DNA from: Rhodoferax sp.
GTDB lineage: Bacteria > Pseudomonadota > Gammaproteobacteria > Burkholderiales > Burkholderiaceae_C
Assembly (NCBI GenBank): GCA_018061265.1
Contig: JAGOUM010000006.1
Location: 23,862 to 87,861, forward strand
Direction: 5' to 3'
DNA length: 64,000 nt
Positions 1-64,000 of the stretch are shown in pieces. The notes under the pieces are model-generated. The model was not told where the DNA came from, ran no database searches, and was given only the letters and a program-made list of their open reading frames with translations. Position numbers and translations under genes: made by a program. Position 1 is the stretch's first letter. Every line of letters begins with the position of its first letter.

Positions 1-1404
1 CGCAGCCTGCACCAGCGCACGGATGCTGGCCGATTCTTCGGGAAAGTAGAACTGCGACAGCATTCGGCCCAGATTCTGGAATAAAGCACCAATAAATGCC
101 TCTTCACCTTCGGTCGAGGTGGCACCCAGCTCCGCAGCGATAGACCCGGCCATCAAGGCCCGCAAAAATTCTTCCTTCAACAACTGGGCATTGGCCTTGT
201 CCTGCATGTGTTCAAGCAGCACCAGACTCAATGCCATATTGCGAATGCCGTTGAACCCGACCAGGGTGACCGCCCTCGACACGGTACCAATGCTGTTACC
301 GCGTGCGTAATGCGCACTGTTGACCAGTCGCAGGAGTTTGTTGGTCAGGGCAACGTCCTTGAGGATTTCGTTGGTGACACTGCTGATGCTCTCTTTCTCC
401 GAGGACGCCATGCTCTGGATGCGCACCACCGACTCCGACAGTGCGGGAAAGTCACTTTTGTTGCGCATCCGACGCAGCAAAAACTCGAGTGTGCTGTTAT
501 TGCCAGTGGATGGCGAATCCCCCACGGGTGCCGCCTGGTTCCTGGCCGACCACTCCAGCAGTGCGTCGAGAAACAGCTGGGCACTGGGAAAGCGCTGTTG
601 TGGCTCGAATGCAGTCGCCCGCAACAATATGGCCCGTATCGGGCCGTCAATCCGCTCTTGCAAATCCTGCGGCAACTGCAAAGGTTGCTGCGCAGCCAAG
701 CGCAAGGCCGTGGTGAGGTCTTTGCCGGTGCGCAAGGGAGTGCCTCGCAGCAGCTCTCCCATCACCAAACCCGCCGCATACACATCCATCAGTGGTGTCA
801 CCGCCTCTCCCCGCACCGCCTCGGGTGCCATGTAGGCAGGACTACCAGCGACATCGGCTTCTTTACCGGCGGCGGTGTTGACACGGGTTGCGATCCCAAA
901 ATCCATCACCTTGGCCCGTCCCTGGCTGTCGATCAGTACGTTGGACGGCTTGAGGTCACGATGAACCACCCCATTGGCATGCGCCATCACCAGCGCGCTC
1001 AAAATGTCTTGCATGACGGCAATCGCCTGTGCTGTCGGCATCGGCCCCTCAGCCACGAGTTGCTGGGCCAAGGTCTGCCCGGCCACATATTCAAAGACGA
1101 GATAGGGAAACTGGTCCTGCAAATCGGCCTCAAAAACCGGCACGATGTTGGGATGCGTCAGTCTGCTGACACTGCGTGCCTCCTGCAACCATTGGTTGAC
1201 CGAACTGGCACTGGACGGCTCTGCGGGCAGCATCAGTTTGATTGCCACCTCACGCTCAAGCCGCGGGTCATAGGCCAGCCAGACCTTTGCCTGGGCACCC
1301 TGCCCCAACACCCGACGAAGTTCAAATCGCCCCAGGGTGTTGGCTTCATTGACTGGACCAGAACCAGCCCGTCTGGGTGTCGAAAACGGTGAAAAATCAA
1401 CCAA
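1..1404 (-). CDS. Serine/threonine protein kinase with C-terminal HDOD domain (partial, 3' end outside window)
   Basis: The visible 468 residues begin with a bacterial Hanks-type kinase domain: glycine loop GQGAQAKV, catalytic Lys56 in EVAIKL, HRDLKPSN with Asp150, and DFG followed by GSPAYMAPE. About 290 residues on, the same frame continues into an HDOD domain (NEILKDVALTNKLLRLVNSA, then GALFQNLGRMLSQF), a catalytically degenerate HD fold usually tied to signalling. The gene runs off the left edge, so its C-terminus is unseen. The start is taken as TTG at 1404 because an in-frame TGA lies at 1417-1419 and no ATG or GTG precedes the glycine loop; a GAG-rich stretch sits about 6 bases upstream. 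It is transcribed divergently from ompR. The substrate is unknown. The kinase-HDOD architecture is clear; the exact start is less so. Confidence 0.88.
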   Translation of the reverse strand, partial: MVDFSPFSTPRRAGSGPVNEANTLGRFELRRVLGQGAQAKVWLAYDPRLEREVAIKLMLPAEPSSASSVNQWLQEARSVSRLTHPNIVPVFEADLQDQFPYLVFEYVAGQTLAQQLVAEGPMPTAQAIAVMQDILSALVMAHANGVVHRDLKPSNVLIDSQGRAKVMDFGIATRVNTAAGKEADVAGSPAYMAPEAVRGEAVTPLMDVYAAGLVMGELLRGTPLRTGKDLTTALRLAAQQPLQLPQDLQERIDGPIRAILLRATAFEPQQRFPSAQLFLDALLEWSARNQAAPVGDSPSTGNNSTLEFLLRRMRNKSDFPALSESVVRIQSMASSEKESISSVTNEILKDVALTNKLLRLVNSAHYARGNSIGTVSRAVTLVGFNGIRNMALSLVLLEHMQDKANAQLLKEEFLRALMAGSIAAELGATSTEGEEAFIGALFQNLGRMLSQFYFPEESASIRALVQAA

Positions 1405-1449
1405 GGTAGTCTCTCGTCATTAAGCAGTTTGTTCAATGTACAACAAAAT

Positions 1450-1530
1450 ATTTGTAACAGCTTGTCAATGACACGCGAAAAGTGGGCGCACAAAGTTGCG
1501 CTGCCGCGCAAAATGCGCGCTGTTACAAAT
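1450..1530. promoter_or_regulatory. Inverted repeat in the kinase/ompR divergent region, possible OmpR-type operator
   Basis: A perfect 10-base inverted repeat, ATTTGTAACA at 1450-1459 and TGTTACAAAT at 1521-1530, lies in the region shared by the divergent kinase gene and ompR. The GTAACA/TGTTAC core resembles half-sites bound by OmpR-family regulators. The right arm ends only 15 bases before the chosen ompR ATG, so binding there could repress ompR itself. A role in autoregulation is inference; the repeat itself is directly visible. Confidence 0.45.
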
Positions 1531-1545
1531 TCAAGTGAAGCAAGT

Positions 1546-2277
1546 ATGGTCGCCACTACAACTCGTGTTGACAGAATTCTGGTCGTTGACGACGACGCAC
1601 GTATTCGTGATTTGCTGCGGCGCTACCTCACCCAACATGATTTTGAAGTGCTGCTGGCCGAGGACGGCCGCGCGATGCTGCGTGTGATGCAACGTGAAAC
1701 CGTTGATCTGATTGTGCTGGATCTGATGATGCCTGGTGAAGATGGCCTGACCGTCTGCCGCAAGTTGCGCAGCGCCAAAGATCTGACACCGGTGATCATG
1801 CTGACCGCCAAGGGTGAGGATATTGACCGCATCGTGGGTCTGGAAGTTGGGGCCGACGACTATCTTGGCAAACCATTCAATCCACGCGAACTTCTGGCGC
1901 GCATCCACGCTGTGTTGCGGCGCCGCCCAGTCGCAGAACCTCCTGCTTCCCCTGCCGGCGACCGGGAAGTTGTCAGCTTTGGGCCCTTCACTTTTGACCT
2001 GAGTGCGCGAACACTGCAAAAGGGTGAGCAGGATCTGGCGTTGACCAGTGGTGAATTTGCCATGCTCAAGGCCCTGGTTCGCCACCCTCGTGTCGCCTTG
2101 TCCCGGGAAAAACTGGCGCAGCTTGCACGGGGTCGGGGATTCGAACCCTTTGATCGCAGCCTGGACGTACAGGTGTCACGCCTGCGCAAGTTGATCGAAG
2201 TGGATGCCACGGCACCGCGTTTTATCCAGACCGTCTGGGGAGTCGGTTACGTGTTTGTTCCAGACGACGCGGTTTGA
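1546..2277 (+). CDS. ompR: OmpR-family response regulator
   Basis: This 243-residue protein has a receiver domain (acidic cluster VVDDD at about 15-17, phospho-acceptor Asp59 in VLDLMMPGEDG, TAKGED and KPFNPRELLARI) and a C-terminal winged helix (FDRSLDVQVSRLRKLIE ... WGVGYVF). The match to E. coli OmpR runs through the whole receiver, including RIVGLEVGADDYLGKPFNPRELLARI. The reading frame is open further upstream, but ATG 1546 puts the receiver core at the usual distance from the N-terminus; ATG 1513 is an alternative. It is followed after 7 bases by its cognate kinase. The pair could equally be named RisA/RisS, as in Bordetella. Confidence 0.93.
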   Translation: MVATTTRVDRILVVDDDARIRDLLRRYLTQHDFEVLLAEDGRAMLRVMQRETVDLIVLDLMMPGEDGLTVCRKLRSAKDLTPVIMLTAKGEDIDRIVGLEVGADDYLGKPFNPRELLARIHAVLRRRPVAEPPASPAGDREVVSFGPFTFDLSARTLQKGEQDLALTSGEFAMLKALVRHPRVALSREKLAQLARGRGFEPFDRSLDVQVSRLRKLIEVDATAPRFIQTVWGVGYVFVPDDAV

Positions 2278-2284
2278 GCCCACG

Positions 2285-3619
2285 ATGGCAGGTCTGAGCC
2301 TATTCTGGCGCACGTTTTTTTTGCTGACCTTGTTGCTTCTTGCCTGCGTCCTGGCATGGACGCAGACCTTGCGCAAAATGGAGTTTGAGCCTCGTGCCAT
2401 TCAAACTGCCCGACAGATCGCTTCGGTTGTCAACTTGAGCCGCACCGCGGTCATCCACAGTGACGCGATTGCACGCGTTTCACTGTTCAAGACCATGAAA
2501 GATCAGGAGGGGGTCACCATCAGGCTGCGTGAACCCAAGGATATTTTTGTTGCTTTGCCAGATGATGCGTTGAATCGGCGGATCACGGAGGAGCTCCGGC
2601 AACGCTTGGGGTCAGACACTGTGGTGGCACGCAGTGTCAACCAGATCGATGGGCTGTGGATCGGGTTTGGCATTGACCGGGATCGCTATTGGCTGCAAAC
2701 CGATCGCGAGCGCTTTGATCCGGCAACAGGTCGCACCTGGCTGATCTGGCTGGCGACTGCGATGGTCTTGTCGCTGGCCGGCGCTGCGGGCATGGCTGGC
2801 CTGATCAACCGTCCGCTCAAGGACCTGAGCATTGCCACCGGACGAGTCCGGGCTGGCGACTTTGAGGCAAGCCGACTGGATGAAAGTGTCGTCACAAGCG
2901 AAATCCGGGCCGTCAATGTAGGCTTCAATCGCATGACGCAAAAACTCGCCAAAGTGGAAGAAGACCGCGCGGTCATGCTGGCGGGCATTTCACATGATTT
3001 GCGCACGCCCCTGGCGCGCTTGCGGCTGGAAGCCGAGTTGAGTGTTGAAGATGCACAGGCGCGTGAGCACATGGCCAATGACATCGCTCAGATCGACGCC
3101 ATCATTGGCAAGTTCCTTGACTATGCCAAGCCTGGTAGCGGCACTCAGCAGCCGGTCTCGCTCAACGATCTGATTGACCAGGCGCTGGCACCCATGCAAA
3201 AGCGGCACGATATGCAATGCCGGGTGGCCTTGCAATCGCAACTGCTGGTGTTGGCGGACCCGGTGGAACTGTCGCGCGTGATCAGCAACCTGCTGGAAAA
3301 CGCGGTCCGTTACGGCAAGTCGGCCGACACCGGCCAGGTCAAAGTGGACATCTCTGCCAGGTCATACAACAAGCAGATTCATTTGCGCCTGCGTGATCAC
3401 GGCCCAGGTGTACCGGCCGAGCAGATCAAACAGCTCACCACGCCGTTTTTCCGGGGGGAAAGTGGGCGCACTGCCAACAACAGTACGGGACTGGGGCTGG
3501 CAATTGTTGAGCAGACCGTGGCCCGGCTGGGCGGCAGTCTCGAGTTGAGCAACGCTACAGGCGGCGGTTTGTGTGCCAGTCTCAGGCTGCCGCAGGCCAT
3601 GCCCAGCAGCGCCACCTGA
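2285..3619 (+). CDS. envZ: EnvZ-type sensor histidine kinase
   Basis: At 444 residues it is close to EnvZ length. It has an N-terminal membrane helix (about residues 5-24), a periplasmic region of roughly 130 residues, a second membrane helix (ATAMVLSLAGAAGMAGLI), a HAMP linker, and a dimerisation box GISHDLRTPLARL with phospho-accepting His237. The ATPase domain shows the N box (NLLENAVRYG), G1 (RDHGPGVP) and G2 (STGLGLAIV). The start at ATG 2285 lies 7 bases after the ompR stop, which implies co-transcription; a longer frame overlapping ompR is possible but would add residues before the membrane helix. The expected role is phosphorylation of the adjacent OmpR in response to an envelope signal. 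Confidence 0.92.
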   Translation: MAGLSLFWRTFFLLTLLLLACVLAWTQTLRKMEFEPRAIQTARQIASVVNLSRTAVIHSDAIARVSLFKTMKDQEGVTIRLREPKDIFVALPDDALNRRITEELRQRLGSDTVVARSVNQIDGLWIGFGIDRDRYWLQTDRERFDPATGRTWLIWLATAMVLSLAGAAGMAGLINRPLKDLSIATGRVRAGDFEASRLDESVVTSEIRAVNVGFNRMTQKLAKVEEDRAVMLAGISHDLRTPLARLRLEAELSVEDAQAREHMANDIAQIDAIIGKFLDYAKPGSGTQQPVSLNDLIDQALAPMQKRHDMQCRVALQSQLLVLADPVELSRVISNLLENAVRYGKSADTGQVKVDISARSYNKQIHLRLRDHGPGVPAEQIKQLTTPFFRGESGRTANNSTGLGLAIVEQTVARLGGSLELSNATGGGLCASLRLPQAMPSSAT

Positions 3620-3641
3620 GCATTTTCGATCAGTGGCCGAG

Positions 3642-6122
3642 TCAGTTTCCCGACTTGAACGGTTTGCGTGGTGATGGGCTGACGCCTTTTGCCGAGCCGG
3701 TCCCCCTGGGCGGAAGACCAGTGTGCTGCGTCAGGATACGGCCAGGCTTCACTGTCGCTGCGGTCATGCGATCTGCTCCTTTGGAATGCTGCCCCGGCGG
3801 AGTCACCACAGACGTGGAATTTTTCTTGCGTGGGCTTTGGTAGCCCAAATCTGCCTGAGGCTGCCAAGTGGGCACCAGATGGTGTTTGCCATTGCCGATC
3901 AGGTCAGCACGGCCCATCGCCTTGAGCGCTTCACGTAGAAGTGGCCAGTTGTTGGCATCGTGGTAGCGCAAAAAAGCCTTGTGAAGCCGACGGCGCCTGT
4001 CACCCCGCACCACGTCCACCGTGTCATCCTCGCTCAGGACTTCACGCCTCACTCCGCGCAACGGATTTCTGCCGGTGTGGTACATCGCCGTCGCGGTGGC
4101 CATGGGGCTGGGGTAAAAGGTCTGCACCTGGTCGGCCCGAAAACCGTTTTTCTTTAGCCAGATCGCCAGTTGCATCATGTCTTCATCGGTGGTGCCTGGG
4201 TGGGCCGCAATGAAGTAAGGAATCAGGAACTGTTTTTTGCCGGCCTCTGCGCTGAACCGGTCAAACAGCGCCTTGAATTTGTCATAGGTACCGATACCGG
4301 GCTTCATCATTTTTGACAGCGGCCCGGTTTCCGTGTGCTCAGGGGCGATCTTCAGGTAGCCTCCGACATGGTGTTGCACCAGCTCCTTGACGTACTCCGG
4401 GCTTTGCACCGCCAAGTCATAACGCACACCCGAGCCGATCAGGATCTTTTTGATGCCTTTGAGTGCCCGGCCACGGCGGTAAATCTGGACCAAGGGATCG
4501 TGATCGGTGCCCAGGTTCTGACAGATACCGGGGTAGACACAGCTTGGTTTACGACAGGCCGCCTCGATCTCAGGGCTTTTACAACCCAGACGGTACATGT
4601 TGGCGGTTGGCCCGCCCAGGTCGGAAATACTGCCGGTGAACCCCTTGACCTTGTCGCGGATGTCTTCGATCTCCTTGATGATTGAGTCTTCAGAGCGGCT
4701 CTGGATGATGCGGCCTTCGTGTTCGGTGATTGAACAAAACGTGCAGCCACCAAAACATCCACGCATGATGTTGACCGAGAAACGAATCATCTCCCAGGCC
4801 GGTATCTTGGTGGAGGCATCAAAGCGGCCATGTTCGTCGGCGTAAGCGGGATGCGGCGCGCGTGCATACGGCAAGCCAAAAACCAGATCCATCTCGGCGG
4901 TGGTGAGAGGAATCGGCGGCGGATTGATCCACACATCGCGCGCCGTCACACCCTCACCATGCGCCTGCACCAAGGCGCGAGCGTTACCGGGGTTGGTTTC
5001 AAGGTGCAACACACGGCTGGCATGGGCATACAGCACCGGATCAGCCTTGACTTGTTCGTAACTCGGCAAACGAATGACCGAGCGCTCGCGTGGTGGTACC
5101 CGCAGTTTGCCGCCCAGTCTGGCAGCGGCTGCGTTGGGCACAAAGACCAGTGGCTGCACGGCAGACGCGGCGCGCAAAGGCAAATCGGACTCGAGCCCAA
5201 GTTTTAAGGAATTTATGCCTCCAGCGCTTACCCTCAAAGCGCTAATAGCTACATTATCAGAAGCATTCTCGGCGACCACACCAGCATCAATGACACAGGC
5301 ACCGCCCTGCCCGGAAGCCTGTTCGGCGCTTGTCTGATACGGGTTGACGTGTGACTCGATGCGGCCCGGCTGATCGACACTGGTGGAATCAATCTCAAAC
5401 CAGCCCTTGCCTGATGCATCATCGGGGCGACGCACAAAAGCGGTACCGCGCACGTCGGTGATGGTCTCAATGGGTTCTCGGCGGCTCAGCCGGTGTGCAA
5501 TTTCAACAATCGCACGCTCGGCGTTTCCGTAAAGCAGCACATCGCATTTGGCGTCAACCACCACCGAGCGGCGCACCTTGTCGCTCCAGTAATCATAGTG
5601 GGCAATCCGGCGCAGGCTGCCCTCAATTCCCCCGAGCACAATCGGTACATCCTTGAACGCTTCGCGGCAGCGCTGACTGTACACAATGGCCGCACGGTCC
5701 GGCCGTTTGCCCCCCACATCCCCCGGTGTGTAGGCGTCATCGGTGCGAATTTTGCGGTCCGCTGTGTAGCGGTTGATCATGCTGTCCATGTTGCCAGCCG
5801 TCACGCCCCAAAACAAGTTGGGTTTGCCCAGCACTTTGAACGGCTCGGCGCTTTGCCAGTCAGGTTGGGCGATGATGCCCACCCGAAATCCCTGTGCTTC
5901 CAGCATTCTGCCAATCACCGCCATGCCAAAACTGGGGTGATCCACATAGGCGTCGCCAGTGACAATGATGATGTCGCAACTGTCCCAGCCCAGGGTCTCC
6001 ATCTCGACGCGGCTCATCGGCAAAAACGGTGCTGTGCCAAAACGCGCAGCCCAGAATTTGCGGTAACTGTTCAGGGGTTTGGCCTCGCGCGGAAAAAATG
6101 ACACGTCAACAGGTGCGTTCAT
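3642..6122 (-). CDS. ygiQ: YgiQ-family radical SAM protein
   Basis: This 826-residue protein begins with the YgiQ N-terminal domain ([21 protein letters not shown]) and carries a radical SAM core with the cluster-binding motif C456-x3-C460-x2-C463 in [10 protein letters not shown]. Downstream come [22 protein letters not shown] and [10 protein letters not shown], typical of the UPF0313 family. The biochemical function is unknown. It is longer than I expect for E. coli YgiQ; part of the excess is a low-complexity stretch at about residues 265-310, and the C-terminal tail is basic and Ser/Pro-rich. That internal stretch includes translated dispersed repeat DNA (see 5210-5255). It is convergent with envZ, the two stop codons lying 22 bases apart. 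Confidence 0.93.
5210..5255 (-). repeat. Dispersed hairpin repeat inserted in frame within ygiQ
   Basis: Read on the minus strand, this segment holds TAGCTATTAGCGCTT, a short loop, AAGCGCT, then GGAGGCATAAAT. The arms AGCGCTT (5223-5229) and AAGCGCT (5237-5243) pair. The flanks TAGCT and GGCATAAAT are shared with the intergenic copy at 60007-60048. It is translated in the ygiQ frame as part of a stretch reading [15 protein letters not shown], between two conserved parts of the protein. Confidence 0.7.
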
Positions 6123-6234
6123 GCAGAACTTTGAGATGAAAAGGGCTTGAGTTTAAAGTTCCGCTGCATTCGCGTTGATCTTGTAGGGTTGGCCGTTAAC
6201 ATCCTCCCCCCAAGGTTCAAGATAAAAACGCCCA

Positions 6235-6603
6235 ATGTCTGAAGATGTCGCTCACACCAGCAATTTAATTTGGCGATTTGGCTTTTGGACTTTGATGGCG
6301 GTCACACTGTACTTGTCCTTGGTACCAGTCCAGCAGTTGCCACAAGCCTTGAATTTTTGGGACAAGGCGCAGCACACATTGGGCTTTGCAGCACTGGCCA
6401 TAGGCGGCCTGCTGGCTTACCCGTCACACGCCAGGCGTGTTGCCCTCGGATTGACGCTGCTCGGCATCGGCATTGAACTGGCCCAGGCGCTCAGTGGCTG
6501 GCGCCACGGTGACTGGCTGGACTGGCTGGCCGACTGTGTCGGCGTGGCGCTGGGCGTGCTTGTTATTCAACTGTGGTGGTCAAAACTCAGGCAAACTGAT
6601 TAA
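6235..6603 (+). CDS. VanZ-like membrane protein
   Basis: A 122-residue protein with about four hydrophobic segments. It carries the VanZ-family pattern: DKAQHTLGFAALA after the first helix, and GIELAQALSGWRHGDWLDWLADCVGVALG near the end. VanZ-like proteins are widespread in Gram-negatives with no proven role; a link to resistance should not be assumed. ATG 6235 precedes the first helix directly, and no clear ribosome binding site is visible. It stands alone on the plus strand between ygiQ (divergent) and the minus-strand group at 6587-8096, whose last gene overlaps its 3' end by 17 bases. Confidence 0.82.
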   Translation: MSEDVAHTSNLIWRFGFWTLMAVTLYLSLVPVQQLPQALNFWDKAQHTLGFAALAIGGLLAYPSHARRVALGLTLLGIGIELAQALSGWRHGDWLDWLADCVGVALGVLVIQLWWSKLRQTD

Positions 6604-6787
6604 CCTGAGTTCCCAGCGTGCCTTGTGTTGCCAAGGGTGGCTGCGGCAGCGCCTGTATCAGCGACGCCGCCGAACTGGCCTGGATGTCCAGCGCTTTCTT
6701 AAGCACCAGAATATTCAATGCATCTTGCGACGGCCCCTGGCTGGTGGCAGCGGCGACTTGAACAGCAGGGGTATTCACAATGTTCAT
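6587..6787 (-). CDS. YjfB-like putative motility protein
   Basis: A 66-residue protein whose centre, ALNILVLKKALDIQASSAASLIQALPQ, fits the YjfB motility family (small proteins with a conserved LKKA-D-Q core and a following hydrophobic helix). The family name comes from its association with motility regulons in Bacillus; the molecular role is unknown. Its ATG overlaps the TGA of the upstream oxidoreductase as ATGA, so translation is probably coupled. The 3' end overlaps the convergent vanZ-like gene by 17 bases. No flagellar gene lies in the window. Confidence 0.65.
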   Translation of the reverse strand: MNIVNTPAVQVAAATSQGPSQDALNILVLKKALDIQASSAASLIQALPQPPLATQGTLGTQVNQFA

Positions 6788-7929
6788 ACGCTGATTCCTG
6801 TCATTCTGGGTGTTACGCCTTTATCGGCAGCCTGGTCACCAAGCTGAGTATTTTGTAGCCCACAGACGACTGCGTCGCCCAATTGAGCCCTCTCCTGCCC
6901 CATCGTCAGCATCTGCATGACTTGCAGCACCTGATCAGGCGTGACCATCAGTTCGGCCCGGCCACATAAATGGTCACGCAAATTGGCATAGTAATCCAGG
7001 TAGTTGCCGGGTGGATTGGGTGCCGCCTGACGAATACAAACCGGCTCGTTGACGCCAGGTATGGCTGACCAGTAAACGAGTTGCCCGGGTGAGGGATCAA
7101 CACCCCAGTCTTTCATGTCGTCAAGCTGCGGTCTCAGGCCGGCTTTGAGAGCGTCTTCCTGAGAATCCAGTCCAAACTTGATAAAACTGCCCTTTGTTCC
7201 ATGAACTACCCATCGCGGCCCGGTTTCGGCCACCAGGGTGCTGGCATGCAGAATCACCCGGCGCGCACCATCAGCGTGCTGGTAGCGCAATACCGCATGA
7301 AACCAGTCATTGACCAATGCTCCATCACGCACCACAGCCAGGTCAAGGCTGAACGCGTCTGGCACACCCCAAAGCTGCAACGCCTGATCGACCAGATGCG
7401 CGCCCAGATCCACCCAAAGGCCAGCACCTGGCTGGTCCTGCTCGCGCCAGCGCTGGGGTACCACTGGGCGATAGCGGTCAAAGTGGGCATTAACCTCCAC
7501 CACCCGACCCAATACGCGACTGTCCAATACCTGCTGCAACGCCAGAAAATCACTGTCCAGACGCCGGTTCTGAAACACCGTCAGTACCCTGCCCTGCTGG
7601 CGGGCCACCTGCAGCAGGTGTTCGGTTTGTGCCAGAGTCACTGTACAAGGCTTGTCGACCACCACATGTTTGCCCGCCAGCAAGGCAGCCAAAGCCAGTG
7701 GGTAATGGCTTTCATTGGGTGTGGCGATGACCACCAGATCAACATCGGGATGATTCAAGGTCTCGTGGGGTGTGGCCAGCACTTGCACTTGCGGCCAATC
7801 GGCAAGCACGTCAGACATTCGACTGGAGCACACCACAGCCAGTGTCAGGCCAGGCACGCCTGCGATCAAAGGCGCATGAAAAATCCGGGCGGCTGCACCA
7901 TAACCGATCAACGCCACATTCACAGTCAT
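6784..7929 (-). CDS. Gfo/Idh/MocA-family oxidoreductase
   Basis: A 381-residue protein with an N-terminal Rossmann fold (VALIGYGAAARIFHAPLI) that binds NAD(P), the family motif VVDKPCTVTLAQTEHLL (EKP-type Lys), and a C-terminal substrate domain with WVDLGAHLVDQALQLWG, where the Asp and His match the usual catalytic region. The layout resembles E. coli YdgJ-type sugar or inositol dehydrogenases, but the substrate cannot be read from sequence. ATG 7929 overlaps the stop of the upstream 56-residue membrane protein, and its own stop overlaps the yjfB-like gene, so the three form a tightly coupled unit. Confidence 0.9.
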   Translation of the reverse strand: MTVNVALIGYGAAARIFHAPLIAGVPGLTLAVVCSSRMSDVLADWPQVQVLATPHETLNHPDVDLVVIATPNESHYPLALAALLAGKHVVVDKPCTVTLAQTEHLLQVARQQGRVLTVFQNRRLDSDFLALQQVLDSRVLGRVVEVNAHFDRYRPVVPQRWREQDQPGAGLWVDLGAHLVDQALQLWGVPDAFSLDLAVVRDGALVNDWFHAVLRYQHADGARRVILHASTLVAETGPRWVVHGTKGSFIKFGLDSQEDALKAGLRPQLDDMKDWGVDPSPGQLVYWSAIPGVNEPVCIRQAAPNPPGNYLDYYANLRDHLCGRAELMVTPDQVLQVMQMLTMGQERAQLGDAVVCGLQNTQLGDQAADKGVTPRMTGISV

Positions 7930-8096
7930 TTTTTTCTCCGGGCACGCCAGATCAAGACACCAAGTGCGACCCCAAGCAGCGTCAAAAACGCCATACTGCT
8001 GGACGACAATCCGTCGAACGCCTGCAGCAGTTCATTCACACTGAAGACACTCAGTACCAGACTGGCGACGATCACAAGCAAAAAAACATACAACAT
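7926..8096 (-). CDS. Small two-helix membrane protein, hypothetical
   Basis: A 56-codon frame starts at ATG 8096 (MLYVFLLVIVASLVLSVFSV), passes a polar segment (NELLQAFDGLSSSS), enters a second hydrophobic helix (MAFLTLLGVALGVLIW) and ends RARRKK. Its TGA overlaps the ATG of the downstream oxidoreductase (ATGA), typical of translational coupling. The basic end suggests a cytoplasmic C-terminus. I do not recognise a family. Two clean helices, an even frame and the overlap support a real gene; conservation is untested. Confidence 0.6.
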   Translation of the reverse strand: MLYVFLLVIVASLVLSVFSVNELLQAFDGLSSSSMAFLTLLGVALGVLIWRARRKK

Positions 8097-8196
8097 AAGT
8101 CATGCGTCCGAGGAACCTGTCTAACAATTTGCCAGATCATCCCCGAAAATGAGGCTCTGGCAACGCATCGAAGCGCCAAAAAAGAATCAAGTCACC

Positions 8197-9093
8197 ATGC
8201 TGCATTTTCTACCTGCCCCACTGCTGGGCGTTCTGGCCAGTGGTCTGATGCTGCTCAATATCCTGTTCTGGGTACCCATTCTGCTGATGTTTTCCATCAT
8301 CAAGCTACTGCTGCCTTTCAAGTCAGTGCGATTGCTGATCGATCCACTGCTGTTGCGCATCGCTGAAGCATGGATCGCTGGCAACAGCGGATGGATGCGG
8401 CTGACACAAGAACTCAACTGGGAGGTGACTGGCATCGACACCCTGCGGCGTCAGCAATGGTATCTGGTGGTTTGTAATCACCAGTCGTGGGTGGACATTC
8501 TGGTGCTGCAGCATGTGCTGAATCGGCGCATCCCCTTGCTCAAGTTTTTCTTGAAAAAGGAACTGATCTGGGTGCCCATCATGGGCTTGGCGTGGTGGGC
8601 ACTGGAATTTCCGTTCATGCGGCGACGCAGCGAGGCTTATCTGCAAAAACACCCCCAGGAGCGCGGCAAAGATGCCGCCACCACCCGTGCTGCCTGCGAA
8701 AAATACGCACTGGTGCCCACCAGTGTCATGAATTTTCTGGAGGGCACCCGATGCACCCCGGCAAAACAAAAACGGCAACAGTCACCCTATCGCCATTTGC
8801 TCAAACCCAAGGCCGGCGGGGTGAGCCTGGCACTCGACGCCATGGGGGAAAAGTTTGGTGCGGTGCTTGACATCACCATCGTCTACCCGCAAGGGACGCC
8901 GGATTTCTGGCATTTTTTGCAAGGGCAGGTGCCAAAAGTCGTGGTGCATACCCGGCTGCTTGACGTGCCACAGGTGCAACTGCTAACAGGCCAAAGCAGC
9001 GAACAAGCCTGGCGAGATCTGTGCCAGCCTTGGGTGAACCAGCTATGGGCTGAAAAAGACGCGCTGATCACCAACACCCTGAAACGGCAATGA
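8197..9093 (+). CDS. YihG-like lysophospholipid acyltransferase
   Basis: A 298-residue membrane acyltransferase of the PlsC superfamily. An N-terminal hydrophobic hairpin is followed by the catalytic motif NHQSWVD (His95 and Asp100 of HX4D), the FMRR block, and FLEGTR, which binds the phosphate of the acceptor. Overall similarity is closest to E. coli YihG, an inner-membrane acyltransferase that acts on lysophosphatidic acid. ATG 8197 gives a YihG-like N-terminus; an in-frame ATG at 8149 would add 16 polar residues, and neither has a strong ribosome binding site. One base separates it from the lipase-like gene, suggesting a lipid-related two-gene unit. Confidence 0.88.
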   Translation: MLHFLPAPLLGVLASGLMLLNILFWVPILLMFSIIKLLLPFKSVRLLIDPLLLRIAEAWIAGNSGWMRLTQELNWEVTGIDTLRRQQWYLVVCNHQSWVDILVLQHVLNRRIPLLKFFLKKELIWVPIMGLAWWALEFPFMRRRSEAYLQKHPQERGKDAATTRAACEKYALVPTSVMNFLEGTRCTPAKQKRQQSPYRHLLKPKAGGVSLALDAMGEKFGAVLDITIVYPQGTPDFWHFLQGQVPKVVVHTRLLDVPQVQLLTGQSSEQAWRDLCQPWVNQLWAEKDALITNTLKRQ

Positions 9094-9094
9094 C

Positions 9095-10045
9095 ATGCTG
9101 GCGCGTCTGCTCAGGATCAGTTACTTTTTTCAGCTGCTTGTTGGCGTTTTGATCGGGACCTATTTCACCAAAGACTGCGATCCACCACTTTCAACGCCAA
9201 ATGAACTTGTTCTGATAACAGCCACCGCCATCACAGTGCCGTTGTTTCTGCAGTTTCTGGTCATCCTGATCTCGATGCTGCGCGCCCGTGAATCGGGTTC
9301 GCTGGTGAACTGGTGGTCGGCATTTGTCGGGGAACTGCAGGCGGCCATCATTATTTATATGTTCCGACAACCCTGGCCCGAGAAAAATCGTGGCATTCTG
9401 GGTCCGGTAGCGACACCGGAGCTTGATCCGATGCCCCGCAAGCTGCCCGTCCTGCTCGTTCACGGCTACCTGTGTAACCACCGAGTCTGGGATGACGCCT
9501 TTTCCGTGTTACGCGTCGCAGGGCATCCGGTCTCGGCGGTCGATCTGGAGCCATTGTTTGTCTCCATTGACGACTACACGTCAGCCATCGAGCGGGCGGT
9601 CCAACAAGTGCTGGAAACATGCCAAACCGACAGGCTGGTTCTGGTTGGGCACAGCATGGGCGGACTGGCAGTTCGGGCCTGGCTACGTTCACGGGGATCG
9701 CAGCCCGATAGGCGGGTGGCGCGTATAGTCACCTTGGGCTCACCTCATCAGGGCACCCGAATCGCAAATGGTTCAAAAACGCGCAATGGAACCCAGATGG
9801 TATGGAAAAGTGACTGGCTGCAGGCTCTGGCCGCCAGCGAATCGATAGAAAAACGACAACTGATGCATATCGCACTGACTTTGCAGGACAACATTGTTTA
9901 TCCCCAACAGGAGCAGTTCCTGCCGGGCACCCAGGTTGTCCACTTTGACGCCATGGGCCATTTGCAAATGTGTCTGCATCCCCGCGTTCTTGGCTGGTTA
10001 GTGCAGGCAGTGGATACCAAAATCCGTGATGGCGCTATTGGATAA
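9095..10045 (+). CDS. Membrane-anchored alpha/beta hydrolase (lipase-like)
   Basis: A 316-residue protein with two N-terminal hydrophobic segments (FFQLLVGVLIGTYF and ITVPLFLQFLVILISML), then an alpha/beta hydrolase domain starting at PVLLVHGYLCNHRVWDD. The nucleophile elbow GHSMGG places Ser187 as catalytic, TLGSPHQGT follows as in lipases, and FDAMGHLQM probably supplies the His. Triacylglycerol lipase or phospholipase-like activity is likely; the substrate is not decidable. It starts one base after the acyltransferase stop, so both are probably translated from one message. The downstream chromate transporter begins within or just after its end. Confidence 0.85.
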   Translation: MLARLLRISYFFQLLVGVLIGTYFTKDCDPPLSTPNELVLITATAITVPLFLQFLVILISMLRARESGSLVNWWSAFVGELQAAIIIYMFRQPWPEKNRGILGPVATPELDPMPRKLPVLLVHGYLCNHRVWDDAFSVLRVAGHPVSAVDLEPLFVSIDDYTSAIERAVQQVLETCQTDRLVLVGHSMGGLAVRAWLRSRGSQPDRRVARIVTLGSPHQGTRIANGSKTRNGTQMVWKSDWLQALAASESIEKRQLMHIALTLQDNIVYPQQEQFLPGTQVVHFDAMGHLQMCLHPRVLGWLVQAVDTKIRDGAIG

Positions 10046-10052
10046 TTGCCAT

Positions 10053-10694
10053 ATGCCCGTTGATAAACCGACTGAGGATTACGCTAAACCAAGCGAACCT
10101 GCCACCGACTGTGATTTGCTCAAGCGACCGTCCTCTTTGACGAACCTGTTCTGGGCGTTTACCACCCTCGCCTTGCAAGGCTTTGGCGGTGTTTTGGCGA
10201 TCGTCCAACGTGACCTGGTGGAGAAAAAGCGCTGGCTCTCACGGGATCAGTTTCTGGAGGATTGGGCCGTTGCACAGGTGTTGCCGGGACCCAACGTCGT
10301 CAATCTTTCATTGATGATCGGGGACCGGTATTTTGGCTGGCGCGGTGCTTTGGTGGCACTGGCCGGGATGCTGGTTTTTCCCGTGCTGATTGTCCTGACC
10401 GCAGCAGTGTTGTTGGCTGGTTATTCGGATAGCCCCCAAGTTCAGGGTGCGCTGCGGGGCATGAGCGCTGTGGCGGCGGGGCTGATCGCCGCTACCGGCT
10501 TGAAACTCCTCACTTCTTTGAAGAAAAATGTGCTTTCACCGCATATTCAGTATGCCTTCATAGCTATTGTTTTTGTACTCATCGTCGTGCTGCATGTGCG
10601 CTTGGCATGGGTACTGCTTGGCGTAGGCGGGTCGAGCGCCTGGCTGGCGTACCACCGGCTGGGCCGGTCCGAATCACTCAAGGGAACACCATGA
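10053..10694 (+). CDS. chrA1: Chromate transporter, first half-size subunit
   Basis: A 213-residue integral membrane protein of the CHR family: FTTLALQGFGGVLAIVQRDLVEKKRWLSRDQFLEDWAVAQVLPGPNVVNLS contains the family GGxxA and LPGPN motifs. It is half the size of classic ChrA and pairs with the next gene, as in two-gene short-chain CHR transporters, which export chromate. ATG 10053 is preferred; an ATG at 10026 would overlap the lipase-like gene by 20 bases. The stop overlaps the next start as ATGA. Chromate is the substrate by family only. Confidence 0.85.
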   Translation: MPVDKPTEDYAKPSEPATDCDLLKRPSSLTNLFWAFTTLALQGFGGVLAIVQRDLVEKKRWLSRDQFLEDWAVAQVLPGPNVVNLSLMIGDRYFGWRGALVALAGMLVFPVLIVLTAAVLLAGYSDSPQVQGALRGMSAVAAGLIAATGLKLLTSLKKNVLSPHIQYAFIAIVFVLIVVLHVRLAWVLLGVGGSSAWLAYHRLGRSESLKGTP

Positions 10695-11287
10695 GTATTG
10701 TGCTGACACCAGCGGACTGGTGGCAGTTGCTGGTGCACTTTGCATCACTCTCCCTGCTGTCCATTGGCGGGGCGATTGCGACCGTCCCGGATATCCACCA
10801 CACATTGGTCAATCAGAACCACTGGTTGCAGGACGACCAGTTCAATGCCTCGATTGCGCTCGCCCAAGCGGCACCCGGCCCGAATATCCTGTTTGTCACG
10901 CTGCTGGGATGGAATATTGGTCTCAACGCTGCTGGCGGCCAGCTGGCCACGGGAGGCGCCTGGGGCAGCGCCGTCCTTGGAACAGTTCTTTCCATGACCG
11001 GCATGCTGCTGCCGAGCACCTTGTTCACTCTGGTCACGACACGCTGGGTCCATGTCAATCGAGAGCGGTGCATGGTGCGGGCGTTCAAACAGGGTATGGC
11101 ACCCGTGGTTGTTGCCTTGCTGATTGCAACCGGCTGGATCCTGGCCAGCAATCAGGCCAGCGGCTGGTCACACTGGCCATTGTGGCTGGTGAGCGTGGTG
11201 AGCACGATCCTGGTGTGGCGCACCGGAGTTCATTTGCTTTGGCTTTTGGCTGTCGGCGGCCTTCTGGGCTGGTTTGGTTTGATCTAA
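10691..11287 (+). CDS. chrA2: Chromate transporter, second half-size subunit
   Basis: This 198-residue membrane protein is a second CHR domain: SLLSIGGAIATVPDIHHTLVNQNHWLQDDQFNASIALAQAAPGPNILF matches the GGxxA and PGPN pattern of its partner, the arrangement expected if the two halves insert with opposite topology. ATG 10691 overlaps the TGA of the upstream gene, so the two subunits are translationally coupled. The next gene, encoding a periplasmic binding protein, begins 32 bases downstream with its own ribosome binding site, consistent with one operon. Confidence 0.85.
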   Translation: MSIVLTPADWWQLLVHFASLSLLSIGGAIATVPDIHHTLVNQNHWLQDDQFNASIALAQAAPGPNILFVTLLGWNIGLNAAGGQLATGGAWGSAVLGTVLSMTGMLLPSTLFTLVTTRWVHVNRERCMVRAFKQGMAPVVVALLIATGWILASNQASGWSHWPLWLVSVVSTILVWRTGVHLLWLLAVGGLLGWFGLI

Positions 11288-11319
11288 CATTGGGGTTGCT
11301 ATTTTTTTCAGGGGTTTCG

Positions 11320-12099
11320 ATGATTAAAAAGTTCTACGCCGCCACAGCTGCATCGCTGTTGTTTTTGACGACTGCTGCACAGGCCGCAGTACCAGAAATG
11401 CTGCTTTATTGCGGTATCACCATGGTCAAACCGATGACCGAAATTGCCCATGTGTTCGAAAAGCGTGAAGGTGTCAAGATCCTGATTTCACAGGGTGGCT
11501 CAGAGGACTTGTACCAGTCCGCCAAGAAGAGTGGCCAGGGTGAATGGTATTTGCCCGGCGAACCTTCTTACCGTGACAAGCATCAAAGTGAAGGTCTTCT
11601 TGGTGAGTTCGTGAACGTTGGCTACAACCAAATGGCCATGGTGGTGCAAAAAGGCAATCCACGCCAGGTTAAAGCGGATCCCCGTGAATTGCTACGCAAG
11701 GATTTGACGGTCATCCTTGGCAATGCAGAGTCCGGAAGTGTCGGCCAGGAATCAAAAACCGTGCTCGACGGCCTGGGCATTTACCCGAAAGTTGTCAAGG
11801 CCACTGCTTTCTTGTCACCTGACTCGCGCAGCCTGATGAACGCCATGAGAAAAGGCGAAGCTGACCTGACACTGTCCTGGCGTGCCACCGGTTTTTTTGC
11901 CGAGAACACGTCCAAACTTGATGTGATTGATATCGATCCCAAGGTTGCCAAACCGCAGGCATTGTTGCTGATACTCCTGAAAAGTGCCAAAAATCCGGAT
12001 CTGGCGCGCAGCTTCATGAAGCTGACCGCTGGCGATGAGGGTCAGGCAATTTTTCGCAAACACGGCTTTCTGGACAACAAAACCCCGGTGAAGCAATAA
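11320..12099 (+). CDS. Orphan periplasmic substrate-binding protein, ModA/oxyanion-like
   Basis: The 259-residue product has a cleavable signal peptide (MIKKFYAATAASLLFLTTAAQA) and a type II binding-protein fold resembling molybdate-binding ModA and related oxyanion binders (AHVFEKREGVKILISQGGSEDL, then ILGNAESGSVGQESKTVLDGLG). The start is ATG 11320 behind AGGGG. No ABC permease or ATPase gene is adjacent. It sits between a chromate transporter pair and a large sensor kinase, all on one strand with gaps of about 31-32 bases. A role as ligand-presenting partner of the kinase is inference; simple uptake with a distant transporter is the alternative. Confidence 0.75.
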   Translation: MIKKFYAATAASLLFLTTAAQAAVPEMLLYCGITMVKPMTEIAHVFEKREGVKILISQGGSEDLYQSAKKSGQGEWYLPGEPSYRDKHQSEGLLGEFVNVGYNQMAMVVQKGNPRQVKADPRELLRKDLTVILGNAESGSVGQESKTVLDGLGIYPKVVKATAFLSPDSRSLMNAMRKGEADLTLSWRATGFFAENTSKLDVIDIDPKVAKPQALLLILLKSAKNPDLARSFMKLTAGDEGQAIFRKHGFLDNKTPVKQ

Positions 12100-12130
12100 C
12101 AACCAGTAGCGCGGGTTCTTGCCGCAAATC

Positions 12131-15100
12131 ATGGACCGACTGAGACCCACCAAGCTGCCCGGCAGGCTCACCGAAGCCTCGGTGGACGCGTCGATCCGAT
12201 GGCTGATCGGCATATCGCTGCTGTGTTTGCTGCTGGTATTTGGTCTTCGGGCCTATTTCAATACGCTGGAGGATGGCATCAAACAGCGTGGAGAAAACGA
12301 ACGCGCCCGTTTGTTTGTTGGCGAGGAGATTGTTCGGGGCCTGCATGAGATCGAGAAGGACATTTATCGCCTCGCGGTCACCCAGAACGCCGCAGGCTTT
12401 GCCCGCATCAGCACCGAAATTGACGAACATTTGGCCAAGTTGCGACACGACCTCAATGTGCTGAAGGATGGCGGCACCACCCGGCGGCAGTTGCAACTCA
12501 ACATTGATGGCAAAGACGAAGTCACACGTCAGGCGACCTTCCGGCCGGACGCCGATAACCAGTCGGTGGTCATGGAGTTGATCGAGATTGACCCCCAACT
12601 CTCGAAAATTCGCGAGCGCGGCGAGATGCTCAAAGCCCTGCTGACACAACGCTGGTTGACACTCGAGAAAGAAGACGCCGAAGCTTTCCTCAAGGCTGAG
12701 GAAGATGTTGTGATCCAGCTCAAACAGATCCCCCCGCAGTTCGAGCGCATCAATGAGAATGCCAATCGCCTGTTTCTTGAGGGTGATCAGCGCTTGCGGG
12801 CCCTGGAGGCCGAACTGAAACAACAGTCAGATCGGCTCAAAAAAATTGAAACCGGGTTGATTCTTATGGTGGTTGTTCTCGGCGGTATCACCGCCCTGAT
12901 GTTCATGCGGCAACTCACGGCGGCGCTGCGCGAAACACGGCGCGCCAGGGATGATGCCGAAAGCCAGCGAGAACAAAACAGCACCATTCTTGACACCTTG
13001 AGTGATGGGGTTTATGCCACTGACCTGAAAGGTTTCATCACCTACGTCAACGCGGCAGCGGAGCGAATTCTGGGTTGGTCCGCTACTGAGCTGGTTGGTC
13101 GTCAGTCACACCTGACACTACACCACAGTCACCCCGACGGTAGGGATTTTCCCGAGTCGGAATGTCCGCTTGTGGCCGTACTGGCACAAGGGGTGACTCT
13201 GGATGGAGAAGACCATTTCATCCATCGGGACAAACGGTTTGTCCCGGTGGCATTTCGATCCAAACCATTGATGTTGAACGGCCAGGTGGTTGGTTCCTTG
13301 CTGTCATTCCATGATGTTTCTGAGCGACTGGAAAGTCAGGCCCGAATCCGGCTACAGCAGGCGGCACTGAACGCTGCGGCCAACATGATATTGATCACCA
13401 ATCGTGACGGCCTGATTGAGTATGTGAACCCTGCTTTTTGTCTGACAACCGGATTTAATGCGGATGAGGTCTTAGGCAAGCCGGCCAGCATCCTGAATTC
13501 AGGTAAGCAGGATGGCGCGTTTTACAAGTCCATGTGGGACTCTCTGCTCAATGGCAAACCCTGGGAAGGCGAACTCAACAACCGGCGTAAGAATGGAGAG
13601 GTTTATCCCGAGCAGATGACGGTGACTCCGATCACGGAGGATGGTGAGATTGCCCACTTTGTTGCCATCAAACGGGACATATCGGAAGAAGTCCGCACCA
13701 GGATACGCCTCAAACTGATCGAATCCGCCATTGAAGAAACCAACCAGGGCATCATCATCATGGATGCGGAGTCGCGTGAAAGTGCGGCTGTGATTCAGTA
13801 TGTCAACGCGGGCTTCAGACGCCTCACCGGATACACATCAAACGATGCAGTGGGCATGCCTGTGGACTTCCTGCAAGGACGCCAATCCGACCCGTTCAAG
13901 ACCCAGCAGATTCGCAGCGCCATGGCCAACGGTGCGAGCTTGACCCTGGAGATGCCGTACCAGAGAAAAGATGGATCCCATTTTGTAGGAGAGTTACACC
14001 TTTCTCCCGTGCACTCGGATCAGGGCGCGCAAAGTCACTACATTGGTCTTTTGACTGACATCGATGTGCGCAAACAGGCAGAACTTGCCCTGCGCGATGC
14101 GCGCGATCAGGCTTTGGAGAACTCACGACTGAAATCCGAGTTTCTTTCGACCATGAGTCACGAAATTCGTACACCGATGAATGGCATTATCGGAATGACT
14201 GATTTATTGCTCGATACGGCGCTGGACCAGGAGCAGAGGGATTTCACCGCGATTGTGCGAGACTCGGCGCAGGCCCTGTTGGTCATCATCAATGACATAC
14301 TTGATTTCTCAAAGATCGAGGCTGGCAAACTTGAGGTTGAAATCACCGACTTCTCAGTTTCACATGTCGTTGAGGGTGCTGTCGAACTCTTAGGTGCCAA
14401 AGCCCGGGAAAAAGACCTGGCATTGACCTGCTTCGTTGATCCACTGCTTCCCCATCGGCTGATGGGCGACCCGACCCGTTTGCGCCAGGTGTTGCTCAAT
14501 ATCATCGGCAATGGCATCAAATTTACCGAGTCCGGTGGCATCGAAGTCAGCGCTCAGATGCAAAGTCAGACCGTCGGTGAGCCAATGGTCCGATTTGAAA
14601 TTGCCGACACCGGCATTGGTATCCCGGAGCAAACTCAAGCGCGGTTGTTTCAGTCGTTCACACAGGCTGACAGTTCAACCACCCGCAAGTACGGTGGCAC
14701 GGGCTTGGGCCTGGCGATTTGCAAGCGTTTGGTGGAACTGATGGGTGGCCATATCGGCATCGAGAGCGAGCCAGGTAAAGGTTCAACCTTCTGGTTTTCC
14801 TTGCCTATGCTGCCGTGTAGCTCTGTGCCCAAGGCAGTGGTCACCCGCACCAACGAGAGTCCGGTATTCAGAAACCGTCGTGTATTGGTGGTGGACGACC
14901 ATGTCAGTGATCGAAAGGTGATTCATCGATACCTCAACTCATGGGAACTCCCCAATGATGGCGCCGCGAATGCGAAAGAGGCGATCAAGTTGCTCAAAGA
15001 CGCTGCCGATCTGGATGTTGCCTATGATATTGCGCTGATTGACTATCTGATGCCGGGCATGGATGGTCTTGAATTGGGTCGCTTGCTGAAGGCTGATCCG

Positions 15101-16138
15101 CGTTTCAAGGACCTTCGCATGGTCATGTTGAGCGCGCACGGGGATCAGCGCAGCCTGTGTGCGCAGGCAATCGAGGCAGGTTTTGCCGGCTGTCTATCCA
15201 AACCTGTGCGTCAGTCGCAGTTATTCGACATTCTGGCAGGTGAGGTTGCCAGCGCTGCCATTGATGCTGCTCCGCCAGAACCGGCCGAGAGCCAGTTTAA
15301 TTTGGCCAATCCTGACAACCTAGACCAAAACCGCCAGATCATCCTGTTGGCTGAAGACAATTTGGTGAACCAGAAAGTGGCCCAGCTACAGATCAACAAA
15401 CTCGGATATGCATTACACATCGTGGATAACGGGCAACAGGCTGTCGATGCGATAGCGGCGGTTGCCAATGGATTGGTGCGCCGCTACGCCGCCATTCTGA
15501 TGGATTGTCAAATGCCTGTTCTTGATGGGCTTGAGGCCACCAGCATGATTCGGTTGAGCGAGTCTCCAGGCCAGGGCCGCATACCGATCATCGCCATGAC
15601 AGCCAATGCAATGCAGGGAGACCGAGATCGATGCATGGCGGTCGGTATGGACGACTACCTGAGCAAACCTGTCAAACCTGACGAGTTGCGGACAGTCCTG
15701 CTGAAGTGGGCTGGTTCTCCGTTGCTCGATAGCGCCGCAGTTGAAATCGACACAACATCAGTGGCAACTCAGCCCACCGATCAGGCGAATGTTTCATCCG
15801 GAGCAGTGATCGACTTTGCGCTGCTCGATGACTACTTTGGTGATGATCCTCAGGTTTTGAACAAACTGCTGGCGCTGTTCAAGAGCTCGGCCAACACCTT
15901 GCTCGACAAACTTGAAACGTCCACCCGTCAATGTGACCCCCACGCGGTCCATGCGCTGGCCCATGAGTTACGAGGGTCATGCAGCAACATTGGCATCGAA
16001 CGCATGTCCGAGATTACCGCGAACCTGGAAACTGCCGCCGCTGAGCAAGACTGGCAGAGTGCCCAGAGCGCCCTGACCGCGCTCCAATTGGCTTACCTTG
16101 ACGTATTAAAGGCCATCGAGTCCCACGAGCGCGGCTGA
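12131..16138 (+). CDS. Hybrid sensor histidine kinase with three PAS domains, two receivers and an Hpt
   Basis: A 1335-residue BarA/TorS-like multidomain kinase. Membrane helices lie at about 24-43 and 243-263, enclosing a periplasmic region of some 200 residues that looks almost wholly helical. Then come a coiled coil, PAS1 (about 280-400), PAS2 (413-520) and PAS3 (535-650), HisKA with His677 ([10 protein letters not shown]), the ATPase domain ([26 protein letters not shown]), receiver 1 with Asp971, receiver 2 with Asp1125 (MDCQMP) and an Hpt domain with His1278 ([12 protein letters not shown]). All phosphorelay residues are present. No response regulator with an output domain lies nearby. 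ATG 12131 is preferred over TTG 12119. The 3' end overlaps the convergent ybbA by 33 bases. Confidence 0.92.
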
Positions 16139-16807
16139 CGGCACAATCCGCCCGGCCTCCATGGTGATGCACCGCTCACAGCCTTTGGCGATCTTTCTAT
16201 CGTGTGTCACCAGTACCAGCGTGGTGCCGAGTTCCCGGTTTAAATCCAGCATGAGTTGCATCACGGCCTCACCAGTGGCATGGTCCAGGCTGCCAGTGGG
16301 CTCGTCAGCCAGCAACACGGCAGGTTGCACCACAAAGGCGCGCGCCAGTGCCACGCGCTGCTGTTCTCCCCCGGAAAGCACCTTGGGATAGTGGCGCAGG
16401 CGTTGCGACAGCCCGACCCGACCAAGCATGTCAGTCGCCACCAGCCGTGCATCACGTCGGTTTGCCAACTCGAGAGGTAACATGACGTTCTCTAACGCCG
16501 TCAGATTGCCGAGTAACTGAAAACTCTGAAACACGAATCCAAGCTTTTGCGCACGTAGCGCAGCCCGGGCATCTTCATTGATGGCAAATATGTCCTGGCC
16601 CGCCAGCCGCACGGTCCCACTGCTTGGCGTGTCAAGCCCGGCCAAAATCGACAACAGGGTACTTTTACCTGACCCAGATGCACCGACAATGGCCGCGGTT
16701 TCAGCCTGAAACAAGCGAAAGTCGATATCGCACAAAATGTCGAGTGTGCCGGTGGCGTCTGTAACCGACTTGCTGATGTGATCAACCGAAATAATGCAAT
16801 CCGACAT
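16106..16807 (-). CDS. ybbA: ABC transporter ATP-binding protein, YbbA-like
   Basis: A 233-residue ATPase with Walker A GASGSGKST, Q-loop FVFQSFQLL, signature LSGGEQQR, Walker B AVLLADEPTGSLD and switch His in LVTHD. It belongs to the MacB/LolD-type family, and its position divergent from tesA matches the E. coli ybbA-tesA pair. In E. coli the partner permease YbbP follows ybbA; here the gene is followed by the convergent kinase, so no permease is encoded downstream. The start ATG (16807-16805) overlaps the tesA ATG (16806-16808) on the opposite strand, and no ribosome binding site is visible. Confidence 0.9.
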   Translation of the reverse strand: MSDCIISVDHISKSVTDATGTLDILCDIDFRLFQAETAAIVGASGSGKSTLLSILAGLDTPSSGTVRLAGQDIFAINEDARAALRAQKLGFVFQSFQLLGNLTALENVMLPLELANRRDARLVATDMLGRVGLSQRLRHYPKVLSGGEQQRVALARAFVVQPAVLLADEPTGSLDHATGEAVMQLMLDLNRELGTTLVLVTHDRKIAKGCERCITMEAGRIVPSAALVGLDGL

Positions 16808-17489
16808 GAATGTTACTTTGAGTCCGCAAATATTGAGCCGTCGTCACTGTATCGCTTTTGCAGCGTCATTGGCGACGGCGGGGATAAGTACATCACCCAA
16901 GGCGCAGTCAACTGCCGCTCGGACTAGCCCGCAATCGACCCTGCTGGTGGTCGGGGATTCTCTGAGCGCCGAGTACGGACTTGCGCGCGGCACAGGGTGG
17001 GTCGCCTTGCTGGAGAAGAAACTGGCCGAAGAGAAACCGGCCATTCAGGTCGTCAACGCCAGCATCAGCGGCGAAACCAGTTCAGGTGGGCGCGTCCGCC
17101 TGCCTGCCCTGCTTTCTCAACTGCGGCCGATGTTTCTGATCATCGAGCTTGGGGGCAATGACGCATTGCGGGGTCTGCCCTTGTTGATGACACAGGAGAA
17201 CCTTGCAGCCATGGTGAATGCAGGTCGGGCAGCCGGTGCCAAAGTGCTGCTGCTGGGGATGCAGCTGCCACCGAATTATGGAAAAGACTACGGTCAACGA
17301 TTCATTGACATGTATGCCCAGATTGCGCAAAAACACCAAGCCCACCTGGTCCCGTTTTTTCTGAAGGGCCTTGCCGACGTGCCCGACAGTTTGCGCTGGT
17401 TTCAAGCTGACCGAATTCACCCGACTGAGGCGGCACAAGCAACCATGCTCGCCAACGTCTGGCCAACCTTGAAAAAAATGCTGCCATGA
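16806..17489 (+). CDS. tesA: Acyl-CoA thioesterase I / arylesterase (GDSL, SGNH hydrolase)
   Basis: This 227-residue protein has an N-terminal export signal (SRRHCIAFAASLATAGIS, with an Arg pair that could be Tat- or Sec-type), then SGNH block I VVGDSLSAEYGL with Ser52, block II Gly in SISGETSSGG, block III GGNDALRG and block V DRIHPTE with the catalytic Asp and His. It is expected to be a periplasmic thioesterase, lysophospholipase and esterase like E. coli TesA. Its ATG overlaps the ybbA start on the other strand; an upstream in-frame ATG at 16794 is the alternative. The stop overlaps selU by four bases. Confidence 0.9.
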   Translation: MNVTLSPQILSRRHCIAFAASLATAGISTSPKAQSTAARTSPQSTLLVVGDSLSAEYGLARGTGWVALLEKKLAEEKPAIQVVNASISGETSSGGRVRLPALLSQLRPMFLIIELGGNDALRGLPLLMTQENLAAMVNAGRAAGAKVLLLGMQLPPNYGKDYGQRFIDMYAQIAQKHQAHLVPFFLKGLADVPDSLRWFQADRIHPTEAAQATMLANVWPTLKKMLP

Positions 17490-18547
17490 GTCTAAGCCGG
17501 CTTAACGCCGTTGATGCATTGTTGCAACTTGGCAGCTTTGATGCGCTGATCGACGCACGCAGTGAAGGTGAGTATGCGGTGGATCACATCCCTGGCGCGG
17601 TCAACTGGCCCACGCTGGACGATGGTCAACGCCGCGACATCGGCACCATGTACAAGCAGGTCAATCCTTTTGAAGCCCGCAAGCGCGGTGCCATGTTGGC
17701 CGCACGCAATATCGCAAGCCATATCGAAATCCATTTGCTGGAAAAACCGCGTGACTGGCGTCCCCTTGCCTATTGTTGGCGTGGTGGGCAACGCAGCGGC
17801 GCCCTGGCACTGATTCTGGACCAGATTGGATTCAGGGTCACATTGCTTGACGGTGGTTACAAAGCCTATCGCGCAGCCATGCTGAAAGACACCGAACGAC
17901 TGGTTCGAGATCTGCATTTCCAGGTGATCTGCGGCCCTACTGGGTCAGGTAAAACCCGTTTGCTACAGGCGCTGGCGGCCCAAGGTGCCCAGGTGATCGA
18001 CCTGGAAGACCTGGCCAACCACCGCAGCTCAGTACTGGGTTCCCTCCCCGGCTTGCAGCAACCCAGTCAAAAGAGGTTTGATACCCTGATCTGGAACGTA
18101 CTGCGTCGCCTGGACCCTGGCAAACCCGTGTTTGTTGAAAGCGAGAGCAAGAAAGTAGGCAATGTGGTTGTCCCCCCAACATTGATGACGGCTATGCGGC
18201 AAAGTCCCTGTTTGAACGTGCACTTGGACAATCGCGAGCGGGTGGCATTGCTTCTGGAGGACTACGCCTACTTTGCAGTTGATCCTGACTACCTGTGTGA
18301 GCGACTTGAAGTGCTGGTGCCCTTCAGGGGGCGCGCGGTGGTGCAGCGCTGGCAGGCGCTGGCGCGACAGCATGATCTGACGCCGGTCGTCACGGAACTG
18401 CTGGAAACACACTATGACCCAGCCTACGCAGAGTCTATTTCGCGAAATTTCGAGTGTTACAAATATGCAAAAACCATAGCACCTGCTGACCGTTCAGAAA
18501 ACGCTATGGCGGCATTGGCAGCGCGACTCATCGAATCGGTCAGCTGA
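17486..18547 (+). CDS. selU: tRNA 2-selenouridine synthase
   Basis: A 353-residue protein with an N-terminal rhodanese domain (LIDARSEGEYAVDHIPGAVN, active-site Cys in AYCWRGGQRSG) and a C-terminal P-loop domain (ICGPTGSGKTRLLQAL, VFVESESKKVG). This is the MnmH/SelU/YbbB layout that replaces sulfur by selenium at the wobble uridine of certain tRNAs, with a geranylated intermediate. It overlaps tesA by ATGA, so the two are coupled; in E. coli the homologue ybbB lies near ybbA-tesA. No selenophosphate synthetase gene is in the window. Confidence 0.92.
   Translation: MSLSRLNAVDALLQLGSFDALIDARSEGEYAVDHIPGAVNWPTLDDGQRRDIGTMYKQVNPFEARKRGAMLAARNIASHIEIHLLEKPRDWRPLAYCWRGGQRSGALALILDQIGFRVTLLDGGYKAYRAAMLKDTERLVRDLHFQVICGPTGSGKTRLLQALAAQGAQVIDLEDLANHRSSVLGSLPGLQQPSQKRFDTLIWNVLRRLDPGKPVFVESESKKVGNVVVPPTLMTAMRQSPCLNVHLDNRERVALLLEDYAYFAVDPDYLCERLEVLVPFRGRAVVQRWQALARQHDLTPVVTELLETHYDPAYAESISRNFECYKYAKTIAPADRSENAMAALAARLIESVS
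18474..18509. repeat. Inverted repeat at the 3' end of selU
   Basis: CCATAGC at 18474-18480 and GCTATGG at 18503-18509 are perfectly complementary across 22 bases, within the last codons of selU. The sequence ATAGC followed by GCTATGGCGGC may be a decayed copy of the dispersed repeat seen at 60007, but the middle does not match well, so it is listed only as an inverted repeat. Confidence 0.35.
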
Positions 18548-18567
18548 CTGAGCGTGGTGTCAGGCCC

Positions 18568-18735
18568 TCAGGACACAACTAGCGAACCACCAAGGTCACC
18601 CGATGTGCCTGCATCCTGACCGGGCACAGGATCACCCACCTTGCGTTGCGCTTTCTCTTTGAGTTTTTCTTCTTTTTTCTTCTTCTTCGCCAGTTCTTTC
18701 TGACGTTTTTCGTAGCCGTAATTTGGTGTTGCCAA
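18568..18735 (-). CDS. Small Lys-rich protein, hypothetical
   Basis: A 55-residue frame reading (M)ATPNYGYEKRQKELAKKKKKEEKL, continuing KEKAQRKVGDPVPG and ending GGSLVVS. The N-terminal pattern of a Tyr followed by EKRQKELAKK-K-KEEK is one I recognise as a small conserved protein of Burkholderiales with no known function. The start is TTG at 18735, behind GAAAG. It is almost entirely charged helix and could bind RNA or ribosomes, which is speculation. It lies 33 bases upstream of selU's mirror end, convergent with selU, and downstream of metC on the same strand. It was easily missed because of its size and TTG start. Confidence 0.65.
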   Translation of the reverse strand: MATPNYGYEKRQKELAKKKKKEEKLKEKAQRKVGDPVPGQDAGTSGDLGGSLVVS

Positions 18736-18778
18736 TGTGTTCTTTCGAGGTTGTGAGCGTTGATTTTACTTGCACAGA

Positions 18779-20008
18779 TCAGGCCAGGACTTGCAATGCC
18801 TGCTGCAAATCGGCCTGCAGATCTGTGAGCGCCTCCAGGCCCACCGAAAACCGTACCAAGGTGCCCGGCTGCAGATGGGCAGGCCAGGTTGATCGCATTG
18901 CTGACAGCTTGTACGGCATGACCAGGCTGCAAGGGCCACCCCAACTGTAGCCAATCTCGAAAAGACTCAGTGCATCACAAAAATCGTCAACCTGCGCCTG
19001 GGTAAAGTGCGGTTTAAAAATCACGCTGAAAAGTCCCGCCGCCGCGCCGGGTCCGCTATGACAGGTGCGTGACCATTGGGCGTGCCCCGGAGATTGTGGC
19101 AGTGCCGGATGCAAGACTTGAGCGAATTCGGGGCGCGTCAGGCTCCATCGGGCCAGCGCCCTCGCCGCCTCATCGTGCGCCTGGTAACGTAGCGCAAGGC
19201 TGGGCAGCCCGCGAAGCACGGCTTCAGCATCATTCGCTGCCACGCCCAGCCCCAGTCGCATGTGGCAGAGTTTGATCTGCATGTGCAAACCGGGGTCGAT
19301 GGTGGTGATGCTGCCCATCAACACATCCCCGCCGCCGCTGGGGTATTTGGTCAGGGCGTGGATGCTGATGTCAACCGCCAGCAAGTTACGTGCCCCGGGA
19401 TGCAGGTCAAATGGCTTGAATGCCAGCCCAGCCCCCCAGGTGTTGTCCAATGCACACAATACCCCGGCCGCTTTGCACAGGCGGACCTGTTCACTCAAAT
19501 CAGGAAACTCCAGTGTGACAGAGCCAGCCGCTTCAAGCCAGACAAGCCGGGTTTCCGGTCCGATCTTGGCAGCCAGATCTTGCGGATGCATGGCATCATA
19601 AAACCGGTGACTGATACCCCAGCCTGCCAGTTCCGACAGAGCCAAAGCTTTGCTTGGACCATACACGTTGTCAGGCAGCAGCACCTCGTCACCAGATTTG
19701 AGCAGGGCCAGAGATACGGTAGCGATGGCCGCCAAACCGCTCGGGACTAACAGGCACTGGTTGCCCCCTTCCAGTGTGCACAGGCGCTCTTCTAGGGTGT
19801 AGGTGGTGGGGGTGCCGTGCAGGCCGTAGGTGTAGGCACTCTTGTCTTTCCATTCAAACTCCCGCATCGCAGCGACTGTAGGAAAAAACACAGTCGAAGC
19901 CTTGGCCACGGTCGGTTGCGGCGCAGCGAATCCACCCGGCGGCGTGTAGGGGTGATGAATGAGATCGGTGGCAAGTGACCGAGTGTCAGGTGCTGTCAAT
20001 TCAAACAC
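18779..20008 (-). CDS. metC: Cystathionine beta-lyase (PLP-dependent)
   Basis: A 409-residue member of the Cys/Met metabolism PLP enzyme family. It shows SAYTYGLHGTPTTYTLEERLCTLEG, SGLAAI, the PLP-ring region NVYGPSK, ALDNTWGAG with the Asp that contacts the pyridine nitrogen, and the Schiff-base Lys in HALTKYPSGGGDVLMG. The WGG-P-SL-MPY region near the C-terminus fits cystathionine beta-lyase, which splits cystathionine to homocysteine, pyruvate and ammonia. A GTG start at 20008 overlaps the phosphoribosyltransferase stop by eight bases. Other gamma/beta-lyase activities cannot be excluded. Confidence 0.88.
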   Translation of the reverse strand: MFELTAPDTRSLATDLIHHPYTPPGGFAAPQPTVAKASTVFFPTVAAMREFEWKDKSAYTYGLHGTPTTYTLEERLCTLEGGNQCLLVPSGLAAIATVSLALLKSGDEVLLPDNVYGPSKALALSELAGWGISHRFYDAMHPQDLAAKIGPETRLVWLEAAGSVTLEFPDLSEQVRLCKAAGVLCALDNTWGAGLAFKPFDLHPGARNLLAVDISIHALTKYPSGGGDVLMGSITTIDPGLHMQIKLCHMRLGLGVAANDAEAVLRGLPSLALRYQAHDEAARALARWSLTRPEFAQVLHPALPQSPGHAQWSRTCHSGPGAAAGLFSVIFKPHFTQAQVDDFCDALSLFEIGYSWGGPCSLVMPYKLSAMRSTWPAHLQPGTLVRFSVGLEALTDLQADLQQALQVLA

Positions 20009-20525
20009 TCCACTTCTGTATCAACTGCTCTGGTCGCATGCTGTCGTAACTTTCGAACGGTTGATGGATCCAGGGGTTGGTCGGCAAAAAGTCGACACAA
20101 TAGTCGGGTGTGAAGGTGGAAATTGCCTTGGTCCAGATCACGGCACTTCGCAACTCAACAATGGGTTGATAGTTGGTGCGCAATTGCTGGATGACTACAT
20201 TCAAGGTGTGGCCTGAATCCGCCAGATCATCAACCAGCAAAACCCTCCCGGCAATCTCACCCTTTGGTGTGGTGATGTAATGCGCAATGTCAAGTTTTCC
20301 CTGGACAGTGCCCGCATCAGATCGGTAAGAGCTCGTTGACATGATCGCCAGGGGTTTGTCGAAAACTCTTGACAGGACGTCACCCGGGCGCATGCCACCA
20401 CGTGCCAGGCACAAAATCGTATCAAACTCCCAACCGGACTGAAACACCTTGATGGCAAGCTTCTCGATCAGGTTGTTGTACTCGTCATAACTTACATAGA
20501 GGTGTTTGCCGTCTTCCGTCAACAT
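20001..20525 (-). CDS. Phosphoribosyltransferase (hypoxanthine/xanthine-guanine type)
   Basis: A 174-residue type I phosphoribosyltransferase. The PRPP-binding loop reads VLLVDDLADSGHTLNVVI, and LCLARGGMRPGDVLSRV forms the pyrophosphate loop. Family members downstream of purA in betaproteobacteria are annotated as hypoxanthine or xanthine-guanine phosphoribosyltransferases, fitting purine salvage. ATG 20525 is backed by AAGGAG seven bases upstream. It is followed directly by metC with a short overlap. The exact base specificity is not readable. Confidence 0.88.
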   Translation of the reverse strand: MLTEDGKHLYVSYDEYNNLIEKLAIKVFQSGWEFDTILCLARGGMRPGDVLSRVFDKPLAIMSTSSYRSDAGTVQGKLDIAHYITTPKGEIAGRVLLVDDLADSGHTLNVVIQQLRTNYQPIVELRSAVIWTKAISTFTPDYCVDFLPTNPWIHQPFESYDSMRPEQLIQKWSV

Positions 20526-20543
20526 AAAGTAACTCCTTTATAT

Positions 20544-20588
20544 ATAGCGATAAAAGCTTTATTAATATGGGCTAGATGCCAATATGGC
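20544..20588 (+). repeat. Possible diverged dispersed repeat
   Basis: Between the phosphoribosyltransferase start and the purA stop lies ATAGCGATAAAAGCTTTAT, followed by GGGCTAGATGCC. It keeps the ATAGC start and a CTAGA-GCC end of the repeat at 60007-60048 but the hairpin stem is A/T-rich and imperfect. It overlaps the region upstream of the AAGGAG site of the phosphoribosyltransferase. Confidence 0.4.
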
Positions 20589-20601
20589 CGTACTTGCAAC
20601 C

Positions 20602-21990
<1,389 letters not shown>

Positions 21991-21997
21991 TTAAAAA

Positions 21998-23146
21998 TCA
22001 GAGCGCCTGAACTTGCCACTGACCCGCCAGTTCGACTAACTGGCGGTCACAGTTGAATTCATCAACCTCACTTTCATGCCCTGGCAGGACACGCATGACG
22101 ATTTCGCCCCTGGCTCGCAAAGATGCCACAACCCGGGCCAAACTTTCGTCATTGCGCCAGGGCGCACGAATCGCGGCTTGAAGGGCTCGGGTCGGCACAG
22201 CCGCAACCAGTGCTTTTAGATCCAGGCTGAATCCGGCTGCTGGGCGGTTACGTCCGAACACAGCACCGACTTCGTCATATCGACCGCCACGCGCCAGCGC
22301 AACACTGACATTGGGCGAAAAAATTGCGAAACGTGCACCGGTGTAATAGTCATACCCGCGCATATCCGCAAGATCAAAGGTGACAGAAACCCCCTCCAAC
22401 TGGGCTGCTATATGCTTCAAATTAAGCAGCGACTCACGTATACCAGGTAAGGGCGGAAGGCTTTTTTCGGCATCAATCAAGACACTTTGGTCGCCGTACA
22501 ACTGCACCAGCGTCAAAAAACCCTGTCGCACCGCTGTGGGCAGATTGCGCCCAAGTGTCCGAAGTTCAGCTGCATCTTTGGCAGCCAACGCAGCAAAAAG
22601 ATGATCACGCTGTGAGCGAGATACAGGCACCTCGGAAACCAATGCCTTGACCAGACGCGCGTCGGCCAGGTCCACACTGGGCGAGGGGCACTTGGCGGCG
22701 CTCAGACAATCCAGTGCGAGCGTCAGAATTTCTACATCCGCCTCGATGCCGGTGTGGCCGTAGATCTCGGCACCAAGTTGCAGTGGTTCACGCGAGGCAT
22801 GCGGCGCATTGGGCAGCGTATGCAGCACTGGCCCGCAGTAACACAAACGGGTTACACCCTTGCGATTGAGCAGGTGTGCATCAATGCGGGCCACCTGGGG
22901 CGTCGCATCCGCACGTAAACCCAGGGTTCGTCCAGACAACTGGTCAACCAGTTTGAATGTTTGAAGGTCGAGCGCCACGCCAGCACCGCTGAGCAAGGAT
23001 TCAAGGTGCTCAAGCAACGGCGGCATGACCAGTTCATAGCCGTAGCAACGCGCGGTGTCCAGCAGGTCTCGACGCAGTTCTTCGATGTGCCGTGCTTCGG
23101 ACGGCAAGACATCGGCAATGTGATCCGGCAGGACCCAAGCAGACAT
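21998..23146 (-). CDS. hisZ: ATP phosphoribosyltransferase regulatory subunit
   Basis: A 382-residue HisRS paralogue. It starts [18 protein letters not shown] and carries the class II tRNA synthetase-like core ([58 protein letters not shown]), but lacks the anticodon-binding domain of HisS. HisZ forms a complex with short-form HisG and allows histidine feedback control of the first histidine step, so a short hisG is expected elsewhere. ATG 23146 is chosen over an upstream in-frame start at 23206 by family N-terminus. It lies between the DUF2065 gene and purA. Confidence 0.93.
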
Positions 23147-23180
23147 GTGATTTGGGATGGCTGTTAAAACCGCGATTTTA

Positions 23181-23199
23181 CCGGGCAAAAAAAGCCCGG
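23181..23199. other. Perfect hairpin upstream of hisZ
   Basis: CCGGGC and GCCCGG pair perfectly across a loop of seven A residues on the plus strand (seven T on the minus strand). It lies between the end of the DUF2065 gene and the hisZ start. On the minus strand the stem is followed by TAAAAT rather than a T run, so it is not a typical terminator; it may attenuate read-through or protect mRNA ends. A small palindrome GGATGACATCC adjoins it. Confidence 0.5.
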
Positions 23200-23219
23200 A
23201 TGACATCCGACAGCCCGCT

Positions 23220-23408
23220 TCAGGACAACCACCAGACCAAAGCGAGTCCGATCAACACACTGCACATGCCAAAAAAACGCAACTGGCCATCCTGCAGTTG
23301 CAAAATTTGCTGAAAGGTTTTGCGCCAGCTTGAGGGCGCCACCAGGGGCATAAAACCCTCAACCACGAGCACCAGCCCCATAGCCAGCCAGAAAGTGTTG
23401 CTGTCCAA
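23220..23408 (-). CDS. DUF2065 family membrane protein, YjeT-like
   Basis: A 62-residue protein with two hydrophobic helices: [21 protein letters not shown], then a basic-polar segment [19 protein letters not shown], then [17 protein letters not shown]. This matches DUF2065 proteins, including E. coli YjeT, which also sits between hflC and purA. The start is TTG 23408; the open frame extends upstream into hflC, but residues before TTG lack family likeness. Function is unknown. Its position suggests co-transcription with hflKC. Confidence 0.8.
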
Positions 23409-23421
23409 GCGTCGGGTCCGA

Positions 23422-24324
23422 TTACTTCTTGCTGATGCCTGGTGTTGATGCGCTGCCACGCAGCACCTTAAAGAACTCAGAACTGGCTGGATCAAGGACC
23501 ATCACATCACTCTTCTTGGAAAAAGTCGACTTGTAGGCATCGAGACTGCGGTAAAACTGCGCAAACTGGGGATCACGACCAAATGCCTCAGAATAGGTGC
23601 GGGCGGCTTCTCCATCACCTTCACCTTTGATTTTCTGAGCGTCCCGATAGGCATTGGCCACGGTGACTTCACGCTGGCGATCGGCGTCGGCACGAATCTT
23701 CTCGCCTTCAGCAGCACCGGTTGAGCGCAGCTCGTTCGCCACCCGTTTGCGTTCAGCTTCCATGCGCCGGTAGACCGATTCAGTAATCGCCTCAACATAA
23801 TCAACACGGGTGATTCGAACATCAATCACGTCAACGCCCCATGGCTTGGCACCACGCACCTGACTGAGCACCTCCGACTTGACATCGTCCATCAACGCCT
23901 CACGTTTGATGGATAGAAGTTCTTTAACCGTGCGCTTGTTGATTTCTTCCTGAAATGCGTTGCGAACAACCCGATTAAGCTGACTGGCGCCAGCAGCCTC
24001 GTTGGTGCCCACATTTCGAATGTACTCTGTAGGTTCAGAGATACGCCAACGGACATACCAGTCGATCACGACACGCTGCTTTTCCGCCGTCAATACCGGC
24101 TCGTTATCGGTGCTGTCCAAGGTCAATAGACGTTTGTCGATGTAAGAAACATTCTGGAACGGGGGAGGCAATTTGAAATTCAGACCAGGCTCGGTGATGA
24201 CCTCCTTGATCTGTCCGAACGCAAAGACCACTCCGAACTGCCTTTGATCCACAACAAACAGTGTGGTGCTGGCGATGGCCAGCAAAAAAAGAACACTTGA
24301 GAAAATAAAACCTAGACGATTCAT
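23422..24324 (-). CDS. hflC: HflC, regulator of FtsH protease
   Basis: A 300-residue SPFH/prohibitin-domain protein with one N-terminal membrane helix (LGFIFSSVLFLLAIASTTLFVV) and a large periplasmic domain: FGVVFAFGQIKEVITEPGLNFKLPPPFQNVSYIDKR, DWYVRWRI, and the C-terminal RDPQFAQFYRSLDAYKSTF. HflC and HflK form a large complex that encloses and modulates the FtsH protease at the inner membrane. It follows hflK by nine bases on the same strand. Confidence 0.95.
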   Translation of the reverse strand: MNRLGFIFSSVLFLLAIASTTLFVVDQRQFGVVFAFGQIKEVITEPGLNFKLPPPFQNVSYIDKRLLTLDSTDNEPVLTAEKQRVVIDWYVRWRISEPTEYIRNVGTNEAAGASQLNRVVRNAFQEEINKRTVKELLSIKREALMDDVKSEVLSQVRGAKPWGVDVIDVRITRVDYVEAITESVYRRMEAERKRVANELRSTGAAEGEKIRADADRQREVTVANAYRDAQKIKGEGDGEAARTYSEAFGRDPQFAQFYRSLDAYKSTFSKKSDVMVLDPASSEFFKVLRGSASTPGISKK

Positions 24325-24333
24325 TCGGGGCTC

Positions 24334-25737
24334 CTAGCGTGTTTCACGGGTGCGTGCCCGTGTGGCATCGCGAGCACGGGCATCAATACCTGTGGCAGCG
24401 TCGGTATTGGTAGGTAGACTGCTCACAGAACCACCCGCGCTTGAAGTGATGTTGGACACCGCCTCGGCAGACTGGCCAGTCATCTCGATCAGTTTGTCCA
24501 GTGGCATGTACAGCAAGTTTGACCCCTGGCGCGAGTCCACCATGACCTTCGTCACGTTGCTGTAAATTTGTTGCATCGAGTCGATATACATTCTGTCTCG
24601 TGTCACCTGGGGTGCTTTCTGGTATTCCGCCAGAACCGACTTGAAGCGCTGCGAATCACCCTGTGCCTGCGCCACAATGCGTGCCTTGTAGGCGTCGGCC
24701 TCTTCCTTCAATCGGGAAGCAGCGCCAACCGCGCGTGGAATCACGTCATTCGCATAAGCCTGGGCTTCATTTTTTGCCCTTTCCCGTTCCTGACCAGCTT
24801 TCAGAACGTCGTCAAAAGCAGCCTGAACCTGCTCTGGCGGGCGCACACCCCCTTGTTGCAAGTTGATACCAACCACCTCGATCCCGACCTTGTACCGGTC
24901 AAGTATTTTCTGCATCAATGCCCGCACCCGCGGCGCAATCTGATCACGCTCGTCTGACAAAGCGCTGTCCATACGCATCTTGCCCACCACTTCGCGAACC
25001 GCGGTTTCGGCCGCCTGAACCACTGCATCAGCGGGATTTTTGCTCTCGAACAGGAATGCACGCGCATCACTCAAGCGGTATTGAACGGCAAACTTGATCT
25101 CGACAATATTCTCGTCTTCCGTCAGCATGGCCGATTCACGCAGACCGGTGGCTTTGATGACAGTATCACGACCCACATCCACAGATCGAATCTGCGTCAC
25201 AAAAATAAGCTCATGACGCTGCACCGGGTAGGGTAGACGCCAGTTAAAACCTGCACCAACGGTGGAGTGATATTTTCCAAACTGGGTGATGACCGCTTGC
25301 TGACCCTCTTGAACAATAAAAAAACCAGTTCCCAGCCAGATCAACACCGCCACAGCGGCAATCAGTCCGGCACCAATTCCGGCATTTTTCATGTCTGGCT
25401 GAAAACCACCAGGTTTTCCACCCCCTGTGCCATTCCCGCGGCCAGACCCTTTGACGTTGCCAAACAGCCCGCCAAGCTTGCGGTTGAAGTCACGCCAAAG
25501 CTCATCTAGATCGGGGGGGCCTTGGTTGGCACCCGGCCTGGGCCGTCGCTCGTCATTGGCGCGTGGTGGTCTTTCGGCAGGTGTCGGGTCAGTCGGCTCA
25601 GTCGGCTCTGTACCGCTATCGGCACCTTCGGAAGGTTTGTCATCGGAGCGACCCCAGCGTGGGTCATTCAGATTGAACATTCCCTTGAGCCTTTGAGGCA
25701 ACAAAGCCAGGCTGAACGCGGGTAAATGAAGTTTCAT
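24334..25737 (-). CDS. hflK: HflK, regulator of FtsH protease
   Basis: A 467-residue SPFH protein. A cytoplasmic N-terminus rich in Pro, Glu and Arg (FNLNDPRWGR, then Gly-rich GSGRGNGTGGGKPGG) precedes one membrane helix (GAGLIAAVAVLIWLGTGFFIV) and the band-7 domain (GQQAVITQFGKYHSTVGAGFNWRLPYPVQRHELI). The C-terminus has the QIYSNVTKVMVDSRQGSNLLYMPLDKLIEM block. It partners with HflC. ATG 25737 is used; ATG 25680 (MFNLNDPRWG) is a serious alternative. It follows hflX by about 50 bases. Confidence 0.94.
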   Translation of the reverse strand: MKLHLPAFSLALLPQRLKGMFNLNDPRWGRSDDKPSEGADSGTEPTEPTDPTPAERPPRANDERRPRPGANQGPPDLDELWRDFNRKLGGLFGNVKGSGRGNGTGGGKPGGFQPDMKNAGIGAGLIAAVAVLIWLGTGFFIVQEGQQAVITQFGKYHSTVGAGFNWRLPYPVQRHELIFVTQIRSVDVGRDTVIKATGLRESAMLTEDENIVEIKFAVQYRLSDARAFLFESKNPADAVVQAAETAVREVVGKMRMDSALSDERDQIAPRVRALMQKILDRYKVGIEVVGINLQQGGVRPPEQVQAAFDDVLKAGQERERAKNEAQAYANDVIPRAVGAASRLKEEADAYKARIVAQAQGDSQRFKSVLAEYQKAPQVTRDRMYIDSMQQIYSNVTKVMVDSRQGSNLLYMPLDKLIEMTGQSAEAVSNITSSAGGSVSSLPTNTDAATGIDARARDATRARTRETR

Positions 25738-25789
25738 CAAATCAACTCTTGTCTAATTTATCTGGATTGTGCCCAATCAAGCACCAGCC

Positions 25790-26950
25790 TCACGAACCCG
25801 AGGGAAATGCGCAATCCTGCAGCTGAGGGCCAAGCGTGAGTTGGTCGGTTAACCATTGGCGTAGCACAGCCACTCCCTCCCCAGTCTGTGCACTGGTGAA
25901 CAACCGAGGCATTCTGACTCCATCGAGCTCGTAAAAATCATGCAACTTGACCGGCATGCCGTCTGCAGGTACGGCGTCAAGTTTGTTAAAAACCAAAATT
26001 TGGGGCACGTGCGAGGCACCGATTTCAGCCAGTACACGTTGTACTTCCTCAATTTGCTCGGCATGATGCGGGCTGGAGAAATCAACAACGTGCAACAACA
26101 AATCCGCATCAACCGCCTCTTGTAAAGTGGCCTGGAACGCATCAATCAGCCCATGCGGCAGATCCCGGATAAAACCCACCGTATCTGACAGCGAGATACT
26201 GCGCGTCGTTTCTCCCAAATACAACTGACGCGTGGTGGTGTCCAAAGTGGCAAACAGCTGGTCGGCGGCGTACGCGCGCGCTTTCACCAATGCGTTAAAC
26301 AAGGTCGACTTACCGGCATTGGTGTAGCCTACCAGGGAGATATTAAAAGTATCTCGACGCTCGCGTTGACGTCTTTGGGTTTGACGCTGCCGTTTGACTT
26401 TAACCAGCCGCTCCTTGGTGCGCTTGATTGCTTCTCCAATCATTCGGCGATCGAGTTCAATTTGAGTCTCGCCAGGACCTCCCCGCATACCGATGCCACC
26501 GCTTTGCCTCTCGAGGTGCGACCATCGTCGAACCAAACGCGTACTCAAGTACTGTAGCCGTGCCAGTTCAACCTGCAGTTTGCCTTCGTGGCTTCGAGCG
26601 CGTTGGCCAAATATCTCAAGGATCAGCAAGGTGCGGTCATTGACAGGCAACTCCAGATGTCTTTCAAGGTTGCGCTGCTGGGCAGGACTCAGACTTTGGT
26701 CGAAGAGTACTTCCTGCACGCCCAGCTGCGTCGCCATCATCTTGATTTCATCCGCCTTGCCGCTGCCAATAAACAGTGCCGCATCTGGCGCACGGCGCTT
26801 GCACGTCACACGAGCAACCGACTCAAGCCCGGCTGTCTTGGCCAGCAGGACCAGTTCTTCCAGCTGACCATCAAACCGTGGAAGCCCTAAATCCACACCC
26901 ACCAGCAGGGCTCGCGCCCTTGGTTCTTCAGGCGCCGACAGTTTCGCCAC
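25790..26950 (-). CDS. hflX: Ribosome-associated GTPase HflX
   Basis: This 386-residue GTPase has the HflX N-terminal domain ([27 protein letters not shown]), the linker [20 protein letters not shown]1 [10 protein letters not shown]3 [13 protein letters not shown] and G4 NKLD. HflX splits stalled 70S ribosomes, for example after heat shock. The GTG start at 26950 lies inside the 3' end of hfq, overlapping it by 23 bases, the usual betaproteobacterial coupling. It belongs to the hfq-hflX-hflK-hflC series. Confidence 0.95.
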
Positions 26951-27176
26951 CCTCGCTCACAGTGAAATTGACGGCACGTCCCGGGACAATTGTGGAAATT
27001 GCATGTTTGTAAACCATCTGTGTCACTGTATTGCGCAGGAGCACGACGTATTGATCAAAAGACTCAATCTGGCCTTGCAATTTAATACCGTTCACCAAGT
27101 AGATTGAAACCGGAACATGTTCCCGACGCAAGGTGTTGAGGAACGGATCTTGTAATAGTTGGCCTTTGTTGCTCAC
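26928..27176 (-). CDS. hfq: RNA chaperone Hfq
   Basis: An 82-residue Sm-like protein: [45 protein letters not shown] (Sm1) and [14 protein letters not shown] (Sm2 with the YKHA signature), then a short C-terminal tail. It forms hexamers that pair small RNAs with mRNAs. The start is GTG 27176, backed by GGAGAA seven bases upstream; the frame is open further but those residues are unlike the family. It follows der after about 120 bases and overlaps hflX. Confidence 0.97.
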
Positions 27177-27297
27177 GATATTCTCCGTGTTCGGATAATA
27201 ATTAAGAAGGCAGCACGATATCACAGTCGACCTTCAGAAGATCAACTGCCCAAGCCAAACCCCTAACATTTGGCAGTTGTGGCAACAATGAGCGTGC

Positions 27298-28635
27298 CTA
27301 TTGAGTCTTTTCGGCAAACGGGTTCGCCGACGTTTTAAACTCAATGCGTAATGGCGACCCGACCAGGTCGAACTCCTTACGAAAGCGTCCTTCCAGAAAA
27401 CGCTTGTAAGCCTCAGTGACATGTTCGAGTGAGTTGCCGTGAATCACGATAACCGGTGGATTCATGCCACCCTGATGTGCGTACCGCATTTTGGGCCGGT
27501 ACATGCCTGCCCGCTTTGGACTTTGAAACTGGACAGACTCAAGTAGTAACCTGGTCAGGATTGGCGTCGACATTTTGCAGGTGGCCGCTCGATACGCCTG
27601 AGCGATTGAAACCCACAATGGCCCCAGACCCTGGCGTTTTTGAGCTGAGATCAAATGCAGATTGGCAAACTTCAAAAAAGCCAGTCGCGTTTCGATCGAC
27701 CGTTTGACAAGCTCACGCTGATAGTCGTCAACAGCATCCCACTTATTGATGGCGAGAACAACCGCCCGGCCGTTTTCGAGGATATACCCCGCAATGTGAG
27801 CGTCCTGATCGGTGACACCTTGGGTCGCATCGATAAGCAGCAAAACGACATGTGCAGATTCAATCGCCTGCAATGTTTTGACAACGGAAAACTTCTCTAT
27901 GGCTTCGAAAACCTTGCCACGTCGACGTAAACCGGCGGTATCGATCAACTCGAACTTCTGACCATTGCGTTCAAATGGAACAGAAATCGCATCTCGCGTC
28001 GTGCCAGGCAGATCAAAAGCCACAAGTCGCTCTTCCCCCAGCCAGACATTAATCAGTGTAGATTTACCAACGTTGGGGCGACCGGCCACAGCCAGCCGGA
28101 TGACTCCTGGCTCTACTTCCTGAGTTGCATCGCCTTCAGATTCAACAAAGGATGCCAGTGCCAGATCGACCAATGAGCGTATGCCTTGACCATGCGCGGC
28201 AGACACGGGATGAACCTCACCAAGCCCTAGCTCGTAAAACTCAACCAACTGGACGCCCTCGAGCATGCCTTCTGCTTTGTTCGCGACCAAAACACAGGGC
28301 TTTCCCAACCTCCGAAGGTAATTGGCAATGTCATGGTCCTGTGCCGACAGGCCACCGCGCGCATCCACGACAAAAATGACAACGTCGGCCTCCGCCACGG
28401 CCTGGCGGGTCTGTTTTGCCATCTCCATATAAATACCACTTGCGGCATCAGGCTCGAAGCCACCCGTATCAATGACGATGAACTCGTGTTTACCCTGTTT
28501 GGCATTGCCATAGTGCCGATCACGCGTGAGGCCGGCAAAATCGGCAACAATCGCGTCACGGGATTTTGTCAACCGGTTAAACAAGGTCGACTTACCGACA
28601 TTGGGCCGACCAACCAAGGCCAAAACAGGTTTCAT
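27298..28635 (-). CDS. der: Ribosome biogenesis GTPase Der (EngA)
   Basis: A 445-residue protein with two tandem GTPase domains: first [23 protein letters not shown] and NKAEG; second [28 protein letters not shown] and NKWD. A C-terminal KH-like domain ends with [13 protein letters not shown]. Der is needed for 50S ribosomal subunit assembly. It sits 22 bases downstream of bamB, as in many proteobacteria (yfgM-bamB-der). Confidence 0.97.
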
Positions 28636-28657
28636 GCCAGACGATCAGAGGACTGCG

Positions 28658-29797
28658 TCATTCTGGCCGAAACCCGAAAACGCCGCCTTTGCGAGTGACA
28701 ACAACAAGGGTATTGCCAGCCAGAGTCGGCGTCACGTCGATGGGTGAACCATCGGTGGTGAGCCGGTTCAGCATGGTGCCATCCTCTCTCGAAATCACGT
28801 GAACGAGCCCTGAGTTATCACCGACCACGATGGACCTGCCCAGCGCCAGAGGCGCGCTCAGTTGTCGGAAACGCAACTGGTCCGATTCCCAAGCCGGTTC
28901 ACCATTGGCTGCAAGCCGGGCGATCACTCGCCCATCGCTTTCAGTGGTGTAAACACGCTGCTCGTCTCCATGCACACCCACTGAACCGGAGGCGTTCTGA
29001 CGCCACAACAACTTTCCCTGGCCAGCATCGACGCAAGCCACAGAGGCCTGGAAAGCCCTTGCGCAGACAACTTCACCATTTCTTCTAACTCCAGCGACCA
29101 AATCCACCAGACGCTCTATGTCGTTAGTGCCACGCGGCGTTGCAATTGCGACATCCCAAAGTGCTGAACCTGACACTGGGTTGATTCCAACCATGCGCCC
29201 CGAAAAACCTGCCACCAAAGTGTTCTTGACTGCCAACAGCACTCCGGCTTGACGCAGGATGAGCGATTCTCCAGGACGTTGGTTTTGCCACAACTTGCGG
29301 CCAGTGAATGCATCAAAGGCTGAGATAGTGCGATCTGCCGCGAGAACAAAAACACGCTCGCCAGCCACCAAAGGTGCCGTAAACACCTGTGCTGTCAAAC
29401 CCGCACGCCAAAGCTCCTTGCCCGATTCAAACACAATCAGATCATTGCGGTTGGTCGTCAGGGCAGCAAAACGTCCATCAAATCCCACCCCAGCCGATAT
29501 GCCTGATCCGGCATTGGCGCGCCAGACTGCTGCACCAGAACCTGAATCGCTGATCAGAACATTGCCATCCGAGCTAGCCAACGCCAACTGACCGTTGGCG
29601 GCCCTGATTTGTAATGGGAAATCAACCGGGCCAAGCTGGCTGCTCCAAACTCCCTTGATACCAATTAGCGCAGGGTTTGGCGCTAGGTCTTTCGGCAGCG
29701 GCTTCTGGCTATCACTGCTTGCGCAAGCGAAAAGTCCAACAAATGCGGCAACCGTCAAGCAGGATCGAATCAAATGTAGAGGTGAAAATTTGAGCAT
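28658..29797 (-). CDS. bamB: Outer membrane assembly lipoprotein BamB
   Basis: A 379-residue lipoprotein with signal peptide and lipobox LFAC (VAAFVGLFACASS). The rest is PQQ-like beta-propeller blades, visible as repeated motifs such as GAAVWRANAGSGI, FTGRKLWQNQRPGESL, GSALWDVAIATPRG and KLLWRQNASGS. BamB is the scaffold lipoprotein of the BAM complex that inserts beta-barrels into the outer membrane. It lies between yfgM (six bases upstream) and der. Confidence 0.94.
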   Translation of the reverse strand: MLKFSPLHLIRSCLTVAAFVGLFACASSDSQKPLPKDLAPNPALIGIKGVWSSQLGPVDFPLQIRAANGQLALASSDGNVLISDSGSGAAVWRANAGSGISAGVGFDGRFAALTTNRNDLIVFESGKELWRAGLTAQVFTAPLVAGERVFVLAADRTISAFDAFTGRKLWQNQRPGESLILRQAGVLLAVKNTLVAGFSGRMVGINPVSGSALWDVAIATPRGTNDIERLVDLVAGVRRNGEVVCARAFQASVACVDAGQGKLLWRQNASGSVGVHGDEQRVYTTESDGRVIARLAANGEPAWESDQLRFRQLSAPLALGRSIVVGDNSGLVHVISREDGTMLNRLTTDGSPIDVTPTLAGNTLVVVTRKGGVFGFRPE

Positions 29798-29803
29798 TAA
29801 AAA

Positions 29804-30481
29804 CTACTTTCCGCTGGCTAATGCCACCTGATCCGGTCTCACAACATCCGTACCCAATGCATTGAGTTTGACTTCGACCAGACGCCGATATTCGGTGCCT
29901 GCATCCAGCAGGCGATAGGCTTTCTCATATTCAGCGATTGCTTTGGACTTTTCGGACTTCAATGACATCACGTCACCTTTTCGATCAGCAACAAGTCCCT
30001 CAAACTCTGGCGGGAAAACGCCACTCAGTAGCGCCAACGCAGCGTCGTAATTCTTGGCATCCATCAATATTGCTGCCAGGCGAAGCTTGGCAACTGCCTG
30101 GTATCCAGGATCAACCGACTGCTCCGAAAGCCAGGTCAAGGCCGCTTTGGCCGAATCAACCTTACCTGAAGCAAGCAGTTGCTTGGCAATCAGCAACGCC
30201 GATTGTTGGGCATATACCGTTCCACCAAACCGATCCTTCATCTCGCCGAAAACACGCTCCATCCGGCCCGGGTCCGCCGAAGCAACGGATCGCTCGACCT
30301 CATCAAATAATGCGGCTGCCTGCGCCGCTTGATTGCGTTGCCAGTATTGATAAAAATTCCAGCTGGCGAATACAGCCAGGATCGCAATCAGCGCCCACGT
30401 GATTGCATTGCCATATTGCTTCCAGAAGTGCTTGATCTGATCAAGCTGTTCCTGTTCTTCCAAGTCGAGTTGATTCGCCAT
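29804..30481 (-). CDS. yfgM: YfgM-family tetratricopeptide membrane protein
   Basis: This 225-residue protein has a short cytoplasmic N-terminus (LDLEEQEQLDQIKHFWKQYGN), one membrane helix (AITWALIAILAVFASWNFYQYW) and TPR-like helices in the periplasm (LLASGKVDSAKAALTWLSEQ, YDAALALLSG, KAIAEYEKAYRLL). This is the UPF0070/YfgM family, an ancillary factor of the SecYEG translocon linked to periplasmic chaperones. It lies between hisS and bamB in the conserved order. Confidence 0.92.
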   Translation of the reverse strand: MANQLDLEEQEQLDQIKHFWKQYGNAITWALIAILAVFASWNFYQYWQRNQAAQAAALFDEVERSVASADPGRMERVFGEMKDRFGGTVYAQQSALLIAKQLLASGKVDSAKAALTWLSEQSVDPGYQAVAKLRLAAILMDAKNYDAALALLSGVFPPEFEGLVADRKGDVMSLKSEKSKAIAEYEKAYRLLDAGTEYRRLVEVKLNALGTDVVRPDQVALASGK

Positions 30482-30493
30482 AGGGTCAAAGTG

Positions 30494-31804
30494 TTAAACA
30501 GGAGATTGTAGGGTTGCAGCCCATTCTTGCGAATTGGCCAAGGAATGAAGGGACTGTGTACCCCCTTCGCGCATCGGCTTGATGGTGACTTTACCCGCTG
30601 AGACTTCGTCCGGTCCAAAAATCAATACAAATCTGGCACCACTTGCGTCCGCGCGCTTGAACTGACTTTTCATACTGCCCATGCCATCTTTGGTGCTTGC
30701 CCCCATCTGAACACAGATCCCCATCCGGCGCAGCTTCTGTAAAGTGAGCAACACCACAGGCATGTCCGATGTTTGCCCAACCACCGCATAAGCATCTGGC
30801 ACTTGGTTAGCACTTACCCGTCCCTGTGCCTTGGCAAGCTCCAGTACCCGATCAACACCCAGGGCCCAACCCACAGCTGGTGCAGGTTTTCCACCGAGTT
30901 GTTCGAATAAGTAGTCATACCTTCCGCCGGCACATACTGTCCCCTGTGAGCCCAATCGATCGGTCACAAACTCGAAGACTGTGAGGTTGTAATAGTCCAT
31001 ACCCCGTACCAACCGGGGATTGATGCGGTACGCAATGTTGTTGGCGTCCAGAATGCCACGCAGGGTGTTGAAGTGCGTCAACGACGCTTCGCCGAGATAG
31101 TCAAGCAACTTTGGCGCCGCCTCCACGACTGCCTGCATATGGGGGTTCTTCGTATCCAGAATGCGCAGCGGATTGTTGTACAGGCGGCGACGGGCATCTT
31201 CATCCAGCAAATCGGCATGCTGCTCCAGATAATTGATCAATGCTTGCCGGTGAGCCAAACGTTCATCAGGTTGACCCAGGCTATTGAGCTCGAGCCTCAC
31301 GTCATCCAGGCCAAGTTCTTCCCAAAGAACCGTTGCCATCAAAATCAACTCAGCATCGATCTCTGCGCCAGAGAAACCGAGGGCCTCAGCGCCGATCTGA
31401 TCAAACTGGCGGTAACGACCCTTTTGTGGTCGTTCATGCCGAAACATAGGACCGATGTAAAAAAGTCGTTTCGGACCGTCATATAGCAGGTTATGTTCAA
31501 GTGCTGCCCGAACGACCCCGGCGGTGGCTTCAGGCCGAAGTGTCAATGCATCGCCATTGAGCCGATCCTCAAAACAATACATTTCCTTTTCAACAATGTC
31601 AGTAACTTCTCCGAGCCCGCGAACAAAAAGTGGTGTGCGCTCAACGATCGGGGTCCGTATATTTCGATAGGCGAAACGTAACATTAACCCGCGCACTTTG
31701 TGTTCAAGCCACTCCACTGCCGCAGAATCAGGTGGCAGGACGTCATTCATACCCTTGACGGCAGTCAGTTTTTCGCTTCGTTGCGATGAAGGTTTTTCAA
31801 TCAT
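30494..31804 (-). CDS. hisS: Histidyl-tRNA synthetase
   Basis: A 436-residue class II aminoacyl-tRNA synthetase: motif 1 near [18 protein letters not shown], motif 2 [23 protein letters not shown], the histidine A motif [14 protein letters not shown], motif 3 [13 protein letters not shown], and a C-terminal anticodon-binding domain. Unlike the HisZ paralogue at 21998-23146 it keeps the full C-terminal domain. It follows ispG and precedes yfgM on the same strand. Confidence 0.97.
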
Positions 31805-31836
31805 TTGTCAATAAATCAAACTGCGATCGATTGGTT

Positions 31837-33087
31837 CTAGCCAAAACGCTTTTGCACATAGTTTTCTACGATCGCTTGAAACTCTGCGGCGATGTTCTCA
31901 CCACGCAGGGTCATGAACTTCTCCCCATCGATGAATACTGGCGCAGCTGGTGTCTCACCCGTGCCAGGCAGACTGATACCAATATCTGCGTGTTTGCTTT
32001 CACCAGGGCCATTCACAATACACCCCATAACCGCCACCTTCAACTTCTCCACTCCAGGATATTGGTGCTTCCACAATGGCATCTGTTGACGCAGAAACTC
32101 CTCAATCTGCTGTGTGAGCTCTTGAAATGTGGTGCTGGTGGTTCGTCCGCAGCCGGGGCAAGCAGTGACGCTGGGTACAAAAGACCGTAACTCAAGAGCC
32201 TGAAGAATTTCTGTGGCGATGAGCACCTCCTGGGTGCGTGACTCTCCAGGTTGAGGCGTCAGTGATACCCGGATCGTGTCACCGATGCCCTCCTGGAGCA
32301 AAACAGCGAGTGCGGTCGTTGAAGCGACCACCCCTTTGACGCCCATTCCAGCCTCAGTCAATCCCAAGTGGAGAGGATAGACGCAGCGCTGGGCCAGTTC
32401 ACGGTATACAGCTATCAAATCTTGAACCCCGCTCATTTTGCAGGACAACATCACCTGATTGGAAGGTAAGCCAATCTCAACAGCCCGTGTTGCGGAGTCA
32501 AGCGCCGAGGTAATCAAAGCCTCATACATGATCGCCTTGGCATCCTTGGGGACAGCCCGCCTGTTGTTCATGTCCATCAAGCCCGACAACAACTCCTGGT
32601 CCAGGCTGCCCCAGTTAACACCAATCCGAATGGCCTTACCCCAACGTACTGCGGCTTCGACCATCACGGAAAACTGCAGATCGTGCTTGTCACCCTTGCC
32701 GACATTGCCTGGATTGATCCGGTATTTGGAGAGCGCCTGAGCACATTGGGGATAGTCTGTCAGCAATCGATGCCCGTTATAGTGAAAGTCACCAATCAGT
32801 GGCACGTCGATACCCATACGGTCGAGTTGCTCGCGAATCGGGGCAACCGCCTGTGCTGCCTCAGGCGTATTGACTGTCAGTCTTACCAGCTCAGATCCTG
32901 CGAGAGCAAGTTCCTTGACCTGAATCGCAGTACCGATCACATCTGCAGTGTCGGTGTTGGTCATCGACTGCACACGCACAGGGGCGTCTCCACCGACTGT
33001 GACACATCGATTCCCCCAGACGATCTGCGCTTGCAGAGACTTGCGGGCCAATGGCCGTGCACTGGCAATGGCGTCATAGTCTGGCAT
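31837..33087 (-). CDS. ispG: 4-hydroxy-3-methylbut-2-en-1-yl diphosphate synthase
   Basis: The 416-residue IspG (GcpE) makes HMBPP in the MEP isoprenoid pathway. It has the TIM-barrel N-terminus ([34 protein letters not shown]) and the iron-sulfur Cys motifs [11 protein letters not shown] and [12 protein letters not shown] 33087 overlaps the rodZ TGA by one base (TGATG), so translation is coupled; a TTG one codon earlier is possible. The gene is followed by hisS, the usual ispG-hisS order. Confidence 0.96.
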
Positions 33088-33983
33088 CAATTCACCTCAA
33101 AGCGAGCAACATTGTTCTTAGAGATTGCCGTGAGATCCAGGACTTTGCCCCGAGCAGTCACAGAAATCAAGTCCGCGCGACCAACTACAACGGTCAGTGG
33201 TGGATCTGCGTTGACTGTCAATACTTCCCCTTTGCCAGTTACTTTGCGAAGTTGTGAAACATTCTTTGCGTCTGTCACCTCGATCCAGGACTCGCCCATG
33301 GCTTGTATCACCAACAACGCCTCTGACGAGGCTGTCAAAGTCAATGGTGGAACTTCAGATGCAACAGTCAATTTGGCATCTGCCAGGGCACTCAACGCCG
33401 GGCTGTCAGCTAACCTGACCGGTTCTGGGGGCATCCCACCTGCTGGCCCCTTGCCTTGATCCGCTCCTGGCTCGGCACTGATGCTCGCTTGGGCATCGGC
33501 CACCTCGGCAGCGGTTTGACCCGTCTGTACCGGCCAGAAGGCGATTGCCACAATGACCAATATCATGACGATGATCGCCAAACTCACTGGATTGAGTACC
33601 CGATGTAAAGACAAATCGCTGAACCGGGCAGGAGACTGCAGGGTTGTGTTTAAGCCGTCGTCGTCAGCCTTTATGGATGGACTGCGGCGCTGCGGCAGTG
33701 CCGCCATCACCGCCTGAGAATCCAGTTTCAGAGTCCGACAGACACTCAGCGTCAATGCACGCACAAAAACAACATCTGGCAACAGATCATATCTGTCGGC
33801 TTCCAGTGCCTCCAGCTTTTTGACAGGCACTTTGAGCGACACCGCCAACGCCGCAATGTGCAAACCCTGTGCCTCTCTTGCGCCCCGAAGCATTGCCCCC
33901 GCCCCTGATGGGGCGTGAACTTCCATGGTTTTATCGAGACCGGATAAGGGTTTGATCTGCGCGGTGCCAGACATCTCATTCAT
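33087..33983 (-). CDS. rodZ: RodZ-like cell-shape protein
   Basis: This 298-residue protein starts with a helix-turn-helix of the RodZ type ([49 protein letters not shown]), has a membrane helix ([19 protein letters not shown]), a Pro/Ala-rich linker and a C-terminal beta domain ([33 protein letters not shown]). RodZ links MreB to the cell-wall elongation machinery. The ATG at 33983 overlaps the end of pilF by eight bases. It sits in the pilF-rodZ-ispG series common to many proteobacteria. Confidence 0.88.
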
Positions 33984-34794
33984 TGAAGGCGCCTCGCCGA
34001 TACTGCGCAGTCTCAGGCGACTGCGGGAACCGTTTTTCCAACTGGGCACCCAATTGGGCCGACGCAGTTAAATTGGACAGTCGCTGCTCTGTCCGGATGC
34101 CCAGCCAGAGTGATTCTGCATTGGCCAAATCACTATTGTTCAGGCGACGGATGTAAAACTGAGCGCGCACATATTCCTTCTGTTTGAAAAGTACGTTGGC
34201 AAGGTTGTAGCCCGTAATCGGATTGCTCGCATCGTACTCATATGATCTGATCAAGCTGGATTCGGCGTCACGCAACATGCCCGCACGCTCTTGACACAAC
34301 CCAAGAATCCTGTAGGTCTTGGCTCGCTCTCCATAAAGTGGATCTGCCAGGGCCTGAGATAGAAACTCAAACGCCTGCGGGAACGCTCCCTGGTTGCATT
34401 TAAGCCAGCCTAAATTGTGCAGGACGCTAGAGTTCCTGGGCGAAATTGATAAAGCCTTGGTAAAGCTCTCCTCCGCCACCGCAAAGTCGTTCAATCGCAT
34501 ATAAATCAGGCCGCGTACGCTGTAGGCTTCCACATAGGTCGGATCGGCGATGATCGCCTGTTTGATTTCATCCAGCGCGATCGTAGGTTTTCCCAGCTCA
34601 AGATAACCACTTGCAAGGTCAGTTCGATTGCGCGCGCGTTTTCGCTCGGTCGATTCATCGGAGTCAGTGATCATTTCAACGCGACTGGCGCCTGCCCCTT
34701 TGTCCGACCGGTTGGCGCAGCCAGATGCAAGAAAACAAACGCCCAAGAACGCCATCATCCAGACCACAATTGACCGGACAGAACAGTTTTTCAT
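33976..34794 (-). CDS. pilF: Type IV pilus biogenesis lipoprotein PilF/PilW
   Basis: A 272-residue lipoprotein: signal peptide with lipobox ASGC, followed by TPR repeats (ASGYLELGKPTIALDEIKQAI, EAYSVRGLIYMRLNDFAVAEESFTKAL, SVLHNLGWLKCNQGAFPQAFEFLSQAL). PilF/PilW is the outer-membrane pilotin that helps assemble the PilQ secretin. ATG 34794 is favoured; a GTG two codons earlier is possible. The order rlmN-pilF-rodZ-ispG is conserved. No other pilus gene is in the window. Confidence 0.9.
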   Translation of the reverse strand: MKNCSVRSIVVWMMAFLGVCFLASGCANRSDKGAGASRVEMITDSDESTERKRARNRTDLASGYLELGKPTIALDEIKQAIIADPTYVEAYSVRGLIYMRLNDFAVAEESFTKALSISPRNSSVLHNLGWLKCNQGAFPQAFEFLSQALADPLYGERAKTYRILGLCQERAGMLRDAESSLIRSYEYDASNPITGYNLANVLFKQKEYVRAQFYIRRLNNSDLANAESLWLGIRTEQRLSNLTASAQLGAQLEKRFPQSPETAQYRRGAFNE

Positions 34795-34809
34795 TGTCAC
34801 TTTCTTGGC

Positions 34810-35928
34810 TTAAGCCTTTACAGCCATCATGATTCTCTGGCGAGCAATTCGCTCCTCCACCCGCGTGCGATCGTTCACCTCTCCGGCCAATTGACCACAG
34901 GCAGCATCGATGTCATCGCCTCTCGTTTTCCGGATCGTAGTGACAAAACCGGCGTCAGAAAGAATTTTCGCAAACTTGGCGACTTGCGCCGGTTGCGAAC
35001 GCAGTAGCCCAGACTGAGGAAACGGATTAAAGGGTATGAGATTAAATTTGCACCACGGCCTGTTGCCCGCGCCCTTTCGCACCAAGTTGACAAGCTCAAA
35101 TGCATGTTCGGGTTGGTCGTTCACCCCATCAAGCAGACAATATTCAAACGTGATGAAGTCACGGGGTGCAGACTCCAGGTATCGCCTGCACGTCTGTATC
35201 AGTTCATCCAAAGGATACTTGACATTGAGTGGGACCAATCGATCACGTAATTGGTCGTTGCCTGCATGCAGCGAGACTGCAAGTGCCACCGGGCAGTCGT
35301 TCGCCAGGCGCTCGATCATGGGGACAACACCTGAGGTTGAAACCGTCACCCGCCGTCGGGATAGGCCGTACGCATGGTCACTCAGCATGGTCCGTAACGC
35401 CGACACAACTGCATCGTAGTTTTGCAGGGGCTCCCCCATGCCCATCATCACAACATTGGTGATGACGCGTTCATTTCCGCCATTGCGCTGCCGCAAAAAA
35501 TGCTCGGCGAACCACAATTGGGCAATAATCTCACCAACACTAAGGTTTCGACTGAATCCCTGATGTCCCGTTGAGCAAAAGCGGCACCCCACCGCACAGC
35601 CAGCCTGTGAAGATACACATAGCGTTCCTCGGTCGGCCTCCGGGATGTAGACAGTTTCTATGGTATTGCCACTACCAACATCAAACAGCCACTTCGCGGT
35701 TCCGTCAGCAGACAGGTGTTGGGAGACAACGACAAGTGGACGAACAACGGCACATGCCTTGAGTTTGTCGCGCAGGGTCTTGGCAAGATCGGACATTTCG
35801 TCAAATTCGCTGGCACCCTTTTGATGTACCCAGCGAAACAACTGAACGGCACGAAAGCGTTTCTCTCCCAGCCGTTCGCAAAAATCGGCCAAGCCCTCGA
35901 GATCAAAATCGAGCAGGTTGACCGACAT
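34810..35928 (-). CDS. rlmN: Dual-specificity rRNA/tRNA adenine-C2 methyltransferase RlmN
   Basis: A 372-residue radical SAM methylase with cluster motif [12 protein letters not shown] (CxxxCxxC), [12 protein letters not shown], and the conserved [16 protein letters not shown] and [13 protein letters not shown]. RlmN methylates A2503 of 23S rRNA and A37 of some tRNAs. The second conserved Cys near the C-terminus is expected in AACGQLAGE. It is preceded by ndk and followed by pilF on the same strand. Confidence 0.96.
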
Positions 35929-35936
35929 CTGTGCGC

Positions 35937-36362
35937 CTATCGCGAATAAACGTTCATGCCGGGGAAGAAAAAGGCGATTTCGACCGCTGCTGTCTCAGCA
36001 GCGTCAGAGCCATGTACGGCATTGGCATCGATGCTGTCGGCAAAATCGGCGCGGATGGTACCCGGAGCCGCTTTTTTTGGATCGGTAGCACCCATCAGAT
36101 CACGATTTTTCAAAATCGCATTTTCACCTTCCAGCGCCTGAATCATCACAGGACCAGAAATCATGAAGTCCACCAGATCCTTGAAAAATGGGCGGGCTTT
36201 ATGCACAGCGTAGAACGCTTCGGCTTCGCCTCGCGACAAGTGCATCATTCGGGCAGCAACAATCTTCAGACCCGCCGCTTCAAAGCGTGCATAAATCTGA
36301 CCAATGACGTTTTTGGCAACGGCGTCTGGCTTGATGATGGAGAGCGTTCTTTCGATAGTCAT
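35937..36362 (-). CDS. ndk: Nucleoside diphosphate kinase
   Basis: The 141-residue enzyme equalises nucleoside triphosphate pools. It starts [21 protein letters not shown] and contains the active site NAVHGSDA, whose His (about residue 117) is phosphorylated. ATG 36362 has AAGGA six bases upstream; an open frame extends further back but is not family-like. It lies eight bases upstream of rlmN. Confidence 0.97.
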
Positions 36363-36464
36363 GTTGATTCCTTGAGAAAAATTGATTTGATGGCTATTTA
36401 ACCAAACCCATGAGTTTAACCTGAGCCCATCAATCATTGAGGCGATGTGATCCACCCAGTTGAG

Positions 36465-37607
36465 TTAACGAGGTCGACCCGTCGATCTGCGTCCACCAGA
36501 AGATCCCGATCCAGCGCCACGACTGGTACGGGCTTCCTGCCGCTGCCTGGTGAAACTATCTACACCGATGTAGCCTAGCGAGGTTTTCATTGGATCTGGT
36601 TGCCCGACGGATTGGCCTTTTCTGGCGGACGGGTTACCACGGCCTCCGTTTGGCCGCGACCGCAACGCATTGCCAGGGTCTCTATTGTCCCTAACTGTTT
36701 TAGAGACGCCTGCTTGGGTCGAATCAGCAACACCATGCTTGGGCTGCGCCACGCGGGAGAGCGCCCGAATGTCTGAGTCGTCAAGCTCCATCCAGGCGCC
36801 ACGCTTCAAACCGCGCGGCAAAACCATCGCGCCATAACGAATGCGGATCAGACGACTGACCGCATGGCCGAGCGATTCCAGCATCCGCCGCACCTCCCGA
36901 TTTCGACCCTCGGAAATCGTCACCCGATACCAGCAGTTCGATCCTTCACCGCCACCCTCCTCGATACTGCCGAACTGCGCGATCCCGTCTTCAAGCTGTA
37001 CGCCGGACAAAAGCTTGGTCTTTTCTTCTGCACTGAGCGCCCCCAGTACCCGAACCGCGTACTCTCGTTCCAGTCCGAAACGGGGGTGCATTAGATTATT
37101 TGCCAGTTCACCTGAACTTGTGAACAGCAACAGTCCTTCAGTGTTGAGGTCTAGCCTGCCAACAGACTGCCACTTTCCTTGAAACAACTTCGGCAGTTTG
37201 CGGAAAACTGTCGGGCGATTCTGCGGATCATCGTGGCTAACCACCTCACCTGCCGGCTTGTGGTACGCGATTACCCGAGGCGGAGGTGGTGCCAGCCTAA
37301 AGCGGATCGGTTTGCCATTTACTTTGACATGATCGCCAAACTGAACCCGCTGACCAATATGTGCTGGTTCATTGTTGACAGTAATTCGGCCTTCGAGTAT
37401 CAGTTGCTCCATCTCCAGGCGCGAGCCCATGCCGGCTTGAGCAAGCACTTTATGGAGTTTGGGCGACTCGGGCTGTGGCGGCAAGACCCGTTTGGCCGTT
37501 ACAACATCCGGGCTGCTTTCCTCCCTATCAAATTTTCCGGATATCACATCCTCAAATCGAATGACATCATCGACAGATGGCACAAGTAAAGGTACGTTCT
37601 CGGTCAT
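36465..37607 (-). CDS. rluB: 23S rRNA pseudouridine synthase RluB-like
   Basis: This 380-residue protein has an S4-type RNA-binding domain (KLHKVLAQAGMGSRLEMEQLILEGRITVNNEPAHIGQ) and a RsuA-family catalytic domain with GRLDLNTEGLLLFT, where the Asp is catalytic, and EGRNREVRRMLESLGHAVSRLIRIRYG. The N-terminal extension of about 45 residues and the basic Gly/Arg/Ser C-terminal tail are typical of betaproteobacterial RluB. RluB modifies U2605 of 23S rRNA. It lies downstream of scpB, the common scpB-rluB pairing. Confidence 0.93.
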   Translation of the reverse strand: MTENVPLLVPSVDDVIRFEDVISGKFDREESSPDVVTAKRVLPPQPESPKLHKVLAQAGMGSRLEMEQLILEGRITVNNEPAHIGQRVQFGDHVKVNGKPIRFRLAPPPPRVIAYHKPAGEVVSHDDPQNRPTVFRKLPKLFQGKWQSVGRLDLNTEGLLLFTSSGELANNLMHPRFGLEREYAVRVLGALSAEEKTKLLSGVQLEDGIAQFGSIEEGGGEGSNCWYRVTISEGRNREVRRMLESLGHAVSRLIRIRYGAMVLPRGLKRGAWMELDDSDIRALSRVAQPKHGVADSTQAGVSKTVRDNRDPGNALRSRPNGGRGNPSARKGQSVGQPDPMKTSLGYIGVDSFTRQRQEARTSRGAGSGSSGGRRSTGRPR

Positions 37608-37644
37608 ATTCAGTTTCCTAATGAGGGCTCATCTAACCAACTGG

Positions 37645-38292
37645 TTAGGTCAACAGGTTTCGTTCCATATCCGGCGGCACCACGACATGAATGTCCATGG
37701 ATACAGCATCATTGCCTGTCCGTTGCGCAGACACACTGGAACTGTGGGCCGCAAGTTCTGGCAACGATTCGAGCATCTGACCCGGCATTTCCAGTAGTGG
37801 CAATTGGTCAAGCGACTGCAGTCCAAAATCGTCAAGAAACTGTCTTGTCGTCGCAAACAGACCTGGACGACCAACCGTGTCCCTGTAACCGATAACTTCG
37901 ATCCAACCTCGGTCTTCAAGCTGCTTTACCGTCAGGGAATTCACCGTTACACCCCGAATTGTCTCGATATCACCCCGTGTCACCGGTTGTTTATAGGCAA
38001 TGATGGCCAGGGTCTCCAGCGTTGATCGGGAATAACGGGGTGGTTTTTCCGGGTGCAGGCGATCAAGAAACTCACGCATTCCCGGGCGACTTTGCAGGCG
38101 CCAGCCAGTGGCCAGAGACACGAGCTCGACTCCCCGATGCACATATTCATGCTGTAGGTCCCGCAGCAAGAGTCGAATTGAGTCTGCATTCAAGGCATCT
38201 TCAAAAAGCGTACGCATGTCCCGCATTGCCAATGGGTGAGGCGAACAAATCAAGGCAGTTTCGAGGATGCGCTTGGCATCCGTTGTATTCAT
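37645..38292 (-). CDS. scpB: Segregation and condensation protein B
   Basis: A 215-residue protein with two winged-helix domains: AKRILETALICSPHPLAMRDMRTLF at the start and STLETLAIIAYKQPVTRGDIETIRGVTVNSLTVKQLEDRGWIEVIGYRDTVGRPGLFATT in the second, the most conserved ScpB stretch. ScpB works with SMC and ScpA in chromosome organisation. Its partner scpA is not in the window; upstream lies rluD after about 120 bases in which I see nothing recognisable. Confidence 0.94.
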   Translation of the reverse strand: MNTTDAKRILETALICSPHPLAMRDMRTLFEDALNADSIRLLLRDLQHEYVHRGVELVSLATGWRLQSRPGMREFLDRLHPEKPPRYSRSTLETLAIIAYKQPVTRGDIETIRGVTVNSLTVKQLEDRGWIEVIGYRDTVGRPGLFATTRQFLDDFGLQSLDQLPLLEMPGQMLESLPELAAHSSSVSAQRTGNDAVSMDIHVVVPPDMERNLLT

Positions 38293-38412
38293 GGTTTAGT
38301 CAATTCCGAAAACATCGCCAAGTCACTGATTGACCACGTGACCACGATTCTGGGAGGCATTGGATACGGAAAATCGGTTTCGATACCCGGAGCGGGCCTT
38401 TAGCGCAGTAGG

Positions 38413-39387
38413 CTAAATCGCATCGAGATTGTACTTGAGACCCAGCGTAAGACTCGCGCTCTCAAAGTCACTTGGTGGCGGTGATAAAAAAACAAGTGGT
38501 GCCGCGGTCACCGGATGCAAAAAAGACAATTTCACAGCATGTAAAGCCTGACGACTTAGCCCCAGCGCCAGACCGCCGCCGTACATGAGATCTGCAACCA
38601 AAGGATGGCCCATAGAAGCCAGATGCACACGAATCTGATGGGTGCGACCCGTCTGCAACCGGCAATGAACGAGACTACCCGATGCACAAGTATCCAGACA
38701 GTGAAGGTCCGTGTGCGCTGTCTTGCCTGGATTGACCACCAGATCGACCACGGCCATACGTAAGCGATTGGTCGGATCCCTGCCAATTGGCCTGGCCACA
38801 TGACAATGCGTGGCACAGCTCCATGCGCCGTGTACCAGCGCCAGGTATTGGCGCTTGACAGTTCGATCAGCGATGGCTTTGACCAAGGCATCCATGACGC
38901 CGCGGGTGCGCGCAACAACCATCAGACCACTCGTGTCTTTGTCGAGCCGATGCACGATGCCGGCACGAGGAAGCATAAATGCTTGTGGATCGAATCCCAA
39001 TAGCCCGTTCATCAGTGTGCCGGACCAGTTCCCGGGCGCGGGATGTACCACCAATCCTGCGGGCTTATTGATGACGAGCAGGTGCGCATCCTGATAGACC
39101 AGCTCAAGGGACATCGACTCGGCCTTGAACGCCTGGCTTTGGGGCGTCGGTCGAAGTTCGATACCGACCTGATCCCCAATTTTCATCCGTTGTGCTGGCT
39201 TTGAAAGCACTTTGGTGTTGAGACTAACCGCACCCAGAGCAATCAGTTGCTGCAGGTAACTGCGCGAGAATTCAGGAACAAGTTCAACCAGGACCTGATC
39301 CAGTCGCCGATTGTGCTGGGCTTGCCCCAACGTCACGTTGCGACATTCGATGTCGGCATCCACCAAGTCGGTTTCGGTCTCGATCAC
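38413..39387 (-). CDS. rluD: 23S rRNA pseudouridine synthase RluD
   Basis: A RluA-family synthase of 324 residues from GTG 39387. It has an S4 domain (RRLDQVLVELVPEFSRSYLQQLIALGAVSLN), the motif GIVHRLDKDTSGLMVVA with catalytic Asp, and LQTGRTHQIRVHLASMGHPLVADLMYGG. RluD makes pseudouridines 1911, 1915 and 1917 in helix 69. The frame is open to a TTG at 39426, which would run through the divergent bamD -10 hexamer and a G8 tract, so the GTG is preferred; neither has a clear ribosome binding site. Confidence 0.93.
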   Translation of the reverse strand: MIETETDLVDADIECRNVTLGQAQHNRRLDQVLVELVPEFSRSYLQQLIALGAVSLNTKVLSKPAQRMKIGDQVGIELRPTPQSQAFKAESMSLELVYQDAHLLVINKPAGLVVHPAPGNWSGTLMNGLLGFDPQAFMLPRAGIVHRLDKDTSGLMVVARTRGVMDALVKAIADRTVKRQYLALVHGAWSCATHCHVARPIGRDPTNRLRMAVVDLVVNPGKTAHTDLHCLDTCASGSLVHCRLQTGRTHQIRVHLASMGHPLVADLMYGGGLALGLSRQALHAVKLSFLHPVTAAPLVFLSPPPSDFESASLTLGLKYNLDAI

Positions 39388-39390
39388 ATC

Positions 39391-39408
39391 GGGGGGGGTC
39401 GATATAAT
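39391..39408 (+). promoter_or_regulatory. bamD promoter -10 next to a G8 tract
   Basis: A perfect TATAAT lies at 39403-39408, 32 bases before the chosen bamD ATG. It is immediately preceded by a run of eight G residues (39391-39398) that would fall in the -35/-10 spacer. No good -35 hexamer is visible at the expected 17-base spacing. The same DNA is the 5' region of the divergent rluD. Confidence 0.6.
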
Positions 39409-39440
39409 GATTTGGCTACCTCTCAAGAAAGATGTTCTAC

Positions 39441-40247
39441 ATGCCCGGTTTCAAATTATCTGTGTTATTCAGCTGGATTCCGGCTTGCAGTCTGGTTTTG
39501 CTGGGTGCTTGTTCAACCACTGCTGTTGATCCAACTGCCGGGTGGAGCCCCAACAAGATCTATGCTGAGGCAAAAGACGAGATGAGCACAGGCGGCTACG
39601 AGAAGGCGGTGCCGTTGCTGGAAAAGCTGGAAGGGCGGGCTGCCGGGACGCCTCTGGCGCAACAAGCTCAGATTGACAAGGCTTATGCACAATACAAGGC
39701 GGGTGATGCCATTCAATCGGTTGCAACGCTGGACCGGTTCATGAAACTCCATCCAGCGAGCCCGGCGATTGATTACGCGCTGTATCTCAAAGGATTGGTC
39801 AACTTCAATGACGATCTCGGTCTCTTTTCCGCATTCACGCAGCAAGACCTTGCTGAGCGCGACCAAAAAGCTGCCAAAGAGTCCTTTGAATCCTTCAAGG
39901 ATCTGGTGACGCGATTTCCTGACTCCCGCTATGCAGTCGATGCGCGATCGCGGATGGACTATGTCATCACATCCCTCGCGCAATCAGAGGTCTATGTTGC
40001 CAACTACTACTACCACCGAGGTGCCTATCTGGCAGCCATCAACCGGGCACAATCGGCCATCGCGGAGTATCAGGGTGTGCCGGCCCTTGAAGAAGCACTT
40101 TTCATCATGATCAAGTCCTACGACGCGTTGAATATGTCGGAGATGCGAGACGATACGCGCCGGGTTCTTGAAAAGAACTACCCGAACACACCATATCTGA
40201 CACAGGGTTTCAAGAGCAAAACACAGCCATGGTGGAAATTCTGGTGA
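39441..40247 (+). CDS. bamD: Outer membrane assembly lipoprotein BamD (ComL)
   Basis: This 268-residue lipoprotein has a signal peptide with lipobox LLGAC, then TPR helices: IYAEAKDEMSTGGYEKAVPLLEKLEGR, AQIDKAYAQYKAGDAIQSVATLDRFMKLHPASPAIDYALYLKGLVNF, and YVANYYYHRGAYLAAINRAQSAIAEYQ. BamD is the essential partner of BamA in outer-membrane protein insertion. ATG 39441 is chosen because GAAAG lies nine bases upstream; ATG 39432 would put that site too close. It diverges from rluD, the usual betaproteobacterial arrangement. Confidence 0.94.
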   Translation: MPGFKLSVLFSWIPACSLVLLGACSTTAVDPTAGWSPNKIYAEAKDEMSTGGYEKAVPLLEKLEGRAAGTPLAQQAQIDKAYAQYKAGDAIQSVATLDRFMKLHPASPAIDYALYLKGLVNFNDDLGLFSAFTQQDLAERDQKAAKESFESFKDLVTRFPDSRYAVDARSRMDYVITSLAQSEVYVANYYYHRGAYLAAINRAQSAIAEYQGVPALEEALFIMIKSYDALNMSEMRDDTRRVLEKNYPNTPYLTQGFKSKTQPWWKFW

Positions 40248-40251
40248 GTCT

Positions 40252-41100
40252 ATGAAAACCAAAGGGTACCGGCTGACGGCCGCAACCGGTATACACAAAG
40301 GAGACCGCGATTACCAACAGGACCAGGTGGCGTTGTTGGCCCATCCCCGCGTCAAAGGTTGCGTGATGGCAGTGCTTGCAGATGGAATGGGTGGCCGCAG
40401 TGGCGGACGCAAAGCATCTGATCAGGTCATCCTCACGGCTCGGCAGCTGTTTGAATGTTACTCACCGGCGATGGACGATCCGACAGCCCTGCTCAGTCAA
40501 CTGGCAGCTGAAGCACACACCGTCATCAAACTTACCGCCCTTTCCACTGAGGAAGAACCCCATAGCACGCTGGCGGCCTTTGTTGTTGATTCCGGTGGTC
40601 GCTGCCATTGGGCACACGCTGGTGATTCACGTGTTTACTATTTCCGTGGCAATCAGCTGGTCAAACGGACTCTTGACCATTCCTATGTGCAAACGTTGGT
40701 GAACCAAGGTGAACTGACGCCTGAAGAAGCCAATTTTCACCCTCGTTCCAATATTTTGATGGGTTGCCTTGGCACTGAAAAAGACCCACCGCTGGAACTT
40801 GCTCCTGCTTGTCAGATGCAGCCCGGTGACAGCCTGCTGGTCTGCAGTGACGGGGTGTGGCATTATTTCAACGATGTGGAGCTTGGTTCGATTCTGTCGA
40901 GTCTGTCGGCCCGGGATGCCAGTGAGTTCCTGATTTCCAAAGCCAGAAGTCGAGCCAAGGGCAGCGGGGATAACTTGTCTTTGGCGATTGTGAAGTTTGA
41001 ACCACTGGAAGTAGCCAACAAAACACCTGAACCGATCGAACAGGCTTCAGCAAACCTTCAACGCAAAGGGCTCTGGCCATCTGACGCTGGACCCAGGTGA
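40252..41100 (+). CDS. PP2C-family serine/threonine phosphatase
   Basis: A 282-residue PPM phosphatase with all metal-binding motifs: RDYQQDQ, LADGMGGRSGG, WAHAGDSRVYYF, CSDGVWHYF and SGDNLSLAIVKF. It lacks a membrane segment and should act in the cytoplasm on phospho-Ser/Thr proteins made by Hanks-type kinases. It starts four bases after the bamD stop, so it is probably co-transcribed with bamD. No kinase gene is adjacent; the only one in the window is at 1-1404. The 3' end overlaps a convergent small gene by 43 bases. Confidence 0.92.
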   Translation: MKTKGYRLTAATGIHKGDRDYQQDQVALLAHPRVKGCVMAVLADGMGGRSGGRKASDQVILTARQLFECYSPAMDDPTALLSQLAAEAHTVIKLTALSTEEEPHSTLAAFVVDSGGRCHWAHAGDSRVYYFRGNQLVKRTLDHSYVQTLVNQGELTPEEANFHPRSNILMGCLGTEKDPPLELAPACQMQPGDSLLVCSDGVWHYFNDVELGSILSSLSARDASEFLISKARSRAKGSGDNLSLAIVKFEPLEVANKTPEPIEQASANLQRKGLWPSDAGPR

Positions 41101-41432
41101 AGTTCTGCTGGTGGAGTTGATTTACTTTCAAGCCGCTGCAGAGCCTGCACTGCCTTGGACTGACGATCCATATCATTGAGGATCATTTCCTGTCGCCGCA
41201 AATCATTGAGAACACTGCGGTGCTGTGAGCGTAGCTCTCGCAAACAGTCCGTCACGGCGAACTTTGTGTAGCAAATCCTTTCTTGCTCCTGCTGCTTCAA
41301 CACTTGTTGAGCCCGTGCCTTGGCGATCTGTTGGCGCTGCTCGGCAATGCCAAAAGTCTGCCCAAAAGCGCCTCCCACCGTGATTGAGATTATGGCGATC
41401 AGCAAACGACAGCGAGTTTGTTTGGTTGTCAC
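41058..41432 (-). CDS. Secreted small protein, hypothetical
   Basis: A 124-residue product with a likely signal peptide (LLIAIISITVGGAFG), followed by a strongly helical, Gln/Arg-rich region (QRQQIAKARAQQVLKQQEQERICYTKFAVTDCLRELRSQHRSVLNDLRRQEMIL) with two Cys residues that could form a disulfide. I know of similar hypothetical periplasmic proteins in this family of bacteria but no function. The GTG start shares one base with the zapE TAG stop (TAGTG). Its end overlaps the convergent PP2C gene. Confidence 0.6.
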   Translation of the reverse strand: MTTKQTRCRLLIAIISITVGGAFGQTFGIAEQRQQIAKARAQQVLKQQEQERICYTKFAVTDCLRELRSQHRSVLNDLRRQEMILNDMDRQSKAVQALQRLESKSTPPAELHLGPASDGQSPLR

Positions 41433-42529
41433 TATGTCAGCCGGGTATCAACATCGCGACGTTGCAAGCCGAGAAATTCTGCGGACTGCATTTCGTTGAT
41501 GCGTGAAACAGTGCGTGCGAATTCATGGGCCAATTGTCCCTCGGTATACAGCTGCTCAGGCGGCACTGCAGCGGACATGATCAGTTTGACACGGCGGTCA
41601 TACAACACGTCGACCAGCCAGGTAAAACGACGGGCTTCTGCAGACATTCGTGGCGGCAGCTCTGGTACATCGCTCAGCAGCACTGTATGAAACTGACTGG
41701 CTATCTCCAGGTAGTCATTCTGCGACCGCGGGCCACCACATAAGGCTTTGAAGTCGAACCAGACCACACCCCCGGCACGCCGCCTGGCGTGAATCGTACG
41801 TGCCTCAATTTGCAGGGACGGATTTTCATCCTGCGAACTGGCCAGTTTCTCGAACGCCTCGAGCATGGCGACCTCTGCTGCATCTCCCAGCGGACTGTGG
41901 TAGATCTGCAATTGTTCGAGTGCACGTCCGCGATAGTCAGTACCGTTGTCAACATTAACAACGGTCAGTCGGTCCTTGAGCAGTGCGATGGCGGGTCGAA
42001 TCCGATCACGATGTAAACCGTTCGGGTACAGGTCATCTGGCTTGAAATTCGAGGTTGTTACAAACCCGACACCATTGTCAAACAGTGCCTGAAGCAAGCG
42101 GTGAAGAATCATTGCGTCTGTGATGTCGGACACATGAAACTCGTCAAAACAGATTAAACGGTAGCGCTGTGCCATGCGTTTTGCCAGCACATCAAGCGGA
42201 TTGGCGGTGCCTTGCAATCCCGACAATTCACGATGAACCTCGCGCATGAACTCATGGAAATGCAAACGCGTCTTGCGTTTTAATGGCACCGCCCCATAAA
42301 AGCAGTCCATCAAAAAGCTCTTCCCCCGCCCAACTCCGCCGTACATGTAGATACCGCGGGGAATCGGAGGATGGTTGATCAGTTTTTTTAATGTGTTTGA
42401 GCGCTTCTCCTTGAATTTGGCCCACTCCCGTGCGCAGGTTTCCAACACCTGGATCGCCCGCAACTGGGCCGGATCAGCGCTAAATCCACGCGCAAGCAAC
42501 TCCGCTTGATAAACTTTCCGGACGGTCAC
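41432..42529 (-). CDS. zapE: Cell division ATPase ZapE (AFG1-like)
   Basis: The 365-residue AFG1-family ATPase has Walker A YGGVGRGKSFLMD, Walker B LICFDEFHVSDITDAMIL, sensor region FVTTSNFKPDDLYPNGLHRDR and the C-terminal RRFTWLVDVLYDRRVKLIMSA block. ZapE modulates the FtsZ ring under stress; related proteins are mitochondrial quality-control factors. The GTG start at 42529 has AGAGG just upstream. It follows the odh operon, as in many Burkholderiales. Confidence 0.92.
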   Translation of the reverse strand: MTVRKVYQAELLARGFSADPAQLRAIQVLETCAREWAKFKEKRSNTLKKLINHPPIPRGIYMYGGVGRGKSFLMDCFYGAVPLKRKTRLHFHEFMREVHRELSGLQGTANPLDVLAKRMAQRYRLICFDEFHVSDITDAMILHRLLQALFDNGVGFVTTSNFKPDDLYPNGLHRDRIRPAIALLKDRLTVVNVDNGTDYRGRALEQLQIYHSPLGDAAEVAMLEAFEKLASSQDENPSLQIEARTIHARRRAGGVVWFDFKALCGGPRSQNDYLEIASQFHTVLLSDVPELPPRMSAEARRFTWLVDVLYDRRVKLIMSAAVPPEQLYTEGQLAHEFARTVSRINEMQSAEFLGLQRRDVDTRLT

Positions 42530-42552
42530 ATGACCTCTACTTACTTTACTTA

Positions 42553-42598
42553 GAGTAGCTAAAAGCGCTACTCCTGTATGCGCCAGAAGCCATTTTTA
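42553..42598 (+). repeat. Dispersed hairpin repeat between odhL and zapE
   Basis: The copy reads TAGCTAAAAGCGCTACTC, then TATGCGCCAGAAGCC and a T/A-rich end. GAGTAGC (42553-42559) pairs with GCTACTC (42567-42573), forming a hairpin downstream of odhL. It shares TAGCT-n4-AGCGC and the GCGC-n-AGA-GC end with the copies at 60007 and 5210. It could serve as a transcript end for the odh operon, though no T run follows. Confidence 0.6.
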
Positions 42599-42606
42599 TG
42601 CTTAAT

Positions 42607-44037
42607 CTAGAAGTTCAAAGTCCTTTTATCTACTGCCAGCGCAGCTTCCTTGGTTGACTCACTCAGTGACGGGTGCGCATGGCAAATGCGTGCAATGTCT
42701 TCGCTACTGGCCCGAAACTCCATCGCCACCACACATTCGGCGATCAACTCGCTGGCCATAGGCCCAACGATGTGGACACCCAGTATTTCGTCGGTCTTGG
42801 CGTCAGCCAGCATCTTGACCATGCCGGTGGTGTCACCCAAGGCACGCGCACGACCATTGGCCAGAAACGGGAACGTGCCCGCCCGATAAGATACACCGTC
42901 CGCTTTCAGCTGCTGTTCGGTTCGACCCACCCAGGCGATTTCCGGGCTGGTGTAGATCACCCAGGGAATCGTGTTGAAGTTGACATGCCCGTGTTGGCCT
43001 GCAATGCGCTCAGCCACCGCGACGCCCTCTTCTTCGGCTTTATGTGCAAGCATTGGTCCACGCACCACGTCACCGACGGCCCAGACGCCGGGCAGGTTGG
43101 TCCTGCAGTCACCATCCACCACGACGGCTCCCCGCTCATCAAGTTGCAAGCCTACGGCCTCTGCATTCAGACCAATGGTGTTGGGCACACGGCCAATCGA
43201 CACGATAAGCCTGTCAGCGTCCAGAGACTTGGCCTCACCTTTGGCGTTGGTATAGGCGATGGCTACCCCTTTTTTACTGGCCTTGATTTCGCCCACCGTC
43301 ACGCCTAACTCGATCTTGAGCCCCTGCTTGTCAAACGCCTTTTTCGCCTCTTTGGCAATCTGTTCATCCACCGCACCCAGGAATGTCGGCAGACCTTCCA
43401 GAATGGTAACGTCCGCACCCAGACGTCGCCAGACCGAGCCCATCTCCAGGCCAATCACGCCGGACCCGATCAACGCCAGCTTTTTTGGCACCGCGCCAAT
43501 TCGCAACGCTCCGTCGTTGGACAGAATCAACTCCTCGTCAAACGGCGTACCCGGTAGCGCCCTGGCATTGGAACCCGTAGCCACGATGATGTGCTGACCA
43601 AGCAGCATTTCTTCGGCGGTGCCCATCACCTTGATTTCGTACCCTGTCGCACCGACCGACTTCACAAACGAGGCTCGGCCATGAAAGAAACTGATCTTGT
43701 TCTTCTTGAACAAATACAGGATGCCATCATTGTTTTGCTTGACCACTGTGTCTTTGCGCGCCACCATTTTGGCGACATCCATGCTCAGACCTTTGACGGT
43801 AATGCCATGGTCCGAGAAGTGGTGGTTGGCCTGCTCGTAGTGTTCGCTGCTTTGGAGCAATGCCTTGCTCGGAATGCAGCCAACATTGGTGCAGGTTCCA
43901 CCCGGTGCCGGGCCACCTGCGCTGTTTTGCCATTCGTCAATACACGCCACTGTTTTGCCCAATTGGGCGGCGCGGATGGCGGCCACGTAACCCCCCGGGC
44001 CAGCACCAATCACGATCACATCAAAGGTTTTGCTCAT
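42607..44037 (-). CDS. odhL: Dihydrolipoyl dehydrogenase (E3)
   Basis: A 476-residue flavoprotein disulfide reductase: FAD-binding VIGAGPGGYVAAIRAAQLG, redox-active disulfide GGTCTNVGCIPSKALL, NAD-binding LALIGSGVIGLEMGSVWRRLG, second FAD segment VWAVGDVVRG, and the C-terminal active-site His-Glu in HAHPSLSE. It reoxidises the lipoyl groups of E2. As third gene of odhA-odhB-odhL it serves the 2-oxoglutarate dehydrogenase complex and possibly others. Confidence 0.96.
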   Translation of the reverse strand: MSKTFDVIVIGAGPGGYVAAIRAAQLGKTVACIDEWQNSAGGPAPGGTCTNVGCIPSKALLQSSEHYEQANHHFSDHGITVKGLSMDVAKMVARKDTVVKQNNDGILYLFKKNKISFFHGRASFVKSVGATGYEIKVMGTAEEMLLGQHIIVATGSNARALPGTPFDEELILSNDGALRIGAVPKKLALIGSGVIGLEMGSVWRRLGADVTILEGLPTFLGAVDEQIAKEAKKAFDKQGLKIELGVTVGEIKASKKGVAIAYTNAKGEAKSLDADRLIVSIGRVPNTIGLNAEAVGLQLDERGAVVVDGDCRTNLPGVWAVGDVVRGPMLAHKAEEEGVAVAERIAGQHGHVNFNTIPWVIYTSPEIAWVGRTEQQLKADGVSYRAGTFPFLANGRARALGDTTGMVKMLADAKTDEILGVHIVGPMASELIAECVVAMEFRASSEDIARICHAHPSLSESTKEAALAVDKRTLNF

Positions 44038-44105
44038 ATCGTCTTTCTATTCATGTTGCAACGTGCATCTCATGCTTCGTCTCCACAGGCGGCTGCGAAA
44101 ATACT

Positions 44106-45401
44106 TCAGATATCAAACAGCAGGCGTGCCGGATCTTCCAGTGCCTCTTTCATCGCAACCAGTCCCAGTACGGCTTCGCGGCCGTCGATGATGCGGTGGT
44201 CGTAGCTCATGGCAAAGTAGTTCATCGGACGCACCACCACTTGGCCGTTTTCAACCATGGCGCGGTCCTTGGTGGCATGTACGCCCAGAATCGCACTTTG
44301 CGGCGGATTGATGATGGGTGTCGACATCATCGAGCCGAAAGTGCCGCCGTTGCTGATCGAGAAAGTGCCGCCCGTCATCTCTTCCATGCCTAATTTGCCG
44401 TCCCGCGCTTTGGTGCCAAATTCCGCAATCTTTTTCTCGATGTCGGCAAAACTCATCTGGTCCGCATTGCGCAAAATGGGCACCACCAGGCCGCGCGGTG
44501 AGCCCACGGCAATACCGATGTCAAAGTAGCCGTGGTAGACGATGTCGGTGCCATCCACCGAGGCATTAAGGACCGGGAACTTTTTGAGGGCATGCACTGC
44601 TGCCTTGACGAAAAAGCTCATGAACCCCAGTTTGACCCCATGCTCCTTTTCAAAGCGCTCTTGCATGCGCTTGCGCATGTCCATCACTGGAGCCATGTTG
44701 ATTTCATTAAATGTGGTCAATATGGCGTTGGTGCTCTGAGACTGGATCAAGCGTTCCGCTACACGGGCACGCAGTCGGCTCATCGGCACACGCTGCTCCG
44801 GGCGTCCAGCGAGCTCGGCTGCCAGACTTCCAACTGGGACTGCAACTTGAGGCAACAAAGCGGCTGCAGCCTTGGCTGGCATAGCAGGAGCGGCTACCAC
44901 TTTGGGTGAATTTGGAGTGGCTGTTGGGCCACCGGCAACCGCAGCGAGGACATCGCCCTTGGTGATACGCCCGTCTTTACCACTGCCTGACACTGATCCG
45001 GCCGCCAGTTGGTTGTCGGCCATCAACTTGGCCGCAGCTGGCATGGCCACCCCGGCCATGCTGGTGCCGCTTGCAGCAGGCGCTGACACCGTTGCCGCTG
45101 CAGTGGCTGCGGCCATAGCCAGCGTGATGGGCGCTGCAGCAACGGCAGCACCGGCAACCGCTTCGGTGTCGATGCGGGCGATAAGTTGCTCAGCAGCAAC
45201 CGTACTGCCGCCGGGTTCGACGATCTCGACAATCACGCCGGCAGAAGGTGCTGGCACCTCCATCACGACTTTGTCGGTTTCGACTTCAATCAGGATTTCA
45301 TCCACAGCGACGCTGTCGCCAACTTTTTTCTTCCATTGCAACAAGGTGGCTTCGGCCACGGATTCGGACAGTTGCGGGACTTTGACTTCGACGAGTGCCA
45401 T
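44106..45401 (-). CDS. odhB: Dihydrolipoamide succinyltransferase (E2 of 2-oxoglutarate dehydrogenase)
   Basis: The 431-residue E2 has an N-terminal lipoyl domain with the modified Lys in [14 protein letters not shown], a long Ala-rich mobile linker, a peripheral subunit-binding domain ([30 protein letters not shown]) and the catalytic domain ending [17 protein letters not shown] with catalytic His and Asp. It transfers succinyl groups to CoA. ATG 45401 gives the standard [15 protein letters not shown] start. It lies between odhA and odhL on the minus strand. Confidence 0.96.
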
Positions 45402-45470
45402 ATCAGTGCTTTCAAAAAATGAGGAGGACGCTTGCCACCAGGATGCTCCCTGGCCGGCCATGAGGCGGAT

Positions 45471-48338
45471 TTACTTGGTCAGAATGAAGCCCTTGAGCTT
45501 GCCAAACGCACCCTCGACAAGCGCTTTTTGCTGCTCCTGATGCAGGTGTGAATAACCCACCGCCGGTGAAGCCGACGCTGCGCGACCCGAGTACCCGAGC
45601 TTTTGCCCTTCCAGCATGTTTTCGTGAATGTAGTGCTGCACAAAAAACCAGGCGCCTTGATTTTGTGGCTCGTCCTGTGTCCATACGACGTCGGTCACAT
45701 TGGGGTACTTTTTGAGTTCGGTGGCAAACGCCTTGTGCGGAAACGGGTACAACTGCTCAACCCGCAAAATGGCCACATCGTCAGCGCCCTTCTCTTCACG
45801 CTTTTTCGACAGGTCATAAAACACTTTGCCTGAGCAGGCAATCACACGCCTGACTTTGTCGTTGCGCTGAACCTTGTGATCCGGGATGATGGTCTGAAAT
45901 CCGCCTTTGGTGAATTCGGACAACGGAGATGCCGCATCCTTGTTGCGCAGCAGAGACTTGGGTGTGAAGATGATCAATGGTTTACGCAGGTTGCGCACCA
46001 TCTGGCGGCGCAGCACATGAAAGATCTGACTTGCTGTGGTCGGCTGCACCAGCTGCATATTGGTATCTGCGGCAAGTTGCATGAAACGCTCAACCCTCGC
46101 AGAAGAATGCTCAGGACCCTGCCCTTCGTAGCCATGCGGCAGCATCAAGGTGATGCCATTCACACGGCCCCATTTGACTTCACCCGACGCGATAAACTGG
46201 TCAATCACCACCTGTGCACCATTGGCAAAGTCACCAAATTGCGCTTCCCAGATCACCAGTGTATTGGGGTCGTTGGAGGCGTAGCCATACTCAAAACCTA
46301 GCACTGCCTCTTCTGACAGGATGGAGTCAATCACCACAAAGGGCGACTGACCCTCCGCCACGTTTTGCAGCGGTACATAGGTGCCCTCATTCCACTTTTC
46401 ACGATTCTGGTCATGAATGACCGCGTGCCGATGCGTGAAGGTTCCGCGCCCGCAGTCCTCACCACTTAAACGCACGCCATAGCCGCTGGCCACCAGCGAG
46501 GCGAATGCCATATGTTCGCCCATACCCCAGTCCACAGGAATGTCGCCTCGCCCCATGGCAGCACGGTCGTCATAAACCTTCTTGACCAATGGATGTGGTG
46601 TCACCGATGCTGGGATAGTGGTGATTTTCTCTGCCAAGCGCTTCCACTCCGCCGTCGGAATGGCGGTATCGCCTGCATCAGTCCACTTCTTGCCCAAAAA
46701 CGGCGTCCAGTCCACCGCGTACTTGCTCTTGAAATTGGTCAGGACAGGGTCGGTGGTATGACGGCCGGCATCCATCGCCGCGCGGTAAGCCTTGGCCATG
46801 TCGCTGCCCAAGTCATCACCCAGTCCTTGCGCTGCCAGTTTGTCGGCATAGAGCTTGCGGGTACCAGGATGCTGCGCGATCTTTTTGTACATCAGCGGCT
46901 GTGTCAAGGCCGGGGTGTCCTGCTCGTTGTGGCCGAGTTTGCGAAAACAGATGATGTCCAGCACCACATCCTTGCGGAATTCCATGCGGTATTCCAGTGC
47001 CCACTGCATCGCCATGACCACTGCTTCCGGATCATCACCGTTGACGTGCATCACGGGGGCCTCGACTCCCTTGACGATGTCGGTGCAATACAGTGTTGAG
47101 CGGTAATCACGCGGGTCGGAGGTGGTAAAGCCAATCTGGTTGTTGATGATCAGGTGCACCGTGCCAGCCGTGGTGTAGCCGCGGGTTTGCGCCAGTGCCA
47201 GCGTCTCCTGGTTGACGCCCTGACCGGCAAACGCCGCGTCTCCGTGCACCAGCACAGGCAGCACCTGGCGGCCGGTGGGGTCACCCCGGCGGTCCATACG
47301 CGCGCGTACCGAACCCTCGACCACCGGGTTGACAATTTCCAGGTGCGAGGGATTGAACGCCAGGCTCAGGTGCACTGGCCCGCCAGGTGTGGTGACATCC
47401 GAGCTGAAACCCTGGTGGTACTTGACGTCCCCAGCGGGCAAATCTTCTGGGGCGGTGTGATCAAACTCCGCAAACAAGTCACCCGGCATCTTGCCCAAGG
47501 TATTGACCAGCACATTAAGGCGACCGCGGTGCGCCATTCCAATCACGATTTCCTGCACACCTTTGGCACCCGCTTGCTGAATCAGCACGTCCATCGCGGC
47601 GATAAAACTCTCGCCGCCTTCGAGTGAAAAGCGCTTTTGTCCGACATACTTGGTGTGCAAAAAACGCTCCAGACCTTCAGCGGCGGTCAGGCGGTCAAGA
47701 ATATGCTTCTTCTGGTTGACGTCAAAATTGGGCTTGCTGCGCACACTCTCCAGTTTTTGCTGCCACCAGCGTTTTTGCGTCTGGTCGGTCAGATACTGAT
47801 ACTCCGCACCGATGCTGCCGCAATAAGTTTCGCGCAATGCATTGAGCAGTTCGCGCAGCGACATCTTGTCTTTGCCAAAAAAAGTGTTGCTGACGTCGAA
47901 AACAGTTTCGAAGTCTGCGTCGGCGAATCCGTAAAAAGACGGCTCCAACTCAGGAATGCTTGGCCGCTCGGTGCGTTTGAGCGGGTCCAGATCTGCCCAG
48001 CTTGCACCAACGTTGCGATAGGCCGCAATCAACTGCTGCGCGGCGGTCCGCTTGCGGCCCATTTCGGCGTCGACACTGGCAACCACCACCTTGGTACCGC
48101 CGGCTTTGGCGCGCTGCGCAAAGGCATCAATCACCGGTTGATGTGCAACGTCTTTGGCATTGCTGCCGTCAACAGCGGGCACATGTTGCAAAGCATCAAA
48201 GTACTCGCGCCAGGTATCGGGCACGCTGCCGGGGTTGGCCAGGTAGTTTTCGTACATCTCCTCGACGTACGGGGCGTTGCCGCCGAAAAGATAGGTATTG
48301 GCCTGATAGGCCTGATAAACCGTGCTGGTTTGACTCAT
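45471..48338 (-). CDS. odhA: 2-oxoglutarate dehydrogenase E1 component
   Basis: A 955-residue thiamine-diphosphate enzyme that decarboxylates 2-oxoglutarate in the TCA cycle. Visible blocks are VYQAYQANTYLFGGNAPYVEEMYENYLANPGSVPDTWREYF (E2-binding N-terminus), EGGESFIAAMDVLIQ, IGMAHRGRLNVLVN, HGDAAFAGQGVNQETL and the C-terminal LMLPHGYEGQGPEHSSARVERF. ATG 48338 is chosen by family N-terminus although the frame is open to 48413. It is first gene of the odh operon; 187 bases upstream, shared with the end of prpE, must hold the promoter, which I could not identify. Confidence 0.96.
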   Translation of the reverse strand: MSQTSTVYQAYQANTYLFGGNAPYVEEMYENYLANPGSVPDTWREYFDALQHVPAVDGSNAKDVAHQPVIDAFAQRAKAGGTKVVVASVDAEMGRKRTAAQQLIAAYRNVGASWADLDPLKRTERPSIPELEPSFYGFADADFETVFDVSNTFFGKDKMSLRELLNALRETYCGSIGAEYQYLTDQTQKRWWQQKLESVRSKPNFDVNQKKHILDRLTAAEGLERFLHTKYVGQKRFSLEGGESFIAAMDVLIQQAGAKGVQEIVIGMAHRGRLNVLVNTLGKMPGDLFAEFDHTAPEDLPAGDVKYHQGFSSDVTTPGGPVHLSLAFNPSHLEIVNPVVEGSVRARMDRRGDPTGRQVLPVLVHGDAAFAGQGVNQETLALAQTRGYTTAGTVHLIINNQIGFTTSDPRDYRSTLYCTDIVKGVEAPVMHVNGDDPEAVVMAMQWALEYRMEFRKDVVLDIICFRKLGHNEQDTPALTQPLMYKKIAQHPGTRKLYADKLAAQGLGDDLGSDMAKAYRAAMDAGRHTTDPVLTNFKSKYAVDWTPFLGKKWTDAGDTAIPTAEWKRLAEKITTIPASVTPHPLVKKVYDDRAAMGRGDIPVDWGMGEHMAFASLVASGYGVRLSGEDCGRGTFTHRHAVIHDQNREKWNEGTYVPLQNVAEGQSPFVVIDSILSEEAVLGFEYGYASNDPNTLVIWEAQFGDFANGAQVVIDQFIASGEVKWGRVNGITLMLPHGYEGQGPEHSSARVERFMQLAADTNMQLVQPTTASQIFHVLRRQMVRNLRKPLIIFTPKSLLRNKDAASPLSEFTKGGFQTIIPDHKVQRNDKVRRVIACSGKVFYDLSKKREEKGADDVAILRVEQLYPFPHKAFATELKKYPNVTDVVWTQDEPQNQGAWFFVQHYIHENMLEGQKLGYSGRAASASPAVGYSHLHQEQQKALVEGAFGKLKGFILTK

Positions 48339-48525
48339 GTGGCGCTGACTTTCATTTCCCTTGAGGAAACTGGAGCTGGTTAAAGCTTCGGGTTGATTAA
48401 CCTTCCGCGTCACGGCTTGACCGTTTAGCGGATGCGACTGTGGCGTTGGAAGGGGCCGGTTGCGGCTGGCGATTGTGCCACCCGCAACTTGGCATGAGGC
48501 TTACAAGGATTTGATTTTTCGCAAA

Positions 48526-50421
48526 TTAAGTCGACACCAGATCCTTGATTTGCTGCAGTGCAGCCGGATCGTCCATGGTGGTCAGGTCACCAGGATCGCG
48601 GCCCTCACACACTGCGGCGATGGCGCGACGCAAACACTTGCCGCTGCGTGTCTTGGGCAGTACAGTCACAAAACGCACGCGTGCAGGGCGGGCCACCGCT
48701 CCGAGGTCTTTGTCGACCAGTTTAAAAATCTCGCCTTCAAGTTTCAGGCGCGCTGCTTCGTCCGGAATCTGGCTGGCGTCCTTGACCACGGCGAACGCCA
48801 TTGCCACCTGTCCCTTCAGCTGATCAGCCACACCCACCACCGCCACCTCGGCAACGTTGGGATGAGCAGAAATACTTTCCTCAATTTCACGGGTACCGAG
48901 GCGGTGTCCCGCGACATTGATCACGTCATCGGTGCGGCCCAAAATAAAGTAGTACCCGTCAGCATCGCGAATACCCCAGTCGAAAGTGGAATACACCAGC
49001 TTGCCAGGCACACTCCTCCAGTAAGTATTGACAAAGCGCTCGTCGTCGCGCCACACGGTTTGCATACATCCCGGGGGCAGCGGGCCCTCGACCGCGACCA
49101 CACCTTTCTGGTTGGCGCCAATCAGTTCCTCGCCAGTCTGGTCATCAAGCAGTTTGACGTCGTAGCCATACACCGCTTTGCCCGGCGAACCAAACTTGCT
49201 TTGCGCTTTCTCAACACCATTGCACAGGCTCAAAATTGGCCAACCAGTCTCGGTCTGCCAATAGTTGTCGATGATCGGCTTGCCAAGCCCCTCGCTGATC
49301 CACTGGGCAGTGGGTTCATCCAGAGGCTCACCCGCCAGAAACAGGGCGCGCAGCGATGAGAGGTCATACTTGGTGAGCAAGGCAGGATCCTGTTTCTTCA
49401 ATACGCGCACTGCCGTTGGCGCGCTGAACATGACTGTGACCTTGTACTTCTCGACGAGGCTCCACCAAATGCCACCATCGGGGCGGGTTGGCAGACCCTC
49501 GTACATGATGGTTGCCATCCCGGCAATCAACGGGCCGTAAATGATGTAGCTGTGCCCGACAACCCAACCGATATCACTGGTCGAAAAGTAGGTTTCACCC
49601 GCGTTTCCGGCATAGATGTGTTTCATACTGGCAGCCAGCGCCACACAATAGCCCCCCGTATCGCGCTGAACTCCTTTGGGTTTTCCGGTGGTGCCGCTGG
49701 TGTAAAGCGTGTAGCTGGGGTGAGTTGCATCGACCCATTCACACTCAACCTTGGTTTCCAGGTTCTTTTCGCGCAACGCGCCCCACAGATGGTCACGTCC
49801 AGCAACCATTTCCATAGCCGCCATACCACGATCAACCAGCAGGACTGCTTCGGGTTTGTATTTGGACAGACGCAGCGCCTCATCCAACAAGGGCTTGTAG
49901 GGAACGGCCTTGCCACCGCGTGAACCCGCATCAGCACTGACGATCACCCGTGGCTCGGCGTCCTCAATCCGAGAAGCCAGCGAACCGGATGCAAAACCAC
50001 CAAATACCACCGAATGAATGGCGCCTATACGCACGCAGGCCAGCATGGCAAACGCTGCCTCAGCCACCATCGGCATATAGATCAGCACCCGATCACCTTT
50101 TTCTACACCCAAGTCTTTGAGCACCGCGGCCATACGTTGCACTTCTGCGTGCAATTCACGAAAGCTGTACACCTTTTCCTGATTTGTCTCGGTGGAGACA
50201 AAAATCAGTGCCGCCTGATCAGGTCGGTCTTTCAGATGACGATCCACGGCGTTGTGGCACAGGTTGGTCTGCCCGCCCACAAACCATTTGGCAAAAGGTG
50301 GATTGCTGTAATCACAAATTTGCTGCGGCGGCACTTTCCATTCGACCAGTTGTGCCTGCTCGGCCCAAAAAGCATCTCGATCTACAAGGGATGTCTGGTG
50401 GAATTCGGCATAAGTGCTCAT
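48526..50421 (-). CDS. prpE: Propionyl-CoA synthetase (acyl-CoA synthetase)
   Basis: This 631-residue adenylate-forming enzyme carries TLYTSGTTGKPKGVQRDTGG (phosphate loop), STSDIGWVVGHSYIIYGPL, DNYWQTETGWPI, the hinge ILGRTDDVINVAGHRLGTREIE, and the catalytic Lys in TRSGKCLRR. The VQRDTGG motif and length fit PrpE rather than AcsA, so it most likely activates propionate to propionyl-CoA; acetate is a possible side substrate. ATG 50421 has GGAGAC nine bases upstream. No other methylcitrate gene is in the window. Confidence 0.92.
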   Translation of the reverse strand: MSTYAEFHQTSLVDRDAFWAEQAQLVEWKVPPQQICDYSNPPFAKWFVGGQTNLCHNAVDRHLKDRPDQAALIFVSTETNQEKVYSFRELHAEVQRMAAVLKDLGVEKGDRVLIYMPMVAEAAFAMLACVRIGAIHSVVFGGFASGSLASRIEDAEPRVIVSADAGSRGGKAVPYKPLLDEALRLSKYKPEAVLLVDRGMAAMEMVAGRDHLWGALREKNLETKVECEWVDATHPSYTLYTSGTTGKPKGVQRDTGGYCVALAASMKHIYAGNAGETYFSTSDIGWVVGHSYIIYGPLIAGMATIMYEGLPTRPDGGIWWSLVEKYKVTVMFSAPTAVRVLKKQDPALLTKYDLSSLRALFLAGEPLDEPTAQWISEGLGKPIIDNYWQTETGWPILSLCNGVEKAQSKFGSPGKAVYGYDVKLLDDQTGEELIGANQKGVVAVEGPLPPGCMQTVWRDDERFVNTYWRSVPGKLVYSTFDWGIRDADGYYFILGRTDDVINVAGHRLGTREIEESISAHPNVAEVAVVGVADQLKGQVAMAFAVVKDASQIPDEAARLKLEGEIFKLVDKDLGAVARPARVRFVTVLPKTRSGKCLRRAIAAVCEGRDPGDLTTMDDPAALQQIKDLVST

Positions 50422-50548
50422 GATTTTTGTCTCCAAATGGGTTGTTAGAACTGAATTCATAATTATGAACGGCGAGCTTGCTACACCCTGACTCCAAGCG
50501 CAGGCTACAAAGCTTTCTCAGCGGAACTGCTGACAAAGTCTTTGAGCA

Positions 50549-50589
50549 ATAGCTGGCGGGCGCCAGAGCCTCCAATTTTGAATTTTGAT
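50549..50589 (+). repeat. Short dispersed repeat copy between prpE and the isochorismatase-like gene
   Basis: The sequence ATAGCTGGCGGGCGCCAG is followed by AGCCTCC and an A/T-rich end. CTGGCG (50553-50558) and CGCCAG (50561-50566) form a tight stem. The ATAGC start and the GCGCCAGAGCC end match the repeat copies at 42553 and 60007, with a shorter middle. Confidence 0.5.
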
Positions 50590-50591
50590 CG

Positions 50592-51194
50592 CTACTTGAT
50601 CAGTGATTGAATCGTCTTGAATTGTGGGTGTTCAGCCGATCGCACCCACTCAAAGGCGACCATTTCGGTCGTCAACAACTCAACACCCGCGCCTGCAAGG
50701 CGATCAAAGGCAGCATCACGATTGCGTTCGGAGCGCGAGCCGCAGGCGTCAGTCACGACCCAGACATCAAAGCCGTCTTCCAACAAATGCAGCGCAGTCT
50801 GCAACAAACAAACATGCGCCTCACAACCGGCGATCACAACATTGTTTTTTTCGGACACATGTCCGCTTGCTTGCTTGAGATGTTTGGGCAAACTCCGGGC
50901 GTTTCCGGTCAACGGTTTTGCCAGCGGGCGCAACCACTCGCCCAAACCTTCTTCGACACCACTGAATTGCATTTTTGCAAGGGTTCGTTGACACGCCGAA
51001 CGGATATCGGCGTGATTCGGACCCAAACGTGACGGGTTTTGCTCCGTCCCAAAACAAACCACATTCAATTGTTGCGCCATTCTCGCGAGACGTACGGCAT
51101 TGCCGAGCACCTGAGCCGACTCAAAAATTGCCGGCATCAGTTTTTCCTGGTAATCCACCAGTACGAGTTGAGAACTTTCCAATTCAAGCAGCAT
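50592..51194 (-). CDS. Isochorismatase-family cysteine hydrolase
   Basis: A 200-residue protein of the isochorismatase superfamily with the catalytic triad: Asp in VLVDYQEKLMP, a Lys around TLAKMQFS, and Cys in VVIAGCEAHVCLLQTA. It resembles YcaC-type hydrolases of unknown substrate. The start is ATG 51194, backed by GAGG six bases upstream; an in-frame GTG two codons earlier is less likely. It diverges from the NlpC/P60 gene. Confidence 0.88.
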   Translation of the reverse strand: MLLELESSQLVLVDYQEKLMPAIFESAQVLGNAVRLARMAQQLNVVCFGTEQNPSRLGPNHADIRSACQRTLAKMQFSGVEEGLGEWLRPLAKPLTGNARSLPKHLKQASGHVSEKNNVVIAGCEAHVCLLQTALHLLEDGFDVWVVTDACGSRSERNRDAAFDRLAGAGVELLTTEMVAFEWVRSAEHPQFKTIQSLIK

Positions 51195-51259
51195 AAACAC
51201 CTCGAAATTTCAGCTAAGGGCCAAACCGGATTAAACCCCAGCTCGGGTACACTCCGGCG

Positions 51260-51817
51260 ATGCTATTTCACCCCAAATTGCTTGTTTCGTTGATTTTGGC
51301 GTTGGCGGTCTGCTCGGTGAGCGCTGGACCGTCTAGCGTTTATGACGATCAGGAGACAACCAAAGCACAGCAATTGCTGACGCAATTGGACGAGGTTCGC
51401 CAGACGGTGACAATCGGCGCCACTGAACTGGTTGAAAGCGCCCTCAATTTGATTGGCGTGCCCTACCGTCGCGGTGGGACCTCCACCGAAGACGGGCTCG
51501 ACTGCAGTGGCTTGGTCAAGACGGTCTATGCCCAGACGCTGGGCCTGATCCTGCCCAGGCGTGCTGATCAACAGGCAGCGGCGACACAAAAAATTGACAA
51601 AACCGAACTTCAACCCGGTGACCTTGTGTTTTTTAATACCATGAGGCGGGCCTTCAGCCACGTTGGCATCTATATAGGGGACGGACAATTTGTTCACGCT
51701 CCCAAGCCAGGCAGTTCGGTCCGTGTTGACAACATGACGCAGTCGTATTGGACCCGCCGCTTTGATGGGGCGCGTCGTGTCCTGAGCAACGACGAGACCT
51801 CGCCACAAGTTCGCTAG
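51260..51817 (+). CDS. NlpC/P60 family cell-wall peptidase
   Basis: A 185-residue protein with a signal peptide (LLVSLILALAVCSVSAG) and a C-terminal NlpC/P60 domain: nucleophile Cys in EDGLDCSGLVKTVYA, first His in AFSHVGIYIGDGQFVHAPKPG, with the second His in the same segment. It should cleave stem peptides of murein in the periplasm, like E. coli Spr/MepS-type endopeptidases, though no lipobox is obvious here. It is convergent with phoR, the stops being 47 bases apart. Confidence 0.9.
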   Translation: MLFHPKLLVSLILALAVCSVSAGPSSVYDDQETTKAQQLLTQLDEVRQTVTIGATELVESALNLIGVPYRRGGTSTEDGLDCSGLVKTVYAQTLGLILPRRADQQAAATQKIDKTELQPGDLVFFNTMRRAFSHVGIYIGDGQFVHAPKPGSSVRVDNMTQSYWTRRFDGARRVLSNDETSPQVR

Positions 51818-51864
51818 ACAAAAAAAGAGACGGTGGCAGGTATTGACTGCGGTCCAAACTTCCG

Positions 51865-53208
51865 TTATCCGGGTGAAGTCACAATCTGGCGAACACGCAC
51901 CGAGGGAAGGGTAATCTGAAAACATGAACCCCGGCCGGGAGTGCTTTCGATGTGCAGGAGACCTTGGTGACGCTGCACCACATGTTTGACAATCGCCAGA
52001 CCTAGTCCAGTACCGCCCGTTTCGCGAGACCTGCTTCGGTCAACACGATAAAAACGCTCAGTGAGCCGTCCCAAATGTTCTGGCGCAATGCCCTGCCCAC
52101 TGTCCTTAACGACAAAGTTCAAACTTCCATCCTGTGTCAATGCGACACGAACCACAATGCGACCACCTGCTGGTGTATACCGAATGGCGTTGCTGATGAG
52201 ATTTCCCATGGCACTCATAAGCTCACTGGCGTTGCCTGCAATTTGGGCGTTCGTTTGACAATCAAAATCCAAAACATGAGGTGACGCGGGCTCGCAGACC
52301 ATGCCCGACAGTGCGTTTGCATCCTGTGCCAGTTGGTCGATCAGGCTGCCGATTGGCGTCCAGCTATCACAGCCGGGCGAGGGACTACCCTCAAGTCGGG
52401 ACAAAGTCAGCAAATCGCTGACCAGCGTTTGCATTCGGCCCGCCTGTTGCGCCATTAAACCAAGGTAGCGTTGCTGTTCGTCCGGGCTGAGCGGCAGATT
52501 TTGCAGGGTCTCCACAAAACCGGCCAGAACCGTCAGGGGTGTCCTGATTTCGTGCGACACATTGGCCACAAAATCACGACGCATGGCGTCGGCCTGCTCC
52601 AGCGCTGTCACATCCCTCGACAACAACAGGCCACGGCCACCCCCATACGGATGCAACTGTGCCGACAAACTTACCGGTCGACCCGCCGTGCTGTGCCGCC
52701 CTGGCAAGGTGACACTTTGAAGAAAATCACCCGCAGCAAGATAGCGTACAAAGGCCGGGTCACGTACCAGGTTGGATATGGGTTGTGCCAGATCTCGCTG
52801 TGCGTCCAGACCAAAATGCTCCATGGCGGTGAGATTGCACCATTCAATTCGACCCAGTGGATCCAGCAAGATGACACCGTTGGGCGACGCCTGCAAAGCC
52901 GAGAGAAAGTCCTGCAGGCGGCCTTGGCTCTGCGCATACTGTTCATCGCGGGTGCGCAATATCCGCCGCAGGCGGTGCGCCGACTCCCGCCAGACGCCAC
53001 CCAGCCGGATGCTCTCATTGATCGCGCCGTGCCGCAATTGCACCAGCCATCGCCACGCATAAAGCGCATCCAGGCTGACCCATAACGCACCAGCAACCAC
53101 AGCACCAGACCAGCCGCTGGCATAGCGGATATTTTCAGCACCTGCCAGTTCACCCAGCAGAGCCCCAACCGTCAACGCTGCAAAATAACTCAGCGCGCGC
53201 CAGAACAT
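51865..53208 (-). CDS. phoR: Phosphate regulon sensor kinase PhoR
   Basis: This 447-residue kinase has N-terminal membrane helices (YFAALTVGALLGELAG and GAVVAGALWVSLDALYAW), a PAS domain (LSALQASPNGVILLDPLGRIEWCNLTAMEHFGL), HisKA box NVSHEIRTPLTVLAGFVETL, and ATPase motifs NLISNAIRYTPAG, VKDSGQGIAPEHL and [12 protein letters not shown]. With PhoU and the Pst transporter it senses phosphate sufficiency. The ATG lies inside the 3' end of phoB, overlapping by 19 bases. It is the last gene of the pst-pho operon. Confidence 0.94.
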   Translation of the reverse strand: MFWRALSYFAALTVGALLGELAGAENIRYASGWSGAVVAGALWVSLDALYAWRWLVQLRHGAINESIRLGGVWRESAHRLRRILRTRDEQYAQSQGRLQDFLSALQASPNGVILLDPLGRIEWCNLTAMEHFGLDAQRDLAQPISNLVRDPAFVRYLAAGDFLQSVTLPGRHSTAGRPVSLSAQLHPYGGGRGLLLSRDVTALEQADAMRRDFVANVSHEIRTPLTVLAGFVETLQNLPLSPDEQQRYLGLMAQQAGRMQTLVSDLLTLSRLEGSPSPGCDSWTPIGSLIDQLAQDANALSGMVCEPASPHVLDFDCQTNAQIAGNASELMSAMGNLISNAIRYTPAGGRIVVRVALTQDGSLNFVVKDSGQGIAPEHLGRLTERFYRVDRSRSRETGGTGLGLAIVKHVVQRHQGLLHIESTPGRGSCFQITLPSVRVRQIVTSPG

Positions 53209-53909
53209 GGCATGGTGGCGCCTTGTGCCGTGAGGCGATAGCCAGCACCACGAACGGTTTCAAGCATTTGCCCGGCTTCCTGCCCCAAAGCCTCTCGCAG
53301 ACGTTTCACATGCACGTCGACGGTTCGCTCTTCGATAAACACATGGTCACCCCAAACCCGGTCAAGCAGCGCCGCCCGGCTGTGGACGCGCTCGGCATGG
53401 GTCATCAAGTAATGCAAAAGCTTGAATTCAGTGGGGCCAAGTTTGAGTGCTTGCTCTTTGAATGAGACCCGGTAGGTGGATGCATCCAGTGTCAGGTCGC
53501 CCAGACTGACAGTACCAATATCCTGCTCAGGGGTGCGCCGACGTAATACCGCCCGAATACGTGCAAGCAGCTCTTTGGTTGAAAAAGGCTTGGCAATGTA
53601 GTCGTCCGCTCCCGCGTCCAGTCCGGCCACACGGTCAACCTCGTCGGTTCGTGCCGTCAGCATGATGATTGGTACGTCTTTGGATCGCGGATGGGCGCGC
53701 CAGCGTTTGGCCAACGCCAGTCCACTCTCACCAGGCAACATCCAGTCCAGAAGCACCACATCGGGAAGCACCGCGTCAAGCTCTGCCTGAGCGGTGGCAC
53801 TGTCCATGGCCCAAATCGGACGAAAGCCACTGTGCTTGAGATTGACCGAAATCAACTCGGCAATGGCCGGCTCGTCTTCGACAATCAATACGGCTGGCAA
53901 TCGCCTCAT
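53190..53909 (-). CDS. phoB: Phosphate regulon response regulator PhoB
   Basis: A 239-residue OmpR-class regulator: receiver with VEDEP, phospho-acceptor Asp in VLLDWMLPGESGL and KPFSTKELLARIRAVLRRR, and a winged helix (LGPTEFKLLHYLMTHAERVHSRAALLDRVWG ... RTVDVHVKRLREAL) that binds PHO boxes. Candidate PHO boxes lie at 58505, 58981 and 60096 in this window. It overlaps phoU by four bases and phoR by 19. Confidence 0.96.
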   Translation of the reverse strand: MRRLPAVLIVEDEPAIAELISVNLKHSGFRPIWAMDSATAQAELDAVLPDVVLLDWMLPGESGLALAKRWRAHPRSKDVPIIMLTARTDEVDRVAGLDAGADDYIAKPFSTKELLARIRAVLRRRTPEQDIGTVSLGDLTLDASTYRVSFKEQALKLGPTEFKLLHYLMTHAERVHSRAALLDRVWGDHVFIEERTVDVHVKRLREALGQEAGQMLETVRGAGYRLTAQGATMPCSGAR

Positions 53910-54607
53910 TTCATCACCGATTCAACCTGATCCAACGGGACATGTCGCACATCAGCGCCCTTCACGATATAGATGATCAGCTCGGCAATGTTTTTGGCAT
54001 GATCGCCAATGCGCTCCACTGCCTTGGCCAGAAACAACAGGTCCAGGCTGGGAGAGATCATGCGCGGATCTTCCATCATGTAAGTGATGAGTTTGCGAAC
54101 AAAACCGTCAAACTCCCGATCAATCAGATCGTCTTCTTTCAGGATGGACAAGGCTGCAGTAGTGTCCAAACGGGCAAACGCGTCAAGCGCCTTGCGCAGC
54201 AAGCTGGACGCCAGGTCAGAGGCGACACGCAATTCAAGCGATGGCAACGCCCTGGGTGCACCACTGTTGATGATCGACAACACCATTCGGGCGATCTTCT
54301 CGGCTTCGTCACCCACACGCTCCAGATTGGCCGTGGCCTTGGAGATGGCCATCAAGAGACGCAAATCGCGTGCCGTGGGCTGACGCCGGGCGATGATGCT
54401 GGAGAGCTCACGGTCAATGTCCACCTCCATGGCATTCACACTGACCTCAGTGCTGAGTACCTGCTTGGCGACATCCACATTGAATTCGGACAGCGCGTAA
54501 ACCGCCTGTCGGATTTGTGACTCCACCAGACCACCGAGTTCCATCACACGGGAAGAAACGGCACCAAGTTCACTGTCAAATTGGGACGAGAGGTGTTTAT
54601 CAGACAT
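53906..54607 (-). CDS. phoU: Phosphate signalling complex protein PhoU
   Basis: A 233-residue all-helical protein with two PhoU repeats, each with the metal-binding E/D-x3-D pattern (EVDIDRELSSIIARRQPTARDLRLLMAISKATANLERVGDEAEKIARMV and the second in DLLFLAKAVERIGDHAKNIAELIIYIVKG). PhoU links the Pst transporter with PhoR to keep the regulon off when phosphate is plentiful. It is the fifth gene of the operon, 21 bases after pstB. Confidence 0.96.
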   Translation of the reverse strand: MSDKHLSSQFDSELGAVSSRVMELGGLVESQIRQAVYALSEFNVDVAKQVLSTEVSVNAMEVDIDRELSSIIARRQPTARDLRLLMAISKATANLERVGDEAEKIARMVLSIINSGAPRALPSLELRVASDLASSLLRKALDAFARLDTTAALSILKEDDLIDREFDGFVRKLITYMMEDPRMISPSLDLLFLAKAVERIGDHAKNIAELIIYIVKGADVRHVPLDQVESVMK

Positions 54608-54628
54608 GGGAAAGTTCTCTAAAAATGC

Positions 54629-55414
54629 TTAACCAAAGCGGCCGGTGATGTAATCTTCGGTCTCCTGGCGATTCGGTTTGAAGAAGATTTGCTCGGTAGC
54701 GCCAAACTCCATCAAATCACCCAAATACATGTAAGCGGTGTAATCACTGCAGCGCGCAGCCTGCTGCATGTTGTGCGTAACGATCACCACGGTGTAATCC
54801 TGCTTGAGCTCGATTATCAACTCCTCAACCTTGGCGGTCGAGATCGGGTCCAGCGCCGAGCACGGCTCATCGAGCAAGATGACCTCAGGCTTGATGGCCA
54901 CACCACGCGCAATACACAAACGCTGCTGCTGGCCACCTGACAAACTCGCACCGTTTTGCTTGAGCTTGTCTTTGACTTCGTTCCATAGCGCCGCCTTGCG
55001 CAGGGCCCATTCCACCCGCTCTTCCATTTCAGACGTACTCAGGTTCTCAAACAATTTCACACCAAAGGCAATGTTGTCAAAGATCGACATCGGAAACGGT
55101 GTCGGCTTCTGAAACACCATACCAACCTTGGCACGAAGCAGCGCCACATCCTGCTTGCTGGTGAGCAAGTTTTCACCGTCCAGAATGATTTCACCCCTGG
55201 CATGTTGCTCCGGATAAAGCTCATACATGCGATTAAAAATCCTCAACAAGGTGGATTTGCCACATCCTGATGGGCCAATAAAGGCCGTCACCCTTTTTTC
55301 AGGGATCTCCAGATTGATGTTCTTCAGGGCATGGAACTTGCCATAAAAGAAGTCAAGATTCTTGACAGTGATTTTTGATTTCTCGGCTTTGGCAACAGTG
55401 GTGGTAGTGTTCAT
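54629..55414 (-). CDS. pstB: Phosphate ABC transporter ATP-binding protein PstB
   Basis: A 261-residue ATPase: Walker [19 protein letters not shown]-loop [16 protein letters not shown], signature [14 protein letters not shown], Walker [17 protein letters not shown] and switch [27 protein letters not shown]. The KPTPFPMSI and CSALDP variants are typical of PstB. It energises phosphate uptake through PstCA. Confidence 0.97.
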
Positions 55415-55447
55415 ATGCAGTTTTGATTGGGTCGCAGTAGTTCAGAG

Positions 55448-56332
55448 TCAGCTTTTGTTTCTGGTCAGTATGCGGGCCAGTATGTTCAGCCCCAAGACGG
55501 CCAGGGTGATCAGAAATACACCCGCCCAAGCCAGTTCCTGCCAGTTTTGGTAGGGACTCATGGCAAACTTGAAGATCGTCACTGGCAAACTGGCCATGGG
55601 CTCACCCAGGCTAGAGGTCCAGAACTGGTTGCTCAATGCAGTAAACAGCAGCGGTGCCGTTTCACCCGCAATGCGGGCCACCGCCAACAAAACTCCGGTC
55701 ACTACGCCAGCACGGGCAGCGCGCATGGTGATGCTCAAAATGACCTTCCATTTGGGTGCGCCCAGCGCATACGCTGCCTCACGCAAGCCCGGAGGAATCA
55801 ACTGAAGCATGTTCTCGGTGGTGCGAATCACCACAGGAATCACAATCAAGGCCAGCGCCAGAATACCCGCATAGCCGGAAAACGACTTGAACTGTGCGAC
55901 TACCACCGAATAGACAAACAGGCCAATCACAATTGACGGTGCAGACAGCAGAATGTCGTTAACGAACCGGGTGACGGCAGCCAGCCAACTGTGCGTATCA
56001 AATTCAGCCAGGTAAATGCCCGCCATGACACCAATTGGAGTGCCCACAAAAGTAGCCAGCATCACCATCAAAAACGAGCCATAAATGGCGTTGGCCAGCC
56101 CTCCGGCATCGTTGGGCGGCGGCGTCATTTGGGTCAGGGTGGCCCAGGTCAAGCCAGTCAAGCCCAAACGCACGGTTTCAAACAGGATCCAGAACAGCCA
56201 AACCAGTCCGAAGGCCATCGCCGCCAGTGACAGCAGCAGCGCAACAATATTCGTGAACTTGCGGCGTGCGTATTTGGCCTGCCGGGCGTCTGATGACGCC
56301 CTGACTTGAGGCACGGTTTCGTCAAAGTTCAT
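55448..56332 (-). CDS. pstA: Phosphate ABC transporter permease PstA
   Basis: A 294-residue permease with six or so membrane helices and the EAA loop [65 protein letters not shown] is the typical PstA core. Its ATG overlaps the pstC stop (ATGA), so the two permeases are coupled. Confidence 0.96.
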
Positions 56333-57360
56333 GATTTGGCACCTTCACCTTTCTTGAGCTGCGACAGCAACAGCTTGGACAGCGACAGCACCACAAAGGT
56401 GATAAAGAACAACACCAGCCCCAGATACATCAATGAAGCCTGGTGCAAGCCGGCACCGGCCTCGGCAAACTCGTTGGCCAGCGCAGAGGTAATGCTGTTG
56501 GCCGCCTGAAACAGGCTCAGGGAATCAAGTTGGTTGAAGTTGCCGATAACAAAAGTGACCGCCATGGTTTCACCAATGGCGCGCCCGAGCCCCAACATGA
56601 TGCCGCCAATCACCCCCGCCTTGGTGTAGGGAAGAACCACGGTCGACACAACTTCCCAGGTGGTAGCACCAAGCCCATAAGCTGACTCCTTGAGTAGCGT
56701 AGGAGTGACCTCAAACACATCGCGCATGACCGCTGCAATGAACGGAATGATCATGATCGCCAAAATAATGCCGGCCGACAAGATGCCAATACCCACCGGC
56801 GGGCCGGAAACAAAAGCCTCTAGGAACGGAACCCCTTTGAAGGCCGACTGCAGCGGCTGCTGCACGTAAGTCGACAAGATTGGGCTAAACACCAGCAAGC
56901 CCCACATGCCGTAAACAATGGATGGAATAGCCGCCAACAACTCGATGGCTGTGCCCAACGGCCTTTTCAGCCAAGCCGGGGACAGTTCTGTCAAAAACAA
57001 GGCAATACCAAAACTCACCGGCACCGCGATGACCAGCGCAATCAGCGAGGTCATCAACGTGCCATAGATCATCACCAAACCACCAAATTCCTCGGTGACG
57101 GGGTCCCAGGTAGTGGATGCCAAAAACCCAAGGCCATACTTGCTGATGGCCGGCCAGGCGCTGATGGTCAAGGACAACAAAATGGCAAACAACAAGCCCA
57201 GCGTCAATAGCGCAGCCCCTTTGGCCAGCCAGCCAAAGATACGGTCTGCCATCGGCCCGGAGCGCGCAGTTTTTGCCGGCGGCAGACCAGCCGCCCCTTT
57301 TCCGGCCGATATCCTGGCCGGGTTCATCGGCATCTCTTGCTGGGTTGTTGCTGCTGCCAC
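56329..57360 (-). CDS. pstC: Phosphate ABC transporter permease PstC
   Basis: A 343-residue permease. After a polar N-terminus of about 35 residues come membrane helices and the PstC blocks [47 protein letters not shown], and the EAA loop [30 protein letters not shown]. The start is GTG 57360, with AAGGAA six bases upstream. It follows pstS by about 32 bases. Confidence 0.95.
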
Positions 57361-57392
57361 TTGTTTTCCTTCACTCGTGCCTGGTCAGGCGT

Positions 57393-58433
57393 TTACTTCA
57401 AAGCAACCGGCTTGCCCGATGTGTCTTTGACATTACTCCATGCCTTTTCGATGGTGGCAACCACGCTGTCAGGCAGTGCTACATAGTCCAGGTCGCCGGC
57501 AATCTTGTCGCCGCTCTTGAAAGCCCAGGTGAAAAACTTGAAGGTCTCGGTCGCATTGGCCGGCTTGTCTTGCACGTTGTACATCAAGATAAAGGTGGCG
57601 GTCGAGATGGGCCAGGTGTCTTTACCTGGCTGGTCAGTGATCAGCTGATAAAACGACTTGTTCCAGTCAGCACCAGCCGCAGCAGCGGCGAATGCCTCTT
57701 CACTTGGGTTAACAAAAACACCATCCTTGTTTTTCATCATGGTGTAGGTCATTTTGTTTTGCTTGACATACGAGTATTCCACATAGCCAATCGAGTTGGG
57801 CAGACGGTTCACAAAAGCGGCCACACCTTCGTTGCCCTTGCCACCGGCACCGACTGGCCAGTTGACGGCCGTGCCCTCACCCACCTTGGCTTTCCACTCG
57901 GGGTGGACACGGCTGAGGTAGTTGGTGAAGTTGAACGTTGTGCCCGAACCGTCAGCGCGACGCACCGGTGCGATATCTGCATCAGGCAACGCCAGGCTTG
58001 GGTTCAATGCCTTGATGGCCGCATCATTCCACTTGGTGATTTTGCCCAGATAAATATCACCCAGGACTTGACCATCCAGCTTCAATTGACCAGGAGCAAT
58101 GCCCTTGACATTGATCACCGGGACCGTGCCACCGATCACGGTGGGAAACTGGAACTGGCCTTTTTTGGCCAGTACATCATCGGTCAACGGCATATCTGAG
58201 GCACCAAAATCAACTGTCTTGGAGTCAATCTGCTTGATGCCAGCTCCAGAGCCGACAGATTGGTAGTTGACCTTAACACCGGTGGCCTTGTTGTAATCTG
58301 CCGCCCACTTGGCATAAACCGGGGCCGGAAAGCTGGCACCTGCACCCGTGATTTCCTGCGCGTCGACCGCACCTATGCCCATAAAGGCCAGTGTTGTGGT
58401 CGCCAAAATTGACTTGATCGTGAAATTTGTCAT
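57393..58433 (-). CDS. pstS: Phosphate-binding periplasmic protein PstS
   Basis: This 346-residue protein has a signal peptide (SILATTTLAFMGIGAVDA) and the PstS fold: ITGAGASFPAPVYAKWAADYNKATGVKVNYQSVGSGAGI, VDFGASDMPLTDD, and RADGSGTTFNFTNYL which holds phosphate. ATG 58433 is fixed by AAGGAG eight bases upstream; the frame is open further but not family-like. It is the first gene of the pst-pho operon and is preceded by a PHO box and matching -10. Confidence 0.97.
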   Translation of the reverse strand: MTNFTIKSILATTTLAFMGIGAVDAQEITGAGASFPAPVYAKWAADYNKATGVKVNYQSVGSGAGIKQIDSKTVDFGASDMPLTDDVLAKKGQFQFPTVIGGTVPVINVKGIAPGQLKLDGQVLGDIYLGKITKWNDAAIKALNPSLALPDADIAPVRRADGSGTTFNFTNYLSRVHPEWKAKVGEGTAVNWPVGAGGKGNEGVAAFVNRLPNSIGYVEYSYVKQNKMTYTMMKNKDGVFVNPSEEAFAAAAAGADWNKSFYQLITDQPGKDTWPISTATFILMYNVQDKPANATETFKFFTWAFKSGDKIAGDLDYVALPDSVVATIEKAWSNVKDTSGKPVALK

Positions 58434-58488
58434 GAAGACTCCTTGCTTGGTGAATAATTGAAACCGAGATTTCGGCATCCCGTGTCGT

Positions 58489-58522
58489 AATTTACGTCGC
58501 CAATATGTCAAGAATGTGACAA
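58489..58522 (-). promoter_or_regulatory. PHO box and -10 of pstS
   Basis: On the minus strand, TTGTCAC-ATTC-TTGACAT (58522 down to 58505) is a 7-4-7 direct repeat resembling the PhoB consensus CTGTCAT-n4-CTGTCAC. Exactly 10 bases later lies TAAATT (58494-58489), the spacing at which PhoB contacts RNA polymerase. The predicted transcript start is about 50 bases before the pstS ATG. Confidence 0.75.
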
Positions 58523-58559
58523 ACGTCATGATTGCTGTGCACCATTTTCGTTCACCCAA

Positions 58560-58577
58560 CTGTCATGCCGGTGTCAT
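58560..58577 (+). promoter_or_regulatory. Second PHO box in the pstS / small-gene intergenic region
   Basis: CTGTCAT-GCCG-GTGTCAT on the plus strand is the best match to the PHO-box half-site in this window (7/7 and 6/7). It points towards the 97-residue gene at 58665. No clear -10 stands at the 10-base spacing (GGGTGT), so it may act with a non-standard promoter or as an auxiliary PhoB site for pstS. Confidence 0.6.
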
Positions 58578-58664
58578 CAATTTCTGAGGGTGTTTGGGTT
58601 ACCCTCGCGGGTATTCGTTTTTGGCCTGCACTTGTCGCGGGCTGTACCAATTAACTGGACTCCT

Positions 58665-58958
58665 ATGCTTGCCATTAAAAAAGCCCGCAAAATCATTGAA
58701 ACCAATCCCAACGAGCCCGCCTCGCAGATCATTGCCGCGCTGGTGCTGGCGCTGGAGAGTGAAACCAGCATTTCTGTGGCGCAGTTGTACCAGCTTGACA
58801 ACAAGCGCTTTGAACTGGCACTGGAGATTCTTGACGAGTGGCGCCTTGATCGACACTATGCAAGTAAATTGCGCCTGCTTGACAGCAGCAACCAGGCGCG
58901 CGGTTTGACCAAGCCCGAAGAAACACCGGTAGAACCACCCGTTGCTCCTGGTGCTTAA
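58665..58958 (+). CDS. Conserved small protein, hypothetical
   Basis: A 97-residue acidic-basic helical protein (LAIKKARKIIETNPNEPASQIIAALVLALESETSISVAQLYQLDNKRFELALEILDEWRLDRHYASKLRLLDSS) with a Pro/Val-rich tail. I have no function for it. The region of Leu-rich helices with evenly spaced charged residues suggests a small helical bundle. ATG 58665 is chosen from the position of GGA eight bases upstream; the frame is open from 58590. It lies divergent from pstS, with a PHO box in between, and upstream of ppk2. Confidence 0.65.
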   Translation: MLAIKKARKIIETNPNEPASQIIAALVLALESETSISVAQLYQLDNKRFELALEILDEWRLDRHYASKLRLLDSSNQARGLTKPEETPVEPPVAPGA

Positions 58959-58980
58959 CATCGGGACGCTGGCCCATCTT

Positions 58981-59014
58981 GTGTCACGCGTTGTTCATGC
59001 TGGCACGCTAAACT
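58981..59014 (+). promoter_or_regulatory. Candidate PHO box and -10 upstream of ppk2
   Basis: GTGTCAC-GCGT-TGTTCAT (58981-58998) is a weaker 7-4-7 PHO-box-like repeat (6/7 and 4/7). After exactly 10 bases comes TAAACT (59009-59014), nearly the same -10 as at pstS and at 60124. The ppk2 start codon follows about 35 bases later. Confidence 0.5.
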
Positions 59015-59049
59015 GATCGGGTTTCAAGCGACCTACCCAGGAGAATCCT

Positions 59050-59967
59050 GTGAACCCCTCTGATGAAGAACTGATCCAGCGAATTCGCCGCGATCTGGCC
59101 GACAGCTACGACGAAGAGTTTGAACTCGAACTTGAGGACCGCAACCTCGATGAAATGGCCGAGAGCGCCGTGCAAACCGACACCGAGGCTTACCGAAACA
59201 GCCGCCGTGTGTATTTTCGAGAGCTGTTTCGGCTGCAGGGAGAACTGGTCAAGCTGCAGGACTGGGTGGTCAAAACAGGTCAGAAAATCGTGATCTGTTT
59301 TGAAGGTCGGGACGCCGCTGGCAAGGGTGGCACCATCAAACGTATCACCCAGCGACTCAATCCCCGGGTTTGCCGGGTTGCCGCATTGCCAGCGCCCAAT
59401 CTGCGCGAACAAACCCAATGGTACTTTCAGCGCTATGTGGCGCACCTGCCAGGTGCCGGTGAGCTGGTTTTGTTTGACCGCAGCTGGTACAACCGCGCCG
59501 GCGTTGAACGGGTGATGGGCTTTTGCACCGACGAGCAGTACGAAGAGTTTTTCCGATCGGTGCCCGAATTTGAAAAAATGCTGGTGCGCTCGGGCATCAA
59601 GCTCATCAAATACTGGTTCTCCGTGTCGGACGAAGAGCAGCAGTTGCGCTTTCTGGGCCGCATCCATGACCCGCTCAAACAGTGGAAGCTTAGCCCGATG
59701 GACATGGAGTCCCGCAAGCGCTGGGAGGAGTACACCAAGGCCAAGGAAATCATGCTGGAGCGCACGCACATTCTCGAGGCACCCTGGTGGGTGGTGAATT
59801 CAGTCGACAAGAAAAAGGCCAGGCTCAACTGCATTCACCACTTGCTGAGTCAGATACCGTACGAAGAAGTCGAATACACGCCGATCGTGCTGCCACCCCG
59901 TGAACGCAACGACGACTATGTACGCCAGCCGGTTCCCAAAGAGATTCTGGTCCCCGAGGTGTATTGA
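59050..59967 (+). CDS. ppk2: Polyphosphate kinase 2
   Basis: A 305-residue single-domain PPK2: Walker A in CFEGRDAAGKGGTIKRITQ, Walker B-like LFDRSWYNRAGVERVMGFC, and lid region LGRIHDPLKQWKLSPMDMESRKRWEEYTKAKEIML. PPK2 enzymes phosphorylate nucleoside di- or monophosphates using polyphosphate, or run the reverse reaction; the length and motifs suggest class I. The start is GTG 59050, with AGGAGAA six bases upstream. Its place next to the pst operon and behind a PHO-box-like promoter ties it to phosphate starvation, which is inference. Confidence 0.93.
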   Translation: MNPSDEELIQRIRRDLADSYDEEFELELEDRNLDEMAESAVQTDTEAYRNSRRVYFRELFRLQGELVKLQDWVVKTGQKIVICFEGRDAAGKGGTIKRITQRLNPRVCRVAALPAPNLREQTQWYFQRYVAHLPGAGELVLFDRSWYNRAGVERVMGFCTDEQYEEFFRSVPEFEKMLVRSGIKLIKYWFSVSDEEQQLRFLGRIHDPLKQWKLSPMDMESRKRWEEYTKAKEIMLERTHILEAPWWVVNSVDKKKARLNCIHHLLSQIPYEEVEYTPIVLPPRERNDDYVRQPVPKEILVPEVY

Positions 59968-60006
59968 CCGGTTGCCCACGGTCATGGGCGATTCGATATT
60001 CTTTTC

Positions 60007-60048
60007 ATAGCTGTCAGCGCATGATGAATATGCGCTAGAGGCATAAAT
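60007..60048 (+). repeat. Dispersed hairpin repeat between ppk2 and the glycosyltransferase
   Basis: The clearest copy of the family: ATAGCTGTC, AGCGCAT (60016-60022), a seven-base loop, ATGCGCT (60030-60036), then AGAGGCATAAAT. Flanks TAGCT and GAGGCATAAAT agree with the copy in ygiQ. It lies 3' of ppk2 and about 50 bases before the PHO box of the next gene. Confidence 0.7.
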
Positions 60049-60095
60049 CGCCTGATTTTTCGTATCTCATCTGTGGCCACACGCTGCCGTTCGCG

Positions 60096-60129
60096 GTGTC
60101 ACACGCCTGACACGCCCGAGCCTTAAATT
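60096..60129 (+). promoter_or_regulatory. PHO box and -10 upstream of the GT28 glycosyltransferase
   Basis: GTGTCAC-ACGC-CTGACAC (60096-60113) fits the PHO-box 7-4-7 direct repeat with 6/7 matches in both halves. Exactly 10 bases later is TAAATT (60124-60129), the same hexamer and spacing as at pstS. The glycosyltransferase ATG follows 38 bases after it. This is the strongest sequence evidence that the gene is PhoB-activated. Confidence 0.7.
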
Positions 60130-60167
60130 GGCGATCTTCCGCCAACCCATTACCCATTGCCAAAACC

Positions 60168-61298
60168 ATGGCCCGCATTGAGCTGATTTACTTTAACGCC
60201 GGCGGTGGTCACCGTGCCGCAGCCCAAGCGCTCGGGCAAGCCATGCAACACCGACCCTGGCAGGTGCATCAAACCAATCTGGTGGACATGCTCGACACCA
60301 AAGGGCAGTTCTACAAGCTGCTCGGGTGGCATCCCGAAGACCTCTACAACCGCCGGTTGTCCAGCGGCATGACGCTGGGCATGAGGCAGGAGCTCAAACT
60401 GCTGCAATGGATGATTAGGCTTGCAAACCCTGCCATGATCAAGAAAATGCAGGAATACTGGGTGTCCGCGCGCCCCGACCTGGTGGTCTCGCTCATTCCC
60501 AACTTCAACCGCGCACTCTGCCAGAGCCTGTCTCAGGCGATGCCTGGCACGCCGTTCGTCACGGTGCTGACCGACATGGCAGACCATCCACCGAATTTCT
60601 GGATTGAGCCCGACCTGCCACAACATCTGGTATGCGGTACGACGCATGCTGTTGAACAAGCGTTACATGCGGGCTGCCCGGCAGAGCGCATCCACCGCAG
60701 TTCCGGGATGATCCTGTCCCCCCGGTTTTATCAGTCGTCAACCATTGACCGCGTCCAGGAACGTCTCAAACACGGACTGGATCCGAGGCAAGCCGTGGGT
60801 CTGGTGATGTTCGGGGGCTATGGCTCGGATGTCATGAAGAATATTGCCCGCAGCGTGCCCGATACGCCCCTGATTCTGATCTGCGGCAAAAACGCCAAAC
60901 TTGCCCAATCATTACGGCGTATGCCCGCGCGGGCAGCGCGACTGGTGATTGAATTTACCGACGATGTACCCTACTGGATGCGTTTAAGTGATTTCTTGAT
61001 CGGCAAACCCGGACCGGCCAGCCTCAGCGAAGCAGTTCAGATGGGACTGCCAGTGATCGTGACTAAAAACGCCTGGACCATGCCGCAGGAACGCTGGAAC
61101 ACACAGTGGGTTCGTACCCATGGCCTGGGTGTGGTTGTACCCGGCTTTAATCGGGTGCAGGAGGCAGTTGCTGAGGTTCTTGACCAGCTTCCCCAGTTGC
61201 TGGCCAACGTCGCAAAAATTCGCAATCGGGCAGTATTTGAGGTGCCCGAAATTCTCAAAACCTTATTGCCGGTCACTGCCGTTTCTGATCACCAGTGA
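60168..61298 (+). CDS. GT28/MGDG-synthase-like glycosyltransferase
   Basis: A 376-residue GT-B fold protein. The N-terminal domain begins IELIYFNAGGGHRAAAQAL, the pattern of MGDG synthase and processive diacylglycerol glucosyltransferases, and the C-terminal GT28 domain holds LVMFGGYGSDVMKNIA, LILICGKNAKLAQSL, FTDDVPYWMRLSDFLIGKPGPASLSEAVQMGLPVIVT, with the donor-binding GKPGPASLSEA motif. These enzymes add sugars to diacylglycerol. Here PHO-box control suggests glycolipid made to spare phosphate, as with Agt of alphaproteobacteria; the lipid acceptor and sugar are not proven. No PlcP-type phospholipase is adjacent. The 3' end overlaps the convergent gene by 36 bases. Confidence 0.85.
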   Translation: MARIELIYFNAGGGHRAAAQALGQAMQHRPWQVHQTNLVDMLDTKGQFYKLLGWHPEDLYNRRLSSGMTLGMRQELKLLQWMIRLANPAMIKKMQEYWVSARPDLVVSLIPNFNRALCQSLSQAMPGTPFVTVLTDMADHPPNFWIEPDLPQHLVCGTTHAVEQALHAGCPAERIHRSSGMILSPRFYQSSTIDRVQERLKHGLDPRQAVGLVMFGGYGSDVMKNIARSVPDTPLILICGKNAKLAQSLRRMPARAARLVIEFTDDVPYWMRLSDFLIGKPGPASLSEAVQMGLPVIVTKNAWTMPQERWNTQWVRTHGLGVVVPGFNRVQEAVAEVLDQLPQLLANVAKIRNRAVFEVPEILKTLLPVTAVSDHQ

Positions 61299-63140
61299 CC
61301 TGCCCTCGATTTTGGCATCATGCTTGGCCCGGGCGGCCACCGAGGCCACTGCCTCGGCGCTGTTAAATTCAAACGCTTTGATTTTGACGGCACCAATCGA
61401 CAAGGTGGTTAAGGGGAAAAACCGCGACACGCCAAACCGGTCTTCGGCCTGTATACCGCCAGCAGCCCGTGCCGGACCATCAAACAAGGCAACCGCCTGT
61501 TGAGAGAATTCCACAATAATCTGCTGGCACTGGCTCTGCCAGTCGTCACTCTGATACAGCAAGATGAAATCATCACCGCCCACATGGCCCAGGAAATCGC
61601 GACGCGGGTCGCAGTGTGCCTTTGCCAGTTTGGCGACCAGACGAATCATCTCGTCGCCGCGCCAATAGCCGTACTGGTCGTTAAACGGCTTGAAGTTGTT
61701 GAGATCAGCATAACAGGCCACAAACGCCACACCGCTTTTGAGTAAGCGTTCGATATGCTGGCTGATCGGAATGTTGCCTGGCAAAAACGTCAGTGGATTG
61801 GCGTGGCGCGCTGCCTCGATACGGGTCTCAGTGACAGATCGCACCAACTGTTCGCCGGTACCGACACCCTGGTATCTGCCGTTTTCAGTAACAATAAATC
61901 CGTCTGCCAGGTAACGCTGATCTTCGGAAGTCAGAATGCCCACCAGATCATCAATATTGTGGTGGCGTTCAACCAGCCGTGGTTCGAAATTGACGTGCTG
62001 CCTGCAAGATTTATGTCCCCAAATCTCACGATAGTAGAGTTTGCTGTATTCGTTCAGGAATGCCGAACGGTTGATGATTCCCACCGGGCGTGCGCCATCG
62101 AGCACGGCGATCGCATGCAACTTTGGGTGCTTGAAAAAAATTGCTGCCAGCTGATCGTTGTCTGTGTTCAGGCCCACCGTGGGTGCCGCCACGACCGCCA
62201 ATCGGCTGAGCGATCCCACGCTGGGCATACGTTGCAGCTCTGGAAAAACCGCCACCGCACTATCGCGAATGGCGATCAACGCCGCGTCGTCAATCTGCTC
62301 TCGCGGCAAGCGCGCCGGCCGACCCAACAGGTAACCCTGGCCATAACCAATGCCCAGGTCACGCAGCACACGCAAATCGTCTTCGGTCTCGATGCCTTCA
62401 GCTATCAATGAGGTGCCAAACACGGCAGCAATCTGTTGCAGCGCCTGAATGGTCTTGAGCTTGTCGGCGTGCTGGCTGATGGCCTTGGTAAAGTACTTGT
62501 CAATCTTCACAAATTCGGGCTTGATCTGCGACCACAGGCGAAGGCTGGAGCGCCCGTCGCCAAAATCATCCAGCGCCAGCGCAACACCTGCTGCTCGAAT
62601 CAGCCCAACCACCGTGGCGAGCTGATCCATATCAGCGACGCGCTCATACTCGGTGATCTCCAGCACCAGCATCCTCGGCGAGACCCCCATGCTGCTGATC
62701 AGCGCTAGCAAGCTTTCACACCCATGTTGGCCAACCAGTCTAAGCAGGGCATCTGCGCTGATATTGACAAAGATGCGCCCAGGCTGGTTGAGACTGCCCC
62801 ACAAATCAAGCGCCACTGCGACACAGTGGCTCTCAAACTCATGGTTCAAGTTTTCGTGCGCGGCAGCCCGCAAAAGGGTGTCGGGGGTGTGGAACGAGGT
62901 GTCGGCGGGGCCTCTGATCAGCGCCTCATGCGAAAAAATGACACCATCTGCCAACGACGCAATGGGCTGATAGACCGGATAGAGCAACTGCCTGCGCATC
63001 AGCGTGGAGAGTTGCCCCCTGCCCCGCTTGATTGCCTCGGGAATATGCCCAACGACCACCGCCGCAAAACGCTTTCCGAGCCGGTGGCCCGGGCGTGTTG
63101 GCAACATTTTGATGGGCGGGGCAGAAATGGGCACTGTCAT
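61263..63140 (-). CDS. EAL-CBS-GGDEF cyclic-di-GMP protein
   Basis: A 625-residue protein. The N-terminal EAL domain keeps the phosphodiesterase residues (EALIRGP, FVNISADAL, LEITEYE, ALDDFGDGRSS, FVKIDKY, AEGIETEDD, GYGQGYLLGRP). A CBS pair follows (LNTDNDQLAAIFFKHPKLHAIAVLDGARPVGIINRSAFL ... RYLADGFIVTENGRYQGVGTGEQLV), then a GGDEF-type domain whose signature is GGDDF, with Glu replaced by Asp. It probably degrades c-di-GMP; cyclase activity is doubtful. ATG 63140 is chosen from the first Met before the conserved part. No membrane helix is seen. Confidence 0.9.
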   Translation of the reverse strand: MTVPISAPPIKMLPTRPGHRLGKRFAAVVVGHIPEAIKRGRGQLSTLMRRQLLYPVYQPIASLADGVIFSHEALIRGPADTSFHTPDTLLRAAAHENLNHEFESHCVAVALDLWGSLNQPGRIFVNISADALLRLVGQHGCESLLALISSMGVSPRMLVLEITEYERVADMDQLATVVGLIRAAGVALALDDFGDGRSSLRLWSQIKPEFVKIDKYFTKAISQHADKLKTIQALQQIAAVFGTSLIAEGIETEDDLRVLRDLGIGYGQGYLLGRPARLPREQIDDAALIAIRDSAVAVFPELQRMPSVGSLSRLAVVAAPTVGLNTDNDQLAAIFFKHPKLHAIAVLDGARPVGIINRSAFLNEYSKLYYREIWGHKSCRQHVNFEPRLVERHHNIDDLVGILTSEDQRYLADGFIVTENGRYQGVGTGEQLVRSVTETRIEAARHANPLTFLPGNIPISQHIERLLKSGVAFVACYADLNNFKPFNDQYGYWRGDEMIRLVAKLAKAHCDPRRDFLGHVGGDDFILLYQSDDWQSQCQQIIVEFSQQAVALFDGPARAAGGIQAEDRFGVSRFFPLTTLSIGAVKIKAFEFNSAEAVASVAARAKHDAKIEGRSLVIRNGSDRQ

Positions 63141-63236
63141 CGGGGCAGGCTTTGATGAACCAACGCAGTTATGAGTGATTCCAGACTCTAAGGAAAAATT
63201 GTGACAGCTCGATGACTTCGGCGTGTCTGCTACTGT

Positions 63237-63264
63237 TTTCCAGCCAACGATAAAACGATATAAA
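63237..63264 (+). promoter_or_regulatory. Promoter-like sequence upstream of 63296
   Basis: TTTCCA (63237-63242) and TATAAA (63259-63264), separated by 16 bases, resemble a sigma-70 promoter (4/6 and 5/6). The next gene's ATG lies 31 bases downstream, behind AAGGA. Nothing comparable was seen for the divergent EAL gene. Confidence 0.4.
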
Positions 63265-63295
63265 CTGTATAGCTCGTTTAATTCAAGGACTTTCC

Positions 63296-63862
63296 ATGGC
63301 CACCCTATCGTCAAACAGCTCACCAGCCGTGCCAGACTTGGCAAATTCCGATACACCAAAACCGATCAGCCCAGCGCCCGGTCGTGCAGCATTACAAAAC
63401 ACCGCCACGGCAAAAGCTCCTAAAACCACAATCGGCACGCGTTCCAGAACTGCCAAAGCTGCAGCGAGATCAGTGCCTGCCGCTGCCCCGGAAGCCAGCA
63501 ACACCGATGCACCCACGTTTGTGCGACCAGCTGCAAAAAAGAACACCGTGAAGGCGTCGGTCAAAGGCAATTCGCGTGAAGGTGTTGCGCCAAAGCCGGT
63601 AACACCCGAACTGCCCAGGATTGAAAAGCCGTTAAAAGAGAAGAAGCCAAAACTGGTGCGCGACAGCTTCACCATTCCGAAGCTTGAGTATCTGCTGCTT
63701 GACCAACTCAAACATCGCGGTGGCGCACTCGGGATGGCGATCAAGAAAAGTGAGCTGATTCGCGCTGGCATCAAGGCACTGGTGGCCATGCCCGATACTG
63801 ATTTTCAGTCGGCGGTCAAGGCAGTTCCCACAATCAAAACGGGACGGCCCACAAAGGACTGA
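63296..63862 (+). CDS. Lys/Ala/Pro-rich protein with RHH-like C-terminus, hypothetical
   Basis: The 188-residue product has a long low-complexity N-terminus rich in Ala, Pro, Lys and Thr (about residues 1-115), probably disordered, and a folded C-terminus: KPKLVRDSFTIPKLEYLLLDQLKHRGGALGMAIKKSELIRAGIKAL. That segment, a short strand followed by two helices, looks like a ribbon-helix-helix DNA-binding domain and recurs in betaproteobacterial proteins I cannot name further. Histone-like or regulatory use is a guess. ATG 63296 has AAGGA six bases upstream. Confidence 0.7.
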   Translation: MATLSSNSSPAVPDLANSDTPKPISPAPGRAALQNTATAKAPKTTIGTRSRTAKAAARSVPAAAPEASNTDAPTFVRPAAKKNTVKASVKGNSREGVAPKPVTPELPRIEKPLKEKKPKLVRDSFTIPKLEYLLLDQLKHRGGALGMAIKKSELIRAGIKALVAMPDTDFQSAVKAVPTIKTGRPTKD

Positions 63863-63952
63863 TCGCAGCCGGTGGACTAAACCGCTCACGCGGTACCCGA
63901 TGCCATAGCGTTGTTAGTTTTCAAAGGTGGGATTCGTGGCTATGTTTTGAAC

Positions 63953-63970
63953 CGAGGCAATTTGGCCTCG
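63953..63970. other. Hairpin in the leader of the last gene
   Basis: CGAGGC (63953-63958) and GCCTCG (63965-63970) pair perfectly across a six-base loop, with A/T pairs possible just outside. It lies 20 bases before the start codon of the last gene, between it and the 63296 gene, and could be a weak terminator of the first or a leader structure of the second. No T run follows. Confidence 0.4.
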
Positions 63971-63990
63971 TTCACAACAGGAGCACAGTC

Positions 63991-64000
63991 ATGGAAACCA
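63991..64000 (+). CDS. Start of an unidentified gene cut by the window end
   Basis: ATG 63991 (Met-Glu-Thr) stands seven bases after a strong AGGAG at 63979-63983. Only three codons are visible, so the product cannot be named. Confidence 0.55.

Follow-up and report, generated by a model that had tools for sequence, protein, structure and literature searches.

A gene for a glycosyltransferase of the GT28/MGDG-synthase type, found in a freshwater relative of Rhodoferax, probably belongs to a PhoB-driven lipid remodelling by PlcP, in which its product would perform the sugar step done elsewhere by the GT4 enzyme Agt. The gene, the predicted fold class of its product, a conserved promoter motif, a PlcP homologue with its own promoter and the co-occurrence of the two genes were observed directly and are described below.

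Genes and Pho boxes in the window

The window is the whole stretch of 64 kb that was analysed, from a genome (G000) that is 89.5% complete. The glycosyltransferase open reading frame, called the GT28 gene here (60168–61298, + strand), starts with ATG at 60168 and encodes 376 amino acids. It is preceded on the same strand by the gene of polyphosphate kinase 2, PPK2 (59050–59967, +; PF03976, E 9e-108; TIGR03707 above cut-off). On the − strand, pstS, encoding the phosphate-binding protein (57393–58433; PF12849), heads the pst operon and is followed, down to 53906, by pstC, pstA, pstB and phoU, named from sequence and order. The presumed activator, the response regulator PhoB (53190–53909, −; TIGR02154, 318.8 bits with a cut-off of 296.2), and the sensor kinase PhoR (51865–53208, −; TIGR02966, 381.5 bits with a cut-off of 334.2) are encoded 6–8 kb from the GT28 gene. 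Convergent on the latter is a gene for an EAL and GGDEF protein (PF00563, PF00990; longest open reading frame 61263–63359, −), the true start of which is probably near 63140. Between pstS and PPK2 lies a 97-aa gene (58665–58958, +) with tandem half-sites in front; a family search gave no match above cut-off, and copies are 85% identical in the relative L012 and 56% in L066. No phospholipase gene adjoining the GT28 gene was seen in the open reading frame list for 48–64 kb or in family searches on some of these frames, as the preliminary description had also noted.

The promoter of the GT28 gene (60096–60129, +) was read directly as two 7-base half-sites 4 apart, GTGTCAC (60096–60102), ACGC and CTGACAC (60107–60113), followed by ten bases and the −10-like TAAATT (60124–60129), exactly where the preliminary description had placed it. 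The pstS box (58489–58522, −; TTGTCAC-ATTC-TTGACAT-N10-TAAATT) has the same 7-4-7-10-TAAATT geometry, again as claimed earlier, while a third box before PPK2 (58981–59014, +; GTGTCAC-GCGT-TGTTCAT-N10-TAAACT) had been missed; none was found before PPK2 in L012. The GT28 box GTGTCAC-ACGC-CTGACAC agrees at 10 of 14 positions with the Pho direct-repeat consensus CTGTCAT-N4-CTGTCAT quoted in the accessible text of PMC8528852.

A strict pattern composed after both sites had been seen, TGNCA-N6-TGNCA-N11-TANNNT, matched exactly twice in the 64 kb (pstS and the GT28 gene), with 0.03 matches expected and none of 100 shuffles reaching two. A looser pattern gave six matches against 1.66 expected, and again none of 100 shuffles reached six. 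Five of the six lie within 58.4–63.3 kb, at pstS, PPK2, the GT28 gene and, as two overlapping boxes, before the GGDEF-EAL gene (63185–63229, −). Because of these five boxes and the nearby PhoB and PhoR genes, the stretch can be read as a Pho island with the apparent order phoR, phoB, phoU, pst, 97-aa gene, PPK2, GT28 glycosyltransferase, GGDEF-EAL. The sixth match (35313–35346, +) stands alone and may be due to chance. A box of the GGDEF-EAL kind was present before that gene in all four relatives checked (L012–L015); with the same geometry as at the GT28 gene, a phosphate control of cyclic-di-GMP is possible.

Family, fold and active site of the glycosyltransferase

The GT28 protein matched PF06925 (E 7.9e-6; 26.5 bits with a cut-off of 25), while the GT28 C-terminal domain PF04101 stayed below cut-off (18.9 bits, cut-off 22); a profile built from 46 sequences of its group does match MurG C-terminal domains. 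The galactolipid synthase MGD1 of Arabidopsis was the top match both by sequence profile and by predicted fold, the GT-B fold being closest to that of MGD1, which bears out the MGDG-synthase type given in the preliminary description. Second by profile came UgtP of Bacillus, a processive diacylglycerol (DAG) beta-glucosyltransferase of the same superfamily with a role in lipoteichoic acid, the N-terminal part of which hardly aligned. A processive UgtP-like enzyme would give di- and triglycosyl lipids in place of a monoglycosyl one. This form of the preferred explanation is rather unlikely: a solved processive beta-glucosyltransferase ranked first in the single-sequence search (3.6e-18, against 2.6e-16 for MGD1), and the best named NCBIfam model was the diglucosyl-DAG synthase PRK13609 (86.6 bits, far below its cut-off of 500), but MGD1, which adds one sugar, is closer by profile and by fold. 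The solved structure 9wde is, judging from its name, presumably UgtP-like.

Identity to MGD1 is only 21–25%. The catalytic H155 of MGD1 corresponds to H15 and the critical D279 to D136, both invariant in the 43 rows of the alignment, as are the GGGH and TD positions. On the other hand, the activity-critical H256 is aligned to R115, itself invariant in the 43 rows, and T151 and D150 are replaced by A11 and N10. Since these three positions are replaced, the acceptor site differs from that of MGD1. A Pho-controlled enzyme that contributes to an envelope change under phosphate stress by glycosylating another lipid, such as undecaprenyl phosphate, a lipid A precursor or a hydroxylated ornithine lipid, would fit this loss of acceptor-contacting positions, as well as the small, weakly ArnF-like EamA-type protein encoded after the gene in all Chromatiaceae loci and the apparent membership of OlsB in the same regulon. 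We consider such an acceptor improbable, because the two top profile matches are enzymes that glycosylate DAG and the tandem plcP and phosphatidylserine decarboxylase genes of relatives point to a glycerolipid. Nothing in the sequences was found to indicate the unusual sugar or acceptor that the preliminary description had considered, and DAG is kept as the likely acceptor.

In the tree, which has a midpoint root only, the window falls together with the Rhodoferax rows and the Chromatiaceae nest within the Burkholderiales rows, suggesting transfer between groups. A homologue on a Nostoc plasmid, from a record without annotation, is 40% identical. In the close relative L012 (10001–11161), the tblastn span of the GT28 gene contains an internal stop or frameshift, either an error or decay.

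Conservation of the promoter in relatives

A genome_contigs scan yielded 62 loci in Rhodoferax, Rubrivivax, Leptothrix, Variovorax, Xenophilus, Hydrogenophaga, Quisquiliibacterium, Lautropia, Chromatiaceae and unclassified bins; distant GT28 forms are under-sampled, as the scan was queried with short peptides from one sequence. For the promoter set, one operon-first upstream region was taken from the window and from each of 60 loci, 61 in all; the counts are not independent because near-identical loci are included. The full motif (half-site, gap 4, half-site, gap 10, NANNNT) was present in 28/61 regions and a double half-site without the rest of the motif in 14/61, so that the comparison of intergenic regions proposed in the preliminary description showed the motif to be kept. 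On the reverse strand the full motif occurred once in 61, shuffles averaged 0.09, and alternative gap lengths gave at most 6 and 4 matches. Before other genes of the same loci it was found in 21 of 723 cases, six of them upstream of the same uncharacterised conserved gene in a cluster nearby.

The regular-expression search found neither the full motif nor a double half-site in the remaining 19/61 promoters. These speak for a gene that lies beside pst by chance, with a fortuitous motif and constitutive expression, though part of them is due to uncertain starts or to GCCAT-type half-sites that the expression misses (e.g., L019). Such a coincidence is highly improbable given the motif statistics, the exact spacing in relatives and the motif's occurrence in 6/9 Chromatiaceae loci, there with GATAAT as the −10. 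The claim of a PhoB-driven lipid glycosyltransferase, made from the window, is thus supported by the conserved motif as the best reading.

The box may stand before the phosphatidylserine decarboxylase gene where the GT28 gene closely follows it: among such loci, a box preceded the decarboxylase in 5/10 of those whose GT28 gene has no box of its own and in 0/6 of those in which it has. Only some 8 bases separate the −10 from the start codon in many Rubrivivax-type promoters, a sign that the message may be nearly leaderless. In the nine Chromatiaceae loci (L020, L023, L025, L027, L029, L033, L034, L035 and L045), the glycosyltransferase gene is followed in 9/9 by one for an EamA-type protein of 121–126 aa, a possible flippase for the glycolipid.

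PlcP as the probable partner and source of diacylglycerol

The source of DAG, left open in the preliminary description, is likely to be a PlcP homologue encoded in the same assembly on another contig (G000:C124:1097–1960), and a GT28 gene lacking a DAG source was rejected on this ground. The plcP gene overlaps olsB, the product of which matched PF13444; its best NCBIfam models are ornithine N-acyltransferases, below cut-off. The olsB-plcP operon is preceded by four half-sites in 11-base phase, ten bases and CAACAT. At least three phased half-sites were present in 9/10 promoters read, and shuffling gave at least three in at most 0.65% of trials; the array was spotted by eye and then matched with a looser expression, and it is described after seeing since some half-sites are GCCAT forms outside the original regular expression. 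A Pho box before olsB is reported for Acinetobacter in the consulted part of PMC11828411.

As the 32-kb contig C124 recurs in the nearest genome as G002:C89, almost base for base over the first 20 kb compared, a foreign origin in G000 was considered. It was rejected on two grounds: G002, which has no GT28 gene, carries its own olsB...sixA stretch without plcP on C139, and in tetranucleotide use C124 lies closer to samples of G000 (0.094) than to those of G002 (0.118). Contig C89 is likely misplaced in G002.

In relatives, a metallophosphatase gene stands in tandem with the GT28 gene in 32/63 loci (the 62 and the window). NCBIfam matched its product weakly to LpxH, far below cut-off; over 237 residues it is 54% identical to an S. 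meliloti homologue whose record gives it as UDP-2,3-diacylglucosamine diphosphatase and which we infer to be the characterised PlcP of that species. By its sequence, the tandem metallophosphatase is best placed with PlcP.

PlcP was found in 48/50 genomes with a GT28 gene (the query covered 50 of the 62 loci), and this is the only strong co-occurrence figure, related genomes not being independent. In the order sample, 154/299 genomes have PlcP, including 5/5 with the GT28 gene against 149/294 without (p 0.035). Within the genus, PlcP accompanies the GT28 gene in 8/8 genomes, the own genome included, and occurs in 17/28 without it; a Fisher test of 7/7 against 17/28 gave p 0.051, and G002 was not counted as PlcP-positive in these genus counts. 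Being common without the GT28 gene (17/28), PlcP does not need it. Among those 17 genomes, the PlcP of three is only 48% identical, and 16 are also without Agt.

Relation to the GT4 enzyme Agt

In the own genome, which is 89.5% complete, a search with one Agt query at E 1e-30 found nothing. Three relatives without a GT28 gene (L078, L132, L133) have an operon olsB-plcP-agt, and their GT4 enzyme is 43–50% identical to one encoded beside plcP on a Roseomonas plasmid. At the same threshold, a GT4 match was obtained in 38/50 genomes with a GT28 gene and none in the other 12/50, and a strict exclusion between Agt and GT28 was rejected on these counts. Of the 38, 7 have an Agt of 47–60% identity and 31 only a GT4 relative of 33–40%, a distant group that is encoded in the Rubrivivax-type cluster and that we take, by sequence, to be another subgroup. 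Since Agt2 of P. aeruginosa is functional although only 35% identical to another Agt (accessible text of PMC8528852), the distant group may also act on DAG, and a GT4 route may exist beside the GT28 route in those 31 genomes. GT28 and plain Agt thus appear to be mostly alternatives, not strict ones; 16/28 genus members without the GT28 gene have PlcP and no Agt of at least 47%.

In L026 (~5269–8988) and similar Rubrivivax-type loci, the genes for the decarboxylase, glycosyltransferase and PlcP adjoin a cluster for three further proteins: a GT4 glycosyltransferase, a class-III aminotransferase and an unknown protein of 223 aa. The gene of the 223-aa protein has a full Pho-box match in six loci.

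Proposed mechanism and known systems

Under low phosphate, PhoR and PhoB would become active, and PhoB would bind the 7-4-7 box at 60096–60113, switching on the GT28 gene together with pst and PPK2, as well as the olsB-plcP operon from its other contig. PlcP would remove head groups from phospholipids and leave DAG, to which the GT28-type enzyme would transfer a hexose, with UDP-glucose or UDP-galactose as the simplest donor. The resulting phosphorus-free glycolipid would replace phospholipid, and OlsB would contribute to ornithine lipid. In this scheme we infer that PhoB binds and induction follows, that PlcP is active, and what the substrate and product of the GT28 enzyme are.

The PlcP-Agt system has been established for alphaproteobacteria, methanotrophs and P. 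aeruginosa, including SAR11, Agrobacterium and Methylosinus, according to the consulted parts of PMC8528852, PMC9239053, PMC4796936 and PMC8231724. The preliminary description was right that Pho-regulated PlcP plus Agt is known in alphaproteobacteria; it is not confined to them, P. aeruginosa having PlcP-Agt1/Agt2 (PMC8528852, as far as accessible) with Pho boxes reported for it. Both the known system and the one proposed here have a PlcP homologue and, acting after it on DAG, a glycosyltransferase, and here Pho boxes stand before both genes; however, Agt is a GT4 enzyme, whereas the enzyme of the window is of the GT28/MGDG-synthase type, and its gene is next to pst and apart from plcP. In some type Ia methanotrophs, agt is replaced by a gene next to plcP for a putative Bacillus-type DAG glycosyltransferase (PMC9239053, 2022, in the part consulted), where no Pho box is reported; this is probably the same idea, likened by description and not by sequence.

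A PlcP-linked glycolipid gene of this kind in Burkholderiales, betaproteobacteria or Comamonadaceae was not described in the open literature searched, from which subscription journals are mostly outside. What is new is probably the plant-galactolipid-type enzyme in the PlcP pathway of this group, in contrast to the unrelated enzyme of better-studied bacteria. Tentatively, and with slightly more doubt than belief, it can be proposed that the GT28-type enzyme took over the sugar step of Agt in Burkholderiales and purple sulfur bacteria, with several operon forms wired differently to PhoB and a beta-linked, MGDG-like hexosyl lipid instead of the glucosyl/glucuronosyl lipid of Agt. If true, many Burkholderiales and Chromatiaceae would make a phosphorus-sparing glycolipid by an enzyme that agt searches miss, so surveys based on agt as a marker would undercount this lipid. 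The choice of sugar and anomer under phosphate stress would also become testable, both enzyme types being encoded in close relatives.
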